From contig JALSJF010000266.1 of NCBI GenBank assembly GCA_026989505.1, positions 1 through 38,274 on the forward strand: 38,274 nt of DNA. The letters are read 5' to 3'. A program made the translations under genes and the position numbers. Shown here piece after piece: positions 1 through 38,274 of the stretch; positions within the stretch are counted from its first letter, which is position 1; every line of letters starts with the position of its first letter. The notes beneath the pieces are model-generated. The model made no database searches. It was not told the origin of the DNA and saw only the letters and a list, made by a program, of their open reading frames with translations. The DNA is from Cyclobacteriaceae bacterium. GTDB lineage: Bacteria; Bacteroidota; Bacteroidia; Cytophagales; Cyclobacteriaceae.

Positions 1-164
1 AGATTAAGCATGACCCAAATTTGAGAGTAAAATATTTTGCACTCATCAGGTCCTTAGACTCCGCTGAATCGGAGTCTAAGGACCTGATGTAATTAACTGA
101 CAAACAATCGTTTGGCAGTTGATTTACATCATTATTCACGATTTTCGTGAATAATCCGGGTTAA
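1..164. repeat. Composite dispersed palindromic repeat, copy A
   Basis: Gene-free stretch upstream of pheS. Bases 1-40 match the reverse complement of 36662-36701 at 38 of 40 positions. Bases 131-155 form a perfect 11-bp palindrome with a 3-nt loop (attattcacga / tcgtgaataat), followed by the family end CGGGTTAA at 157-164. Relative to copy B near 36.7 kb, this copy carries about 80 extra bases, including a 20-bp perfect hairpin at 44-89 and the small palindrome caaacaatcgtttg, which also occurs in copy C near 11 kb. It looks like a non-autonomous mobile or REP-type element. No promoter could be assigned with confidence in 165-339. Confidence 0.75.
44..89. repeat. 20-bp perfect inverted repeat (hairpin)
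   Basis: Left arm 44-63 and right arm 70-89 are perfectly complementary over 20 bp and are separated by the 6-nt loop ctgaat. There is no T-run right after the right arm, so an intrinsic terminator is not obvious. The hairpin lies inside repeat copy A at the place where copy B is continuous, so it appears to be an insertion into the repeat. Confidence 0.85.
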
Positions 165-339
165 GAGCCACTACTTACAGTACTTATTCGTTGTATTGTC
201 AGGGGGTTTTTCTAAATCCTGCTTTTCGCAAACCTGGCAACATGTAGAATTTATCTCGGTCCCGGTACAGTGGCCACAAAATTTTGATGAATTTTCCCCG
301 TTAATACCCTATTTTTGCCCTTTACTAATTGCGCTACAG

Positions 340-1359
340 ATGAGTTCTATTGAACAGATCAGACAGGAAATAACCACAGCCACCTGCGCCAATGCCGAAG
401 AACTGGAGGCCTACCGCCTGAAGTTCATCAGCCGTAAAAGTGTAATAGGAGAGCTGTTTGCCAAAATAAAGGAGATCCCCGGGCCGGAGAAAAAAGCCTA
501 CGGGCAACAAATAAACGAACTAAAAACCCTTGCCCAAGAGAAATTCAAGCAACTGGTTAGTTCGCTGGAGAAGGAAGAAGCCGGTACCGAAGCCCCCCCG
601 GTTGACTTAACCCTGCCCAGCAGCAAAGCCCAGCCGGGCAGCATGCACCCCATTACCATTACCCGCAACCGTATTATCGAGATATTTGAAAAAATTGGCT
701 TTAATGTTTCCGATGGGCCGGAGATAGAAGATGACTGGCATAATTTTACCGCCCTCAATTTCCCCCCTAACCATCCGGCCAGGGAAATGCAGGACACCTT
801 TTTTATTGAAAAAAACCCCGATATTGCTTTGCGCACCCATACCTCCTCGGTACAAATCAGGGTGATGGAAACCCGGCAACCGCCCATCCGCACCCTGTGC
901 CCCGGCCGGGTATTCCGCAACGAGGCCATTTCGGCCCGTGCCCATTGTATCTTTCATCAGGTGGAAGGGTTCTACGTGAATGAGAATGTGAGTTTTGTTG
1001 ATTTAAAACAAACCTTGTTTCATTTTGCCAAAGAGATGTTCGGCAAAGACACCAAAGTGCGTTTCCGTCCCTCTTACTTTCCTTTTACCGAGCCCAGTGC
1101 CGAGATAGACATCAGTTGCAATATTTGTAAAGGCGAAGGCTGTAATATTTGCAAATATACCGGCTGGGTAGAGATTGCCGGCTCCGGTATGATTGACCCG
1201 AATGTGCTGCAAAACTGCCATATTGATGCCGAAAAATACACCGGTTTTGCTTTTGGCATGGGCATCGAGCGGATCGCCATGCTAAAATGGGAGATAGATG
1301 ACCTAAGGCTCTTTACCGAAAATGATATTCGTTTCCTTGACCAGTTTAAAGCATATTGA
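340..1359 (+). CDS. pheS: Phenylalanine--tRNA ligase alpha subunit
   Basis: Catalytic subunit of the cytoplasmic (alphabeta)2 phenylalanyl-tRNA synthetase, which charges tRNA-Phe. The 339-residue product has the usual length. Residues 1-90 form the charged N-terminal helical arm that binds tRNA. The class II core starts near residue 100, with the conserved [11 protein letters not shown] region (127-136), motif 2 around [12 protein letters not shown] (184-195) and motif 3 [10 protein letters not shown] (302-311). The Cys-rich [13 protein letters not shown] segment (260-272) before the [10 protein letters not shown] stretch is typical of bacterial PheS. The frame is open upstream to 196, but that part lies in repeat-rich DNA and does not resemble PheS, so the ATG at 340 is chosen. 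The stop overlaps the next ATG by one base. pheT is not in the window. Confidence 0.96.
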
Positions 1360-2213
1360 TGGCTGATTCCATACAACGGGTTGCCGTAATCGGGGCGGGC
1401 ACTATGGGGCTTGGCATAGCCCAGGTAGCCGCCATGGCCGGCTATGCGGTACAATTATTTGATGCCCGGGCAGATGCGGTAGATAAAGCGCTCGGCCAAA
1501 TCGATAAAAACCTGCAACAAGGGATCGCGCGGGGCAAGGTTAGCCCCGAAGCAGCCGAAAAAACCCTTTCCCTGATCGACAAGGTAGAACAGTTGCACGA
1601 AATCAATGCTGATCTGGCTATTGAAGCCATTGTTGAAGAGCTCGGCCTCAAGCAAAACCTGCTGGCGGAACTTGAAAAAATTTTATCGGAAGAAGCCCTG
1701 ATTTGTACGAATACATCCTCTATTGCCGTTACTAAAATAGCGGCCGGCTTAAAATTCCGGCACCGGTTTCTCGGTATGCATTTCTTCAATCCCGCCCATA
1801 TCATGAAGCTGGTGGAAGTTGTAGCCACCTCCGAAACCAATGAAAAGGCCCTTCAGCAGGCGTTGGCATTTGTCAGCAGCCTGGGCAAGGTACCGGTGGT
1901 GGCCAACGATTCGCCCGGCTTTATCGTTAACCGGGTAGCCCGCCATTTTTATGTGGAAAGCCTGCGGGTACTGGAAGAGCAAGTGGCCTCTTTCGAGGAT
2001 ATTGACAAGCTGCTGGAAGCTTCGGGCTTTCGCATGGGGCCTTTCAGGCTCATGGACCTGATCGGGGTGGACACCAACTTTGCCGTTACTTCTACCATGT
2101 ACCAGGGTTTTCACCAGGACCCGAAATTCAGGCCCAGCAGGATACAGGAGCAAAAGGTGGCGGCCGGCCATCTGGGCAAAAAAACCGGCCGCGGTTTTTA
2201 TCGCTATGAATAA
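1359..2213 (+). CDS. 3-hydroxybutyryl-CoA / 3-hydroxyacyl-CoA dehydrogenase
   Basis: Predicted NAD(P)-dependent oxidoreductase that interconverts 3-hydroxyacyl-CoA and 3-oxoacyl-CoA. The 284-residue length fits the stand-alone short-chain enzymes (Hbd/PaaH group), not the FadB fusion. The Rossmann motif GAGTMG is at 12-17. The catalytic His-Glu pair appears as H141 (GMHFFNP) and E153, 12 residues apart as in the family, followed by NDSPGFIVNR (183-192) with the conserved Asn. The C-terminal dimerisation domain is complete and ends in GKKTGRGFY. ATG at 1359 overlaps the pheS stop (TGATG), so it is translationally coupled. Substrate chain length cannot be read from sequence. Confidence 0.92.
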   Translation: MADSIQRVAVIGAGTMGLGIAQVAAMAGYAVQLFDARADAVDKALGQIDKNLQQGIARGKVSPEAAEKTLSLIDKVEQLHEINADLAIEAIVEELGLKQNLLAELEKILSEEALICTNTSSIAVTKIAAGLKFRHRFLGMHFFNPAHIMKLVEVVATSETNEKALQQALAFVSSLGKVPVVANDSPGFIVNRVARHFYVESLRVLEEQVASFEDIDKLLEASGFRMGPFRLMDLIGVDTNFAVTSTMYQGFHQDPKFRPSRIQEQKVAAGHLGKKTGRGFYRYE

Positions 2214-2622
2214 AAAAACATTTTGTTTACTTGGGTTAGGTTTTGTGCTGGCTTGCGCCCCGGCCATTGAAGAGTCGGAGATACCTAACGTTCCGGTAAA
2301 TGTGGAAATTAACCTGCGGGCCATTGACAGCGCCCCGCTACAACTGGTGGGCGGCTATATTTATGTTGATGGTGGCGTGCGGGGGATCATCGTCAGACGG
2401 GAGTCGCAAAATGAATACAGTGCTTTTGAGCGCAATTGCCCCTACCGGCCACAGGATGCCTGCGCCCTAGTTGAAATGAACGATACGGGGTTTTACATGG
2501 AAGACCTTTGTTGCGGTTCAACTTTTGATCTCAGCGGTTTCCCCACAGCCGGGCCGGCCACCTTGCCGATGAAAAAATATAACACATCCCTGTCCGGGGA
2601 TTATTTGTTCATCTACAATTAG
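2206..2622 (+). CDS. Rieske-fold-like lipoprotein lacking cluster ligands
   Basis: A 138-residue predicted lipoprotein: a short signal peptide ends in VLAC, with the lipidated Cys at residue 17. The C-terminal half resembles a Rieske [2Fe-2S] domain: an ERNCPY segment (76-80) stands where CxH is expected, and LCCGSTFDLSG (101-111) where CPCHGSxFD is expected. Both ligand histidines are missing (Tyr80 and Cys103 in their places), and one ligand Cys aligns with Asp100. It therefore probably keeps the fold without a cluster; C78, C86, C102 and C103 may form disulfides. The start overlaps the upstream dehydrogenase by 8 nt, which suggests one transcript. It ends 4 nt into the convergent M28 gene. 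The assignment rests on motif likeness only. Confidence 0.7.
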   Translation: MNKKTFCLLGLGFVLACAPAIEESEIPNVPVNVEINLRAIDSAPLQLVGGYIYVDGGVRGIIVRRESQNEYSAFERNCPYRPQDACALVEMNDTGFYMEDLCCGSTFDLSGFPTAGPATLPMKKYNTSLSGDYLFIYN

Positions 2623-3608
2623 GGCTCCTCGTAGTAAACAACGTGTAGCATGGTTTGCCCCACGGCTTTCAGGGTATTTTTGTCAATGATGTCCATATTA
2701 TCCTGCCGCGTATGGTGCCAGGTGCCAAAGTAACCGGCTTCGGGCTCCCAGTGCAGCACATCAATCATGGGGATTTTCGCCATCTTGTTAACATAGTAAT
2801 GATCATCGGTGATGGCCCCCTCTTTGCGGGGGATAAAATACTTGCCGTAACCAATTTTGCTGGCGGTTGTCCAAACGTTGGTCAGTACTTTTCTGGCCAT
2901 TTTCCGGGAATATCCCTCATAAGGGAAACGGGCATTTTTAGCCCCAACCATATCCAATAAGATCCCATAGTAAGCGGCATAATTGCCTTTATTCTGCGCC
3001 CAGTATTGTGAACCCAGGCACCACGATTCGGGCTTGCCCCCGTTTTCCTGGCCCCAGTCTTCGCCATCAAAAAATAACAGGTCAACGCCTACCGCTGGTT
3101 TGTTGGCCTGTAGTTGCCGGGCTATTTCCAGCAACACCCCAACACCGCTGGCGCCATCATTGGCCCCGTCAAACCGGGCCTTGGGATCATCCTTATCTTT
3201 GCTTGCCCAGGGGCGGGTATCCCAGTGGGTGGCCAACAGTAGCCGCTTGCGGGCGGTAGGGTTAAACGAAGCCATAATATTACGCAGTTGCAGGGTTACA
3301 CCGTCATAGGTGACGGCCGCAAACGCCTGGGTTTTTACGGTAGCACCATAGGCCTCAAGGCGGGCGATAATCCGGTCACCGGCTGCCACGTGGGCAGCCG
3401 TGTTGGGAACGCGCGGGCCAAAGTCAACCTGCTCCTGCACAAAAGAATAGGCCGAATCGGCATTGAAATCGGGCACGGCCACTACCCTGGCCGGTTTGGT
3501 GACCTCACGGCCGGCCTTTTCCGCCTCTTTACAGGAGAAAACCAGCAACAGTAAAACGAATGGGGCCAGGGCACGAAGGGCGTCAGGCATGGCATTATTA
3601 TTCTTCAT
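2619..3608 (-). CDS. M28 family zinc peptidase / glutaminyl-peptide cyclotransferase-like lipoprotein
   Basis: Predicted periplasmic or surface lipoprotein of 329 residues with an N-terminal hydrophobic segment ending VFSC (Cys26). The M28 fold is clear: zinc ligands appear as H128 (ATHWDTRP), bridging D151 (GANDGASG), E183/D184 (FFDGEDWG), a later Asp in ITDDHYY and His in TWHHTRQD. The FDGED and DDHYY patterns and the Trp-rich WCLGSQYW segment suit the glutaminyl cyclase branch, which makes N-terminal pyroglutamate, as well as an aminopeptidase. Candidate starts are at 3620, 3608 and 3590. I chose 3608, which gives a short charged n-region and an 11-nt overlap with cysS. Confidence 0.85.
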   Translation of the reverse strand: MKNNNAMPDALRALAPFVLLLLVFSCKEAEKAGREVTKPARVVAVPDFNADSAYSFVQEQVDFGPRVPNTAAHVAAGDRIIARLEAYGATVKTQAFAAVTYDGVTLQLRNIMASFNPTARKRLLLATHWDTRPWASKDKDDPKARFDGANDGASGVGVLLEIARQLQANKPAVGVDLLFFDGEDWGQENGGKPESWCLGSQYWAQNKGNYAAYYGILLDMVGAKNARFPYEGYSRKMARKVLTNVWTTASKIGYGKYFIPRKEGAITDDHYYVNKMAKIPMIDVLHWEPEAGYFGTWHHTRQDNMDIIDKNTLKAVGQTMLHVVYYEEP

Positions 3609-5085
3609 AAGCCCATTCAATTTTATTTTTCATGTCTTTTACAATTACCCCGTTCCTTTTTAGTATCGCCCGTATTTCATCTACCTTGGCAAAATCTTTG
3701 GCAAACTTGGCCTTCTTATAAATTTCCAGCAGCGAATCAACAATACTGTCAAAATCAGCAGGCTTTTCTTCCAGCAACCCGAGGATATTCTCAACGAAAT
3801 CAATATAGGTTTGTTTTACTTTGGCAAACAGTTCTTCGCCAAGCTCCCCGAACAGCAGGTTACCGGTATTTAACGAGTTTATTTTTTTTAACAGGTTAAA
3901 TAACTGGCCGATAGTCAGGGCCGTGTTAAAATCATCGTTCATGGCGGCATGACAGGCGGCAACCTGCTTTTCTATCTGGGCCACAAGCTGTTCGTTCCGT
4001 TGCCCCTCATCGGCCTGGTAACGCATACCTTTCACCACCCGCAGGCCGTTCATTAATTTTTTATACCCTTTACGGGCGGCTTTCAGGGCATCATTGGAGA
4101 AGTCGAGGGTGCTGGAATAATGCGATTGCAGCATAAAGAATTTTACTGTCATGGGGGAGTAAGGCTCGTCCAATAGCTCGTGGCTGCCGGTAAACAGCTC
4201 ATGGGGCAGAAATGAGTTGCCCAGCGACTTGCTCATTTTCTGGCCATTAACTGTGAGCATATTGGTGTGCAGCCAGTAGTTTACCGGGTCTTTGCCGTGT
4301 GCCCCTACCGACTGGGCTATTTCGCATTCATGGTGCGGGAACTTCAGGTCCATGCCGCCACCATGAATATCAAAAGTCTCGCCCAGGTACTTGGTACCCA
4401 TCACCGAGCACTCCAGGTGCCAGCCGGGGAAGCCCTTGCCCCAGGGTGATGACCAGCGCATGATATGTTCGGGCGAGGCCTTTTTCCATAAGGCAAAGTC
4501 GATGGTGTTGCGTTTCTCATCCTGGCTGTCCAGGTCGCGGCCGCTTTCTATCATTTCTTCAATATTTCTTTTCGAGAGTTTACCATAATTATGGTCTTTG
4601 TCATATTTGGCCACATCAAAATAAACCGAGCCGTTCACCGCATAGGCCAGGCCTTTGTCCAGCAAGGTTTGGGTCAACTCAATTTGCTCTACAATATGGC
4701 CGGTCGCAGCCGGCTCTATACTGGGGGGCAGCAGGTTAAACTGTGCCAGCACTTCATGAAAGCCGTTGGCATAGCGCTGCACGATCTCCATCGGTTCTAA
4801 GTTTTCGAGGCGGGCTTTTTTGCCGATCTTGTCTTCCCCCTCATCGGCATCATTTTCCAGGTGCCCTACATCGGTAATATTGCGCACGTAACGCACCTTA
4901 TAGCCGAGGTACATCAGGTAGCGGTAGATCACATCAAAGCTCAGGAAAGTGCGCACGTTGCCCAAATGCACATCGCTGTACACCGTAGGGCCGCAAACGT
5001 ACATGCCTACAAAAGGGGGGTTAAGGGGCTCAAAAACCTCTTTTTGCCCCGATAAGCTATTATATACTCTCAGTTTATCAAGCAT
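3598..5085 (-). CDS. cysS: Cysteine--tRNA ligase
   Basis: Class I aminoacyl-tRNA synthetase charging tRNA-Cys; 495 residues, close to the usual length. The HIGH motif is HLGN at 40-43 after the CGPTVYSDV stretch, and KMSKS is at 283-287. The catalytic zinc ligands are visible as C31, C226 (HLECS), H251 and E255 (FPHHECEIAQS). The C-terminal DALR-type helical domain and anticodon-binding tail are complete. An exact Bacteroidota -7 box (TAATTTTG, 5097-5090) stops 4 nt before the ATG, so the mRNA may be leaderless. It is followed by the M28 gene with an 11-nt overlap. Confidence 0.97.
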   Translation of the reverse strand: MLDKLRVYNSLSGQKEVFEPLNPPFVGMYVCGPTVYSDVHLGNVRTFLSFDVIYRYLMYLGYKVRYVRNITDVGHLENDADEGEDKIGKKARLENLEPMEIVQRYANGFHEVLAQFNLLPPSIEPAATGHIVEQIELTQTLLDKGLAYAVNGSVYFDVAKYDKDHNYGKLSKRNIEEMIESGRDLDSQDEKRNTIDFALWKKASPEHIMRWSSPWGKGFPGWHLECSVMGTKYLGETFDIHGGGMDLKFPHHECEIAQSVGAHGKDPVNYWLHTNMLTVNGQKMSKSLGNSFLPHELFTGSHELLDEPYSPMTVKFFMLQSHYSSTLDFSNDALKAARKGYKKLMNGLRVVKGMRYQADEGQRNEQLVAQIEKQVAACHAAMNDDFNTALTIGQLFNLLKKINSLNTGNLLFGELGEELFAKVKQTYIDFVENILGLLEEKPADFDSIVDSLLEIYKKAKFAKDFAKVDEIRAILKRNGVIVKDMKNKIEWAYEE

Positions 5086-5089
5086 GGCG

Positions 5090-5097
5090 CAAAATTA
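5090..5097 (-). promoter_or_regulatory. Candidate -7 box of cysS next to the start codon
   Basis: On the minus strand TAATTTTG matches the Bacteroidota -7 consensus TAnnTTTG exactly and lies 4 nt before the cysS ATG (5085). A TTTG -33 element at 19-21 nt is not evident. If used, transcription would begin at or within a few bases of the start codon. Confidence 0.45.
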
Positions 5098-5220
5098 ATG
5101 TCTTATTTCCTTTACGTGCTGAAAATGTCAATAATACTTGTTAAGTTGGGAGCTTCTCGTTGAGATGAAGGCTTATACCTGCATTAACTATTTGCCAAAA
5201 AAACCCTTATTTCACAAAAT

Positions 5221-5252
5221 ATTGGTTTATTCAATATTTACGCCTATTTTTG
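5221..5252 (+). promoter_or_regulatory. Candidate promoter of the rimP-nusA-infB operon
   Basis: ATTG (5221-5224), a 20-nt spacer and TATTTTTG (5245-5252) match the Bacteroidota sigma-ABfr pattern TTTG-N20-TAnnTTTG, with one mismatch in the -33 element and none in the -7 element. The predicted transcript would start near 5258 and have a leader of about 55 nt containing a hairpin. Confidence 0.65.
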
Positions 5253-5277
5253 CAGAGAAAATAACGATCTTCAAGAC

Positions 5278-5301
5278 GAGGGGACACAAGTCCCCTCTTT
5301 T
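5278..5301 (+). terminator. Terminator-like hairpin in the rimP leader
   Basis: gagggga (5278-5284) pairs perfectly with tcccctc (5291-5297) across a 6-nt loop and is followed by TTTT (5298-5301). It lies downstream of the predicted promoter and 11 nt before the rimP ATG, so it could act as an attenuator or leader structure for the nusA operon. The T-run is short, so real termination is uncertain. Confidence 0.6.
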
Positions 5302-5312
5302 ATTGTAAAAAA

Positions 5313-5780
5313 ATGGCGCTTAAAGAACAGCTTGCAGAAATGGTAGCCCAACACCTGCCGTCACCGGCACACTTTCTGGTGGATATTATCCTGAAGGGTA
5401 ACGACCAGCAAAGGAAAGTGATTGTGTTGCTTGATGGCGATAATGGCGTGACCATTGACGACTGCGCCCGGGTTAGCCGGGCATTAGGGGCCAGCTTAGA
5501 AGAAAATGACCCTTTCCCGGGACAATACACCCTGGAGGTGTCGTCTGCCGGACTCGACCACCCCCTGTTGTTGCCAAGGCAGTACCGGGGCAGGACCGGC
5601 AGGGTGCTGGCGCTTACCCTGGATGACGGCAGCACGATAACCGGCAAGCTGCTGGCCGTGGCCGAAGATAAAATTGTAATAGATAAACTAACGAAAATAA
5701 AAAAGAAACAAACAACCGAAGTAACCAACGTGCCGTTCAGCCGCATAAGTAAGGCTATGGTGCAGGTTTCTTTTAAATAG
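5313..5780 (+). CDS. rimP: Ribosome maturation factor RimP
   Basis: Cytoplasmic factor needed for 30S subunit maturation; 155 residues, normal for the family. The N-terminal alpha/beta domain carries the conserved VTIDDCARVSRALGASLEE region and the YTLEVSSAGLDHPL signature, which matches the classic YxLEVSSPGLDRPL. The C-terminal SH3-like barrel is seen in VLALTLDDGSTITGKL. The ATG follows a run of seven A residues, a common A-rich initiation context in Bacteroidota. It is the first gene of the rimP-nusA-infB operon, with 9 nt before nusA. Confidence 0.95.
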   Translation: MALKEQLAEMVAQHLPSPAHFLVDIILKGNDQQRKVIVLLDGDNGVTIDDCARVSRALGASLEENDPFPGQYTLEVSSAGLDHPLLLPRQYRGRTGRVLALTLDDGSTITGKLLAVAEDKIVIDKLTKIKKKQTTEVTNVPFSRISKAMVQVSFK

Positions 5781-5789
5781 TACTAAAAA

Positions 5790-7031
5790 ATGGATAGTGG
5801 TAATTTAATTGAATCGTTTGCTGATTTTGCCCAGTCGAAAAACATTGACCGGCCAACCATGATAGCCATCCTGGAAGAAGTTTTCAGGACGATGATCCGC
5901 AGGAAGTATGAGCATGATGATAATTTCGACATCATTATTAATGCGGATAAAGGAGACCTCGAAATCTGGCGTTTCCGTGAAATTGTTGATGACAATTCAG
6001 AGGACATCTGGGACCATGATAAAATCAGCTTATCGGAAGCAAGAAAGATTGAGGAAGACTTTGAAATTGGCGAAGAAGTGGCCGAAGAGGTAAAACTGGA
6101 AGACTTTGGCCGCAGGGCAGTGATGACGGCCAGGCAAACCCTTATTCAAAAAGTAAAAGACCTGGAACGTGATATTATTTATGAAAAATACAAAGACCTG
6201 ATCGGGGAAATCATTACCGCTGAGGTATATCAGGTGTTATCGCGCGAAGTGCTGCTGGTTGATGGTGAGGGCAATGAAATCTCCCTGCCCAAGTCAGAGC
6301 AGATACCGAAAGACCGTTTCCGCAAAGGCGAATCGGTACGGGCCGTGGTAGCCCGGGTTGACCTGGTTAACGGAGCGCCCAAGATTATCCTCTCAAGGAC
6401 CTCCCCGGTATTTCTTGAGCGTTTATTTGAGAACGAAGTGCCGGAAGTATATGACGGCCTGATTACCATTAAAAACGTAGTTCGTGAACCGGGCGAAAGG
6501 GCCAAAGTAGCCGTTGAGTCGTATGACGACCGCATTGACCCCGTAGGCGCCTGCGTGGGCATGAAAGGCTCACGTATCCACAGCATTGTGCGCGAACTGC
6601 AGAATGAAAATATTGATGTGATTAACTATACCGATAACATGGAGCTGTACATCGCCCGGGCCCTCAGCCCGGCTAAGATTTCCAGCCTCACCATCAACGA
6701 GGAAGAGGGCCGGGTGTCGGTTTACCTTAAGCCTGACCAGGTGTCGCTGGCTATTGGCAAGGGCGGACAGAACATCAAACTGGCCAGCCGGTTGATCGGC
6801 ATGGAAATAGATGTGTTCCGAGAACTGGGCGATTTTGATGAGGAAGATGTTGATCTTGACGAGTTTACCGATGAAATTGATGACTGGATTATTGACGAAT
6901 TAAAACGAGTAGGTTTAGATACTGCCAAGAGTGTTTTAACGCTTTCGGCAGAAGAATTGGCCAAACGTACCGACCTGGAAGAAGAAACAATTTTGGAGAT
7001 TTTCAAGATTTTAGGCCAGGAGTTCGAGTAG
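5790..7031 (+). CDS. nusA: Transcription termination/antitermination factor NusA
   Basis: RNA polymerase-associated factor controlling pausing, termination and antitermination. The 413-residue protein has the N-terminal polymerase-binding domain (about 1-125), an S1 domain (about 130-200, including LVDGEGNEISLPKSEQIP) and tandem KH domains. The KH signature DPVGACVGMKGSRI is typical, and the second KH region has SLAIGKGGQNIKLAS. A single acidic C-terminal helix-hairpin-like segment follows. It lacks the duplicated acidic repeats of the E. coli protein, as most Bacteroidota NusA do. It sits between rimP and infB in the conserved order. Confidence 0.96.
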   Translation: MDSGNLIESFADFAQSKNIDRPTMIAILEEVFRTMIRRKYEHDDNFDIIINADKGDLEIWRFREIVDDNSEDIWDHDKISLSEARKIEEDFEIGEEVAEEVKLEDFGRRAVMTARQTLIQKVKDLERDIIYEKYKDLIGEIITAEVYQVLSREVLLVDGEGNEISLPKSEQIPKDRFRKGESVRAVVARVDLVNGAPKIILSRTSPVFLERLFENEVPEVYDGLITIKNVVREPGERAKVAVESYDDRIDPVGACVGMKGSRIHSIVRELQNENIDVINYTDNMELYIARALSPAKISSLTINEEEGRVSVYLKPDQVSLAIGKGGQNIKLASRLIGMEIDVFRELGDFDEEDVDLDEFTDEIDDWIIDELKRVGLDTAKSVLTLSAEELAKRTDLEEETILEIFKILGQEFE

Positions 7032-7070
7032 CCGATTTTTTTATAACCATTAAATAAAGGATATTTGAGT

Positions 7071-9758
7071 ATGTCTGTACAAAAACCCATGAGACTTAGC
7101 CAGGTGGCCAGGAAGCTGAACGTTGGTATGGATACCATTGTTGAGTTTCTTGCAGACAAGGGCATGGAGGTAGATCGGAACCCGAATACCAAAATCAACC
7201 CCGAGCAATATACCATGCTGGCAAAAGAATTTGCTTCCTCTTTGCTGGACAAAGAAGAAGCAGAAAGTTTAAGTATTGGGGTACAGCACAGAGAAAAACT
7301 CACCCTTGATGAAGAAAAAGAGCCGGCACCGAAACCAAAAAAGGATGAGGAGGAAATCCTGATCACCAACCTCTCGGCCGAAACCATAAAAAAAGAAGAA
7401 CCAACAGCCAAAGAAGCCGACAAGACCGGGGCGGAGGAGAAGGAAAAACTGAAAGGCTTAAAGGTAGTTGGCAAGATAGACCTGGATAAACCTAAAAAGG
7501 AAGAACCGGCAGCCGAAAAACCCAGGGAAGAAGAACCGGCAGCAGCGGAGCCCAAAGAGGAGCCCCCGGCAACGGCAGAAAAACCGGCAGCAGAACCGGC
7601 CAAGCCGGAAAAAGATGTAATATCGGCTAAGGCAGATAAGCTGAAGGGGCTGAATGTAGTGGGTAAAATTGACCTGCCCGAAAAGAAAGCCAAGCCGGTG
7701 GCCTCTTCTGATATTGCTAAAAAAGAAGGTAAAAGGCCCCGTAAAAGAATCCATAAAGAAGGAGAAGGCGGGGGCGGCCGCAGAAATGGTGGCCGGGGAC
7801 CGGCCCAAAAGCCACAAACCGAAAGGCAACGCAGGCGGGCGAAAAAGGAAGAGCCTTCCGACAAGGAAATTCAGGAGCAGATTAAAGCTACCCTGGCCAA
7901 ACTCAGTGGCGGGGGCAAAAAAACGGCCGGCTCCAAATACAGGCGTGAAAAACGTTCGGCCATCGCCAGCGCCAAAGAACAACAGCAGGATCAGGCCATG
8001 GCCGATTCTAAAACCCTGAAAGTACCGGAATTTATCTCGGCCAACGACCTGGCTTCGCTGATGGAGGTATCCGTGAATGAAGTTATTTCGGCCTGTATGG
8101 GACTGGGGATGTTCGTCTCCATTAATCAGCGGCTCGATGCCGAAGCCATTACGGTAATTGCCGATGAGTTTGGTTATAATGTAGAGTTTGCCAGTGCCGA
8201 TGAAGAATTGGTTGTAGATGAGGAAGAAGACAAAGAAGAAGATTTGCAACCCCGGGCACCTATTGTTACCATCATGGGCCACGTTGACCACGGTAAAACT
8301 TCTTTACTCGATTATATCCGTGAATCCAGGGTAACAGCCGGTGAAGCAGGGGGCATTACCCAACATATCGGGGCCTACGATGTAACCACCAAAACCGGCC
8401 AAAAAATAGCTTTTCTTGATACTCCAGGCCACGAAGCCTTTACCGCCATGCGGGCCCGGGGCGCCAAAATCACCGATGTGGTGATTATTGTAGTAGCCGC
8501 TGATGACAGCGTGATGCCGCAAACCAAAGAGGCCATTAATCACGCCCAGGTGGCCGGTGTGCCGATGATCTTTGCCATCAACAAAATTGACCGGCCCAAC
8601 GCCAACCCGGATAAGATTAAAGAAGAGCTTTCTAAAATAAACATCCTGGTTGAAGACTGGGGCGGCAAATACCAATCGCAGGAAATATCGGCCAAAACCG
8701 GAGAAGGTGTTGAAGAACTGTTAGAGAAGGTGTTACTGGAAACAGAAATGCTGGAACTGAAGGCCAACCCCAACAAACCGGCCGTTGGCTCGGTGATTGA
8801 GGCTACCCTTGACAAAGGCCGTGGCTACGTAACCACCATTATGGTGCAGGCCGGCACCTTATGCATTGGCGATGTAGTACTGGCCGGCTCTCATTTTGGT
8901 AAGGTAAAAGCCATGTTCAACCATGCCGGGGAAAAGGTAAAAGCGGCCGGCCCTTCTACCCCCGTACAAATGCTGGGCTTAGACGGTGCCGCCCAGGCAG
9001 GCGAGGCCTTTCATGTAATGCCCTCGGAACGCGAAGCCCGGGAACTGGCCACCAAGCGCGAACAACTGTTGCGTGAGCAAAGCATCCGCACCAAAAAACA
9101 TATTACCCTTGATGAAATCGGCCGCAGGTTGGCCATTGGCTCCTTCCAGGAGTTAAACGTAATTGTTAAAGGCGATGTTGACGGCTCTATTGAGGCCTTG
9201 TCCGACTCGTTGCTGAAGTTGTCAACCGAAGAAGTACAGGTAAATGTAGTCCACAAAGGTGTAGGGCAAATATCCGAATCGGATGTACTGCTGGCTACGG
9301 CCTCCGATGCCGTAATTATCGGTTTCCAGGTGCGACCCTCGGCTGCGGCTAAAACGCTGGCCGAGAATGAAGACGTTGAAATCCGCCTCTATTCGGTAAT
9401 TTACGATGCTATTAACGATGTGAAAGATGCCATGGAAGGCATGCTGGCCCCGGAAGAAGAAGAAGTGATTGTGGGCAATGTAGAAATAAGGGAGATATTT
9501 AAGATATCAAAAGTAGGCACGGTGGCCGGCTGTATGGTTACCGATGGGGTAATCAAACGTGCCAACAACATCCGGGTTATCCGGGATGGCATCGTGGTTT
9601 ACTCCGGGGAAATCGGCCAGCTTAAGCGTTTTAAAGAAGATGTACAGGAGGTGAAGAGTGGCTATGAATGTGGCCTGAGCATCAAAAGCTTCAACGACCT
9701 GAAAGTTGGTGACGTAATCGAATCATACGAAATAAGGGAGATTAAGCGAACCTTATAA
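7071..9758 (+). CDS. infB: Translation initiation factor IF-2
   Basis: GTPase that places fMet-tRNA on the 30S subunit and promotes subunit joining; 895 residues. The G domain has G1 GHVDHGKT (403-410), G3 DTPGHE (from 450) and G4 NKID (504-507), followed by domains II, III and IV with complete C-terminal signatures. Residues 1-50 form the IF2N subdomain ([21 protein letters not shown]). The long Lys/Glu/Pro/Ala-rich linker carries a 13-residue repeat, [13 protein letters not shown] at 126-138 and [13 protein letters not shown] at 190-202. A TTG two codons upstream is in frame, but ATG 7071 is the better start. It is the third gene of the nusA operon. Confidence 0.96.
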
Positions 9759-9767
9759 CCCTTTGTC

Positions 9768-9965
9768 TTGCGCTCTGCCCTGACAGTAATATTACAATGG
9801 ACGACCCTGGCCGCCATGTTGTTGCTGGCCGTTGGCTTGGTACAACCCTGGTGGGTACTTTGGTGGCGCCCGGTACAGAACCGCCTGCGGGTAATTAAAT
9901 TTTACGGGGGCATAGGGGTGGCCGCCTGGCTGCTCAGCAAGCTGCTCCTGCTTACCTCATCCTAA
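9768..9965 (+). CDS. Small inner-membrane protein
   Basis: A 65-residue hydrophobic protein, function unknown. It has two predicted membrane segments, roughly residues 8-30 (WTTLAAMLLLAVGLVQPWWV) and 46-63, separated by a short basic loop (RPVQNRLRVIKFYG) likely to face the cytoplasm. No ATG fits the frame: the only plausible start is TTG at 9768, 9 nt after the infB stop and in the same frame as it. The W-rich first segment and NR..V..YG loop look like a conserved family, not chance coding, but I cannot name it. It is probably cotranscribed with infB. Confidence 0.6.
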   Translation: MRSALTVILQWTTLAAMLLLAVGLVQPWWVLWWRPVQNRLRVIKFYGGIGVAAWLLSKLLLLTSS

Positions 9966-9969
9966 CCCA

Positions 9970-10872
9970 TTAGTCCTCTACCAGTTGTTTGAGTAAGTCC
10001 TCGATATCCCCCGGGGTTGACATGATCTTGGTAAACGTACCCATCGTCAAATCAGGGAAAGAAATAGCAATCCTGAAACGGCCATGCAGCATATGTACTT
10101 CATCCTCTTTTACCAATAACTCGTACGGCAGAAAAGCCGTATGTTTTGGTGTGGCGATATCTATTTTCGGCATAAAGTTCCCTTCCCCCTTCTCACCCGA
10201 AAGGGCAAAGCCATACAGGGTAAGTTTGGTGCCGGGAATATCATAGCGGTATACCCGTTTAACGCCCGGTTTACCCCATTTAAGCGAGCTTTCTATCTTC
10301 TCTATGGCCTGTTCATGGCTGTCAAAATCGGCCAGCTCTTTGGTGTCGTCAAAATAAGGCATACCAAACATATAATGGTAATCCCGGAGGTCATCCCGTT
10401 CTACCCCTTCCTCCGAGCCAAAAGCAGTTCCTTTCGCTTCCCCTACTCCCTTCATGGCCTGCTTAAAGGCGCTTTCCACTTTAGTGTAGCTGGCGGCAAC
10501 TTTGTCAAAATCGTCCCTGAAATAGGCGTTGCCCCAGTAAGGCGGGTTGGTATAACTAATATTGATAACATTGCCTTCCTTGGTTAACGCTACCCGCAAG
10601 GTAGCCGCAAAACCGGTTAGCCCACCCACAGACTTAACGGCTTTATCCAGCCCGGAATGGCTTACCACCACCAACCAGCGGCCGGCATCCTCAACGGGCA
10701 TGTATTCGCCCACCACCTTAAAGCCGGCATTTGTCAACCCAGACTTCACTCCGGCCTTAGCCTCCTCCATGCTGCCATTAAACGTAGCCCCCAGAACATA
10801 GGGCTTTAAAGACTGGCTGTTCACCGTGAACGCGGCCAGGGCCAAAACAAAAAATGGAAATAACTTTTTCAT
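9970..10872 (-). CDS. Secreted protein with DUF302-like region
   Basis: A 300-residue exported protein with a clear Sec signal peptide (hydrophobic stretch to about residue 19, ending VNSQ) and no lipobox. Residues 25-130 resemble the DUF302 fold in outline: an SMEEAKAGVKSGLTNAGFKV helix, then a strand ending ATLRVALTKEGNVINISYTNP, much like the DUF302 pattern LPLRV..Y.d..G.v.v.Y..P. The rest (130-300) is unrecognised, with mixed charged and aromatic content. No catalytic motif was seen. It is transcribed towards the infB operon, converging on the small membrane protein with a 4-nt gap. The family call is tentative. Confidence 0.6.
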   Translation of the reverse strand: MKKLFPFFVLALAAFTVNSQSLKPYVLGATFNGSMEEAKAGVKSGLTNAGFKVVGEYMPVEDAGRWLVVVSHSGLDKAVKSVGGLTGFAATLRVALTKEGNVINISYTNPPYWGNAYFRDDFDKVAASYTKVESAFKQAMKGVGEAKGTAFGSEEGVERDDLRDYHYMFGMPYFDDTKELADFDSHEQAIEKIESSLKWGKPGVKRVYRYDIPGTKLTLYGFALSGEKGEGNFMPKIDIATPKHTAFLPYELLVKEDEVHMLHGRFRIAISFPDLTMGTFTKIMSTPGDIEDLLKQLVED

Positions 10873-10960
10873 AGCTGTAAAATTGATTTTGCGGTTAACA
10901 TTAGTGTCTGTAAAGCAGTTAAAAACTGACCATCATCATCTTAAAGATAACAGAAATATT

Positions 10961-11053
10961 TTAACCCGAAAAATTCATATGAATTTTGATGAACTGCAAA
11001 CAATCGTTTGGCGGTTATTTTACCTCATTATTCATGATTTTCATGATATTTCT
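10961..11053. repeat. Dispersed palindromic repeat, copy C
   Basis: Starts with the family end TTAACCCGAAAAATTC (10961-10976), then the short palindrome around 10972-10985, the shared segment gaactgcaaacaatcgtttg and the attcatgattttcatga palindrome (about 11030-11046). The right end is degenerate (tctcccgaaaa instead of CGGGTTAA). It lies in the 311-bp gap between the divergent DUF302-like gene and the end of argH; 11054-11183 contains no recognised gene. Confidence 0.65.
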
Positions 11054-11183
11054 CCCGAAAACTTTGTTTTTTCAGTAAAAACACCTGGCCCGCTTATTTG
11101 TTTGCCGCTTTGCTGCGGTAGCAATAATTCGGGTAAATTCCAAACCACTTCCCCTCAACCAGCATGCCGCAATATAAAAAGAC

Positions 11184-12476
11184 TTACTTTTCAGGCTGAA
11201 AAACCGCAGCCGCTTTCTTCCTGATCTCCTCGTTACACAGGTTCCCGATGCTGCCTTCGTGGGTATGATTGAGCGTCTTTTCCGGCCGGTAAGTGCCCGC
11301 TTCAATTTCCCGGCCCACCTGCCGGTAAGCTTCACGGAAAGGCACGCCCCGGTTTACCCGTTTGTTCACGTTTTCCACACTAAACACCAGGTCATATTTG
11401 GGGTCATCCAGCACCGCGGGGTTCACCAGGAGATTTTTCATCATCAGCACGCTTATCTCCAGTATGTCGTGCAGGGTGGTGATGGCCGGAAACAAGGTTT
11501 CTTTCAGCAGTTGCAAATCGCGGTGGTAGCCGCTGGGCAGGTTATTGGTAATCAGGGTAACCTCTACCGGCAGTGCCTGGATTTTGTTAGCTTTGGCCCG
11601 TACCAGTTCAAACACATCGGGGTTTTTTTTGTGCGGCATAATACTGGAGCCGGTGGTCAGTTCCCGGGGGAACGAAACAAACCCGTGGTTTTCGTTCATA
11701 AACAGGGTGACATCCATGGCCAGTTTCGCCAGCGTGGCGCTGACCGAAGCCAGGGCGTAACTCATCGATTTCTCCAGCTTGCCACGGCTCATCTGGGCAG
11801 CCGTGGCGTTGTATTTTAAGGTGGCAAAGCCCAGTTCCCGGGTGGTCTGCACCCGCTTTAAGGGGATGGACGACCCGTAGCCGGCCCCGGAGCCCAGCGG
11901 GTTCTGATCGGCAATTTTATAGGCCGCGTTAAAAAAATACAGGTCGTCAATCAGCAGTTCGGCATAACCGCCCAGCCACAGGCCTACCGATGAGGGCATG
12001 GCCACCTGCATGTGGGTGTAACCGGGGATCAGGGCCTCTTTATGTTGGTCGCTAAGCGATAGCAGTAACTCAAACAACACCCCGATGGCGGCTTTCAGGG
12101 CATTGATTTCTTCTTTGCAGTACAGGTGCAGGGCCACCAGCACCTGGTCGTTGCGCGAGCGGCCGGTATGGATTTTCTTGCCGGTGTCGCCCAGCTTTTC
12201 GGTCAGGGTAAACTCAATTTTGGAATGCACATCTTCAAACTCCTCTTCAATGGTAAAGCGGCCTTCCTCCACTTCGCTCAGCAAATCGCGCAGGGCGGCC
12301 ACCAGTTGTTGCTGCTCGCGGCCGGTCAGTATGCCGATGCTGTGCAGCATGTTGGCATGGGCTATGGAGGCCAGCAGGTCGTACCGGGCCAGAGCCAGGT
12401 CCAGAGTGCGGTCGTTTCCGGCCGTGAATTTTTCTACGGCATTTTCGGTAGTATAACCTTTGTTCCAGAGTTTCAT
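11184..12476 (-). CDS. argH: Argininosuccinate lyase
   Basis: Last step of arginine synthesis: argininosuccinate to arginine and fumarate, in the cytoplasm. The 430-residue protein belongs to the fumarase/aspartase superfamily, with the signature GSSIMPHKKNPD at 276-287 (flexible loop with catalytic Ser), HTGRSRNDQV (103-112) and GYTHMQ with conserved His155. It is slightly shorter than the 450-460 residues common elsewhere but complete at both ends. It is the last gene of the operon, 10 nt after argE. A short ccgc/gcgg hairpin lies downstream at about 11103-11117, without a clear T-run on this strand. Confidence 0.96.
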   Translation of the reverse strand: MKLWNKGYTTENAVEKFTAGNDRTLDLALARYDLLASIAHANMLHSIGILTGREQQQLVAALRDLLSEVEEGRFTIEEEFEDVHSKIEFTLTEKLGDTGKKIHTGRSRNDQVLVALHLYCKEEINALKAAIGVLFELLLSLSDQHKEALIPGYTHMQVAMPSSVGLWLGGYAELLIDDLYFFNAAYKIADQNPLGSGAGYGSSIPLKRVQTTRELGFATLKYNATAAQMSRGKLEKSMSYALASVSATLAKLAMDVTLFMNENHGFVSFPRELTTGSSIMPHKKNPDVFELVRAKANKIQALPVEVTLITNNLPSGYHRDLQLLKETLFPAITTLHDILEISVLMMKNLLVNPAVLDDPKYDLVFSVENVNKRVNRGVPFREAYRQVGREIEAGTYRPEKTLNHTHEGSIGNLCNEEIRKKAAAVFQPEK

Positions 12477-12486
12477 GTTGGTAAGA

Positions 12487-13560
12487 TTAGTCCGTACAAA
12501 ATTTTTTGATAAGTTGAATATAGGTAGTTATGCCCTGCTCGATTTCCGTCAGGCGGATATACTCATCAGGGGTGTGCGAGCGGGCCGAATCGCCCGGCCC
12601 CAGCTTGAGCGAAGGGATACTGATCAGCGACTGGTCGGAGAGCGTGGGCGAGCCGTAGGCAACCAGGCCCAATTGCCTGCCGGCCTGCACCAGGGGGTGG
12701 TCCGGGGCAATGGCCGAAGGGTTTAGCCGCAGGGATTTGGGTGAAATAGTGGCGTTCAGGTGTTTTTTGATGATGGCCAGCACTTCTTCGTTGGTATAGG
12801 CATCGGTGGTGCGCACATCCAGGGTAAACCTGCAGGTGTCGGGCACCACATTGTGCTGGCTGCCGGCCCGGATGACGGTGGCGGTCATTTTTACCGGGCC
12901 CAGCAGGGTGGATTTTCGGGGAAAGGCATACGACTGCACCCAGGCGATATCCTGCAGGGCTTTGTAGATGGCGTTTTCCCCTTCATCGCGGGCGGCATGG
13001 CCGGCTTTGCCGTGGGCGGTGCACTCCAGTACCATCAGGCCTTTTTCGGCAATAGCCATCTGCATTTGCGTGGGCTCTCCGATGATGGCCACCGCAGGCG
13101 GGGGTATTTCCTGCATCAGGGCCACGATGCCGTTGGCGCCCGAAACTTCCTCTTCGGCCGTGCAGGCCAGCAGCAGGTTGTACTTCAGCCCGGGCTTGTG
13201 GTAAAAAAAGAGGAAAGTGGCCAACAGGCTGACCAGCGGCCCTCCGGCATCGTTGCTGCCCAGGCCAAACAACTTGCCGTCTTTTACCCGGGGCTCAAAG
13301 GGCGGCAGGGTATAGCCGCTGGCCGGTTTTACCGTATCGTGGTGCGAGTTGAGCATGAGGGTTTCTTTGGCCGGATCAAAATGCTTGTTTACCGCCCAGA
13401 CATTGTTTTGCAACAGGCGCGCGGTGCCCACCCCTTCGGCCTGCAGAAACCGGTAGAGCAGGGCTGCGGTTTTATCTTCCTGGCGCGAGAAAGACGGGGT
13501 GCGGATAAGGTCTTTTAACCACCCGGTGGCTTTACGGAACAACTGTTTTTCGGTCATCAT
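12487..13560 (-). CDS. argE: N-acyl-ornithine/citrulline deacylase, M20 family
   Basis: Predicted dinuclear metallohydrolase that removes the acyl group from acetylated (or succinylated) citrulline/ornithine in this pathway. The 357-residue M20 fold shows SHHDTV (H73, D75), GSNDAGG (D104), TAEEEVSG (E136-E138), GEPT (E162) and a C-terminal His in ARSHTPDE. It starts with ATGATG: the first ATG overlaps the argB stop by 4 nt (ATGA). Because the upstream transcarbamylase is of the acetyl/succinyl-ornithine type, the true substrate is probably N-acyl-citrulline. The acyl group cannot be decided from this gene. Confidence 0.88.
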   Translation of the reverse strand: MMTEKQLFRKATGWLKDLIRTPSFSRQEDKTAALLYRFLQAEGVGTARLLQNNVWAVNKHFDPAKETLMLNSHHDTVKPASGYTLPPFEPRVKDGKLFGLGSNDAGGPLVSLLATFLFFYHKPGLKYNLLLACTAEEEVSGANGIVALMQEIPPPAVAIIGEPTQMQMAIAEKGLMVLECTAHGKAGHAARDEGENAIYKALQDIAWVQSYAFPRKSTLLGPVKMTATVIRAGSQHNVVPDTCRFTLDVRTTDAYTNEEVLAIIKKHLNATISPKSLRLNPSAIAPDHPLVQAGRQLGLVAYGSPTLSDQSLISIPSLKLGPGDSARSHTPDEYIRLTEIEQGITTYIQLIKKFCTD

Positions 13561-14324
13561 AAAATAACTTTGGTGTGCACGGTACCGGGGTTGGCCAGAT
13601 AGGCCGGTGAGCTCAGAATAACTTCGGCTATGCCGTTGCGCAGCCCTTCCAAAGCATTGGTGAGCTTGGGCACCATGCCTTCGCTGATCACTCCGCTGGC
13701 AGCCATCCGTTCGAAGCCGGCCGCATCTATTTGCGGCAGTACGTGACCTCCGGCATCCAGCACCCCGGGCTTTTCAAAAGCCAGGATGAGTCTTACCCGG
13801 AAAGCCCCGGCCAGCGCCCCGGCCAGCGCAGTGGCAACGGTGTCGGCATTGGTGTTGAGCAACTGGCCGCAGCCATCGTGGGTAATAGCCGAAAACACCG
13901 GCAGCAGGCCGTCTTCCAGCAGGCGGGTGAGAAAGGCCCGGTTTACCCGGACAATATCCCCCACAAAGCCGTAGTCAATTTCGCCCACCGGCCTTTTTTT
14001 GGCCAGAATAACATTGCCATCGGCCCCCGACAACCCCAGGGCCCGGCAGTTGCGGGCCTGCAGCCCGGCTACGATGTTTTTGTTGATTAGTCCGGCATAG
14101 ACCATCACCGCCACCTCCAGGGCCTCCCGGCCGGTTACCCTGCGGCCATTTACCATATTGGGCGTAAGGCCCAGTTGGCGTTCGGTGGCGGAGGCCAGCG
14201 CCCCACCGCCATGTACCAGCACCTTTGGGCCGGGTGCCCGGGCAATGGCTGCCAGGGTGCCGGTTAGCTGCCCGGGGTCATCAATTACCTTGCCGCCAAT
14301 TTTGATTACCGTTACCTGTTTCAT
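13557..14324 (-). CDS. argB: Acetylglutamate (or succinylglutamate) kinase
   Basis: Phosphorylates N-acylglutamate, the second step of the arginine pathway. The 255-residue amino-acid-kinase fold is complete: KIGGKVI near residue 8 (phosphate-binding Lys), VHGGGA (glycine-rich substrate loop), the NGRRVTG segment, LNTNADTVATALA (nucleotide and metal binding) and GMVPKLTNAL at the C-terminal end. It lacks the N-terminal helix of arginine-inhibited hexameric kinases, so it looks feedback-insensitive; this is an inference from length. It has 4-nt ATGA overlaps with both neighbours. Confidence 0.93.
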   Translation of the reverse strand: MKQVTVIKIGGKVIDDPGQLTGTLAAIARAPGPKVLVHGGGALASATERQLGLTPNMVNGRRVTGREALEVAVMVYAGLINKNIVAGLQARNCRALGLSGADGNVILAKKRPVGEIDYGFVGDIVRVNRAFLTRLLEDGLLPVFSAITHDGCGQLLNTNADTVATALAGALAGAFRVRLILAFEKPGVLDAGGHVLPQIDAAGFERMAASGVISEGMVPKLTNALEGLRNGIAEVILSSPAYLANPGTVHTKVIL

Positions 14325-15265
14325 TTTTCCAGCAGGGTTGCGATCACGGCCTGGGCGGCATAAATCCGGTTTTCAGCCTGGGCGATGACCAGGGAGCGGT
14401 CGCTGTCGAGCACCGCATCGGCCACCACTACGTTTCTGCGCACCGGCAGGCAGTGCATAAAATAGCCGTTGTTGGTCAGCGCCATTTTTTCTTTGGTAAT
14501 CATCCAGTCCGGGAAATTACCCAGAATTTTTCCGTACGGGTGATAGGCCGACCAGTTTTTGGCATAAACAAAGTCGGCTCCGGCCAGGGCTTTGTCCTGG
14601 TCGTATTCCACGGGCACACCTTCGCCAAACTCCGGGGCCAGTTCATAGCCCCCGGGGTGGGTAACCACCAGCTCCACCGGGGCCTGGCGCAGCCATTGCA
14701 CAAAGGAGTTGGCCACCGACTGCGGCAAGGCTTTGACGTGCGGGGCCCAGGTGAGCACCACTTTGGGGCGGGGTACGGGGCTGTGCTCGGCTATGGTCAG
14801 CCAGTCGGCCAGCGATTGCAGCGGGTGCAGGGTGGCGCTTTCCAGCGAAATAACCGGCACGGTAGCGTACCGGGCAAAGCCGGTCAGCAGCTTTTCGGCA
14901 TAGTCCTCGGCCCGGTTAACCAGTGAGGGAAAAGCCCGGATACCGATAATATCGCAGTACTGCGAAACCACCGCGGCCGCTTCTTTGATATGTTCCTGGC
15001 TGCCGGCCGCCATCACCGCCCCTGTGTCAAACTCCAGTTGCCAGCCCTCTTTGTCCATGTTCATCACCATTACCTCCATGCCCAGGTTTTGGGCCGCCCG
15101 CTGGGTGCTCATGCGGGTACGCAGGCTGGCATTGAAAAACAGCAAGCCCAGGGTTTTGTGTTTGCCCAACTGCTGGCCGGCCAATGGGTTGTACTTGAGG
15201 GCCCGGGCTTTGGCCACCAGGGCAGCCGGGTCGGGCACATCGTGCAGGGAAATAAATTGTTTCAT
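14321..15265 (-). CDS. argF': N-acylornithine carbamoyltransferase (SOTCase/AOTCase family)
   Basis: Transfers carbamoyl phosphate to an N-acylated ornithine in place of classical ArgF. The 314-residue product has the carbamoyl phosphate motif SLRTR (47-51), the EGWQLEFDTG segment, HPLQSLAD and the HCLPVRRN loop typical of the acetyl/succinyl-ornithine branch, where ornithine transcarbamylase has HCLP plus a different tail. At position 90, which in Bacteroides fragilis SOTCase is Pro and in Xanthomonas AOTCase is Glu, this protein has Gln. ATG 15265 was chosen because the upstream extension is antisense to nothing conserved and the start overlaps argD by 4 nt. Confidence 0.92.
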   Translation of the reverse strand: MKQFISLHDVPDPAALVAKARALKYNPLAGQQLGKHKTLGLLFFNASLRTRMSTQRAAQNLGMEVMVMNMDKEGWQLEFDTGAVMAAGSQEHIKEAAAVVSQYCDIIGIRAFPSLVNRAEDYAEKLLTGFARYATVPVISLESATLHPLQSLADWLTIAEHSPVPRPKVVLTWAPHVKALPQSVANSFVQWLRQAPVELVVTHPGGYELAPEFGEGVPVEYDQDKALAGADFVYAKNWSAYHPYGKILGNFPDWMITKEKMALTNNGYFMHCLPVRRNVVVADAVLDSDRSLVIAQAENRIYAAQAVIATLLEK

Positions 15266-16401
15266 GTTGATTTTATCTCGGTTAGCACAGTTTTCAGTGA
15301 GCGCACAAAATAGGCAGCCTGCTCGCGATTCAGGCATAACGGGGGCAGCAGGCGCAGTACCCGGGGATCGGTGGCGGTGCCGGTAAAAATCCGGAAATCC
15401 TGTAAAAGCCGCTGGCGCAGTTCCTTCACCGGGTAGTCGAAGCTGAGGCCGATCATCAGGCCGCGGCCACGGATTTCCCTGACCGGCAGCTTCCTTAGTT
15501 TACCGCTAAGAAACTCACCCACCACCCGGCTGTTGTCGGCCAGGTTTTCTGCTTCCAGCACATTCAGTACGGCCAGGCCGGCCGCACAGGCCAGGTGTGT
15601 CCCGCCAAAAGTGGTGCCCAGCAGGCCGTGCCGGGATTTTATCTCCGGGCTGATCAGCACCCCGCCAAGCGGGAAGCCATTGCCCATACCTTTGGCCACG
15701 GTAATGAGGTCGGGGGCAATGCCGGCCTGCTGGTGGGCAAAAAACCGCCCCGTACGGCCGTAGCCCGACTGGATTTCATCCATAATCAGCAAGGCCCCGT
15801 GTGCTTTGGTTAGGTCCTGTGCCGCCTGAAAGAAGGCCTCCGGAGCTTCATACACCCCGGCAATACCCTGGATGCCCTCCAGCACTACGGCTGCCACATC
15901 TTTACCCGCCAGGGCTTTTTCCAGGCCGGCCGTGTCGCCATAAGCAATGAACTCAACATCATGGCCCTGGTTGACCGGGGCACGGAGCCCGGGGTTATCG
16001 GTAAGGCCCAGGGCCAGCGAAGTGCGGCCGTGAAAACCGTTTTTGCAAGCGATAACTTTCTTTTTTCCGGTATGAAAGGAAGCCAGCTTAACGGCATTCT
16101 CAATGGCCTCGGCACCCGAGTTAACCAAAAACAATTGGTAGTCCGGGTAACCGGACATCTGGCCCAACTTTGCAGCTAACTCCTTCTGCAAGGGGTTTTG
16201 TACCGAATTGGAATAAAACCCCAGACTGCCTGTCTGGGCATTGAGGGCCCGGACATAGGCCTTGTGGGCGTGACCGATGGAAATAACCGCATGCCCTCCG
16301 TACAGGTCAAGGTAGCGGCTGCCGGTTTCGTCCCACAGGTAGCAGCCTTTGGCACGCACCGGGGTAACCGGCAATAAGGGGTACACATCAAAAGGTTTCA
16401 T
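15262..16401 (-). CDS. argD: Acetylornithine aminotransferase
   Basis: PLP enzyme converting N-acylglutamate semialdehyde to N-acylornithine; 379 residues, fold-type I class III. Visible features are the NSGAEAIENAVKLA segment (94-107), CKNGFHGRT, the PLP-pyridine Asp208 in LIMDEIQSGYGRTG, and the Schiff-base Lys237 in TVAKGMGNGFP. The GTTFGGTHLACAAGLAVL phosphate-contact region is intact. It has 4-nt overlaps with proC upstream and argF' downstream, so it is clearly a mid-operon gene. Confidence 0.94.
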   Translation of the reverse strand: MKPFDVYPLLPVTPVRAKGCYLWDETGSRYLDLYGGHAVISIGHAHKAYVRALNAQTGSLGFYSNSVQNPLQKELAAKLGQMSGYPDYQLFLVNSGAEAIENAVKLASFHTGKKKVIACKNGFHGRTSLALGLTDNPGLRAPVNQGHDVEFIAYGDTAGLEKALAGKDVAAVVLEGIQGIAGVYEAPEAFFQAAQDLTKAHGALLIMDEIQSGYGRTGRFFAHQQAGIAPDLITVAKGMGNGFPLGGVLISPEIKSRHGLLGTTFGGTHLACAAGLAVLNVLEAENLADNSRVVGEFLSGKLRKLPVREIRGRGLMIGLSFDYPVKELRQRLLQDFRIFTGTATDPRVLRLLPPLCLNREQAAYFVRSLKTVLTEIKST

Positions 16402-17198
16402 ATTTCGGCAATTTTGGTATGCGATACGACAATCCCTTTAATCAGGGCGGAGCTCAGGCCCATGTGCTCCATCTCATTCAGGCCGGCAATGGTGCAGCCT
16501 TTGGGGGTAGTTACTTTATCAATTTCGGCTTCGGGATGGCTGTCGGGGTCATCCAGCAACAGGCTGGCGGCCCCCAGGCAAGCCTGTACGGCAATTTTCC
16601 GGGCTTCCGGGGCATGAAAGCCGAGTTGAATACCCCCCTGGATGGTGGCCCGGATGAGCCGCATCCAAAAAGCTATGCCGCTGGCCCCCAGCACGGTGGC
16701 CGCCTGCATAAGCTCATCGTCAATAACAATGGTCTGCCCCAGTACCGAAAAAACAGCTTCCACCAGCCGGGTGGCGGCCCCTGACGCGTTGACGCTGATA
16801 CAGGTCATCGACTGGCGCACGGCCAGGGCGGTGTTGGGCATGGCCCGGGCCAGGGTGTTGGTGTCCGGCAGCAGTTGGGCCAGCTCGGCCAGGGTAACCC
16901 CGGTAAGGGTGGAAATGACCAGTTTATTGTGCAAGGCTCCCCGGGCTTCGGCAACCACACGGGCCAACTGGCCGGGCTGTACGCAAATCAGCACGATGTC
17001 GGCTGCCTGCACGGCTGCGGTGTTATCGGTGGTAACGGTTATGCCCTGTCGGGCAAATTCTTCCAGGCCGGAGGGTTTCCGTTTGGTCATAATCAGTTTG
17101 TTGTTTTCGAGCATGCCGGCCGCCAGAAGCCCACGGGCAATGGCGGTGCCCAGGTTGCCGGCCCCGAGGATAGCCAGGGTTTTGTTTTGTAGTTCCAT
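16398..17198 (-). CDS. proC: Pyrroline-5-carboxylate reductase
   Basis: NAD(P)H-dependent reductase making proline from pyrroline-5-carboxylate. The 266-residue length is standard. The Rossmann motif GAGNLG is at 12-17, the nucleotide-binding CVQPGQL region follows, and the ProC signature appears near the C-terminus as DKVTTPKGCTIAGLNEME. It sits inside the arginine operon between argC and argD, 3 nt after argC. The pairing makes sense because proline and arginine synthesis share glutamate-derived semialdehydes. Confidence 0.93.
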   Translation of the reverse strand: MELQNKTLAILGAGNLGTAIARGLLAAGMLENNKLIMTKRKPSGLEEFARQGITVTTDNTAAVQAADIVLICVQPGQLARVVAEARGALHNKLVISTLTGVTLAELAQLLPDTNTLARAMPNTALAVRQSMTCISVNASGAATRLVEAVFSVLGQTIVIDDELMQAATVLGASGIAFWMRLIRATIQGGIQLGFHAPEARKIAVQACLGAASLLLDDPDSHPEAEIDKVTTPKGCTIAGLNEMEHMGLSSALIKGIVVSHTKIAEI

Positions 17199-17201
17199 AG
17201 T

Positions 17202-18176
17202 TTAAAATGCTGATCCTTTAAGTTGTAAGCCGCTGGTTTCTTTTATGCCGAACATCAGGTTCATGTTTTGCACCGCCTGCCCCGAGGCCCCCTTGAGCAG
17301 GTTGTCGATGGTGCTGGTAATCAATACATACTCCCCGTGCGCTTCTACATGCAACCACACGTTATTGGTGTTGACCGCCTGTTTCAGGTGGATGGGCTGC
17401 CCGGCAAACTGCACGAAGGGATGTCCGGCAAAGTATTCCCGGTAAGCCGCTTTTATTTCTTTCAGGGGACGGTTTATCCGGGTGTAGATGGAGGCGAAAA
17501 TACCGCGGGTAAAATTACCGCGCACCGGGATAAAAAGAGTATCGCCCGGCCACCCTCCTGCAAGTTGTGTGAGCGTTTCCTTTACTTCCTGCAAATGCTG
17601 GTGGGTAAAGGGTTTGTAAATACTCACGTTATCATGCCGCCAACTGAAGTGTGTGGTGCCGGTGGGTGCCTGCCCGGCCCCGGTAGCCCCGGTGATGGCA
17701 TTGATGTGTACATCTGCGGCTAGCCACCCGGCAGCCGCCAGCGGCAGCAGGGCCTCTTGTATGGCCGTGGCAAAGCACCCCGGATTGGCCACACTGGTTG
17801 CCTGGCGGATGGCTCCTTTGTTGGCTTCGGGCAGGCCATAGACAAAAACCCGGTTGCCCAGGGTATTTTGGCCCTGCAGGCGGAAATCCTGACTCAGGTC
17901 GATGATTTTCATGGATTCCGGGATGTTGTTCCTGCTTAAAAACTCCCGCGATCGGCCGTGGCCCATACACAAAAAAAGCACATCGCCCGTAAAGGGCAGG
18001 GTGGCGGTAAAATTCAGGGCGGTGGCGGTAATATCCTGGTGCACCTTGCTGACGGCCTCTCCGGCATGCGAAGTACTGGCCACTGCAGTGATTTCCGCCT
18101 CTTGGTGATGCAGCAGGAGCCGTAGCAGCTCTCCGGCTGTGTAGCCGGCCCCTCCGGCTATTTCTACTTTAATCAT
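17202..18176 (-). CDS. argC: N-acetyl-gamma-glutamyl-phosphate reductase
   Basis: NADPH-dependent reduction of N-acylglutamyl phosphate to the semialdehyde. The 324-residue protein carries the nucleotide-binding GGAGYTAGELLRLLL start (8-22), the catalytic Cys134 in SVANPGCFATA, ITGATGAGQAPT, and the active-site His in KPFTHQHLQE. The 8-nt overlap with argG upstream indicates translational coupling to the reading frame that contains the argG premature stop. Confidence 0.94.
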   Translation of the reverse strand: MIKVEIAGGAGYTAGELLRLLLHHQEAEITAVASTSHAGEAVSKVHQDITATALNFTATLPFTGDVLFLCMGHGRSREFLSRNNIPESMKIIDLSQDFRLQGQNTLGNRVFVYGLPEANKGAIRQATSVANPGCFATAIQEALLPLAAAGWLAADVHINAITGATGAGQAPTGTTHFSWRHDNVSIYKPFTHQHLQEVKETLTQLAGGWPGDTLFIPVRGNFTRGIFASIYTRINRPLKEIKAAYREYFAGHPFVQFAGQPIHLKQAVNTNNVWLHVEAHGEYVLITSTIDNLLKGASGQAVQNMNLMFGIKETSGLQLKGSAF

Positions 18177-19368
18177 ATTTTCGGGTTATGTGGTTAAACA
18201 ATTGCAGGGGGTTGGCCAGGATTTTGGTAAAGCCTTTTACGTCCTCACCGCTCCAGCCTTTGTTCATCTCCCCGTAAGCGCCAAAGGAGGCATCCATTAA
18301 ATCAAAATCGCTTGCTATGCCGTCCACCGTAAAGCGATAAGGGTGCAGGGTAAGGAAAACCGAGCCGCTGACCCTCTCCTGGGTTGCTTGCAGGAAATTT
18401 TCGATATTGCGCATCACCGGGTCTAAGTATTGGGCCTCGTGCAGCATCATGCCGTACCAGTTGGCCAGTTGTTCCTTCCAGTGGAGCTGCCATTTGGTCA
18501 GGGTATGTTTTTCCAGGGCATGGTGGGCTTTGATGCTCAGCAGGGCTGCGGGGGCTGCGAAGGCCACCCGGCCTTTGATGCCGATGATGGTGTCGCCTAC
18601 GTGGATGTCACGGCCGATGGCATATTGAGCCCCCAGGGCATTGAGGCGCTCAATTACGGCTACGGGCGCCATTTCCTTCCCGTCTATCCCGCATCACTCA
18701 CCCCGGTTAAACTGCAGGCTTAGTTTTTGCGGGTTTTTTGCCTGCAAAGCTGAAGGCCAGGCGGTTTCCGGCAGCGGCAGGTGCGAGGTGAGGGTTTCTG
18801 CCCCGCCAATGCTGGTACCCCAAAGCCCCTTGTTAACCGAATATTTGGCCTTTTCCCAGCTTGCTTCCACGCCAAAGCTCTTGAGGTAGGCCATTTCCTC
18901 CTCGCGGCTAAGTTGCTGGTCGCGGATGGGGGTGATGATGCCGGCATCGGGGATAAGGCTGGCAAACACCAGATCGAAGCGCACCTGATCATTGCCCGCC
19001 CCGGTACTGCCGTGGGCTACAAAACCGGCCCCGGTTTCCTGTACATATTCGGCAATGGCCACCGCCTGCACGGTACGCTCGGCACTTACCGACAGCGGAT
19101 AGGTGTTGTTTTTCAGCACATTACCGAAAACAAGGTACCTGATTACTTTGTCGTAATAGGTCTGCACCCGGTCGAGCACCCGGAACGAGGCTACCCCCAG
19201 CGACCGGGCTTTGGTCTCGACAGCAGTCAGTTCATCCGGGTTGAACCCTCCGGTATTGACCAGCACGGCATGTACCTCCAGGCCCAGGTCATGCTCCAGG
19301 TATTTAACACAATAGGAGGTGTCGAGCCCGCCACTGAAGGCCAGTACCACTTTTTTCTTTTGGCTCAT
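18169..19368 (-). pseudogene. argG: Argininosuccinate synthase gene interrupted by an in-frame TGA
   Basis: Citrulline plus aspartate to argininosuccinate. The reading frame is a full-length 400-codon ArgG in one frame, except that codon 225 is TGA (18696-18694). The first part (224 residues) has the PP-loop AFSGGLDTSYC and the HGSTGAGNDQVRFD motif and stops after FNRGE. The frame then continues CGIDGKEMAPVAVIERLN to the natural TAA at 18169, giving the expected C-terminal oligomerisation domain. There is no frameshift. The remainder could restart at ATG 18672, giving a 167-residue C-terminal piece. Explanations are a real nonsense mutation, a single-base sequencing error, or read-through. 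Tryptophan recoding is unlikely because TGA ends many genes here. Neighbouring genes are intact. Confidence 0.85.
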
Positions 19369-19994
19369 TTGTTCAGGATTTTTAATCTTTTTCTGGATTT
19401 GGATTTGACAAAACGTTTAAATTTTTCCCAGCGCTGGTTTTTGGCCGGCACCGCCTGGCCGTTGCGGGTGGCCGGATCGTAGAGCATACCTGTACAGAGG
19501 CACATTTTATGCTCATGGCGCTGCAGGATATCGTAGTTTTTGCATCCCCGGCACCCTTTCCAGAACGCCTCGTCATCGGTAAGCTCAGAAAAAGTGACGG
19601 GCTTATAGCCCAGGGACGAATTGATCTTCATTACGGCCAGGCTGGTAGTAATGCCAAACAACCGGGCCCCGGGGTAAAGCTGGCGCGACAAAGCAAAGGC
19701 TTTCTTTTTAATCCGGGCCGCCAGCCCGTGGTGCCGGTAAGGCTCAGCCACAATCAGCCCGGAGTTGGCCACATATTGCTTGTGGCCCCAGGTTTCGATA
19801 TAGCAAAAACCGGCCACCTCCTCTTTATGCAGCGCCAGGATGGCATGCCCCGAAGTGATTTTTTCGGCTATGTAGGCGGCCGGGCGATTGGCAATGCCGG
19901 TCCCCCGCTTTTGCGAGGCATCGCGTATCAGGTTGCTTATGGCATTTGCATACCGTAAATGACTTTCGTTGGCGACAACAAGGGTAAATTCCAT
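19365..19994 (-). CDS. GNAT-family acyltransferase, first gene of the arginine operon
   Basis: A 209-residue GNAT protein. The acetyl-CoA-binding core is seen in NSGLIVAEPYRHHGLAARI (a V.p.yR..G.a..L variant) with conserved strands before it (ILALHKEEVAGFCYIETWG). After the fold comes a Cys-rich tail: CRGCKNYDIL and MCLCTGML, four cysteines that could bind a metal. It opens the operon and its stop overlaps the argG ATG by 4 nt. No classical ArgA or ArgJ is present in the window, so it is a good candidate for the N-acylglutamate synthase. That role is inferred from position, not from a specific motif. Confidence 0.8.
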   Translation of the reverse strand: MEFTLVVANESHLRYANAISNLIRDASQKRGTGIANRPAAYIAEKITSGHAILALHKEEVAGFCYIETWGHKQYVANSGLIVAEPYRHHGLAARIKKKAFALSRQLYPGARLFGITTSLAVMKINSSLGYKPVTFSELTDDEAFWKGCRGCKNYDILQRHEHKMCLCTGMLYDPATRNGQAVPAKNQRWEKFKRFVKSKSRKRLKILNK

Positions 19995-20349
19995 TAGGAA
20001 AAATGTTAAAAACAGACGACCAGCCGGGCTGGGAAATTGAACTTAAATAATAAAATATAATGTGAAGCAGGCAGGGCACATAGCCCCGCAGAAAAGAATC
20101 AGACCCCTAAGGGCCTGGCGTTCCTTGGCCTTGCAGCATATACGGCCGGAGCTACCGGAGCGGTAGCGGGGATAAGGGCGGTATCGGCAATGCTGTTTTT
20201 CATCGAGCGCCAAAAGTAATACCAGAATTTAAAAATCCTATAGTAAATGCAAATTTTTTACAAAAAAAGAACCGCATGTGAAAATGAAAGTACTTTGCAG
20301 AGAAAAAAATTACTGCAAGCTTGCCTTTTATCCCCTAAGTTTTTATTAT
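19995..20349. other. Intergenic region between the arginine operon and the export cluster
   Basis: About 380 nt separate the divergent GNAT and TetR genes. It contains a perfect 6-bp hairpin (gctacc 20151-20156 with ggtagc 20162-20167) and an imperfect one around 20108-20132. A TACTTTTG match to the -7 consensus occurs on the minus strand at 20218-20211, but without a convincing -33 partner. No arginine-rich leader peptide or convincing gene was found. Confidence 0.5.
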
Positions 20350-20367
20350 TGACCGACCGTTCAGTCA
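20350..20367. promoter_or_regulatory. Candidate TetR operator
   Basis: TGACCGACCGTTCAGTCA is an 18-bp near-perfect dyad: 7 of 9 base pairs match around a centre at 20358/20359. It ends 10 nt before the TetR ATG. Size, symmetry and position are typical of a TetR/AcrR-family autoregulatory operator that would control the whole downstream export cluster. Confidence 0.7.
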
Positions 20368-20377
20368 TAAATTAATT

Positions 20378-20959
20378 ATGAGCCCCAGAACGCCTGCCCA
20401 GAATGAAGAAATAAGGTTGGCCAGCCAGGAGAAAATACTTAGGGCCGCCTTTGAACTCATTGCCCAAAATGGTTATGAAAGTACCAGCATTGCTATGATT
20501 GCCAAAAAGGCAGGCGTATCGAAAGGGTTATTATACAATTATTTTGATAAGAAAGAAGACCTCGTACGGGCGTTGCTTGAAGCGGCCATGCGTGAAGGCG
20601 ATGTCATGCTTCGTGAACTTATGGACGATGATGCCAGCGCCACACTGAAAAATATTTTTCAATGGTTTTTCCGCGAAATGCGTGAGCAGCCTCACCACTG
20701 GCGGCTTATGGCTGAGCTTTCGCTTAAAATTGATAACCTCAATATCGTCCGCAAATTTGCTTTGGGCAAGCTGAATGAATATGTAGGCTTAATGGAAAAC
20801 CTGCTTACCCGGTTGGGCTATGAAAATGCCCTGGGCGAAGCCAGGCTCATCGTGGCTTTGTTTGATGGCATTGGCTTTGAAGCCTTGATTTTAAAAAAGG
20901 ATTACCCCCTGGATGAAATGGAAGCGTATTTAATAACTAAATATTGTCAGGAAAAATAA
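20378..20959 (+). CDS. TetR/AcrR-family transcriptional regulator
   Basis: A 193-residue one-component repressor. The N-terminal HTH is classical: EKILRAAFELIAQNGYEST, then the recognition region IAKKAGVSKGLLYNYFDKKEDL. The C-terminal ligand and dimer domain is divergent, so the inducer cannot be guessed. It precedes a five-gene export cluster by 1 nt and has a palindromic site directly upstream, so it most likely represses itself and the cluster. It is unrelated in sequence to the second TetR at 31533. Confidence 0.92.
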   Translation: MSPRTPAQNEEIRLASQEKILRAAFELIAQNGYESTSIAMIAKKAGVSKGLLYNYFDKKEDLVRALLEAAMREGDVMLRELMDDDASATLKNIFQWFFREMREQPHHWRLMAELSLKIDNLNIVRKFALGKLNEYVGLMENLLTRLGYENALGEARLIVALFDGIGFEALILKKDYPLDEMEAYLITKYCQEK

Positions 20960-20960
20960 G

Positions 20961-21701
20961 ATGAAAACCACGCTACCCATCCTGCTGCTGTTGCTGGCGG
21001 CAACGGCCTATGGCCAAACAGCCAAAGAGATCATCAAAAAAGCCGATGATAAAATGCAGGGGCAATCGAATATATCGGAGATGAAAATGACAATTGTCCG
21101 CCCCACCTGGAAACGGGAAATCACCATGAAAGGCTGGGCCCTGGGGCGTGAATACAGTCTTATCCTCATTACTTCCCCGGCCAGGGACAAGGGCACGGCT
21201 TTTCTTAAGCGTAATAACGAGATGTGGAACTGGCAGCCCTCTATCGACCGGGTGATTAAGTTGCCCCCTTCGATGATGCTGCAATCGTGGATGGGCTCTG
21301 ATTTTACCAACGATGACCTGGTAAAGGAGTCCTCCATTGTCAACGATTATGACCAGGTACTGGAAAAAGATACAGTAATCAATGGCCTGGACTGTTATAA
21401 AATTGTGATGACCCCCCATGCGGATGCGGCCGTAGTTTGGGGGAAAGTGGTGGTTTATATTGATAAGCAGGAGTTTAACCAGCACCTGGCTTACTATTAT
21501 GATGATGATGGGTTTTTAGTAAACACGATGGTCCTTTCGCAAGTCAAAAAAATAGGGGGGCGCCTGCTGCCTACCCATCTGGAGATGATTCCCGCAGAAA
21601 ATCCCGGGCATAAAACCATGATTGATTATCTGAGTTTAGAATTCGATGTGGGCCTAAAAGAAAGCTTTTTTTCAATGCAGAACATGAAACGGGTACGGTA
21701 A
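20961..21701 (+). CDS. LolA-like outer-membrane lipoprotein-sorting protein (PF17131-type)
   Basis: A 246-residue periplasmic protein with a Sec signal peptide (cleavage after AYG, about residue 19). Sequence features match the outer-membrane lipoprotein-sorting family related to LolA/LolB: an N-terminal helix (AKEIIKKADDKMQGQ), strands with the KGWALGREYSLILITSP and NEMWNWQPSIDRVIKLPPSM segments, and the diagnostic MLQSWMGSDFTNDDLVKES stretch. The fold forms a half-barrel that binds acyl chains. It directly precedes two FtsX-type permeases and an ATPase, so it probably collects or delivers a lipidic cargo from this transporter. It is not the housekeeping LolA by length or sequence. Confidence 0.85.
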   Translation: MKTTLPILLLLLAATAYGQTAKEIIKKADDKMQGQSNISEMKMTIVRPTWKREITMKGWALGREYSLILITSPARDKGTAFLKRNNEMWNWQPSIDRVIKLPPSMMLQSWMGSDFTNDDLVKESSIVNDYDQVLEKDTVINGLDCYKIVMTPHADAAVVWGKVVVYIDKQEFNQHLAYYYDDDGFLVNTMVLSQVKKIGGRLLPTHLEMIPAENPGHKTMIDYLSLEFDVGLKESFFSMQNMKRVR

Positions 21702-21717
21702 TTAAACGAAAAAGCAG

Positions 21718-22941
21718 ATGTATCTAACACTTGCCTGGCGAAATATCTGGCGCAATAAGAGGCGTAGCCTTATCACCATTGTGTCTATTGCCTTTGCCGT
21801 ATTGCTGGCCTGTGTCATGCGCTCCTTGCAACTGGGCTCTTACAACCGTATGATTGAGAATGCCGCCCGCTTTTATACCGGGTATATCCAGGTGCATAAA
21901 AACGGCTATTGGGCGGATAAAACCCTGGAGAACAGTTTTGTTAATGATACCGGCCTGCTGGCTATGATTGACCGTATAGCCGGGGTAGAAGTAGCCGTGC
22001 CGAGGCTGGAGTCATTTGCCCTGGCTTCTTACGGCACCAAAACCAAAGGTGCGCTGGTACTTGGCGTGGAGCCTGAAAGGGAAGACCTGCTCACCCGGGC
22101 CAGGTCGAAGGTAGTTGCCGGGGCCTACCTGCAAGCCCATGATAAAGCCGTGCTGGTAGCGGCCGGCCTGGCCAATTACCTTAAGCTTGGCGTGGGCGAC
22201 ACCCTGGTGTTAATCGGCCAGGGCTTTCACGGGGCCAACGCAGCCGGGGTATATCCGGTTAAAGGCATCCTGAAGTTTCCGGTGCCTACGCAAAACAACC
22301 AAACGGTATTTTTACCCCTGAAAGAAGCCCAGTGGTTTTATGCAGCCGACAACCGCCTGACCAGCATCGCCCTGGTGGTTGACAAAGCTAAAAACGTGGA
22401 CCGCATTGTGGCCGGCATCAGCGCTAACGTTGACCCTGCCGCCCTGGAGGTAATGGGCTGGCGGGAGTTGATGCCCGACCTGGTACAGGGCATAGAAATA
22501 GACAATATCAGCGGCAAGGTGATGTTGGGGGTGCTATATGCCGTTATCGGCTTTGGAATGTTTGGCACCTTTTTAATGATGACAGCCGAACGCATGTATG
22601 AGTTTGGCGTGATGATGTCGGTGGGTATGACCCGCCTGCGCATGCAGTTTGTCATTTTCCTGGAAATGGGCCTGATGGCCGCCCTGGCGGTGGTGGCCGG
22701 CATCGGCCTCAGCCTGCCGGTGCTGGTGTATTACCACCATAACCCCATTTACTTTACGGGTGATTCGGCCCGGGCCATCGAGAGTTTCGGTATTGAAGCC
22801 GCCTATTTCTTCTCGCTTGAACCGTCATTGTTCTATAACCAGGCCTGGGCCATCTTTTTTATGGCCTTTATCCTGGGCTTTTACCCTTTGCTTGTTATTC
22901 AACGGTTAAAGCCCGTACAAGCCATGCGCGATGCCCTGTAA
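21718..22941 (+). CDS. ABC transporter permease, FtsX/LolC-LolE type (1)
   Basis: A 407-residue inner-membrane permease. It has one N-terminal membrane helix (about residues 16-38, preceded by WRNIWRNKRRS, the usual basic motif), a large periplasmic MacB-PCD-like domain (about 40-260), and three C-terminal membrane helices (about 270-400). This is the type VII ABC topology of LolC/E, MacB and FtsX. It starts 16 nt after the LolA-like gene. It pairs with the next permease, similar in layout but diverged in sequence, probably as a heterodimer. Such transporters do mechanotransmission on periplasmic substrates, consistent with lipid or lipoprotein extraction. Confidence 0.9.
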   Translation: MYLTLAWRNIWRNKRRSLITIVSIAFAVLLACVMRSLQLGSYNRMIENAARFYTGYIQVHKNGYWADKTLENSFVNDTGLLAMIDRIAGVEVAVPRLESFALASYGTKTKGALVLGVEPEREDLLTRARSKVVAGAYLQAHDKAVLVAAGLANYLKLGVGDTLVLIGQGFHGANAAGVYPVKGILKFPVPTQNNQTVFLPLKEAQWFYAADNRLTSIALVVDKAKNVDRIVAGISANVDPAALEVMGWRELMPDLVQGIEIDNISGKVMLGVLYAVIGFGMFGTFLMMTAERMYEFGVMMSVGMTRLRMQFVIFLEMGLMAALAVVAGIGLSLPVLVYYHHNPIYFTGDSARAIESFGIEAAYFFSLEPSLFYNQAWAIFFMAFILGFYPLLVIQRLKPVQAMRDAL

Positions 22942-22962
22942 TTATGCTAAACAACCCTAAAT

Positions 22963-24177
22963 ATGTTAGTTAAAATAGCCTGGAAAAATGTCTGGCGCAG
23001 CCGCAGCCGCAGTCTGGTGGTAATCGGCTCCATCATTGTGGGGGTATGGGCCCTGTTGTTTGGCTCCGGTTTTATGAACGGTTTCCTGGTAAGTTATATG
23101 GCCAATATTATCAACCATGATATCTCCAATATTCAAATCCACAACCCCAAATTCAAGCAGGATTTTGATGTACGCTATTTTATCGCCAACGGCAAGGCCA
23201 AGGCCGCTGCTGTCCGCCAGTGGCCGGGGGTGCGCGGGGCCACCACCCGCACTATTGTTTCCGGCATGATATCATCGCCAAAAAAAGCAGCCGGGGTGCA
23301 AATCAGGGGGGTCGACCTGAAAAACGAAGCCCTTGTTACCCGCCTCGACTCCATGGTGGCTGAGGGCACCTATTTTACCGGGATTAAGCGTAACCCCATC
23401 ATTATCGGCTCGCGGATGGCAGAGAACTTAGGGGTTAAACTACGGTCAAAGGTGGTGCTTACCTTTAATGATGGCCATGGCAATATTACGGCCGGGGCGT
23501 TCAGAATTGTGGGGATTGTAGAAAGTTCATCCGTGGCCATCAGCGAAACCTATGCCTTTGTCCGCCAGCAGGACCTGACCAAACTGGTTGCCCTCGGTGA
23601 TATTGTCCACGAAATTGCCATCCTCACCCAGCCACAGACGGATGAAGCCGCTATTATTACCCGCTACCGGCAAACGTATAACCACGACCTGGTTGAAAGC
23701 TGGCGCGAACTGGCCCCCGAGCTGGCGGTGATGAACGAAATGTATGGCAATATGCTGTATGTTTTGATGGGCATAATTTTAACGGCCCTGGTTTTCGGTA
23801 TTGTAAATACCATGCTGATGGCGGTACTCGAAAGATTTCGCGAACTGGGTATGCTGATGGCGGTAGGCATGAACAAGGCCAGGGTTTACCTGATGATTAT
23901 GATTGAAACTGTTTTCCTTGGCGTGGCCGGGGCGCCCATCGGCCTGCTGGCCGGCTGGTTGACCATTTACTATTTCCGTATGCACGGGGTGGACCTGAGC
24001 AATTATTCCGAAGGACTGGAAGCTTTTGGCTATTCGGCCCTCCTCTACCCTTACCTGGACAACCAGGTGTATTTTATTGTTACCCTGGGGGTAGTGGTTA
24101 CCGCCCTGGTATCGGCCTTGTACCCCGCCTGGAAGGCCATCAAACTAAAACCCGTAGAAGCATTGCATAAACTTTAG
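22963..24177 (+). CDS. ABC transporter permease, FtsX/LolC-LolE type (2)
   Basis: A 404-residue partner permease with the same 1+3 membrane-helix layout: the IAWKNVWRSRSRSLVVIGSI start, a periplasmic domain from about 45 to 265, a helix at about 267-290, then ERFRELGMLMAVGMNKARVY, the FtsX-type coupling-helix sequence that contacts the ATPase. The C-terminus YPAWKAIKLKPVEALHKL is the standard family ending. It lies 21 nt after the first permease and 16 nt before the ATPase gene. Confidence 0.9.
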   Translation: MLVKIAWKNVWRSRSRSLVVIGSIIVGVWALLFGSGFMNGFLVSYMANIINHDISNIQIHNPKFKQDFDVRYFIANGKAKAAAVRQWPGVRGATTRTIVSGMISSPKKAAGVQIRGVDLKNEALVTRLDSMVAEGTYFTGIKRNPIIIGSRMAENLGVKLRSKVVLTFNDGHGNITAGAFRIVGIVESSSVAISETYAFVRQQDLTKLVALGDIVHEIAILTQPQTDEAAIITRYRQTYNHDLVESWRELAPELAVMNEMYGNMLYVLMGIILTALVFGIVNTMLMAVLERFRELGMLMAVGMNKARVYLMIMIETVFLGVAGAPIGLLAGWLTIYYFRMHGVDLSNYSEGLEAFGYSALLYPYLDNQVYFIVTLGVVVTALVSALYPAWKAIKLKPVEALHKL

Positions 24178-24193
24178 CCAAAAGATCACTACC

Positions 24194-24877
24194 ATGAGCG
24201 TTATAAAAGCCAATAATATTCATAAAACTTATACCGAAACAGCCGTACCGGTACACGCCTTAAACGGGGTCACCCTGAGTGTTGAAGAAGGTGAGTTTAC
24301 TGCCATTGTGGGGCCTTCGGGCTGTGGTAAAACTACCCTGTTGAACATCCTGGGCGGGCTTGATACCCCTACGGAAGGCACAGTAGAGGTGGCTAATACC
24401 GATATTACCGGCATGAACGACAACCAGTTGATTAATTTCAGGCTACAAAACATCGGCTTTGTCTTTCAGGCCTATAACCTGATACCGGTGCTGACCAACA
24501 AAGAAAATGTGGAGTTCATCATGTTACTGCAAAAGTGGCCGCGGCAGGAACGGGAGCAGCGGGCGATGGAACTGCTGGCGCAAATGGGCATTGCCGATAA
24601 AGCCAACCAGCGCCCCTCGGAATTATCGGGCGGCCAACAACAACGGGTAGCGGTAGCCCGGGCGCTGGCTTCCAAACCCAAGTTTATCCTGGCCGATGAG
24701 CCCACGGCCAACCTCGATTCCAAATCCACGGCTAACCTGCTGGATATGATGGCTCAATTGAATAAAGAGGAACAAGCCACTTTTGTTTTTTCAACGCACG
24801 ATCAACGGGTAATTGACAAGGCCAGGAGAGTGATTACCTTAGAAGACGGCAAAATTGTGGCTGACATAACCCGCTGA
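24194..24877 (+). CDS. ABC transporter ATP-binding protein, LolD/MacB-type
   Basis: A 227-residue cytoplasmic ATPase. Walker A GPSGCGKT is at 40-47, the Q-loop Gln92 is in [13 protein letters not shown], the signature LSGGQ is at 144-148, Walker B with catalytic Glu is ILADE (165-169), and the switch His is in FSTHDQRV. The [15 protein letters not shown] segment is characteristic of the LolD/MacB/FtsE subgroup that works with FtsX-type permeases. Its stop (TGA) is directly followed by the ATG of the outer-membrane protein gene. Confidence 0.95.
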
Positions 24878-26146
24878 ATGGTGAAAAAGCTGGCGTTTGC
24901 TGTTATCTTAACGGCCCTGTGCCCCGGCCATGCTTTATGGGCACAGGAAGGCAATGAGGAACCCAAATGGGCTTTCAAAGGCTATCTGAAAAATATGTCC
25001 ACCTTCAGTTGGTCGCCCTACCTGGGCGATACACTGTGGTACGACAACCTTACCCACAACCGCCTGAACCTGGCCTGGTACCCCGCGGATGAGTTTACCG
25101 TGTATATTGAAATGCGTAACCGCTTGTTTGTTGGCGCCAGTGTCAACAATTTTCCTGCCTATGGTGAACTTATTGATGCCGGTAACGATTTTTTTGATTT
25201 ATCTTTTAACCTGGTTGACAATGGCGCGGTGGTGCTGAACCTCATGTTCGACCGGCTTTATGTGCAGTGGGTTAAAAATGACTGGGAAGTAAAACTGGGC
25301 CGCCAACGGATTAACTGGGGGGTAAACCTGGCCTGGAACCCCAACGACTGGTTTAATGCCTATTCGTTTTTTGATTTTGATTATGAAGAACGCCCCGGCA
25401 GCGATGCCCTGCGCATAACCTATTATACCGGGGTGGCCGCCAGCCTTGAGGTAGCCGCCAAAATTGCCAACCGCCCCGATGACTTTGTGGCCGCTACCCT
25501 GTATAAAACCAATAAATATAACTACGATTTCCAGTTTTTGGGTGGCTTTGCCCAAGGCGACCTGGCTTTGGGTGGCGGCTGGGCCGGCAACCTCGGCAAG
25601 GCCAGTCTGAAAGGGGAGCTGACGTATTTTTTACCGCTGGTGGAAACCGAAAATAACACCCATTACTTCCGGGACCCGCTTGACCCCACCAAATACCTGC
25701 TCGATGCCCGGGGGAACCGTATCAAAGAGTCGGAGCGGTACCGCCAGATGTTTCTGGGGGCCGTTTCAGTAGATTACTCGTTTGCCAACTCCTTGTATTT
25801 AAACGGCTCGGTGATGTACAGTTCTATTGGCGACTACGAGGCCAATATTGTTGGTACGGCTTTCACGCAGCAGTTCGGGGATTTTACCGTGCGCGACTTA
25901 TCGCCCTACCCCTGGTCGGCTTTTGTGCAGGGTACTTACCAATTCAGCCCGCTGGTGTTTGGCGGGGCGGCCATCATGGGGTATCCGGGCGCCAATAGTT
26001 TTTTTATCAACCCTTTCCTTACCTGGTCGATGGGGCAAAACCTTGACCTGGACCTGATCGGGCAGGTTTTTTTTGGCGATAACCAGAACGGCCGTTACGA
26101 TGCCATCTCCAAAGGGATGTTCGTCCGCCTGAAGTGGAGTTTTTAA
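24878..26146 (+). CDS. Outer-membrane beta-barrel protein (porin / alginate-export-like)
   Basis: A 422-residue outer-membrane protein. A signal peptide ends near WAQ (residue 23). The rest is rich in alternating aromatic and hydrophobic strands (FTVYIEMRNRLFVGA, LYVQWVKNDWEVKLGRQRINWG, TLYKTNKYNYDFQFLGG) and ends in the C-terminal aromatic FVRLKWSF expected for BAM recognition. The GRQRINWGVNLAWNPNDWFNAYSFF region is like the hairpin of DUF1302/alginate_exp proteins. Last gene of the cluster, placed so that it could receive cargo from the LolA-like protein at the outer membrane. Its stop codon is the TAA of a TTAACCCG repeat end. Confidence 0.8.
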   Translation: MVKKLAFAVILTALCPGHALWAQEGNEEPKWAFKGYLKNMSTFSWSPYLGDTLWYDNLTHNRLNLAWYPADEFTVYIEMRNRLFVGASVNNFPAYGELIDAGNDFFDLSFNLVDNGAVVLNLMFDRLYVQWVKNDWEVKLGRQRINWGVNLAWNPNDWFNAYSFFDFDYEERPGSDALRITYYTGVAASLEVAAKIANRPDDFVAATLYKTNKYNYDFQFLGGFAQGDLALGGGWAGNLGKASLKGELTYFLPLVETENNTHYFRDPLDPTKYLLDARGNRIKESERYRQMFLGAVSVDYSFANSLYLNGSVMYSSIGDYEANIVGTAFTQQFGDFTVRDLSPYPWSAFVQGTYQFSPLVFGGAAIMGYPGANSFFINPFLTWSMGQNLDLDLIGQVFFGDNQNGRYDAISKGMFVRLKWSF

Positions 26147-26179
26147 CCCGAAAAAATATATAAGAATTTTCCGGGTTAA
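26143..26179. repeat. Minimal palindromic repeat, copy E, at the cluster's 3' end
   Basis: TTAACCCG (26143-26150) pairs with CGGGTTAA (26172-26179), with an A/T-rich interior (aaaaaat...tttt), so it forms a near-perfect hairpin. The TAA inside its left end is the stop codon of the outer-membrane protein gene. It could act as a transcription terminator for the export cluster. The region to 26438 has no gene. It shows two more small palindromes: gccct/agggc at 26183-26195 and aaggc/gcctt at 26220-26232. Confidence 0.75.
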
Positions 26180-26438
26180 GTTGCCCTTTCAGGGCGTATT
26201 TATCTGTTTACCGCTAACCAAGGCGGTGCCTTGTATTACATAACCCAGGCCTTCAGCCTGTTGGTAAAAAAAACTGCTCTTCTGTTGAAATAAAGCCTGG
26301 TTTTAACCCGGGTTCAGGTTATCAACAACTTACAAACCGTGCCCTGGCGTATTGGCGACTTTTAGGAAGAATCCGGGATAGCGGCCAAACCCCTGGTTGC
26401 GTATGCCATTCCTAAGAGAGGGCCTGCGCCTCCTGGTA

Positions 26439-29249
26439 CTAAAACGTGTAACTGTATTTAAGGGAAAGCTGCACCCCGGGGTTATAATTATAGTACATCT
26501 TGTCTGCCGCACCAAACGACCGGTACACCTGCTCCCGCGTATCGTTTAACAGGTTATCTACGCCAAAGGTCAGCCGTGAACTACGCCTGGCGCCAAACGA
26601 TTTGTAGGCGTTGAAACTCAGGCTGTGAAAAGGTACGCTGTACACATCGGGAACCACACCGGTGCCGACAATGGCCAGGGTTTCGCCCTGCACATTATAG
26701 GCCAGGTTAATATTCAGGTCCGCCTCCGGGATCGTATAGTTAAGGTAAGCGTTGATCAGATAGGGTGCCTGGCCGGCCATCGGCCGGGTGTCGGCTATTG
26801 CCTCATCATCGCGTTTAAATTGCTCCCGAAGTTCTTTCTCCGTGACGGTACCGGAGTTATCCACCAAAATTGAATTCATATCCACAAATGATTTGATCAG
26901 GGAAACATTGACCCCCAGTGTCAAATCCTTTAAAGCCGGAGCGAGCAGTTCCAGGCTTTTGCGTACTTCAAATTCAAGCCCATACACCCAGCTATCCGTG
27001 GCATTACGGGGTTTAAGGGCCGTGGGGTCAACCGGGAAAGAGACCAGTTCTATGTGATTTTCAAACTTTTTATAAAAAGCCGAGACGGCCAAAAGCTCCC
27101 CGGGTTGCATAAAATACTCCCAGCGGAAATCATAATTATCAATATTGGCCTGTTTTAAATCTATATTGCCCACAAAGGTGCGGTTGGTAATGGGGTCATA
27201 AATCTGGGCGATCGACTTTTCTTTAAACGAGGGGCGGGCCAGGGTTTGGTTATACGAAGCCCGCAGGTTCATGTTTTCCGTAAGGCTGTAAACCAGGTTC
27301 ACCGAAGGCAGAAAATCCAGGTTATTCAGGGTTTCTACCGTATTGTAGATCAGATCCCCCCCGTTGGTCTGGCCGGTGTAGTACATCATCGACTGCTCGG
27401 CCCGCAAACCGAATATACTACGGAAATTGGCTGCAAGGTACAATTCGGTCATGGCATAAGCACTATAAATTAACTGTTGTGCCAGGTAGGTGTTGGCTGG
27501 TTCATAGTTGCCCACCACATAGGTGCCCTGGCGGGAATCGGCCGTCCAGATGTTTTCCGGTTGAAAAAACCAGTCGGGGTCAATCTCAATAGCCCCGGCC
27601 GCCCGTTGGCGGAAAATGTAGTTGAGTACTTCAAAATTACGTTTCTTATACGTGGCATAACCGCCAAATTTAAGCTTCGACTTAGCTGCATAGGGCATGG
27701 TAAGGTCGGCCTTGAAGCTGCTGTTGAATTCATTCAGGTCGCGATAAAAGCGGTTGATGCCGGCTCCGTCACCCACATTGAGGGTAGTATCACCATCGGT
27801 CACCGAAACAGCCGTAATGCGGAAATCGGGGTCGTAAACGCGTGACCAGTTCAGGGCCCCGCGCCACTCCAGTTGCACCGGGTTGAAATTATGTTTGCCC
27901 ACCAAAATACCGTTGGTTACCGAACGCTGGGTATAGGTAAGGATGTCTTCAAGCAAGGTAGCCCCGGTTTGGTTAAAATTACGGCTTACCCGCTTATTAG
28001 CTACCGATTCACCACTCTGGCTTCGCAACAGACTGAGCGAAAAGCTGTGGTTAGCAAACTTTACCGCCCCGGAAGCCAGGGCGCTCCAGTTAACGGTTTG
28101 CTTGCCGATATTGCCGATCCGGTACTCATCAAAAAATTGTTCGGTAACGGCAGGGTCGGGGTCTTTAATAAAGTCATTGGCCTGTACACCGGTAAAAAAT
28201 TCATAGGTGTTACGATAGTTCAGAACCAGGTTATACCCAAGTGTCATTTTTTCTTTATTGAACTGGTTGCCGGTGTTAAATGAAAACGAGCCGCCCGGCA
28301 GGGCCTGCCGCTTACGGGCGGCCATCACCGGGTTAAAACTGCGGGTCAGGCGTTCCAGTTCGGGGGTAACCTGCGATTCTGCCGGGATGATGGTGTTTTT
28401 AGGAAAAGGCAAGGCCCGGGTACCGTCATCAAAGCCCAGCCAATCGGTTTTACCGCCCTTGTAGAGGATAAAATTATTGTTGAATTGCACCCCCGGGGTA
28501 ATCGTCAGCCCCAGGGCGATGGCGGTAGTGCCCTGATCGGGAAAATCTTTGGTTTCCACATCAACCACCCCTCCGGTAAAATCACCATAGAGGTTGGGCG
28601 AAAAGGTTTTATACACCATCACGTTATTCAGCACGGCTGTAGGGAAGATGTCAATCTGTACCGAATTTTTATCGGGGTCCAGGCCGGGGATGCTCATGCC
28701 GTTGAGGGTGGTTTTGGTATAGCGGTCGCCCAGGCCACGCACATACACGTACTTGCCCCCTTCAACCGAGACCCCCGTAACCCTGCGGATGGCCCCTGAA
28801 AGATCAGCATCGCCTATTTTTTTAAAGGTTTGGCTGGAAATGCCATCGGCCACATTCACGGCCTTCTTTTGGGCGGCCAGCAAACCGGCCTCGGCATCAC
28901 GGATAATCTCGGCCGTGACGACCACCCCGTCAAGCTGCTCAATATCCGCTTTCATATTGATGTCCATGGAGGTAACCTCACCGGCCACAATTTCTACCCC
29001 GCTAACGGTAACCGTAGCATACGAAATTGAAGAAAACACCATAGTGTAGGTGCCGGGGGCCAGGGGCAGGGAATAATCACCGTTGAAATCGGCTACTGTG
29101 CCCTTGGTGGTACCCTCTACATAAATATTAGCGCCAATCAGGCCTTCACCAAGCTCCTCGTCAATAACCCGGCCACGTAAAAAGCCGTTTTGGGCATTAG
29201 CCGGGCCAAACAAGGCAACAAATACAAAAAGCAGAATAGTTTCTTTCAT
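26439..29249 (-). CDS. TonB-dependent outer-membrane receptor with carboxypeptidase-regulatory-like domain
   Basis: A 936-residue active-transport receptor. The signal peptide ends GPANAQ (residue 20). A CarboxypepD_reg-like beta-sandwich (about 24-100: RGRVIDEELGEGLIGANIYV) is followed by the plug (about 120-230, with LNGMSIPGLDPDKNSVQIDIFP) and a 22-strand-type barrel ending in Phe (SLKYSYTF). Unlike SusC there is no adjacent SusD gene. Instead, a beta-helix lipoprotein lies immediately upstream in the same direction, so the pair probably handles one ligand. Start ATG 29249 gives a proper signal peptide; the in-frame ATG at 29264 adds only five residues. The substrate is unknown. Confidence 0.9.
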   Translation of the reverse strand: MKETILLFVFVALFGPANAQNGFLRGRVIDEELGEGLIGANIYVEGTTKGTVADFNGDYSLPLAPGTYTMVFSSISYATVTVSGVEIVAGEVTSMDINMKADIEQLDGVVVTAEIIRDAEAGLLAAQKKAVNVADGISSQTFKKIGDADLSGAIRRVTGVSVEGGKYVYVRGLGDRYTKTTLNGMSIPGLDPDKNSVQIDIFPTAVLNNVMVYKTFSPNLYGDFTGGVVDVETKDFPDQGTTAIALGLTITPGVQFNNNFILYKGGKTDWLGFDDGTRALPFPKNTIIPAESQVTPELERLTRSFNPVMAARKRQALPGGSFSFNTGNQFNKEKMTLGYNLVLNYRNTYEFFTGVQANDFIKDPDPAVTEQFFDEYRIGNIGKQTVNWSALASGAVKFANHSFSLSLLRSQSGESVANKRVSRNFNQTGATLLEDILTYTQRSVTNGILVGKHNFNPVQLEWRGALNWSRVYDPDFRITAVSVTDGDTTLNVGDGAGINRFYRDLNEFNSSFKADLTMPYAAKSKLKFGGYATYKKRNFEVLNYIFRQRAAGAIEIDPDWFFQPENIWTADSRQGTYVVGNYEPANTYLAQQLIYSAYAMTELYLAANFRSIFGLRAEQSMMYYTGQTNGGDLIYNTVETLNNLDFLPSVNLVYSLTENMNLRASYNQTLARPSFKEKSIAQIYDPITNRTFVGNIDLKQANIDNYDFRWEYFMQPGELLAVSAFYKKFENHIELVSFPVDPTALKPRNATDSWVYGLEFEVRKSLELLAPALKDLTLGVNVSLIKSFVDMNSILVDNSGTVTEKELREQFKRDDEAIADTRPMAGQAPYLINAYLNYTIPEADLNINLAYNVQGETLAIVGTGVVPDVYSVPFHSLSFNAYKSFGARRSSRLTFGVDNLLNDTREQVYRSFGAADKMYYNYNPGVQLSLKYSYTF

Positions 29250-29346
29250 ACCAGGGAAGATCAATTTTGCGGCAAAATTATCAGTATGCGGGCCCCGGCA
29301 GGCAAATACCGATTTATCATATTATTATTTAAATATTATGGAAATG

Positions 29347-29421
29347 TTAACCCGGATGACCCCGGGCCATCGGGGTCATCCGCCCTGCGGGCGAAAAATT
29401 CTGATGAATTTTTCGGGTTAA
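29347..29421. repeat. Dispersed palindromic repeat, copy D, at the lipoprotein stop codon
   Basis: Bounded by TTAACCCG (29347-29354) and CGGGTTAA (29414-29421). Inside are an 11-bp perfect hairpin (29354-29364 with 29371-29381) and a ccctgcggg / gcgaaaaattc segment that also occurs in copy B. On the minus strand its TAA supplies the stop of the beta-helix lipoprotein. It lies in the gap before the TonB receptor gene and may weaken or terminate transcription between the two genes. Confidence 0.75.
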
Positions 29422-30707
29422 TTGAGCAGGCCGCTTGCCGAGGCTACTGTCCAGTTGGCGAAAGGGGCCAGGGTAGCTCCGGTAGCATTGGCCGAAGAGG
29501 CCACCACAGCTTCCGCATCGGCCTGGGCATTGGCATGCAAGCCACAGGTAGTGGTGCCATCGGCCGCCACTGATTTGGTATATACTTTTATGCCGCTAAA
29601 CCCGGAGTTTACCAGTTGCAGGGGAACGGCTGAATTGGGATCGGTAAAATGTAACCAGGCATCGTCCTTTACATCGGCACAATCATTGGTATAAGAAGCC
29701 CTGATCTTCACCAGGTCGTCACCGGCAGCATAGTTGGCAAAAACCACGTTGTCAAGCGTACCTTGGGCTTTGGATTTCAGGTCGGCCGGGGTGCCGCCAT
29801 CCACTCCGCCCAGGCTGGTCACCAGACCGTTTTTCAGGGTGAATAAGCCGGTGGTATGCGTGGTGCCTTCCGGTCCGTCAATCTCCAGGCCTTCATCGGT
29901 GCCGCTGCCCCCGTGCATAACTACAAAGTTAGCTACCGTACCGGCATAATTCTGGTCTATATCGATGCCGTCATCGCCCTGGTAGCTCACCACCAGGTTG
30001 GTTACATTTACTGTGCCGCCAAAAAGCTCTACGCCATCATCAAGGGTAGCAAAAATTTCAATGTCTTCAATCACCGTACCGGCCCCAACGCCCCCGAGGG
30101 TAAGGCCGTTGATCTCGTTGCCGGCCCCTATCTCGGCCCCGCCATGGCGGATGGACACATAACGCAAAACCCCGGAGTTGTCGTTGGCATCGCTGCCCCC
30201 GTACAAGCCGTAGCTTTCCTCAGCCGGGATACCTTCGATCTGGCTTTCGGTATCCCCGTTTTCGGCTGAAACCGGGGCTTTGCCAAGAATTATCACCCCA
30301 CCCCATTTATCCTTGTCATCCTGGGTAAGGTTGGTGCCACGTAACTCGCCTATTTTTATGTTGTCTTCCACAGAGGTAAAAATTATCGGTTTGCCGGCTG
30401 TGCCTTCGGCCATAATTTTGCCCCCGCGGGCCACAATCAGGGCGGTGGCCAGGGAGCCGGAGCCGGCCCGGCCTTTGATAATGGTACCCGCTTCAATGGT
30501 CAGGGTAACACCCTCGGCTACCACCACTTTGTTGGCCAGCTCATAGATCCGGTCGGCTGTCCAGGTAGTGTTTTGGCCGATTGTGCCCGTTACCACTACA
30601 TTTTCCGTGACCGGGGTGTTGACAACGGGGGCCACGCTGCTCTCAATACATGATGGCGCCAGGGCCGCTACGGCCAGCACCATCGTAAGGGTAAAAATTT
30701 TCTTCAT
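29418..30707 (-). CDS. Lipoprotein with right-handed beta-helix, partner of the TonB receptor
   Basis: A 429-residue surface or periplasmic lipoprotein: MKKIFTLTM start with the lipobox Cys at residue 20 (LAPSC). The body is built of short, glycine- and valine-rich strands (VVVAEGVTLTIEAGTIIKG, ALIVARGGKIMAEG, VVSYQGDDGIDIDQNYAGTV), typical of a parallel beta-helix, and includes several GxDDG turns that could hold calcium. I recognise this as a lipoprotein type often placed next to TonB receptors in marine bacteria and Bacteroidota, but the ligand is not known. Start ATG 30707 is preferred; an upstream in-frame start at 30749 would put 14 residues before the signal peptide. Confidence 0.8.
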   Translation of the reverse strand: MKKIFTLTMVLAVAALAPSCIESSVAPVVNTPVTENVVVTGTIGQNTTWTADRIYELANKVVVAEGVTLTIEAGTIIKGRAGSGSLATALIVARGGKIMAEGTAGKPIIFTSVEDNIKIGELRGTNLTQDDKDKWGGVIILGKAPVSAENGDTESQIEGIPAEESYGLYGGSDANDNSGVLRYVSIRHGGAEIGAGNEINGLTLGGVGAGTVIEDIEIFATLDDGVELFGGTVNVTNLVVSYQGDDGIDIDQNYAGTVANFVVMHGGSGTDEGLEIDGPEGTTHTTGLFTLKNGLVTSLGGVDGGTPADLKSKAQGTLDNVVFANYAAGDDLVKIRASYTNDCADVKDDAWLHFTDPNSAVPLQLVNSGFSGIKVYTKSVAADGTTTCGLHANAQADAEAVVASSANATGATLAPFANWTVASASGLLN

Positions 30708-30810
30708 GGTATAGATTGGTTTAAAGTTGTCAAATAGTAATCGCTGCAAAATTCCCCTTACGGTATTAACTCCATAGCAATATGATGTTATAGAAATGTT
30801 AACTTTAAAC

Positions 30811-30842
30811 TTTAGATATTATGGCTATGTGAATTATCTTTA
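30811..30842 (+). promoter_or_regulatory. Candidate promoter of the K+ channel gene
   Basis: TTTA (30811-30814), 20-nt spacer and TATCTTTA (30835-30842) match the TTTG-N20-TAnnTTTG pattern with one mismatch in each element. The ATG is at 30862, leaving a short leader of roughly 13 nt. The divergent lipoprotein/TonB promoter on the other strand could not be assigned. Confidence 0.5.
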
Positions 30843-30861
30843 GCGATAATCCACTTGACCG

Positions 30862-31533
30862 ATGGCCAAAAAATTCCATAAAATAGTAGCATGGCATTTC
30901 GAAGACCGGTACTATTATTTATTTGTGGTACTGGCTTTATTTATCCTGATGCCCCCCTTTCTCATTCAGTATGCGTTTCTCAGCTACCTGATCTATGTGC
31001 TGTTAACGCTGGTGATTATCAATTGTGTGTTAATTTTATTCGATCACAGTAAGCGTTCCGAATATGGGTTGTTGCTGCTGGTGATGACGTTGGTGTTTAT
31101 CTGGGTGTCGGTTACCCAACAATGGCAAGACCCCCGCTTACAGCTATTAAAGTTGATGCTTATTACCGGGTTTTTTATCGCCACCTATGGCAAAATGGTG
31201 CGGGAGATATTTAAGATGGAAAAAGTTTCGGCCAAAGTAGTGGTTGGCGGCATTGGCGCCTATTTGTTATTGGGGTTGATTGGCGCCTTCCTGTTTGAAA
31301 TGGTGGAGGTGATGGTGCCGGGCTCTTTTACAAAAATGGATGTGTTTACCGGGTTTTATGCCCAGGTTTACTACAGCTTTGTTACTATCTCCACCCTGGG
31401 CTATGGCGATATTACCCCGCTTACCCCGCAGGGGCAGGCCATTGCTATCCTGGTTTCCCTCTCCGGGCAAATCTACCTCGCGGTATTGATGGCCATGCTG
31501 GTGGGCAAGTTTTTAAAAGACTCCGACAGCTAA
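30862..31533 (+). CDS. Potassium channel family protein
   Basis: A 223-residue inner-membrane protein. About four hydrophobic segments (residues 17-110) precede a canonical pore module: outer helix about 125-150, pore helix, the selectivity filter TLGYGD at 178-183, then the inner helix about 190-215. The N-terminal helices lack the regular Arg/Lys spacing of a voltage-sensing S4, and there is no C-terminal RCK/TrkA domain, so gating is not apparent. The last base of the TAA stop is the A of the next ATG, so it is coupled to a TetR-type regulator. Confidence 0.9.
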   Translation: MAKKFHKIVAWHFEDRYYYLFVVLALFILMPPFLIQYAFLSYLIYVLLTLVIINCVLILFDHSKRSEYGLLLLVMTLVFIWVSVTQQWQDPRLQLLKLMLITGFFIATYGKMVREIFKMEKVSAKVVVGGIGAYLLLGLIGAFLFEMVEVMVPGSFTKMDVFTGFYAQVYYSFVTISTLGYGDITPLTPQGQAIAILVSLSGQIYLAVLMAMLVGKFLKDSDS

Positions 31534-32147
31534 TGCCCCTTGCCACTTTTTATAACCTGGCTGATGCCAAAAGGAAACAGTTTTTAAAGGCTGCTTACCA
31601 GGAATTCGCCCTTAATTCCTTTGCCGCAGCCTCTGTCACCAACCTGGTAAAAACCCTGGGTATCGCCAAAGGCAGTGTTTATCAGTATTTTACCGATAAA
31701 GAAGACCTGCACCGCTTTCTGGCCACGGAGGCCAATAACCGGCTGGGCCGGTTGCTTGATGAGGCCTGCCCTTATGAAGGGGAAGATTTTTTTGCCTGGT
31801 ACACCAAATTGCTGCTGGTAGAAGTGAAGTTTTACCTGAGCTTTCCGCATTATGCCCTCCTCTTCCGGCAATTGCCGGGCGAAACAGGCCCACAGCAAAA
31901 AGCCCTCGCCCGGGAATTAGCCACGGCCCGTCTGGAAAGGATTTCTGCCCACCTGCCGGCTACCCTGTACGGTTCCCCGGCCAACAACCTGTTGCTAAGC
32001 CGTGCCGGCCTGCTCATCTTTGAAATGCTCACCCAAGAGCTTAACCTGGGGGAAACCATTGCCCGGGGCGAGGCCGTTTACTTAGAGGCCAAAGAACTGG
32101 TTGCCGTATGTAGCGGGTGGGTTAAAAAGCTAAAGTACGGGCTTTAG
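31533..32147 (+). CDS. TetR-family transcriptional regulator
   Basis: A 204-residue regulator with an N-terminal HTH: KRKQFLKAAYQEFALNSFAAA, then VTNLVKTLGIAKGSVYQYFTDKEDLHRF. The C-terminal domain (70-204) is hydrophobic and unassigned, in the style of regulators of lipid or drug stress. It overlaps the K+ channel stop by one base (TAATG) and ends 4 nt into the convergent M14 gene. It could regulate the channel or distant targets; no palindromic operator was recognised upstream of the channel. Confidence 0.85.
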   Translation: MPLATFYNLADAKRKQFLKAAYQEFALNSFAAASVTNLVKTLGIAKGSVYQYFTDKEDLHRFLATEANNRLGRLLDEACPYEGEDFFAWYTKLLLVEVKFYLSFPHYALLFRQLPGETGPQQKALARELATARLERISAHLPATLYGSPANNLLLSRAGLLIFEMLTQELNLGETIARGEAVYLEAKELVAVCSGWVKKLKYGL

Positions 32148-34744
32148 TCTATCGCCCCCATGAGGATGGCATTAAACAACAGCTTATAACTGGCACGGGG
32201 CTGCCCGCGAAACTGCGGCCGGAAGCCAAACAACACGACATGCCCATCGCCCAGGTTAACATCCATCATGGCGCCTTTGTTCTTCAGGTATTTATCCTGC
32301 CCTTTGGCCCAGCCACTCATTAAAATATCTTTATCGGCATATTTCACCACTATTTTTACTTCCGGCCTGGGCGGGGGGGCTGTTTCTTCCCGGCCGCCTT
32401 CACCTTGCCGCGATTTCACTACCAATTTAAAGGCCCGGCTGCGCGAAAAAGAGGCGGCAATCTCCGGCTGCATGCCATAAGCCAGAGGGTTTTCGGTATC
32501 AACTTTGGCCCGTACCAATGAGCCTGGGATAAAAAACTGTTTGGGGCTGGTGCCAGCCGTGGTATTAACCACCGGCAGGCCAAACTGCCTGATGGCAAAA
32601 TCGGCAGCGGCATCCAGGGTAATAACGGTGCCCCCCTGTTCAACATACTGTTGCAATTTCAGGGTGCCTTCCAGGCCCAGCCCTCCGGTAAACTGCGCAG
32701 GCATAGTGCCTTCGCTAAAACCATTAAGGATGTCATCGGGCCGCTGCGAAGGGATGATAATGGCCGTATATCGGGCCAGGTCGCGGGTACGCACATCGTT
32801 ATCATGCAGGGTATCTATGGCAAACTTGTGCTGCTCCAGCACCCAGCGTGTCCAGCCTTCATCCATATTGGCCCGCCAGGTTTTATAGATCCCTACTTTT
32901 ACTTTGTTCACCCTGGCATTGGTTACCCCGGGGTCCCGTTCCAGCCCCTGAAAATCAAGGCCCAGGTCAACGGCCAGGGCTGCTACCTGTTCATCTACGG
33001 CCGGGGTACTTTTAATTAAAAAACTGCCGGGGCCGAACACCTCCTGGCCAAACTGGGCTGAGGCCGACAAGCGGTAAATCTCTGCCCCTGCCTGCTGCAA
33101 CAGGTTGAAGGCCGTATAGCTGTTGTTTTGCCGGTTGGATAATAAATAACCATACGCATGGTTACCGGTAATTTTGCCCGGCTTGGTTGCGAGATAGCTT
33201 ATCGCTTTGGTTTTGGCCTTAAACGGTTCGGTGGCCTTCACCACCTCAACACCCATTTGCATGGGCAGGGTCCAGCCGGCCAGGTCATAAGGGGGTACGG
33301 GCGGTCCCCCGGGATACTGGTATTGGTTAGGGTAAACCTGCTTTTCCATCAGGTCTTCCAGAAACGGGCGGAATGCCTGGGCACCATAGGCAATGATGGA
33401 GCCGGCCGGGTATTCGGTGTTGCCCACAGTAAATTTTTTGGTGGCCTGGTGCATTTCCACCCCTCCCCGGAGCAAAATATTCACCAGGTTACGGGCCTCC
33501 CCGGCATCCCATTGGCTACGGGGGATAACATAGGCAAAGGCTGTTTCCTTTCCTTGTTTTTCTATGGCATCGCGCCCCATCTGGTAGATGTTGAACAGTA
33601 AATTCTGCCTTCTGTCGGCTGCAAATTCCAGAATGCCCATAGAAGCGGTAATCATATAATCAACCGCATCACGAAAATGCGATTCACCCCCCTGCCACGG
33701 ATAGGGGTAAAATATTTCCGTGCCGTCTGACGGTACACTACGGGCAATATTTTTAGGTATTGAGTCCGGGTCATAATAGCGGGGCGTAGGCGTACGGTGC
33801 GCCACTTCGGTAAGAATACCGATCTGGTTGTGGTAATACGGAGCGGTACGCATGCCGCCATTCCACCACATGCTGAACATGGAGCCCGAAATTACCCCGG
33901 GCATTTTTTTCATAGCAAAGCGGTTGGCCATGGCTGTGCCCACCAAATTCACCCCCGTGGTTACCCCGGGGTGAATGCGGGGATTTACCGGGCTGCGGAA
34001 GGGCGGCAGGAAAATACGTGCCCAGGCCGGGGAGGTCTGGTGGTGGTTGTGCACAATTTGCGGGAACCACTCCTTATACAGGATCTTGGTAGCAGCCCTG
34101 GTTTCCGGCATGTTGCTCATAAACCAGTCGCGGTTGTTATCGTGCCCCACATATTTCTGGTAAAGAATGGGCGGGTCGGTAGTTTCGTACGGGGTGCCGA
34201 GGTTCCGGTAATACCAGTCGGCTACAATATCAACCCCATCGGGGTTGATAACCGGGCAGAGCAACACCACCACATTATCGCGGATTTTTTTCATTTCAGC
34301 GGTTTCTTCAGCCACCAGTTTCCAGGCCAGCTCCGAGGTCATTTGGCCGTGGGCTGCTTCGCGTGCATGCATACCTCCGTCAATCCACACAATAGCCTTG
34401 CCGGTTTTGGCCAACTCCCGGGCTTCCCCGGGCTTAATCCGGGCCCGGGACAGTTTGGCGCTGGTTTCCTGCCAGCGGTCCAGGGCCTGCATATTGGCGG
34501 CCGAAGAAATGATCAGCAGCTTTATTGGCTTGCCCATTACCGATTTTCCTATCTCAACCATGCGGATACGGTTGGAAGAAGCCGCCAGTTGCTCATAATA
34601 GGCCAACATCTGGCCATATTTGGCCAATTTGTAGTCGGCCCCGACCTTAAACCCGAAAACATCCTCCGGGCGGGGTATTTTTTGTGCCCGCAAACCGGTA
34701 GTAAGCACGAAAACCAAGGTAACAAGCAGGGGAAATTTCTTCAT
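32144..34744 (-). CDS. Secreted M14-family zinc metallopeptidase
   Basis: An 866-residue exported carboxypeptidase-like enzyme with a signal peptide (LTTGLRAQ, about residue 21). The M14 zinc site is visible as HARE (H126, E129) in IDGGMHAREAA, plus a distal His in VHNHHQTS (residues 232-235). The general-base Glu is probably E313 in ILTEVAH. The family's NPDG turn is seen at 167-170 and CPVINPDGVD is intact. The second half (about 430-866) is a beta-rich accessory region with no motif I can name; similar long M14 proteins are common in Bacteroidota. It is single and not clearly in an operon. Confidence 0.88.
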   Translation of the reverse strand: MKKFPLLVTLVFVLTTGLRAQKIPRPEDVFGFKVGADYKLAKYGQMLAYYEQLAASSNRIRMVEIGKSVMGKPIKLLIISSAANMQALDRWQETSAKLSRARIKPGEARELAKTGKAIVWIDGGMHAREAAHGQMTSELAWKLVAEETAEMKKIRDNVVVLLCPVINPDGVDIVADWYYRNLGTPYETTDPPILYQKYVGHDNNRDWFMSNMPETRAATKILYKEWFPQIVHNHHQTSPAWARIFLPPFRSPVNPRIHPGVTTGVNLVGTAMANRFAMKKMPGVISGSMFSMWWNGGMRTAPYYHNQIGILTEVAHRTPTPRYYDPDSIPKNIARSVPSDGTEIFYPYPWQGGESHFRDAVDYMITASMGILEFAADRRQNLLFNIYQMGRDAIEKQGKETAFAYVIPRSQWDAGEARNLVNILLRGGVEMHQATKKFTVGNTEYPAGSIIAYGAQAFRPFLEDLMEKQVYPNQYQYPGGPPVPPYDLAGWTLPMQMGVEVVKATEPFKAKTKAISYLATKPGKITGNHAYGYLLSNRQNNSYTAFNLLQQAGAEIYRLSASAQFGQEVFGPGSFLIKSTPAVDEQVAALAVDLGLDFQGLERDPGVTNARVNKVKVGIYKTWRANMDEGWTRWVLEQHKFAIDTLHDNDVRTRDLARYTAIIIPSQRPDDILNGFSEGTMPAQFTGGLGLEGTLKLQQYVEQGGTVITLDAAADFAIRQFGLPVVNTTAGTSPKQFFIPGSLVRAKVDTENPLAYGMQPEIAASFSRSRAFKLVVKSRQGEGGREETAPPPRPEVKIVVKYADKDILMSGWAKGQDKYLKNKGAMMDVNLGDGHVVLFGFRPQFRGQPRASYKLLFNAILMGAID

Positions 34745-34828
34745 CAGGAATAAAAATTATCGTTAGAATGCCGAAGTTACATGCTGTTCCCAAATAAATG
34801 TATTTAATTTACGTAAAAGGTAAAGAAG

Positions 34829-35524
34829 ATGACCATTCATATTGCTGCCCAGCCAGAGGATATAGCCGAAACCGTGCTGTTGCCGGGCGACCCGCTGCGG
34901 GCCAAAGGTATAGCCGACAAGCTGTTAACCGAAGTGACCTGTTATAACGAGGTAAGGGGCATGCTGGGCTATACCGGCACTTACCGGGGTAAGCGGGTAT
35001 CGGTGCAGGGCACGGGTATGGGCATGCCTACTACGGCCATTTATGCCCATGAACTGATTGCCCTGGGGGCAAAGCGGTTGATCCGCGTAGGCACCTGCGG
35101 GGCCTACCAGCCCCACCTGAATATTGGCGATGTGATTATTGCCATGACCGCCTCTACCGACTCGGCCATTAACCAACATATCTTCGGGCAAAAAGACTAT
35201 GCCCCGGCAGCGCATTTCCCCTTGCTCCTGAAAGCCGTGGAGGCCGCCAAAGCCCTGGGCGTTGCCGTTACCGTAGGCAATATACTCTCCAGCGATTCTT
35301 TTTATAATGCCCATAGTGAGCACTGGCATAAATGGGCCGAGTATGGGGTGCTGGGGGTAGAAATGGAGTCTTCGGCCCTCTATACCCTGGCCGCCAAACA
35401 CCAGGTAGAAGCCCTGACCATCCTTACGGTAAGCGACAGCCTGGTAACCGGCAAGGTGGCCTCGGCCGAAGAGCGGCAACATAGTTTTGACCCTATGGCC
35501 AAGATTGCCCTGGCGTTGGTATAG
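34829..35524 (+). CDS. deoD: Purine-nucleoside phosphorylase, DeoD type
   Basis: Phosphorolysis of purine (deoxy)nucleosides to base and (deoxy)ribose-1-phosphate. The 231-residue protein is the hexameric DeoD form: the LPGDPLRAKGIA phosphate-binding start, GTGMGMPT, the RVGTCGAYQP segment, GVEMESSALYTLA, and the catalytic Asp in TVSDSLVTG. It is complete. It stands alone between the M14 gene and a small lipoprotein; the 224 nt after it contain no gene. Confidence 0.95.
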   Translation: MTIHIAAQPEDIAETVLLPGDPLRAKGIADKLLTEVTCYNEVRGMLGYTGTYRGKRVSVQGTGMGMPTTAIYAHELIALGAKRLIRVGTCGAYQPHLNIGDVIIAMTASTDSAINQHIFGQKDYAPAAHFPLLLKAVEAAKALGVAVTVGNILSSDSFYNAHSEHWHKWAEYGVLGVEMESSALYTLAAKHQVEALTILTVSDSLVTGKVASAEERQHSFDPMAKIALALV

Positions 35525-35736
35525 CTGCTGCCGGTAACGCCCGGGCAGGGATTATGCAAGATAACGGCCCGGGTGGCAAGCCGGTTACAATTGGCCCTGG
35601 CCTGCCTGTTGGCCTGGGTTAGCAGCAACAAACTTTTTTGCCCTGTAGATAAGCAGGCCGGGGCAACTCATGCAAAACATAACCACCAACACTAACGTAT
35701 AATACAGTTATGCCCAATAACTTAAAATAAAAACCC

Positions 35737-35744
35737 TATCTTCG
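35737..35744 (+). promoter_or_regulatory. Candidate -7 box next to the small lipoprotein start
   Basis: TATCTTCG (one mismatch to TAnnTTTG) ends 4 nt before the ATG at 35749, the same spacing as at cysS. No convincing -33 TTTG at about 20 nt is present. If used, the mRNA would be leaderless or nearly so. Confidence 0.4.
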
Positions 35745-35748
35745 TACC

Positions 35749-36117
35749 ATGAAACGCCTGCGCATCATAGCACTGTTCGTTGGTTTGGGGCTGTCTTGTC
35801 AACAAAATGAGCTGGCCGGGCTGCCAGAAAACACTGACATCGTCACCGAAACAGTCACCCTCACGGCCGGACAGGTGTTTAACTATACCATAGCTACCGC
35901 CATCCCGGTAGAAGGCGAGACCCGGATATCGCAACAGGCGGCAAACTTTGCGCTTAGCAAAATAACCACCGCCTCCCCCGGGTTGGTGTATCAATACCAG
36001 CCGGTCCCGGGCTTCCTCGGTACCGATTTTGTGGAAATAACCCATACCTACGGCAACGGGGGGGGCGTGGCCGGCAGGGTGGTCATAAAAATTTTTATCT
36101 CGGTAGTACCCGGCTAA
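35749..36117 (+). CDS. Small lipoprotein with a bacterial Ig/cadherin-like strand pattern
   Basis: A 122-residue predicted lipoprotein; GLSC puts the lipidated Cys at residue 17. The rest is strand-rich with no helices. The segment YQYQPVPGFLGTDFVEITHT resembles the Y.P..gF.GtD.f.y pattern of Big_9/cadherin-like repeats, followed by a G-rich turn and a final strand (RVVIKIFISVV). A single Ig-like domain on the cell surface is likely. It is not obviously linked to deoD, which lies 224 nt upstream. Function unknown. Confidence 0.7.
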   Translation: MKRLRIIALFVGLGLSCQQNELAGLPENTDIVTETVTLTAGQVFNYTIATAIPVEGETRISQQAANFALSKITTASPGLVYQYQPVPGFLGTDFVEITHTYGNGGGVAGRVVIKIFISVVPG

Positions 36118-36300
36118 CCGGACAAAAACCCCTTTGAAGAATGGCTGCCCCCCTGGCACAACCTTTGCGTTTCTGGCGCCTTTGTGGCCTTAGCGGCCAA
36201 CCCCAGGCCATGTGCCAGCCCCGGGTAAATGACACCCTACGAAAAGCATAGCCCCGGCCGCCCCGGCAAGCCCCTGTTTTGCCGCTTTTCCGGCAAGTTG
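36118..36300. other. Gene-free region upstream of the peptide cassette
   Basis: No coding signal on either strand. It contains the stretch ctttgcgtttctggcgcc and the following gcctttgtggcc around 36165-36195, a low-complexity pattern of a type seen repeatedly in intergenic DNA of many genomes, and the first tandem unit begins at 36301. Confidence 0.4.
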
Positions 36301-36363
36301 AAAATGTTTCAAAATGTTTCACGCATTTGTTTTTTATAAGCAAACCGGATAAGATTGGGGGTG
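36301..36363 (+). repeat. Tandem 10-bp array plus promoter unit, copy 1
   Basis: Two tandem copies of aaaatgtttc (36301-36320), then acgcatttg-t6-ataag and taagattggggg. The downstream 43 bases recur at 38233-38274 with one substitution and one indel. The unit carries its own promoter-like element (TTTG 36326-36329, N20, TAAGATTG 36350-36357) and lies 58 nt before the peptide gene. The 10-bp period places repeats on one face of the helix, which suits a cooperative DNA-binding protein. Confidence 0.85.
36326..36357 (+). promoter_or_regulatory. Candidate promoter inside tandem unit, copy 1
   Basis: TTTG, exact 20-nt spacer and TAAGATTG match TTTG-N20-TAnnTTTG with one mismatch in the -7 element. 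The predicted leader to the peptide ATG (36421) is about 55-60 nt. A second -7-like match, TAAATTTG (36407-36414), lies 6 nt from the ATG. Confidence 0.6.
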
Positions 36364-36420
36364 ATTTTTATGCGCATAGAAATTATTGTTATGTATTATG
36401 TCTAACTAAATTTGCTAAAA

Positions 36421-36597
36421 ATGAAAAAGATTATTTCTCTCGTTGGTTTTTGTTGGTTCTGCTCCTTTTTTGTGGTAGAATTGAATGCTGCATGTTATGA
36501 GCCGACCTATCCGGCACTGGAATGCGACACTCAAGGTTTCGACAGTTGTGTAAATTACCCGAAGGAGGCCTGTGAGGAAAAGGAAAAGAAGCAATAA
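36421..36597 (+). CDS. Short Cys-rich secreted peptide (NVEALA-like)
   Basis: A 58-residue product: a signal-type leader of about 23 residues (KKIISLVGFCWFCSFFVVELNA) followed by a 35-residue Cys-containing, acidic mature region (ACYEPTYPALECDTQGFDSC...CEEKEKKQ) with four cysteines. The VVELNA at the leader's end recalls the NVEALA motif of Bacteroidota peptides that are typically encoded next to six-bladed propeller lipoproteins. ATG 36421 is chosen; a TTG three codons upstream is in frame. It is followed by a large inverted repeat and then the propeller gene. It could be a secreted signal, a toxin-like peptide or a ligand; none is shown. Confidence 0.7.
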   Translation: MKKIISLVGFCWFCSFFVVELNAACYEPTYPALECDTQGFDSCVNYPKEACEEKEKKQ

Positions 36598-36605
36598 GTT
36601 CTAAC

Positions 36606-36820
36606 AAACCCCACTGTGCCTTAACCCGGATTATTCATGAAAATCATGATTAATGATGAGGGCAAAATAGTTTACCCTCAAATTTGGGTCATGCTTAATC
36701 TTGGGTTCATGCTGTGCTTTGTGTATAACATGTTGTTTTACACTATTTTGCAGTTCATCAGCCCTGCGGGCGAAAAATTCATCCGAATTTTTCGGGGTAA
36801 CATTGGGCACAGTGGGGTTT
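36606..36820. repeat. 15-bp inverted repeat with repeat copy B in its loop
   Basis: aaaccccactgtgcc (36606-36620) and ggcacagtggggttt (36806-36820) are perfectly complementary. The 185-nt interior is a full-length copy of the TTAACCCG family (36621-36800), ending ...cggggtaa, plus five bases. Without the insert the arms would form a 15-bp hairpin with a 5-nt loop between the peptide and propeller genes. The insert's reverse complement matches window bases 1-40 at 36662-36701. Confidence 0.85.
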
Positions 36821-36841
36821 GCCATAACGAAAAGTCAAATA

Positions 36842-37990
36842 ATGAAAACGTCAAAAGCCTGGCTATTTATATGTACTATAGTTTTAACGGGATGTGCCGG
36901 TGATATCCGGCAAGAAAAGCCCAGGGTTGAATTGGTATCAAATGCCCTTACACTGGCCATTTCGGCACAAACATCCACCATCAGCAACGGGTTGTTAGGC
37001 TATAATGATGAGGGCAAAGACTACCTCTTCAACATTAACTGGCTCACCAATAGCCTGCAACTGTATGATGTTGACCAGGCTAAACTCATAAAAGAAATCC
37101 GGTTTGCGCGGGAAGGGCCTAACGGTGTAGGACGTGTATTTGGTTTTCACGTGCTGAGCTTTGACAGTCTGCTGCTCTTTACCCAGCGAGGGGCAGAAGT
37201 AGTCCTCACCGACACCTCGGGGACAGTTAAAAACAAGATCAGTTACCAACCTCCCTTGGGGTTTACCGCGGCCTTTGTCCACAACGCCTATTTCATCAGC
37301 CAGCCCATCGTGTATGGCCATAAACTCATCGTTAAAGCCCACATTGAAGGCAACTACCGCGAAATGACCCAGGCCCGGTTGCAAACGTTTCCCCTGGCAT
37401 ATAGCATTAACCTGCATAACGGGGAAACCGAACCACTGCCAGCCACCTACCCGGGCAATTATATGTCCGATGGACTACGGTTCTTTGAATACAGTATGGC
37501 TGGTAATGGCAAAAAGCTGGCCTTCTCTTTCTTTGGCGACCACCGCCTGTTTTATGTTGACACTCCGGCAGAAAAACAACTGCAAACAGTGGACAGCAGG
37601 AGTCAGTACCTTGGCGAAAAGTTTCCCCTGTTTCCGGTAGCGGGAGGAAGGGCCGATACCTATCGCTACCTGTTTGCCAGCGACCGCTACGAAAGCCTGC
37701 TTTACGATCCATTCCGGAATATCTACTACCGTATAGCCGTTCCTGGGGCCGAAGACCTGGATGAAAACCGGCTGAGGGAGTTGCGGACAGCCCCGGTAAG
37801 GTTCAGTATACTCATTTTGAACCAAAACCTGGAACCAATAGGTGAGCATCTGTTGGCAGACAATACTTATCTCCCACAAAATATTTTTATCGGGAGCAAA
37901 GGGCTTTATATCTCCACCAGTCATCCCAATAACAAGGAGGCTAAAGAGGACTTTCTGTCTTTTGATCTGTTAAAAGTCACCTTTCGCTGA
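36842..37990 (+). CDS. Six-bladed beta-propeller lipoprotein (DUF4221-like)
   Basis: A 382-residue predicted outer-surface lipoprotein; lipobox LTGC puts the lipidated Cys at residue 18. The body shows repeating strand blocks of a propeller: YLFNINWLTNSLQLYDVDQ, EGPNGVGRVFGF (91-102), LSFDSLLLFTQRGAEVVLTD, LYDPFRNIYYRIAVPG and FIGSKGLYISTSHPN. The eGPNGVG segment and length fit the DUF4221 family, as I recall it. ATG 36842 is preferred; the longer open frame from 36701 lies in repeat DNA. The partner peptide gene is 244 nt upstream. Reading it as a sensor or receptor for that peptide is an inference. Confidence 0.75.
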   Translation: MKTSKAWLFICTIVLTGCAGDIRQEKPRVELVSNALTLAISAQTSTISNGLLGYNDEGKDYLFNINWLTNSLQLYDVDQAKLIKEIRFAREGPNGVGRVFGFHVLSFDSLLLFTQRGAEVVLTDTSGTVKNKISYQPPLGFTAAFVHNAYFISQPIVYGHKLIVKAHIEGNYREMTQARLQTFPLAYSINLHNGETEPLPATYPGNYMSDGLRFFEYSMAGNGKKLAFSFFGDHRLFYVDTPAEKQLQTVDSRSQYLGEKFPLFPVAGGRADTYRYLFASDRYESLLYDPFRNIYYRIAVPGAEDLDENRLRELRTAPVRFSILILNQNLEPIGEHLLADNTYLPQNIFIGSKGLYISTSHPNNKEAKEDFLSFDLLKVTFR

Positions 37991-38185
37991 ACCCGCACAG
38001 CTTATCTGCGCCTTTTTGTGCCCGAAAAACGCCTGAATGGCGGCACAACCGGCAGGCGTAAGCAGGTGTTTGCCCTGCAACACCAGGCCGGCTTGCTTTA
38101 CCCTGCGCCATAACGTAATGCGTGAAATACCCAATGCGGGTGCTACTCGCTGGCGGGTGCGGCCGGCCTTTGCAGGGTTTTTCGA
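37970..38185 (-). pseudogene. Helix-turn-helix remnant without a start codon
   Basis: An open frame of 71 codons on the minus strand with no ATG, GTG or suitable TTG start (bounded upstream by TAG at 38188-38186). Its first half, RQRVAPALGISRITLWRRVK, is a good Fis/NtrC-type HTH. The C-terminal part has a KHLLTPAGCAAIQAFFGHKK stretch with no match I can name. It overlaps the last 21 nt of the propeller gene, on the opposite strand, and is probably a decayed regulator or a fragment of a larger DNA-binding protein. The alternative is a chance HTH-like string. Confidence 0.45.
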
Positions 38186-38192
38186 CTAAAAT

Positions 38193-38274
38193 GAAATGTT
38201 TCAAAATGTTTCAAAATGTTTCAAAATGTTTCACGCATTTGTTTTTTATAAACAAACCGGATAAGATTGGGGTG
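38193..38274 (+). repeat. Tandem 10-bp array plus promoter unit, copy 2 (runs off the window)
   Basis: Four tandem units (gaaatgtttc, then three exact aaaatgtttc copies, 38193-38232) precede a near-identical copy of the downstream unit seen at 36321-36363. It has the same TTTG-N20-TAAGATTG promoter (38238-38269). Copy number differs (four units here, two at 36301). The window ends right at the point where copy 1 is followed by the peptide gene, so another cassette likely follows. Confidence 0.85.
38238..38269 (+). promoter_or_regulatory. Candidate promoter inside tandem unit, copy 2
   Basis: TTTG (38238-38241), 20-nt spacer and TAAGATTG (38262-38269), identical in layout to copy 1 apart from one spacer base. 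It would drive whatever gene begins just past the window. Confidence 0.55.

Follow-up and report, generated by a model that had tools for sequence, protein, structure and literature searches.

A putative ligand-inducible ABC exporter of lipid-like molecules, with its own LolA-like carrier and outer-membrane barrel, in a Cyclobacteriaceae bacterium

Analysis of a 38,274-nucleotide stretch of DNA from a Cyclobacteriaceae bacterium (GCA_026989505.1, contig JALSJF010000266.1; hereafter the window) showed an operon-like row of six genes, from a TetR-family regulator to a probable outer-membrane barrel. We give about even odds (approximately 0.5) to the reading that it encodes a dedicated, ligand-inducible ABC exporter that carries a small, amphiphilic, lipid-like molecule across the envelope, as a motor-swapped cousin of the TetR-MMPL-LolA3 systems. 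This reading was based on the conserved gene order, a predicted LolA-fold carrier close to LolA3, a LolF/LolE- and LolD-like motor, a predicted OprD/AlgE/MOMP-like barrel and the absence of an adaptor or TolC from the set, together with related barrels beside MMPL-type carriers and a conserved operator at the promoter. TetR, bound to a palindrome at the transcription start, would repress its own operon until released by a ligand that is probably either the cargo itself or a related molecule. The greasy molecule would be drawn from the inner membrane by the ABC machine and passed to the soluble carrier, which would cross the periplasm and presumably dock on the barrel; the cargo may then move via the conserved loop of the barrel into or across the outer membrane. 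The system would thus be an ABC-driven relative of TetR-MMPL-LolA, with the same kind of carrier, a related barrel in several loci and a different engine.

All six open reading frames of the preliminary description were confirmed at positions 20378–26146 of the forward strand (window numbering; Table 1), and the gaps between successive genes, described there as 0–21 nt, were 1, 16, 21, 16, and 0 nt. The nearest NCBIfam model of the TetR protein was the FadR type of Bacillus (63.3 bits), far under its equivalog cut-off of 200. The stretch around the hairpin that follows the barrel gene (26135–26195) had a folding z of −2.34 against shuffles, with 3 of 200 shuffles folding equally well. No clear T run was seen 3' of the hairpin, which is therefore a possible operon end rather than a proven terminator.

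Table 1. Features of the cassette and its flanks in window coordinates.
Feature	Position	Strand	Size	Basis
Promoter-like box TATTATTG	20344..20351	+		One mismatch to the Bacteroides −7 box TAnnTTTG
Palindrome TGACCGACCGTTCAGTCA, probable TetR operator	20350..20367	.	18 nt	End lies 10 nt before the TetR start codon
TetR-family regulator	20378..20959	+	193 aa	PF00440 TetR_N 68.4 bits (Pfam)
LolA-like periplasmic carrier, PF17131	20961..21701	+	246 aa	179.5 bits (Pfam)
Permease 1, FtsX/LolCE type	21718..22941	+	407 aa	FtsX 43.5, MacB_PCD 47.5; lolCE 77.6 bits (NCBIfam)
Permease 2, FtsX/LolCE type	22963..24177	+	404 aa	FtsX 63.2, MacB_PCD 36.6; lolCE 134.1 bits (NCBIfam)
LolD-type ABC ATPase	24194..24877	+	227 aa	ABC_tran 134 bits; LolD 238.5, DevA 221.2, MacB 214.3 (NCBIfam)
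Probable outer-membrane barrel	24878..26146	+	422 aa, ~18 strands	Predicted model, structure matches
RNA hairpin directly 3' of the barrel stop codon, possible operon end	26142..26180	+		Folding vs. shuffles

The palindrome reported ahead of the TetR gene was likewise found, with 14 of its 18 positions symmetric. Its first two bases are the final two of the promoter-like box, for which the consensus was taken as given in PMC4747536. The palindrome escaped a seed-based repeat finder, because its arms are imperfect. When a degenerate operator pattern was run over the window with up to three mismatches, this site was the sole match (0.16 expected); of 100 shuffled sequences, 15 contained one or more. 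Genome-wide, the only perfect match was the operon's own site. One further operator-like site carried two mismatches and a reversed control pattern yielded as many hits, so that a wider TetR regulon is not claimed. Of 32 TetR-bearing loci, 30 carried the operator (up to three mismatches) in the 120 nt ahead of the TetR gene, in most cases with a promoter-like box overlapping it, and two (L022 and L110) lacked it there.

The carrier is a member of the LolA_like family PF17131, for which the curated cut-off is 30 bits, and gave no match to PF03548 (LolA) at E up to 0.1. Judged by eye, its N-terminus is signal-like and free of a lipobox cysteine. Alignment of the carrier comprised 25 sequences. 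The predicted model (pLDDT 79.2; residues 95–122 poor) matched 3buu with Z 21.2 over 207 residues and Porphyromonas gingivalis LolA3 (9tp6), which has a hydrophobic groove as described in PMC13103446, with Z 21.1 over 208 residues, compared to approximately 8–12 for classical LolA/LolB chains. A LolA fold, the helix-capped curved sheet of LolA/LolB structures, is thus predicted, which argues against a carrier without an acyl-binding fold, the outcome that would have told against the preliminary description.

The two permeases passed the FtsX and MacB_PCD cut-offs and are accompanied by a separate LolD-like ATPase, the composition of a type VII ABC system (LolCDE/MacB/FtsEX). Among solved structures (PDB), the profile of permease 2 matched LolF, LolE, LolC, and MacB. 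The permeases were nearest to LolCE and the ATPase to LolD, yet all were under the NCBIfam cut-offs (362.45 and 307.75 bits, respectively), a weak test in this phylum since the other LolCE-like permeases of the genome (contigs C60 and C13; 201.6 and 171.5 bits) also miss the cut-off. The permease type and ATPase type are shared with MacAB-TolC, but no adaptor (HlyD/MacA type) or TolC family match was obtained among the six cassette proteins, and the soluble carrier replaces the tunnel. Pfam likewise found no MMPL/RND pump among the six.

No Pfam or NCBIfam family matched the last gene product, and a sequence-profile search of the PDB gave no match at E up to 1. Its predicted model (pLDDT 79; strands by our own count), which ends in a C-terminal Phe, matched 5ldv with Z 21.6 over 306 residues, OprD-type structures with Z of about 20 and AlgE with about 19, at 5–14% identity among the solved-structure matches; this suggests an 18-stranded porin-like fold of the MOMP/OprD/AlgE type over most of the protein. 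Conservation is highest in an inter-strand loop (residues 141–177), where the most frequent residue accounts on average for 91% of rows vs. 56% elsewhere; model confidence is moderate and worst around this loop. The window barrel is below the Pfam cut-off for DUF1302 (0 hits), and a distant tie to that family is possible because 1 of 20 relatives matched it at E 2.6e-4. The 50 structure matches listed included no Omp85 protein, though an Omp85 relation may still exist. Weak, partial barrel matches also adjoin MMPL-type carriers in six loci (L051, L056, L057, L059, L119, and L124), and in three of these genomes a search with the barrel profile gave matches with E between 1e-11 and 5e-11.

Conservation of the gene order across Bacteroidota had been set as a test of the preliminary description, and the order held. 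A close carrier occurred in 88 of the 395 genomes sampled, and in 79 of those 88 it adjoined the permease and the barrel; these counts come from hand-compiled tables excluding carriers under 220 bits, and not all permease matches were listed, the row of genome G223 being missing, though permeases were found at its locus, L098. The order LolA-FtsX-FtsX-ATPase-barrel was retained in 37 of 40 loci. Carboxylicivirga linearis (L027) and Phaeodactylibacter luteus (L021) are among the species with the operon. Conservation on this scale rules out a chance arrangement. The same order was present in records of Persicobacter and Vibrio campbellii, which were also the top matches of permease 1 among plasmid records, the best 15 of 94 being otherwise distant FtsX permeases. 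The barrel was missing 3' of the ATPase at L019 and L023 among 26 loci, although the sequence continues, and at L109 and the contig-end case L094 among the 40, where the ATPase was not seen at L098.

TetR did not prove to be a fixed part of the module. A BLAST survey of approximately 1.5 kb upstream of the cassette, which may overlook regulators that are distant or divergent, placed it co-directionally in 11 of 40 loci and only divergently in 3, with no match upstream in 26; a TetR ligand identical with the cargo can therefore not be general. Four of these 26 copies have a MarR-like/winged-helix gene instead, three of them just under Pfam cut-offs. Neighbouring genes (open reading frames of at least 90 aa) were compared in 29 loci, many of them short stretches; no gene family travelled with the cassette in more than five, and no cargo or biosynthetic gene was consistently linked to it.

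In the preliminary description an ABC machine was seen to take the place of the RND (MMPL) pump. The motor here is indeed of the ABC type, but this is not peculiar to the locus, as many PF17131 carriers of Bacteroidota are linked to ABC machines: of 103 carriers, 81 were labelled ABC, 17 MMPL, 4 none, and 1 both. The host genome also holds a counterpart driven by an RND (MMPL) pump, on another contig (G000:C243). In a tree of 78 of the 103 carriers, picked to thin near copies and with L018 and L052 left out beforehand, carriers largely sorted by motor type; the tree was a quick search with long-branch warnings, and support for the ABC-I group fell from 95 to 82 once three long rows were dropped. 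A two-state count of ABC and MMPL, leaving the labels none and both uncounted, required a single change. Only this count equals one, because two changes are needed for the MMPL rows, and three for the other ABC rows, when each is compared with all remaining groups. The two versions in one genome and the engine-sorted carriers suggest a modular trans-envelope design. No description of a module of ABC machine, PF17131 carrier and barrel in Bacteroidota was found among the open-access (PMC) papers listed.

Several described systems share parts of this design. The TetR-MMPL-LolA operons of P. gingivalis (PG1175-81) and P. intermedia likewise hold, in the accounts of PMC10434189 and PMC10470040, genes for TetR, an "outer membrane lipoprotein-sorting protein" and hypothetical proteins; we infer that LolA3 (PGN0947), the close structural match of our carrier model, is the carrier of PG1175-81. 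Their engine is of the RND/MMPL type, with further ABC ATPase genes nearby, in place of two FtsX permeases and an ATPase. As reported in PMC13078400, Borrelia BBJ23-29 combines a LolA-like carrier, a MacB/LolE-like ABC machine and an outer-membrane barrel, proposed to move a non-polar ligand, but with a homodimeric permease, an Omp85 barrel and TPR proteins, whereas the cassette has a pair of permeases, a barrel of the OprD/AlgE kind and TetR. In E. coli, Enterobacter and, more loosely, Aliiroseovarius, a set of ATPase, FtsX-type permease, PF17131 carrier and hypothetical protein (462 aa in the E. coli and Enterobacter clusters) lies in or near fatty-acid/polyketide-like clusters, with which an acyl cargo would be consistent for those sets. 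They differ from the cassette in order, in the attached biosynthetic genes and in the single FtsX-type permease detected, which is preceded by a small hypothetical gene. This acyl link may not transfer, because their carriers are distant from ours (22–25% identity; 22–24% for the E. coli and Enterobacter clusters) and the adjoining hypothetical proteins had no Pfam hit; no open-access paper matched at least four of the five terms used for the E. coli cluster.

The machine might instead rid the inner membrane of toxic amphiphiles, such as free fatty acids, haem/porphyrins or membrane-active antimicrobials, which TetR would sense; we regard this as possible but rather doubtful. HrtBA/HrtR for haem and FarE/FarR for fatty acids are precedents, and local regulators such as TetR or MarR-like proteins are common in efflux operons, which agrees with a TetR gene heading the operon behind an operator at its promoter and with the MarR-like/winged-helix genes that take the TetR position elsewhere. 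Type VII ABC exporters do include efflux pumps, e.g., MacB, and the patchy distribution of the module, for which eight other listed genomes of the host's own family gave no match, would also suit efflux. A soluble LolA-fold carrier in a set without adaptor or TolC, however, suits transfer from one membrane to the other better than efflux through a closed tunnel, and the MMPL relatives in P. gingivalis and P. intermedia are induced by iron/haem starvation, not by toxicant load, according to PMC10434189 and PMC10470040. Against the amphiphile-exporter reading itself stand the lack of a linked cargo gene in Bacteroidota, the two TetR loci without operator and the loci lacking a barrel.

Housekeeping Lol (LolABCDE) has the same ABC architecture and carrier fold, but was rejected, since the host genome holds another LolA (PF03548, contig C68) and the LolCE-like genes on C60 and C13; the cassette lies below every Lol cut-off, has its carrier in another Pfam family, is without LolB, and adds a barrel and TetR. 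From the earlier proposal of a dedicated, inducible lipid or lipoprotein pathway apart from housekeeping Lol, a Lol-like machine with its own carrier, barrel and operator, in a genome that has another LolA and other LolCE-like permeases, was upheld, while its inducibility and cargo class are things we infer. A second Lol line, serving a special group of outer-membrane lipoproteins that the barrel would flip to the cell surface, would account for a motor nearest to LolCDE and a carrier with a predicted LolA fold, but is unlikely: besides the differences in carrier family and LolB just given, the barrel resembles porin/OprD-like structures, with no Omp85 protein among the 50 matches listed, no lipoprotein gene family was seen travelling with the cassette in the 29 loci, a TetR gene in the operon would be more in keeping with induction by a small molecule, and P. 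gingivalis LolA3 bound LolB only very weakly as reported in PMC13103446. Still less probable is the reverse direction, in which a hydrophobic substrate would enter through the barrel and travel on the carrier to the inner membrane. Many barrels of the OprD type serve for uptake, but the known LolCDE/MacB-type ABC machines move their cargo outward, and catabolic genes were neither found next to the cassette in the window nor recurrent in relatives. According to PMC6304351, levels of a Thalassolituus protein with both MMPL and LolA-like domains, and of a porin associated with it, increase on n-C28 alkane, and the authors suggested that this porin lets alkanes pass.

To our knowledge, how the outer membrane receives lipids besides LPS and lipoproteins has long been debated, and little is known of it in Bacteroidota. 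With engine, carrier, barrel and a dedicated switch united in one operon, this question becomes testable, and the presence of a close carrier in about a fifth of the genomes indicates that the module is common in the phylum, not peculiar to its host. We tentatively propose that PF17131 carriers and porin-like barrels may form a general route of lipid delivery to the outer membrane with interchangeable engines (RND or LolCDE-like ABC). The present module would be its main ABC form in Bacteroidota, carrying a specific membrane lipid and setting the composition of the outer membrane on demand.

The genes, order, strand, gaps and palindrome of the operon were as given in the preliminary description in each detail checked. 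The window lies on one contig of a 3.5-Mb draft genome, and family matches identified, in order, a TetR regulator, a PF17131 LolA-like carrier, two FtsX permeases, an ABC ATPase and a 422-residue protein, the barrel. The nearest relatives of the carrier in named records were found in Cyclobacteriaceae MAGs, with identities of up to 76%. Upstream, the opposite strand carried a gene row with Pfam matches read as arginine synthesis; argG is split, either because the gene is broken or through misassembly. The convergent region downstream contained a large TonB-receptor-like candidate, recognised by eye from its translation, and a 443-residue protein without Pfam matches at E 1e-5.

Features of the window and of related loci, with coordinates in the sequence named
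Feature	Sequence	Position	Strand	Details
argG (argininosuccinate synthase)	window	18169-19368	-	one frame; single in-frame stop giving 224- and 167-aa ORFs
Probable operator palindrome TGACCGACCGTTCAGTCA	window	20350-20367		14/18 positions palindromic; ends 10 nt 5' of TetR start
Six-ORF row	window	20378-26146	+	gaps 1, 16, 21, 16, 0 nt
TonB-receptor-like candidate	window	within 26439-30749	-	941 aa
443-aa protein	window	within 26439-30749	-	
Consecutive TetR-like (by eye), MMPL and PF17131 genes	L033, own-genome contig C243	3923-7668		
Fatty-acid/polyketide-like cluster	L065, E. coli NZ_CP062824.1	3101-18546		also in L050, Enterobacter bugandensis plasmid

Among 26 carrier loci in named genome records, 17 contained all six genes in order, including one whose barrel is truncated where the contig stops (L026) and one with an extra permease (L007); three of the remaining nine had the five genes without a TetR match, two lacked a barrel match (L019, L023) and four were cut short. 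Profile searches of 395 Bacteroidota genomes detected the carrier in 114 (E 1e-10) and the barrel in 93 (E 1e-5), and the best carrier scores fell into two groups, with none lying between 223 and 143 bits. In 79 of the 88 upper-group genomes, the carrier had permease 1 no more than 5 kb away and the barrel no more than 12 kb away. Six had the permease without a nearby barrel (in five of these a barrel match lay on a different contig), one (G223) had the barrel alone, its permease being absent among the matches listed, and two had neither nearby, with the matches on different contigs. The order carrier-FtsX1-FtsX2-ATPase-barrel was present in 37 of 40 fetched upper-group loci and the first three genes in all 40; the barrel was absent in two (one at a contig end) and the ATPase in one. 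One more FtsX1-type permease, or a pair of permeases, lay close to some copies (L007 3757-6204; genomes G377, G119, G336 and G171).

TetR control, originally taken as a constant component, proved to be a variable add-on: in the 40 fetched loci an upstream TetR was co-directional in 11, only divergent in three and without a match in 26, four of which had a MarR-like or winged-helix gene upstream (one exceeding the Pfam cut-offs, three falling just short of them). Since TetR varied while the transport genes stayed, the transport module is the conserved unit and its regulator is exchangeable. The profiles of carrier, barrel and permease gave no match in the eight other genomes listed from the window's own family, and the five-gene order also occurred on a Persicobacter plasmid (carrier 52% identical) and a 2-Mb Vibrio campbellii record (carrier 46%), a patchy distribution suggesting a possible history of transfer and loss. 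In the Vibrio locus (L048, NZ_CP050465.1, 5387-6829) the upstream gene encoded a solute-binding/GGDEF diguanylate cyclase protein rather than TetR.

A degenerate operator pattern, derived from the window site alone before the sites of relatives were seen, was searched in 32 loci (the window, 20 named-record and 11 survey loci), allowing up to three mismatches within 120 nt 5' of TetR. It was found in 30, which are related and thus not independent, and not at L022 and L110; 200 mononucleotide shuffles of all 32 stretches gave a mean of 0.005 matching stretches per round. The distance to the TetR start was 24-34 nt in 29 loci and 88 nt in L026. In 25 of the 30, the site overlapped the final two bases of a TAnnTTTG box (up to one mismatch; exact in 13), described in passages of PMC4747536 as the -7 promoter element of Bacteroides. 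A repressor bound at this position would be expected to block transcription initiation. The whole genome contained a single mismatch-free site, and a reversed control pattern yielded an equal total of matches, so that the window's TetR looks like a local regulator.

The carrier had a signal-like sequence without a lipobox cysteine, as judged by eye in an alignment of 25. The carrier model (pLDDT 79) matched NE2245 (3buu, Z 21.2), P. gingivalis LolA3 (9tp6, 21.1), a DUF1329 protein (4z48, 20.9) and 3bk5 (20.1), values too close for firm ranking; LolB and LolA proper scored lower (Z about 8-12). The portion of PMC13103446 on LolA3 describes a hydrophobic groove and a very weak LolB interaction. 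The profile of permease 2 matched LolF, LolE, LolC and MacB in the PDB. The outline of the initial interpretation stood; by membership tests, the operon is classed as a LolA-like carrier system outside the Lol lipoprotein pathway. The barrel model (pLDDT 79, about 18 strands by our count) matched MOMP (Z 21.6), OprD-type channels (about 20) and AlgE (about 19). Residues 141-177 were its most conserved 37-residue stretch (the commonest residue averaging 91% of rows vs. 56% elsewhere) and lay mostly in an inter-strand loop, where model confidence was poorest; by position, they may form an inward loop like porin L3.

No gene family outside the cassette was shared by more than 5 of the 29 loci compared, so the cassette holds no biosynthetic clue. 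Indirect hints of an acyl or lipid-like cargo came from the carrier fold, from Flavobacterium LolA2/LolB2, linked to flexirubin in parts of PMC11885536, and from sets of ATPase, FtsX and PF17131 genes within fatty-acid/polyketide-like clusters of E. coli and Enterobacter; an Aliiroseovarius set lay near a ketosynthase gene. The E. coli and Enterobacter clusters also contained a GCV_T-like protein and a 462-residue hypothetical protein. The E. coli cluster adjoined a filamentous-haemagglutinin/ShlB pair, and 375 of the 5426 complete E. coli genomes had a chromosomal match to a 6-kb part of it, which covered at least 80% in 369; no paper on it was found among open-access papers.

An RND-driven counterpart of the system is present in the same genome, on contig C243, which ends 387 nt past the carrier, too short a stretch to show a following barrel. 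In P. gingivalis and P. intermedia, MMPL-type relatives are reported to be strongly induced when iron or haem is scarce in the medium (passages of PMC10434189 and PMC10470040). Motor labels for 39 loci besides the 64 in two conserved sets comprised an MMPL gene in 17, FtsX permeases in 17 (including the window's own module three times, in the window, L048 and L054), both in one and neither in four. Weak, partial barrel matches adjoined six MMPL-type carriers (L051, L056, L057, L059, L119 and L124), and the barrel profile supported three of these matches (G005, G087 and G382; E 1e-11 to 5e-11). Carrier types and, more weakly, barrel types are thus common to both engines. The tree comprised 78 carriers, and a single branch set the 42 rows belonging to the window's module apart from the rest (SH-aLRT 95, or 82 without three long rows). 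A two-state ABC/MMPL label required one change; tested against all other groups, MMPL rows required two and the remaining ABC rows three, indicating that the other ABC systems are not a single group. These counts suggest that a carrier tends to stay with one type of engine over long periods. The use of an ABC machine in place of an RND pump, first regarded as a local peculiarity, is instead a widespread and apparently old feature.
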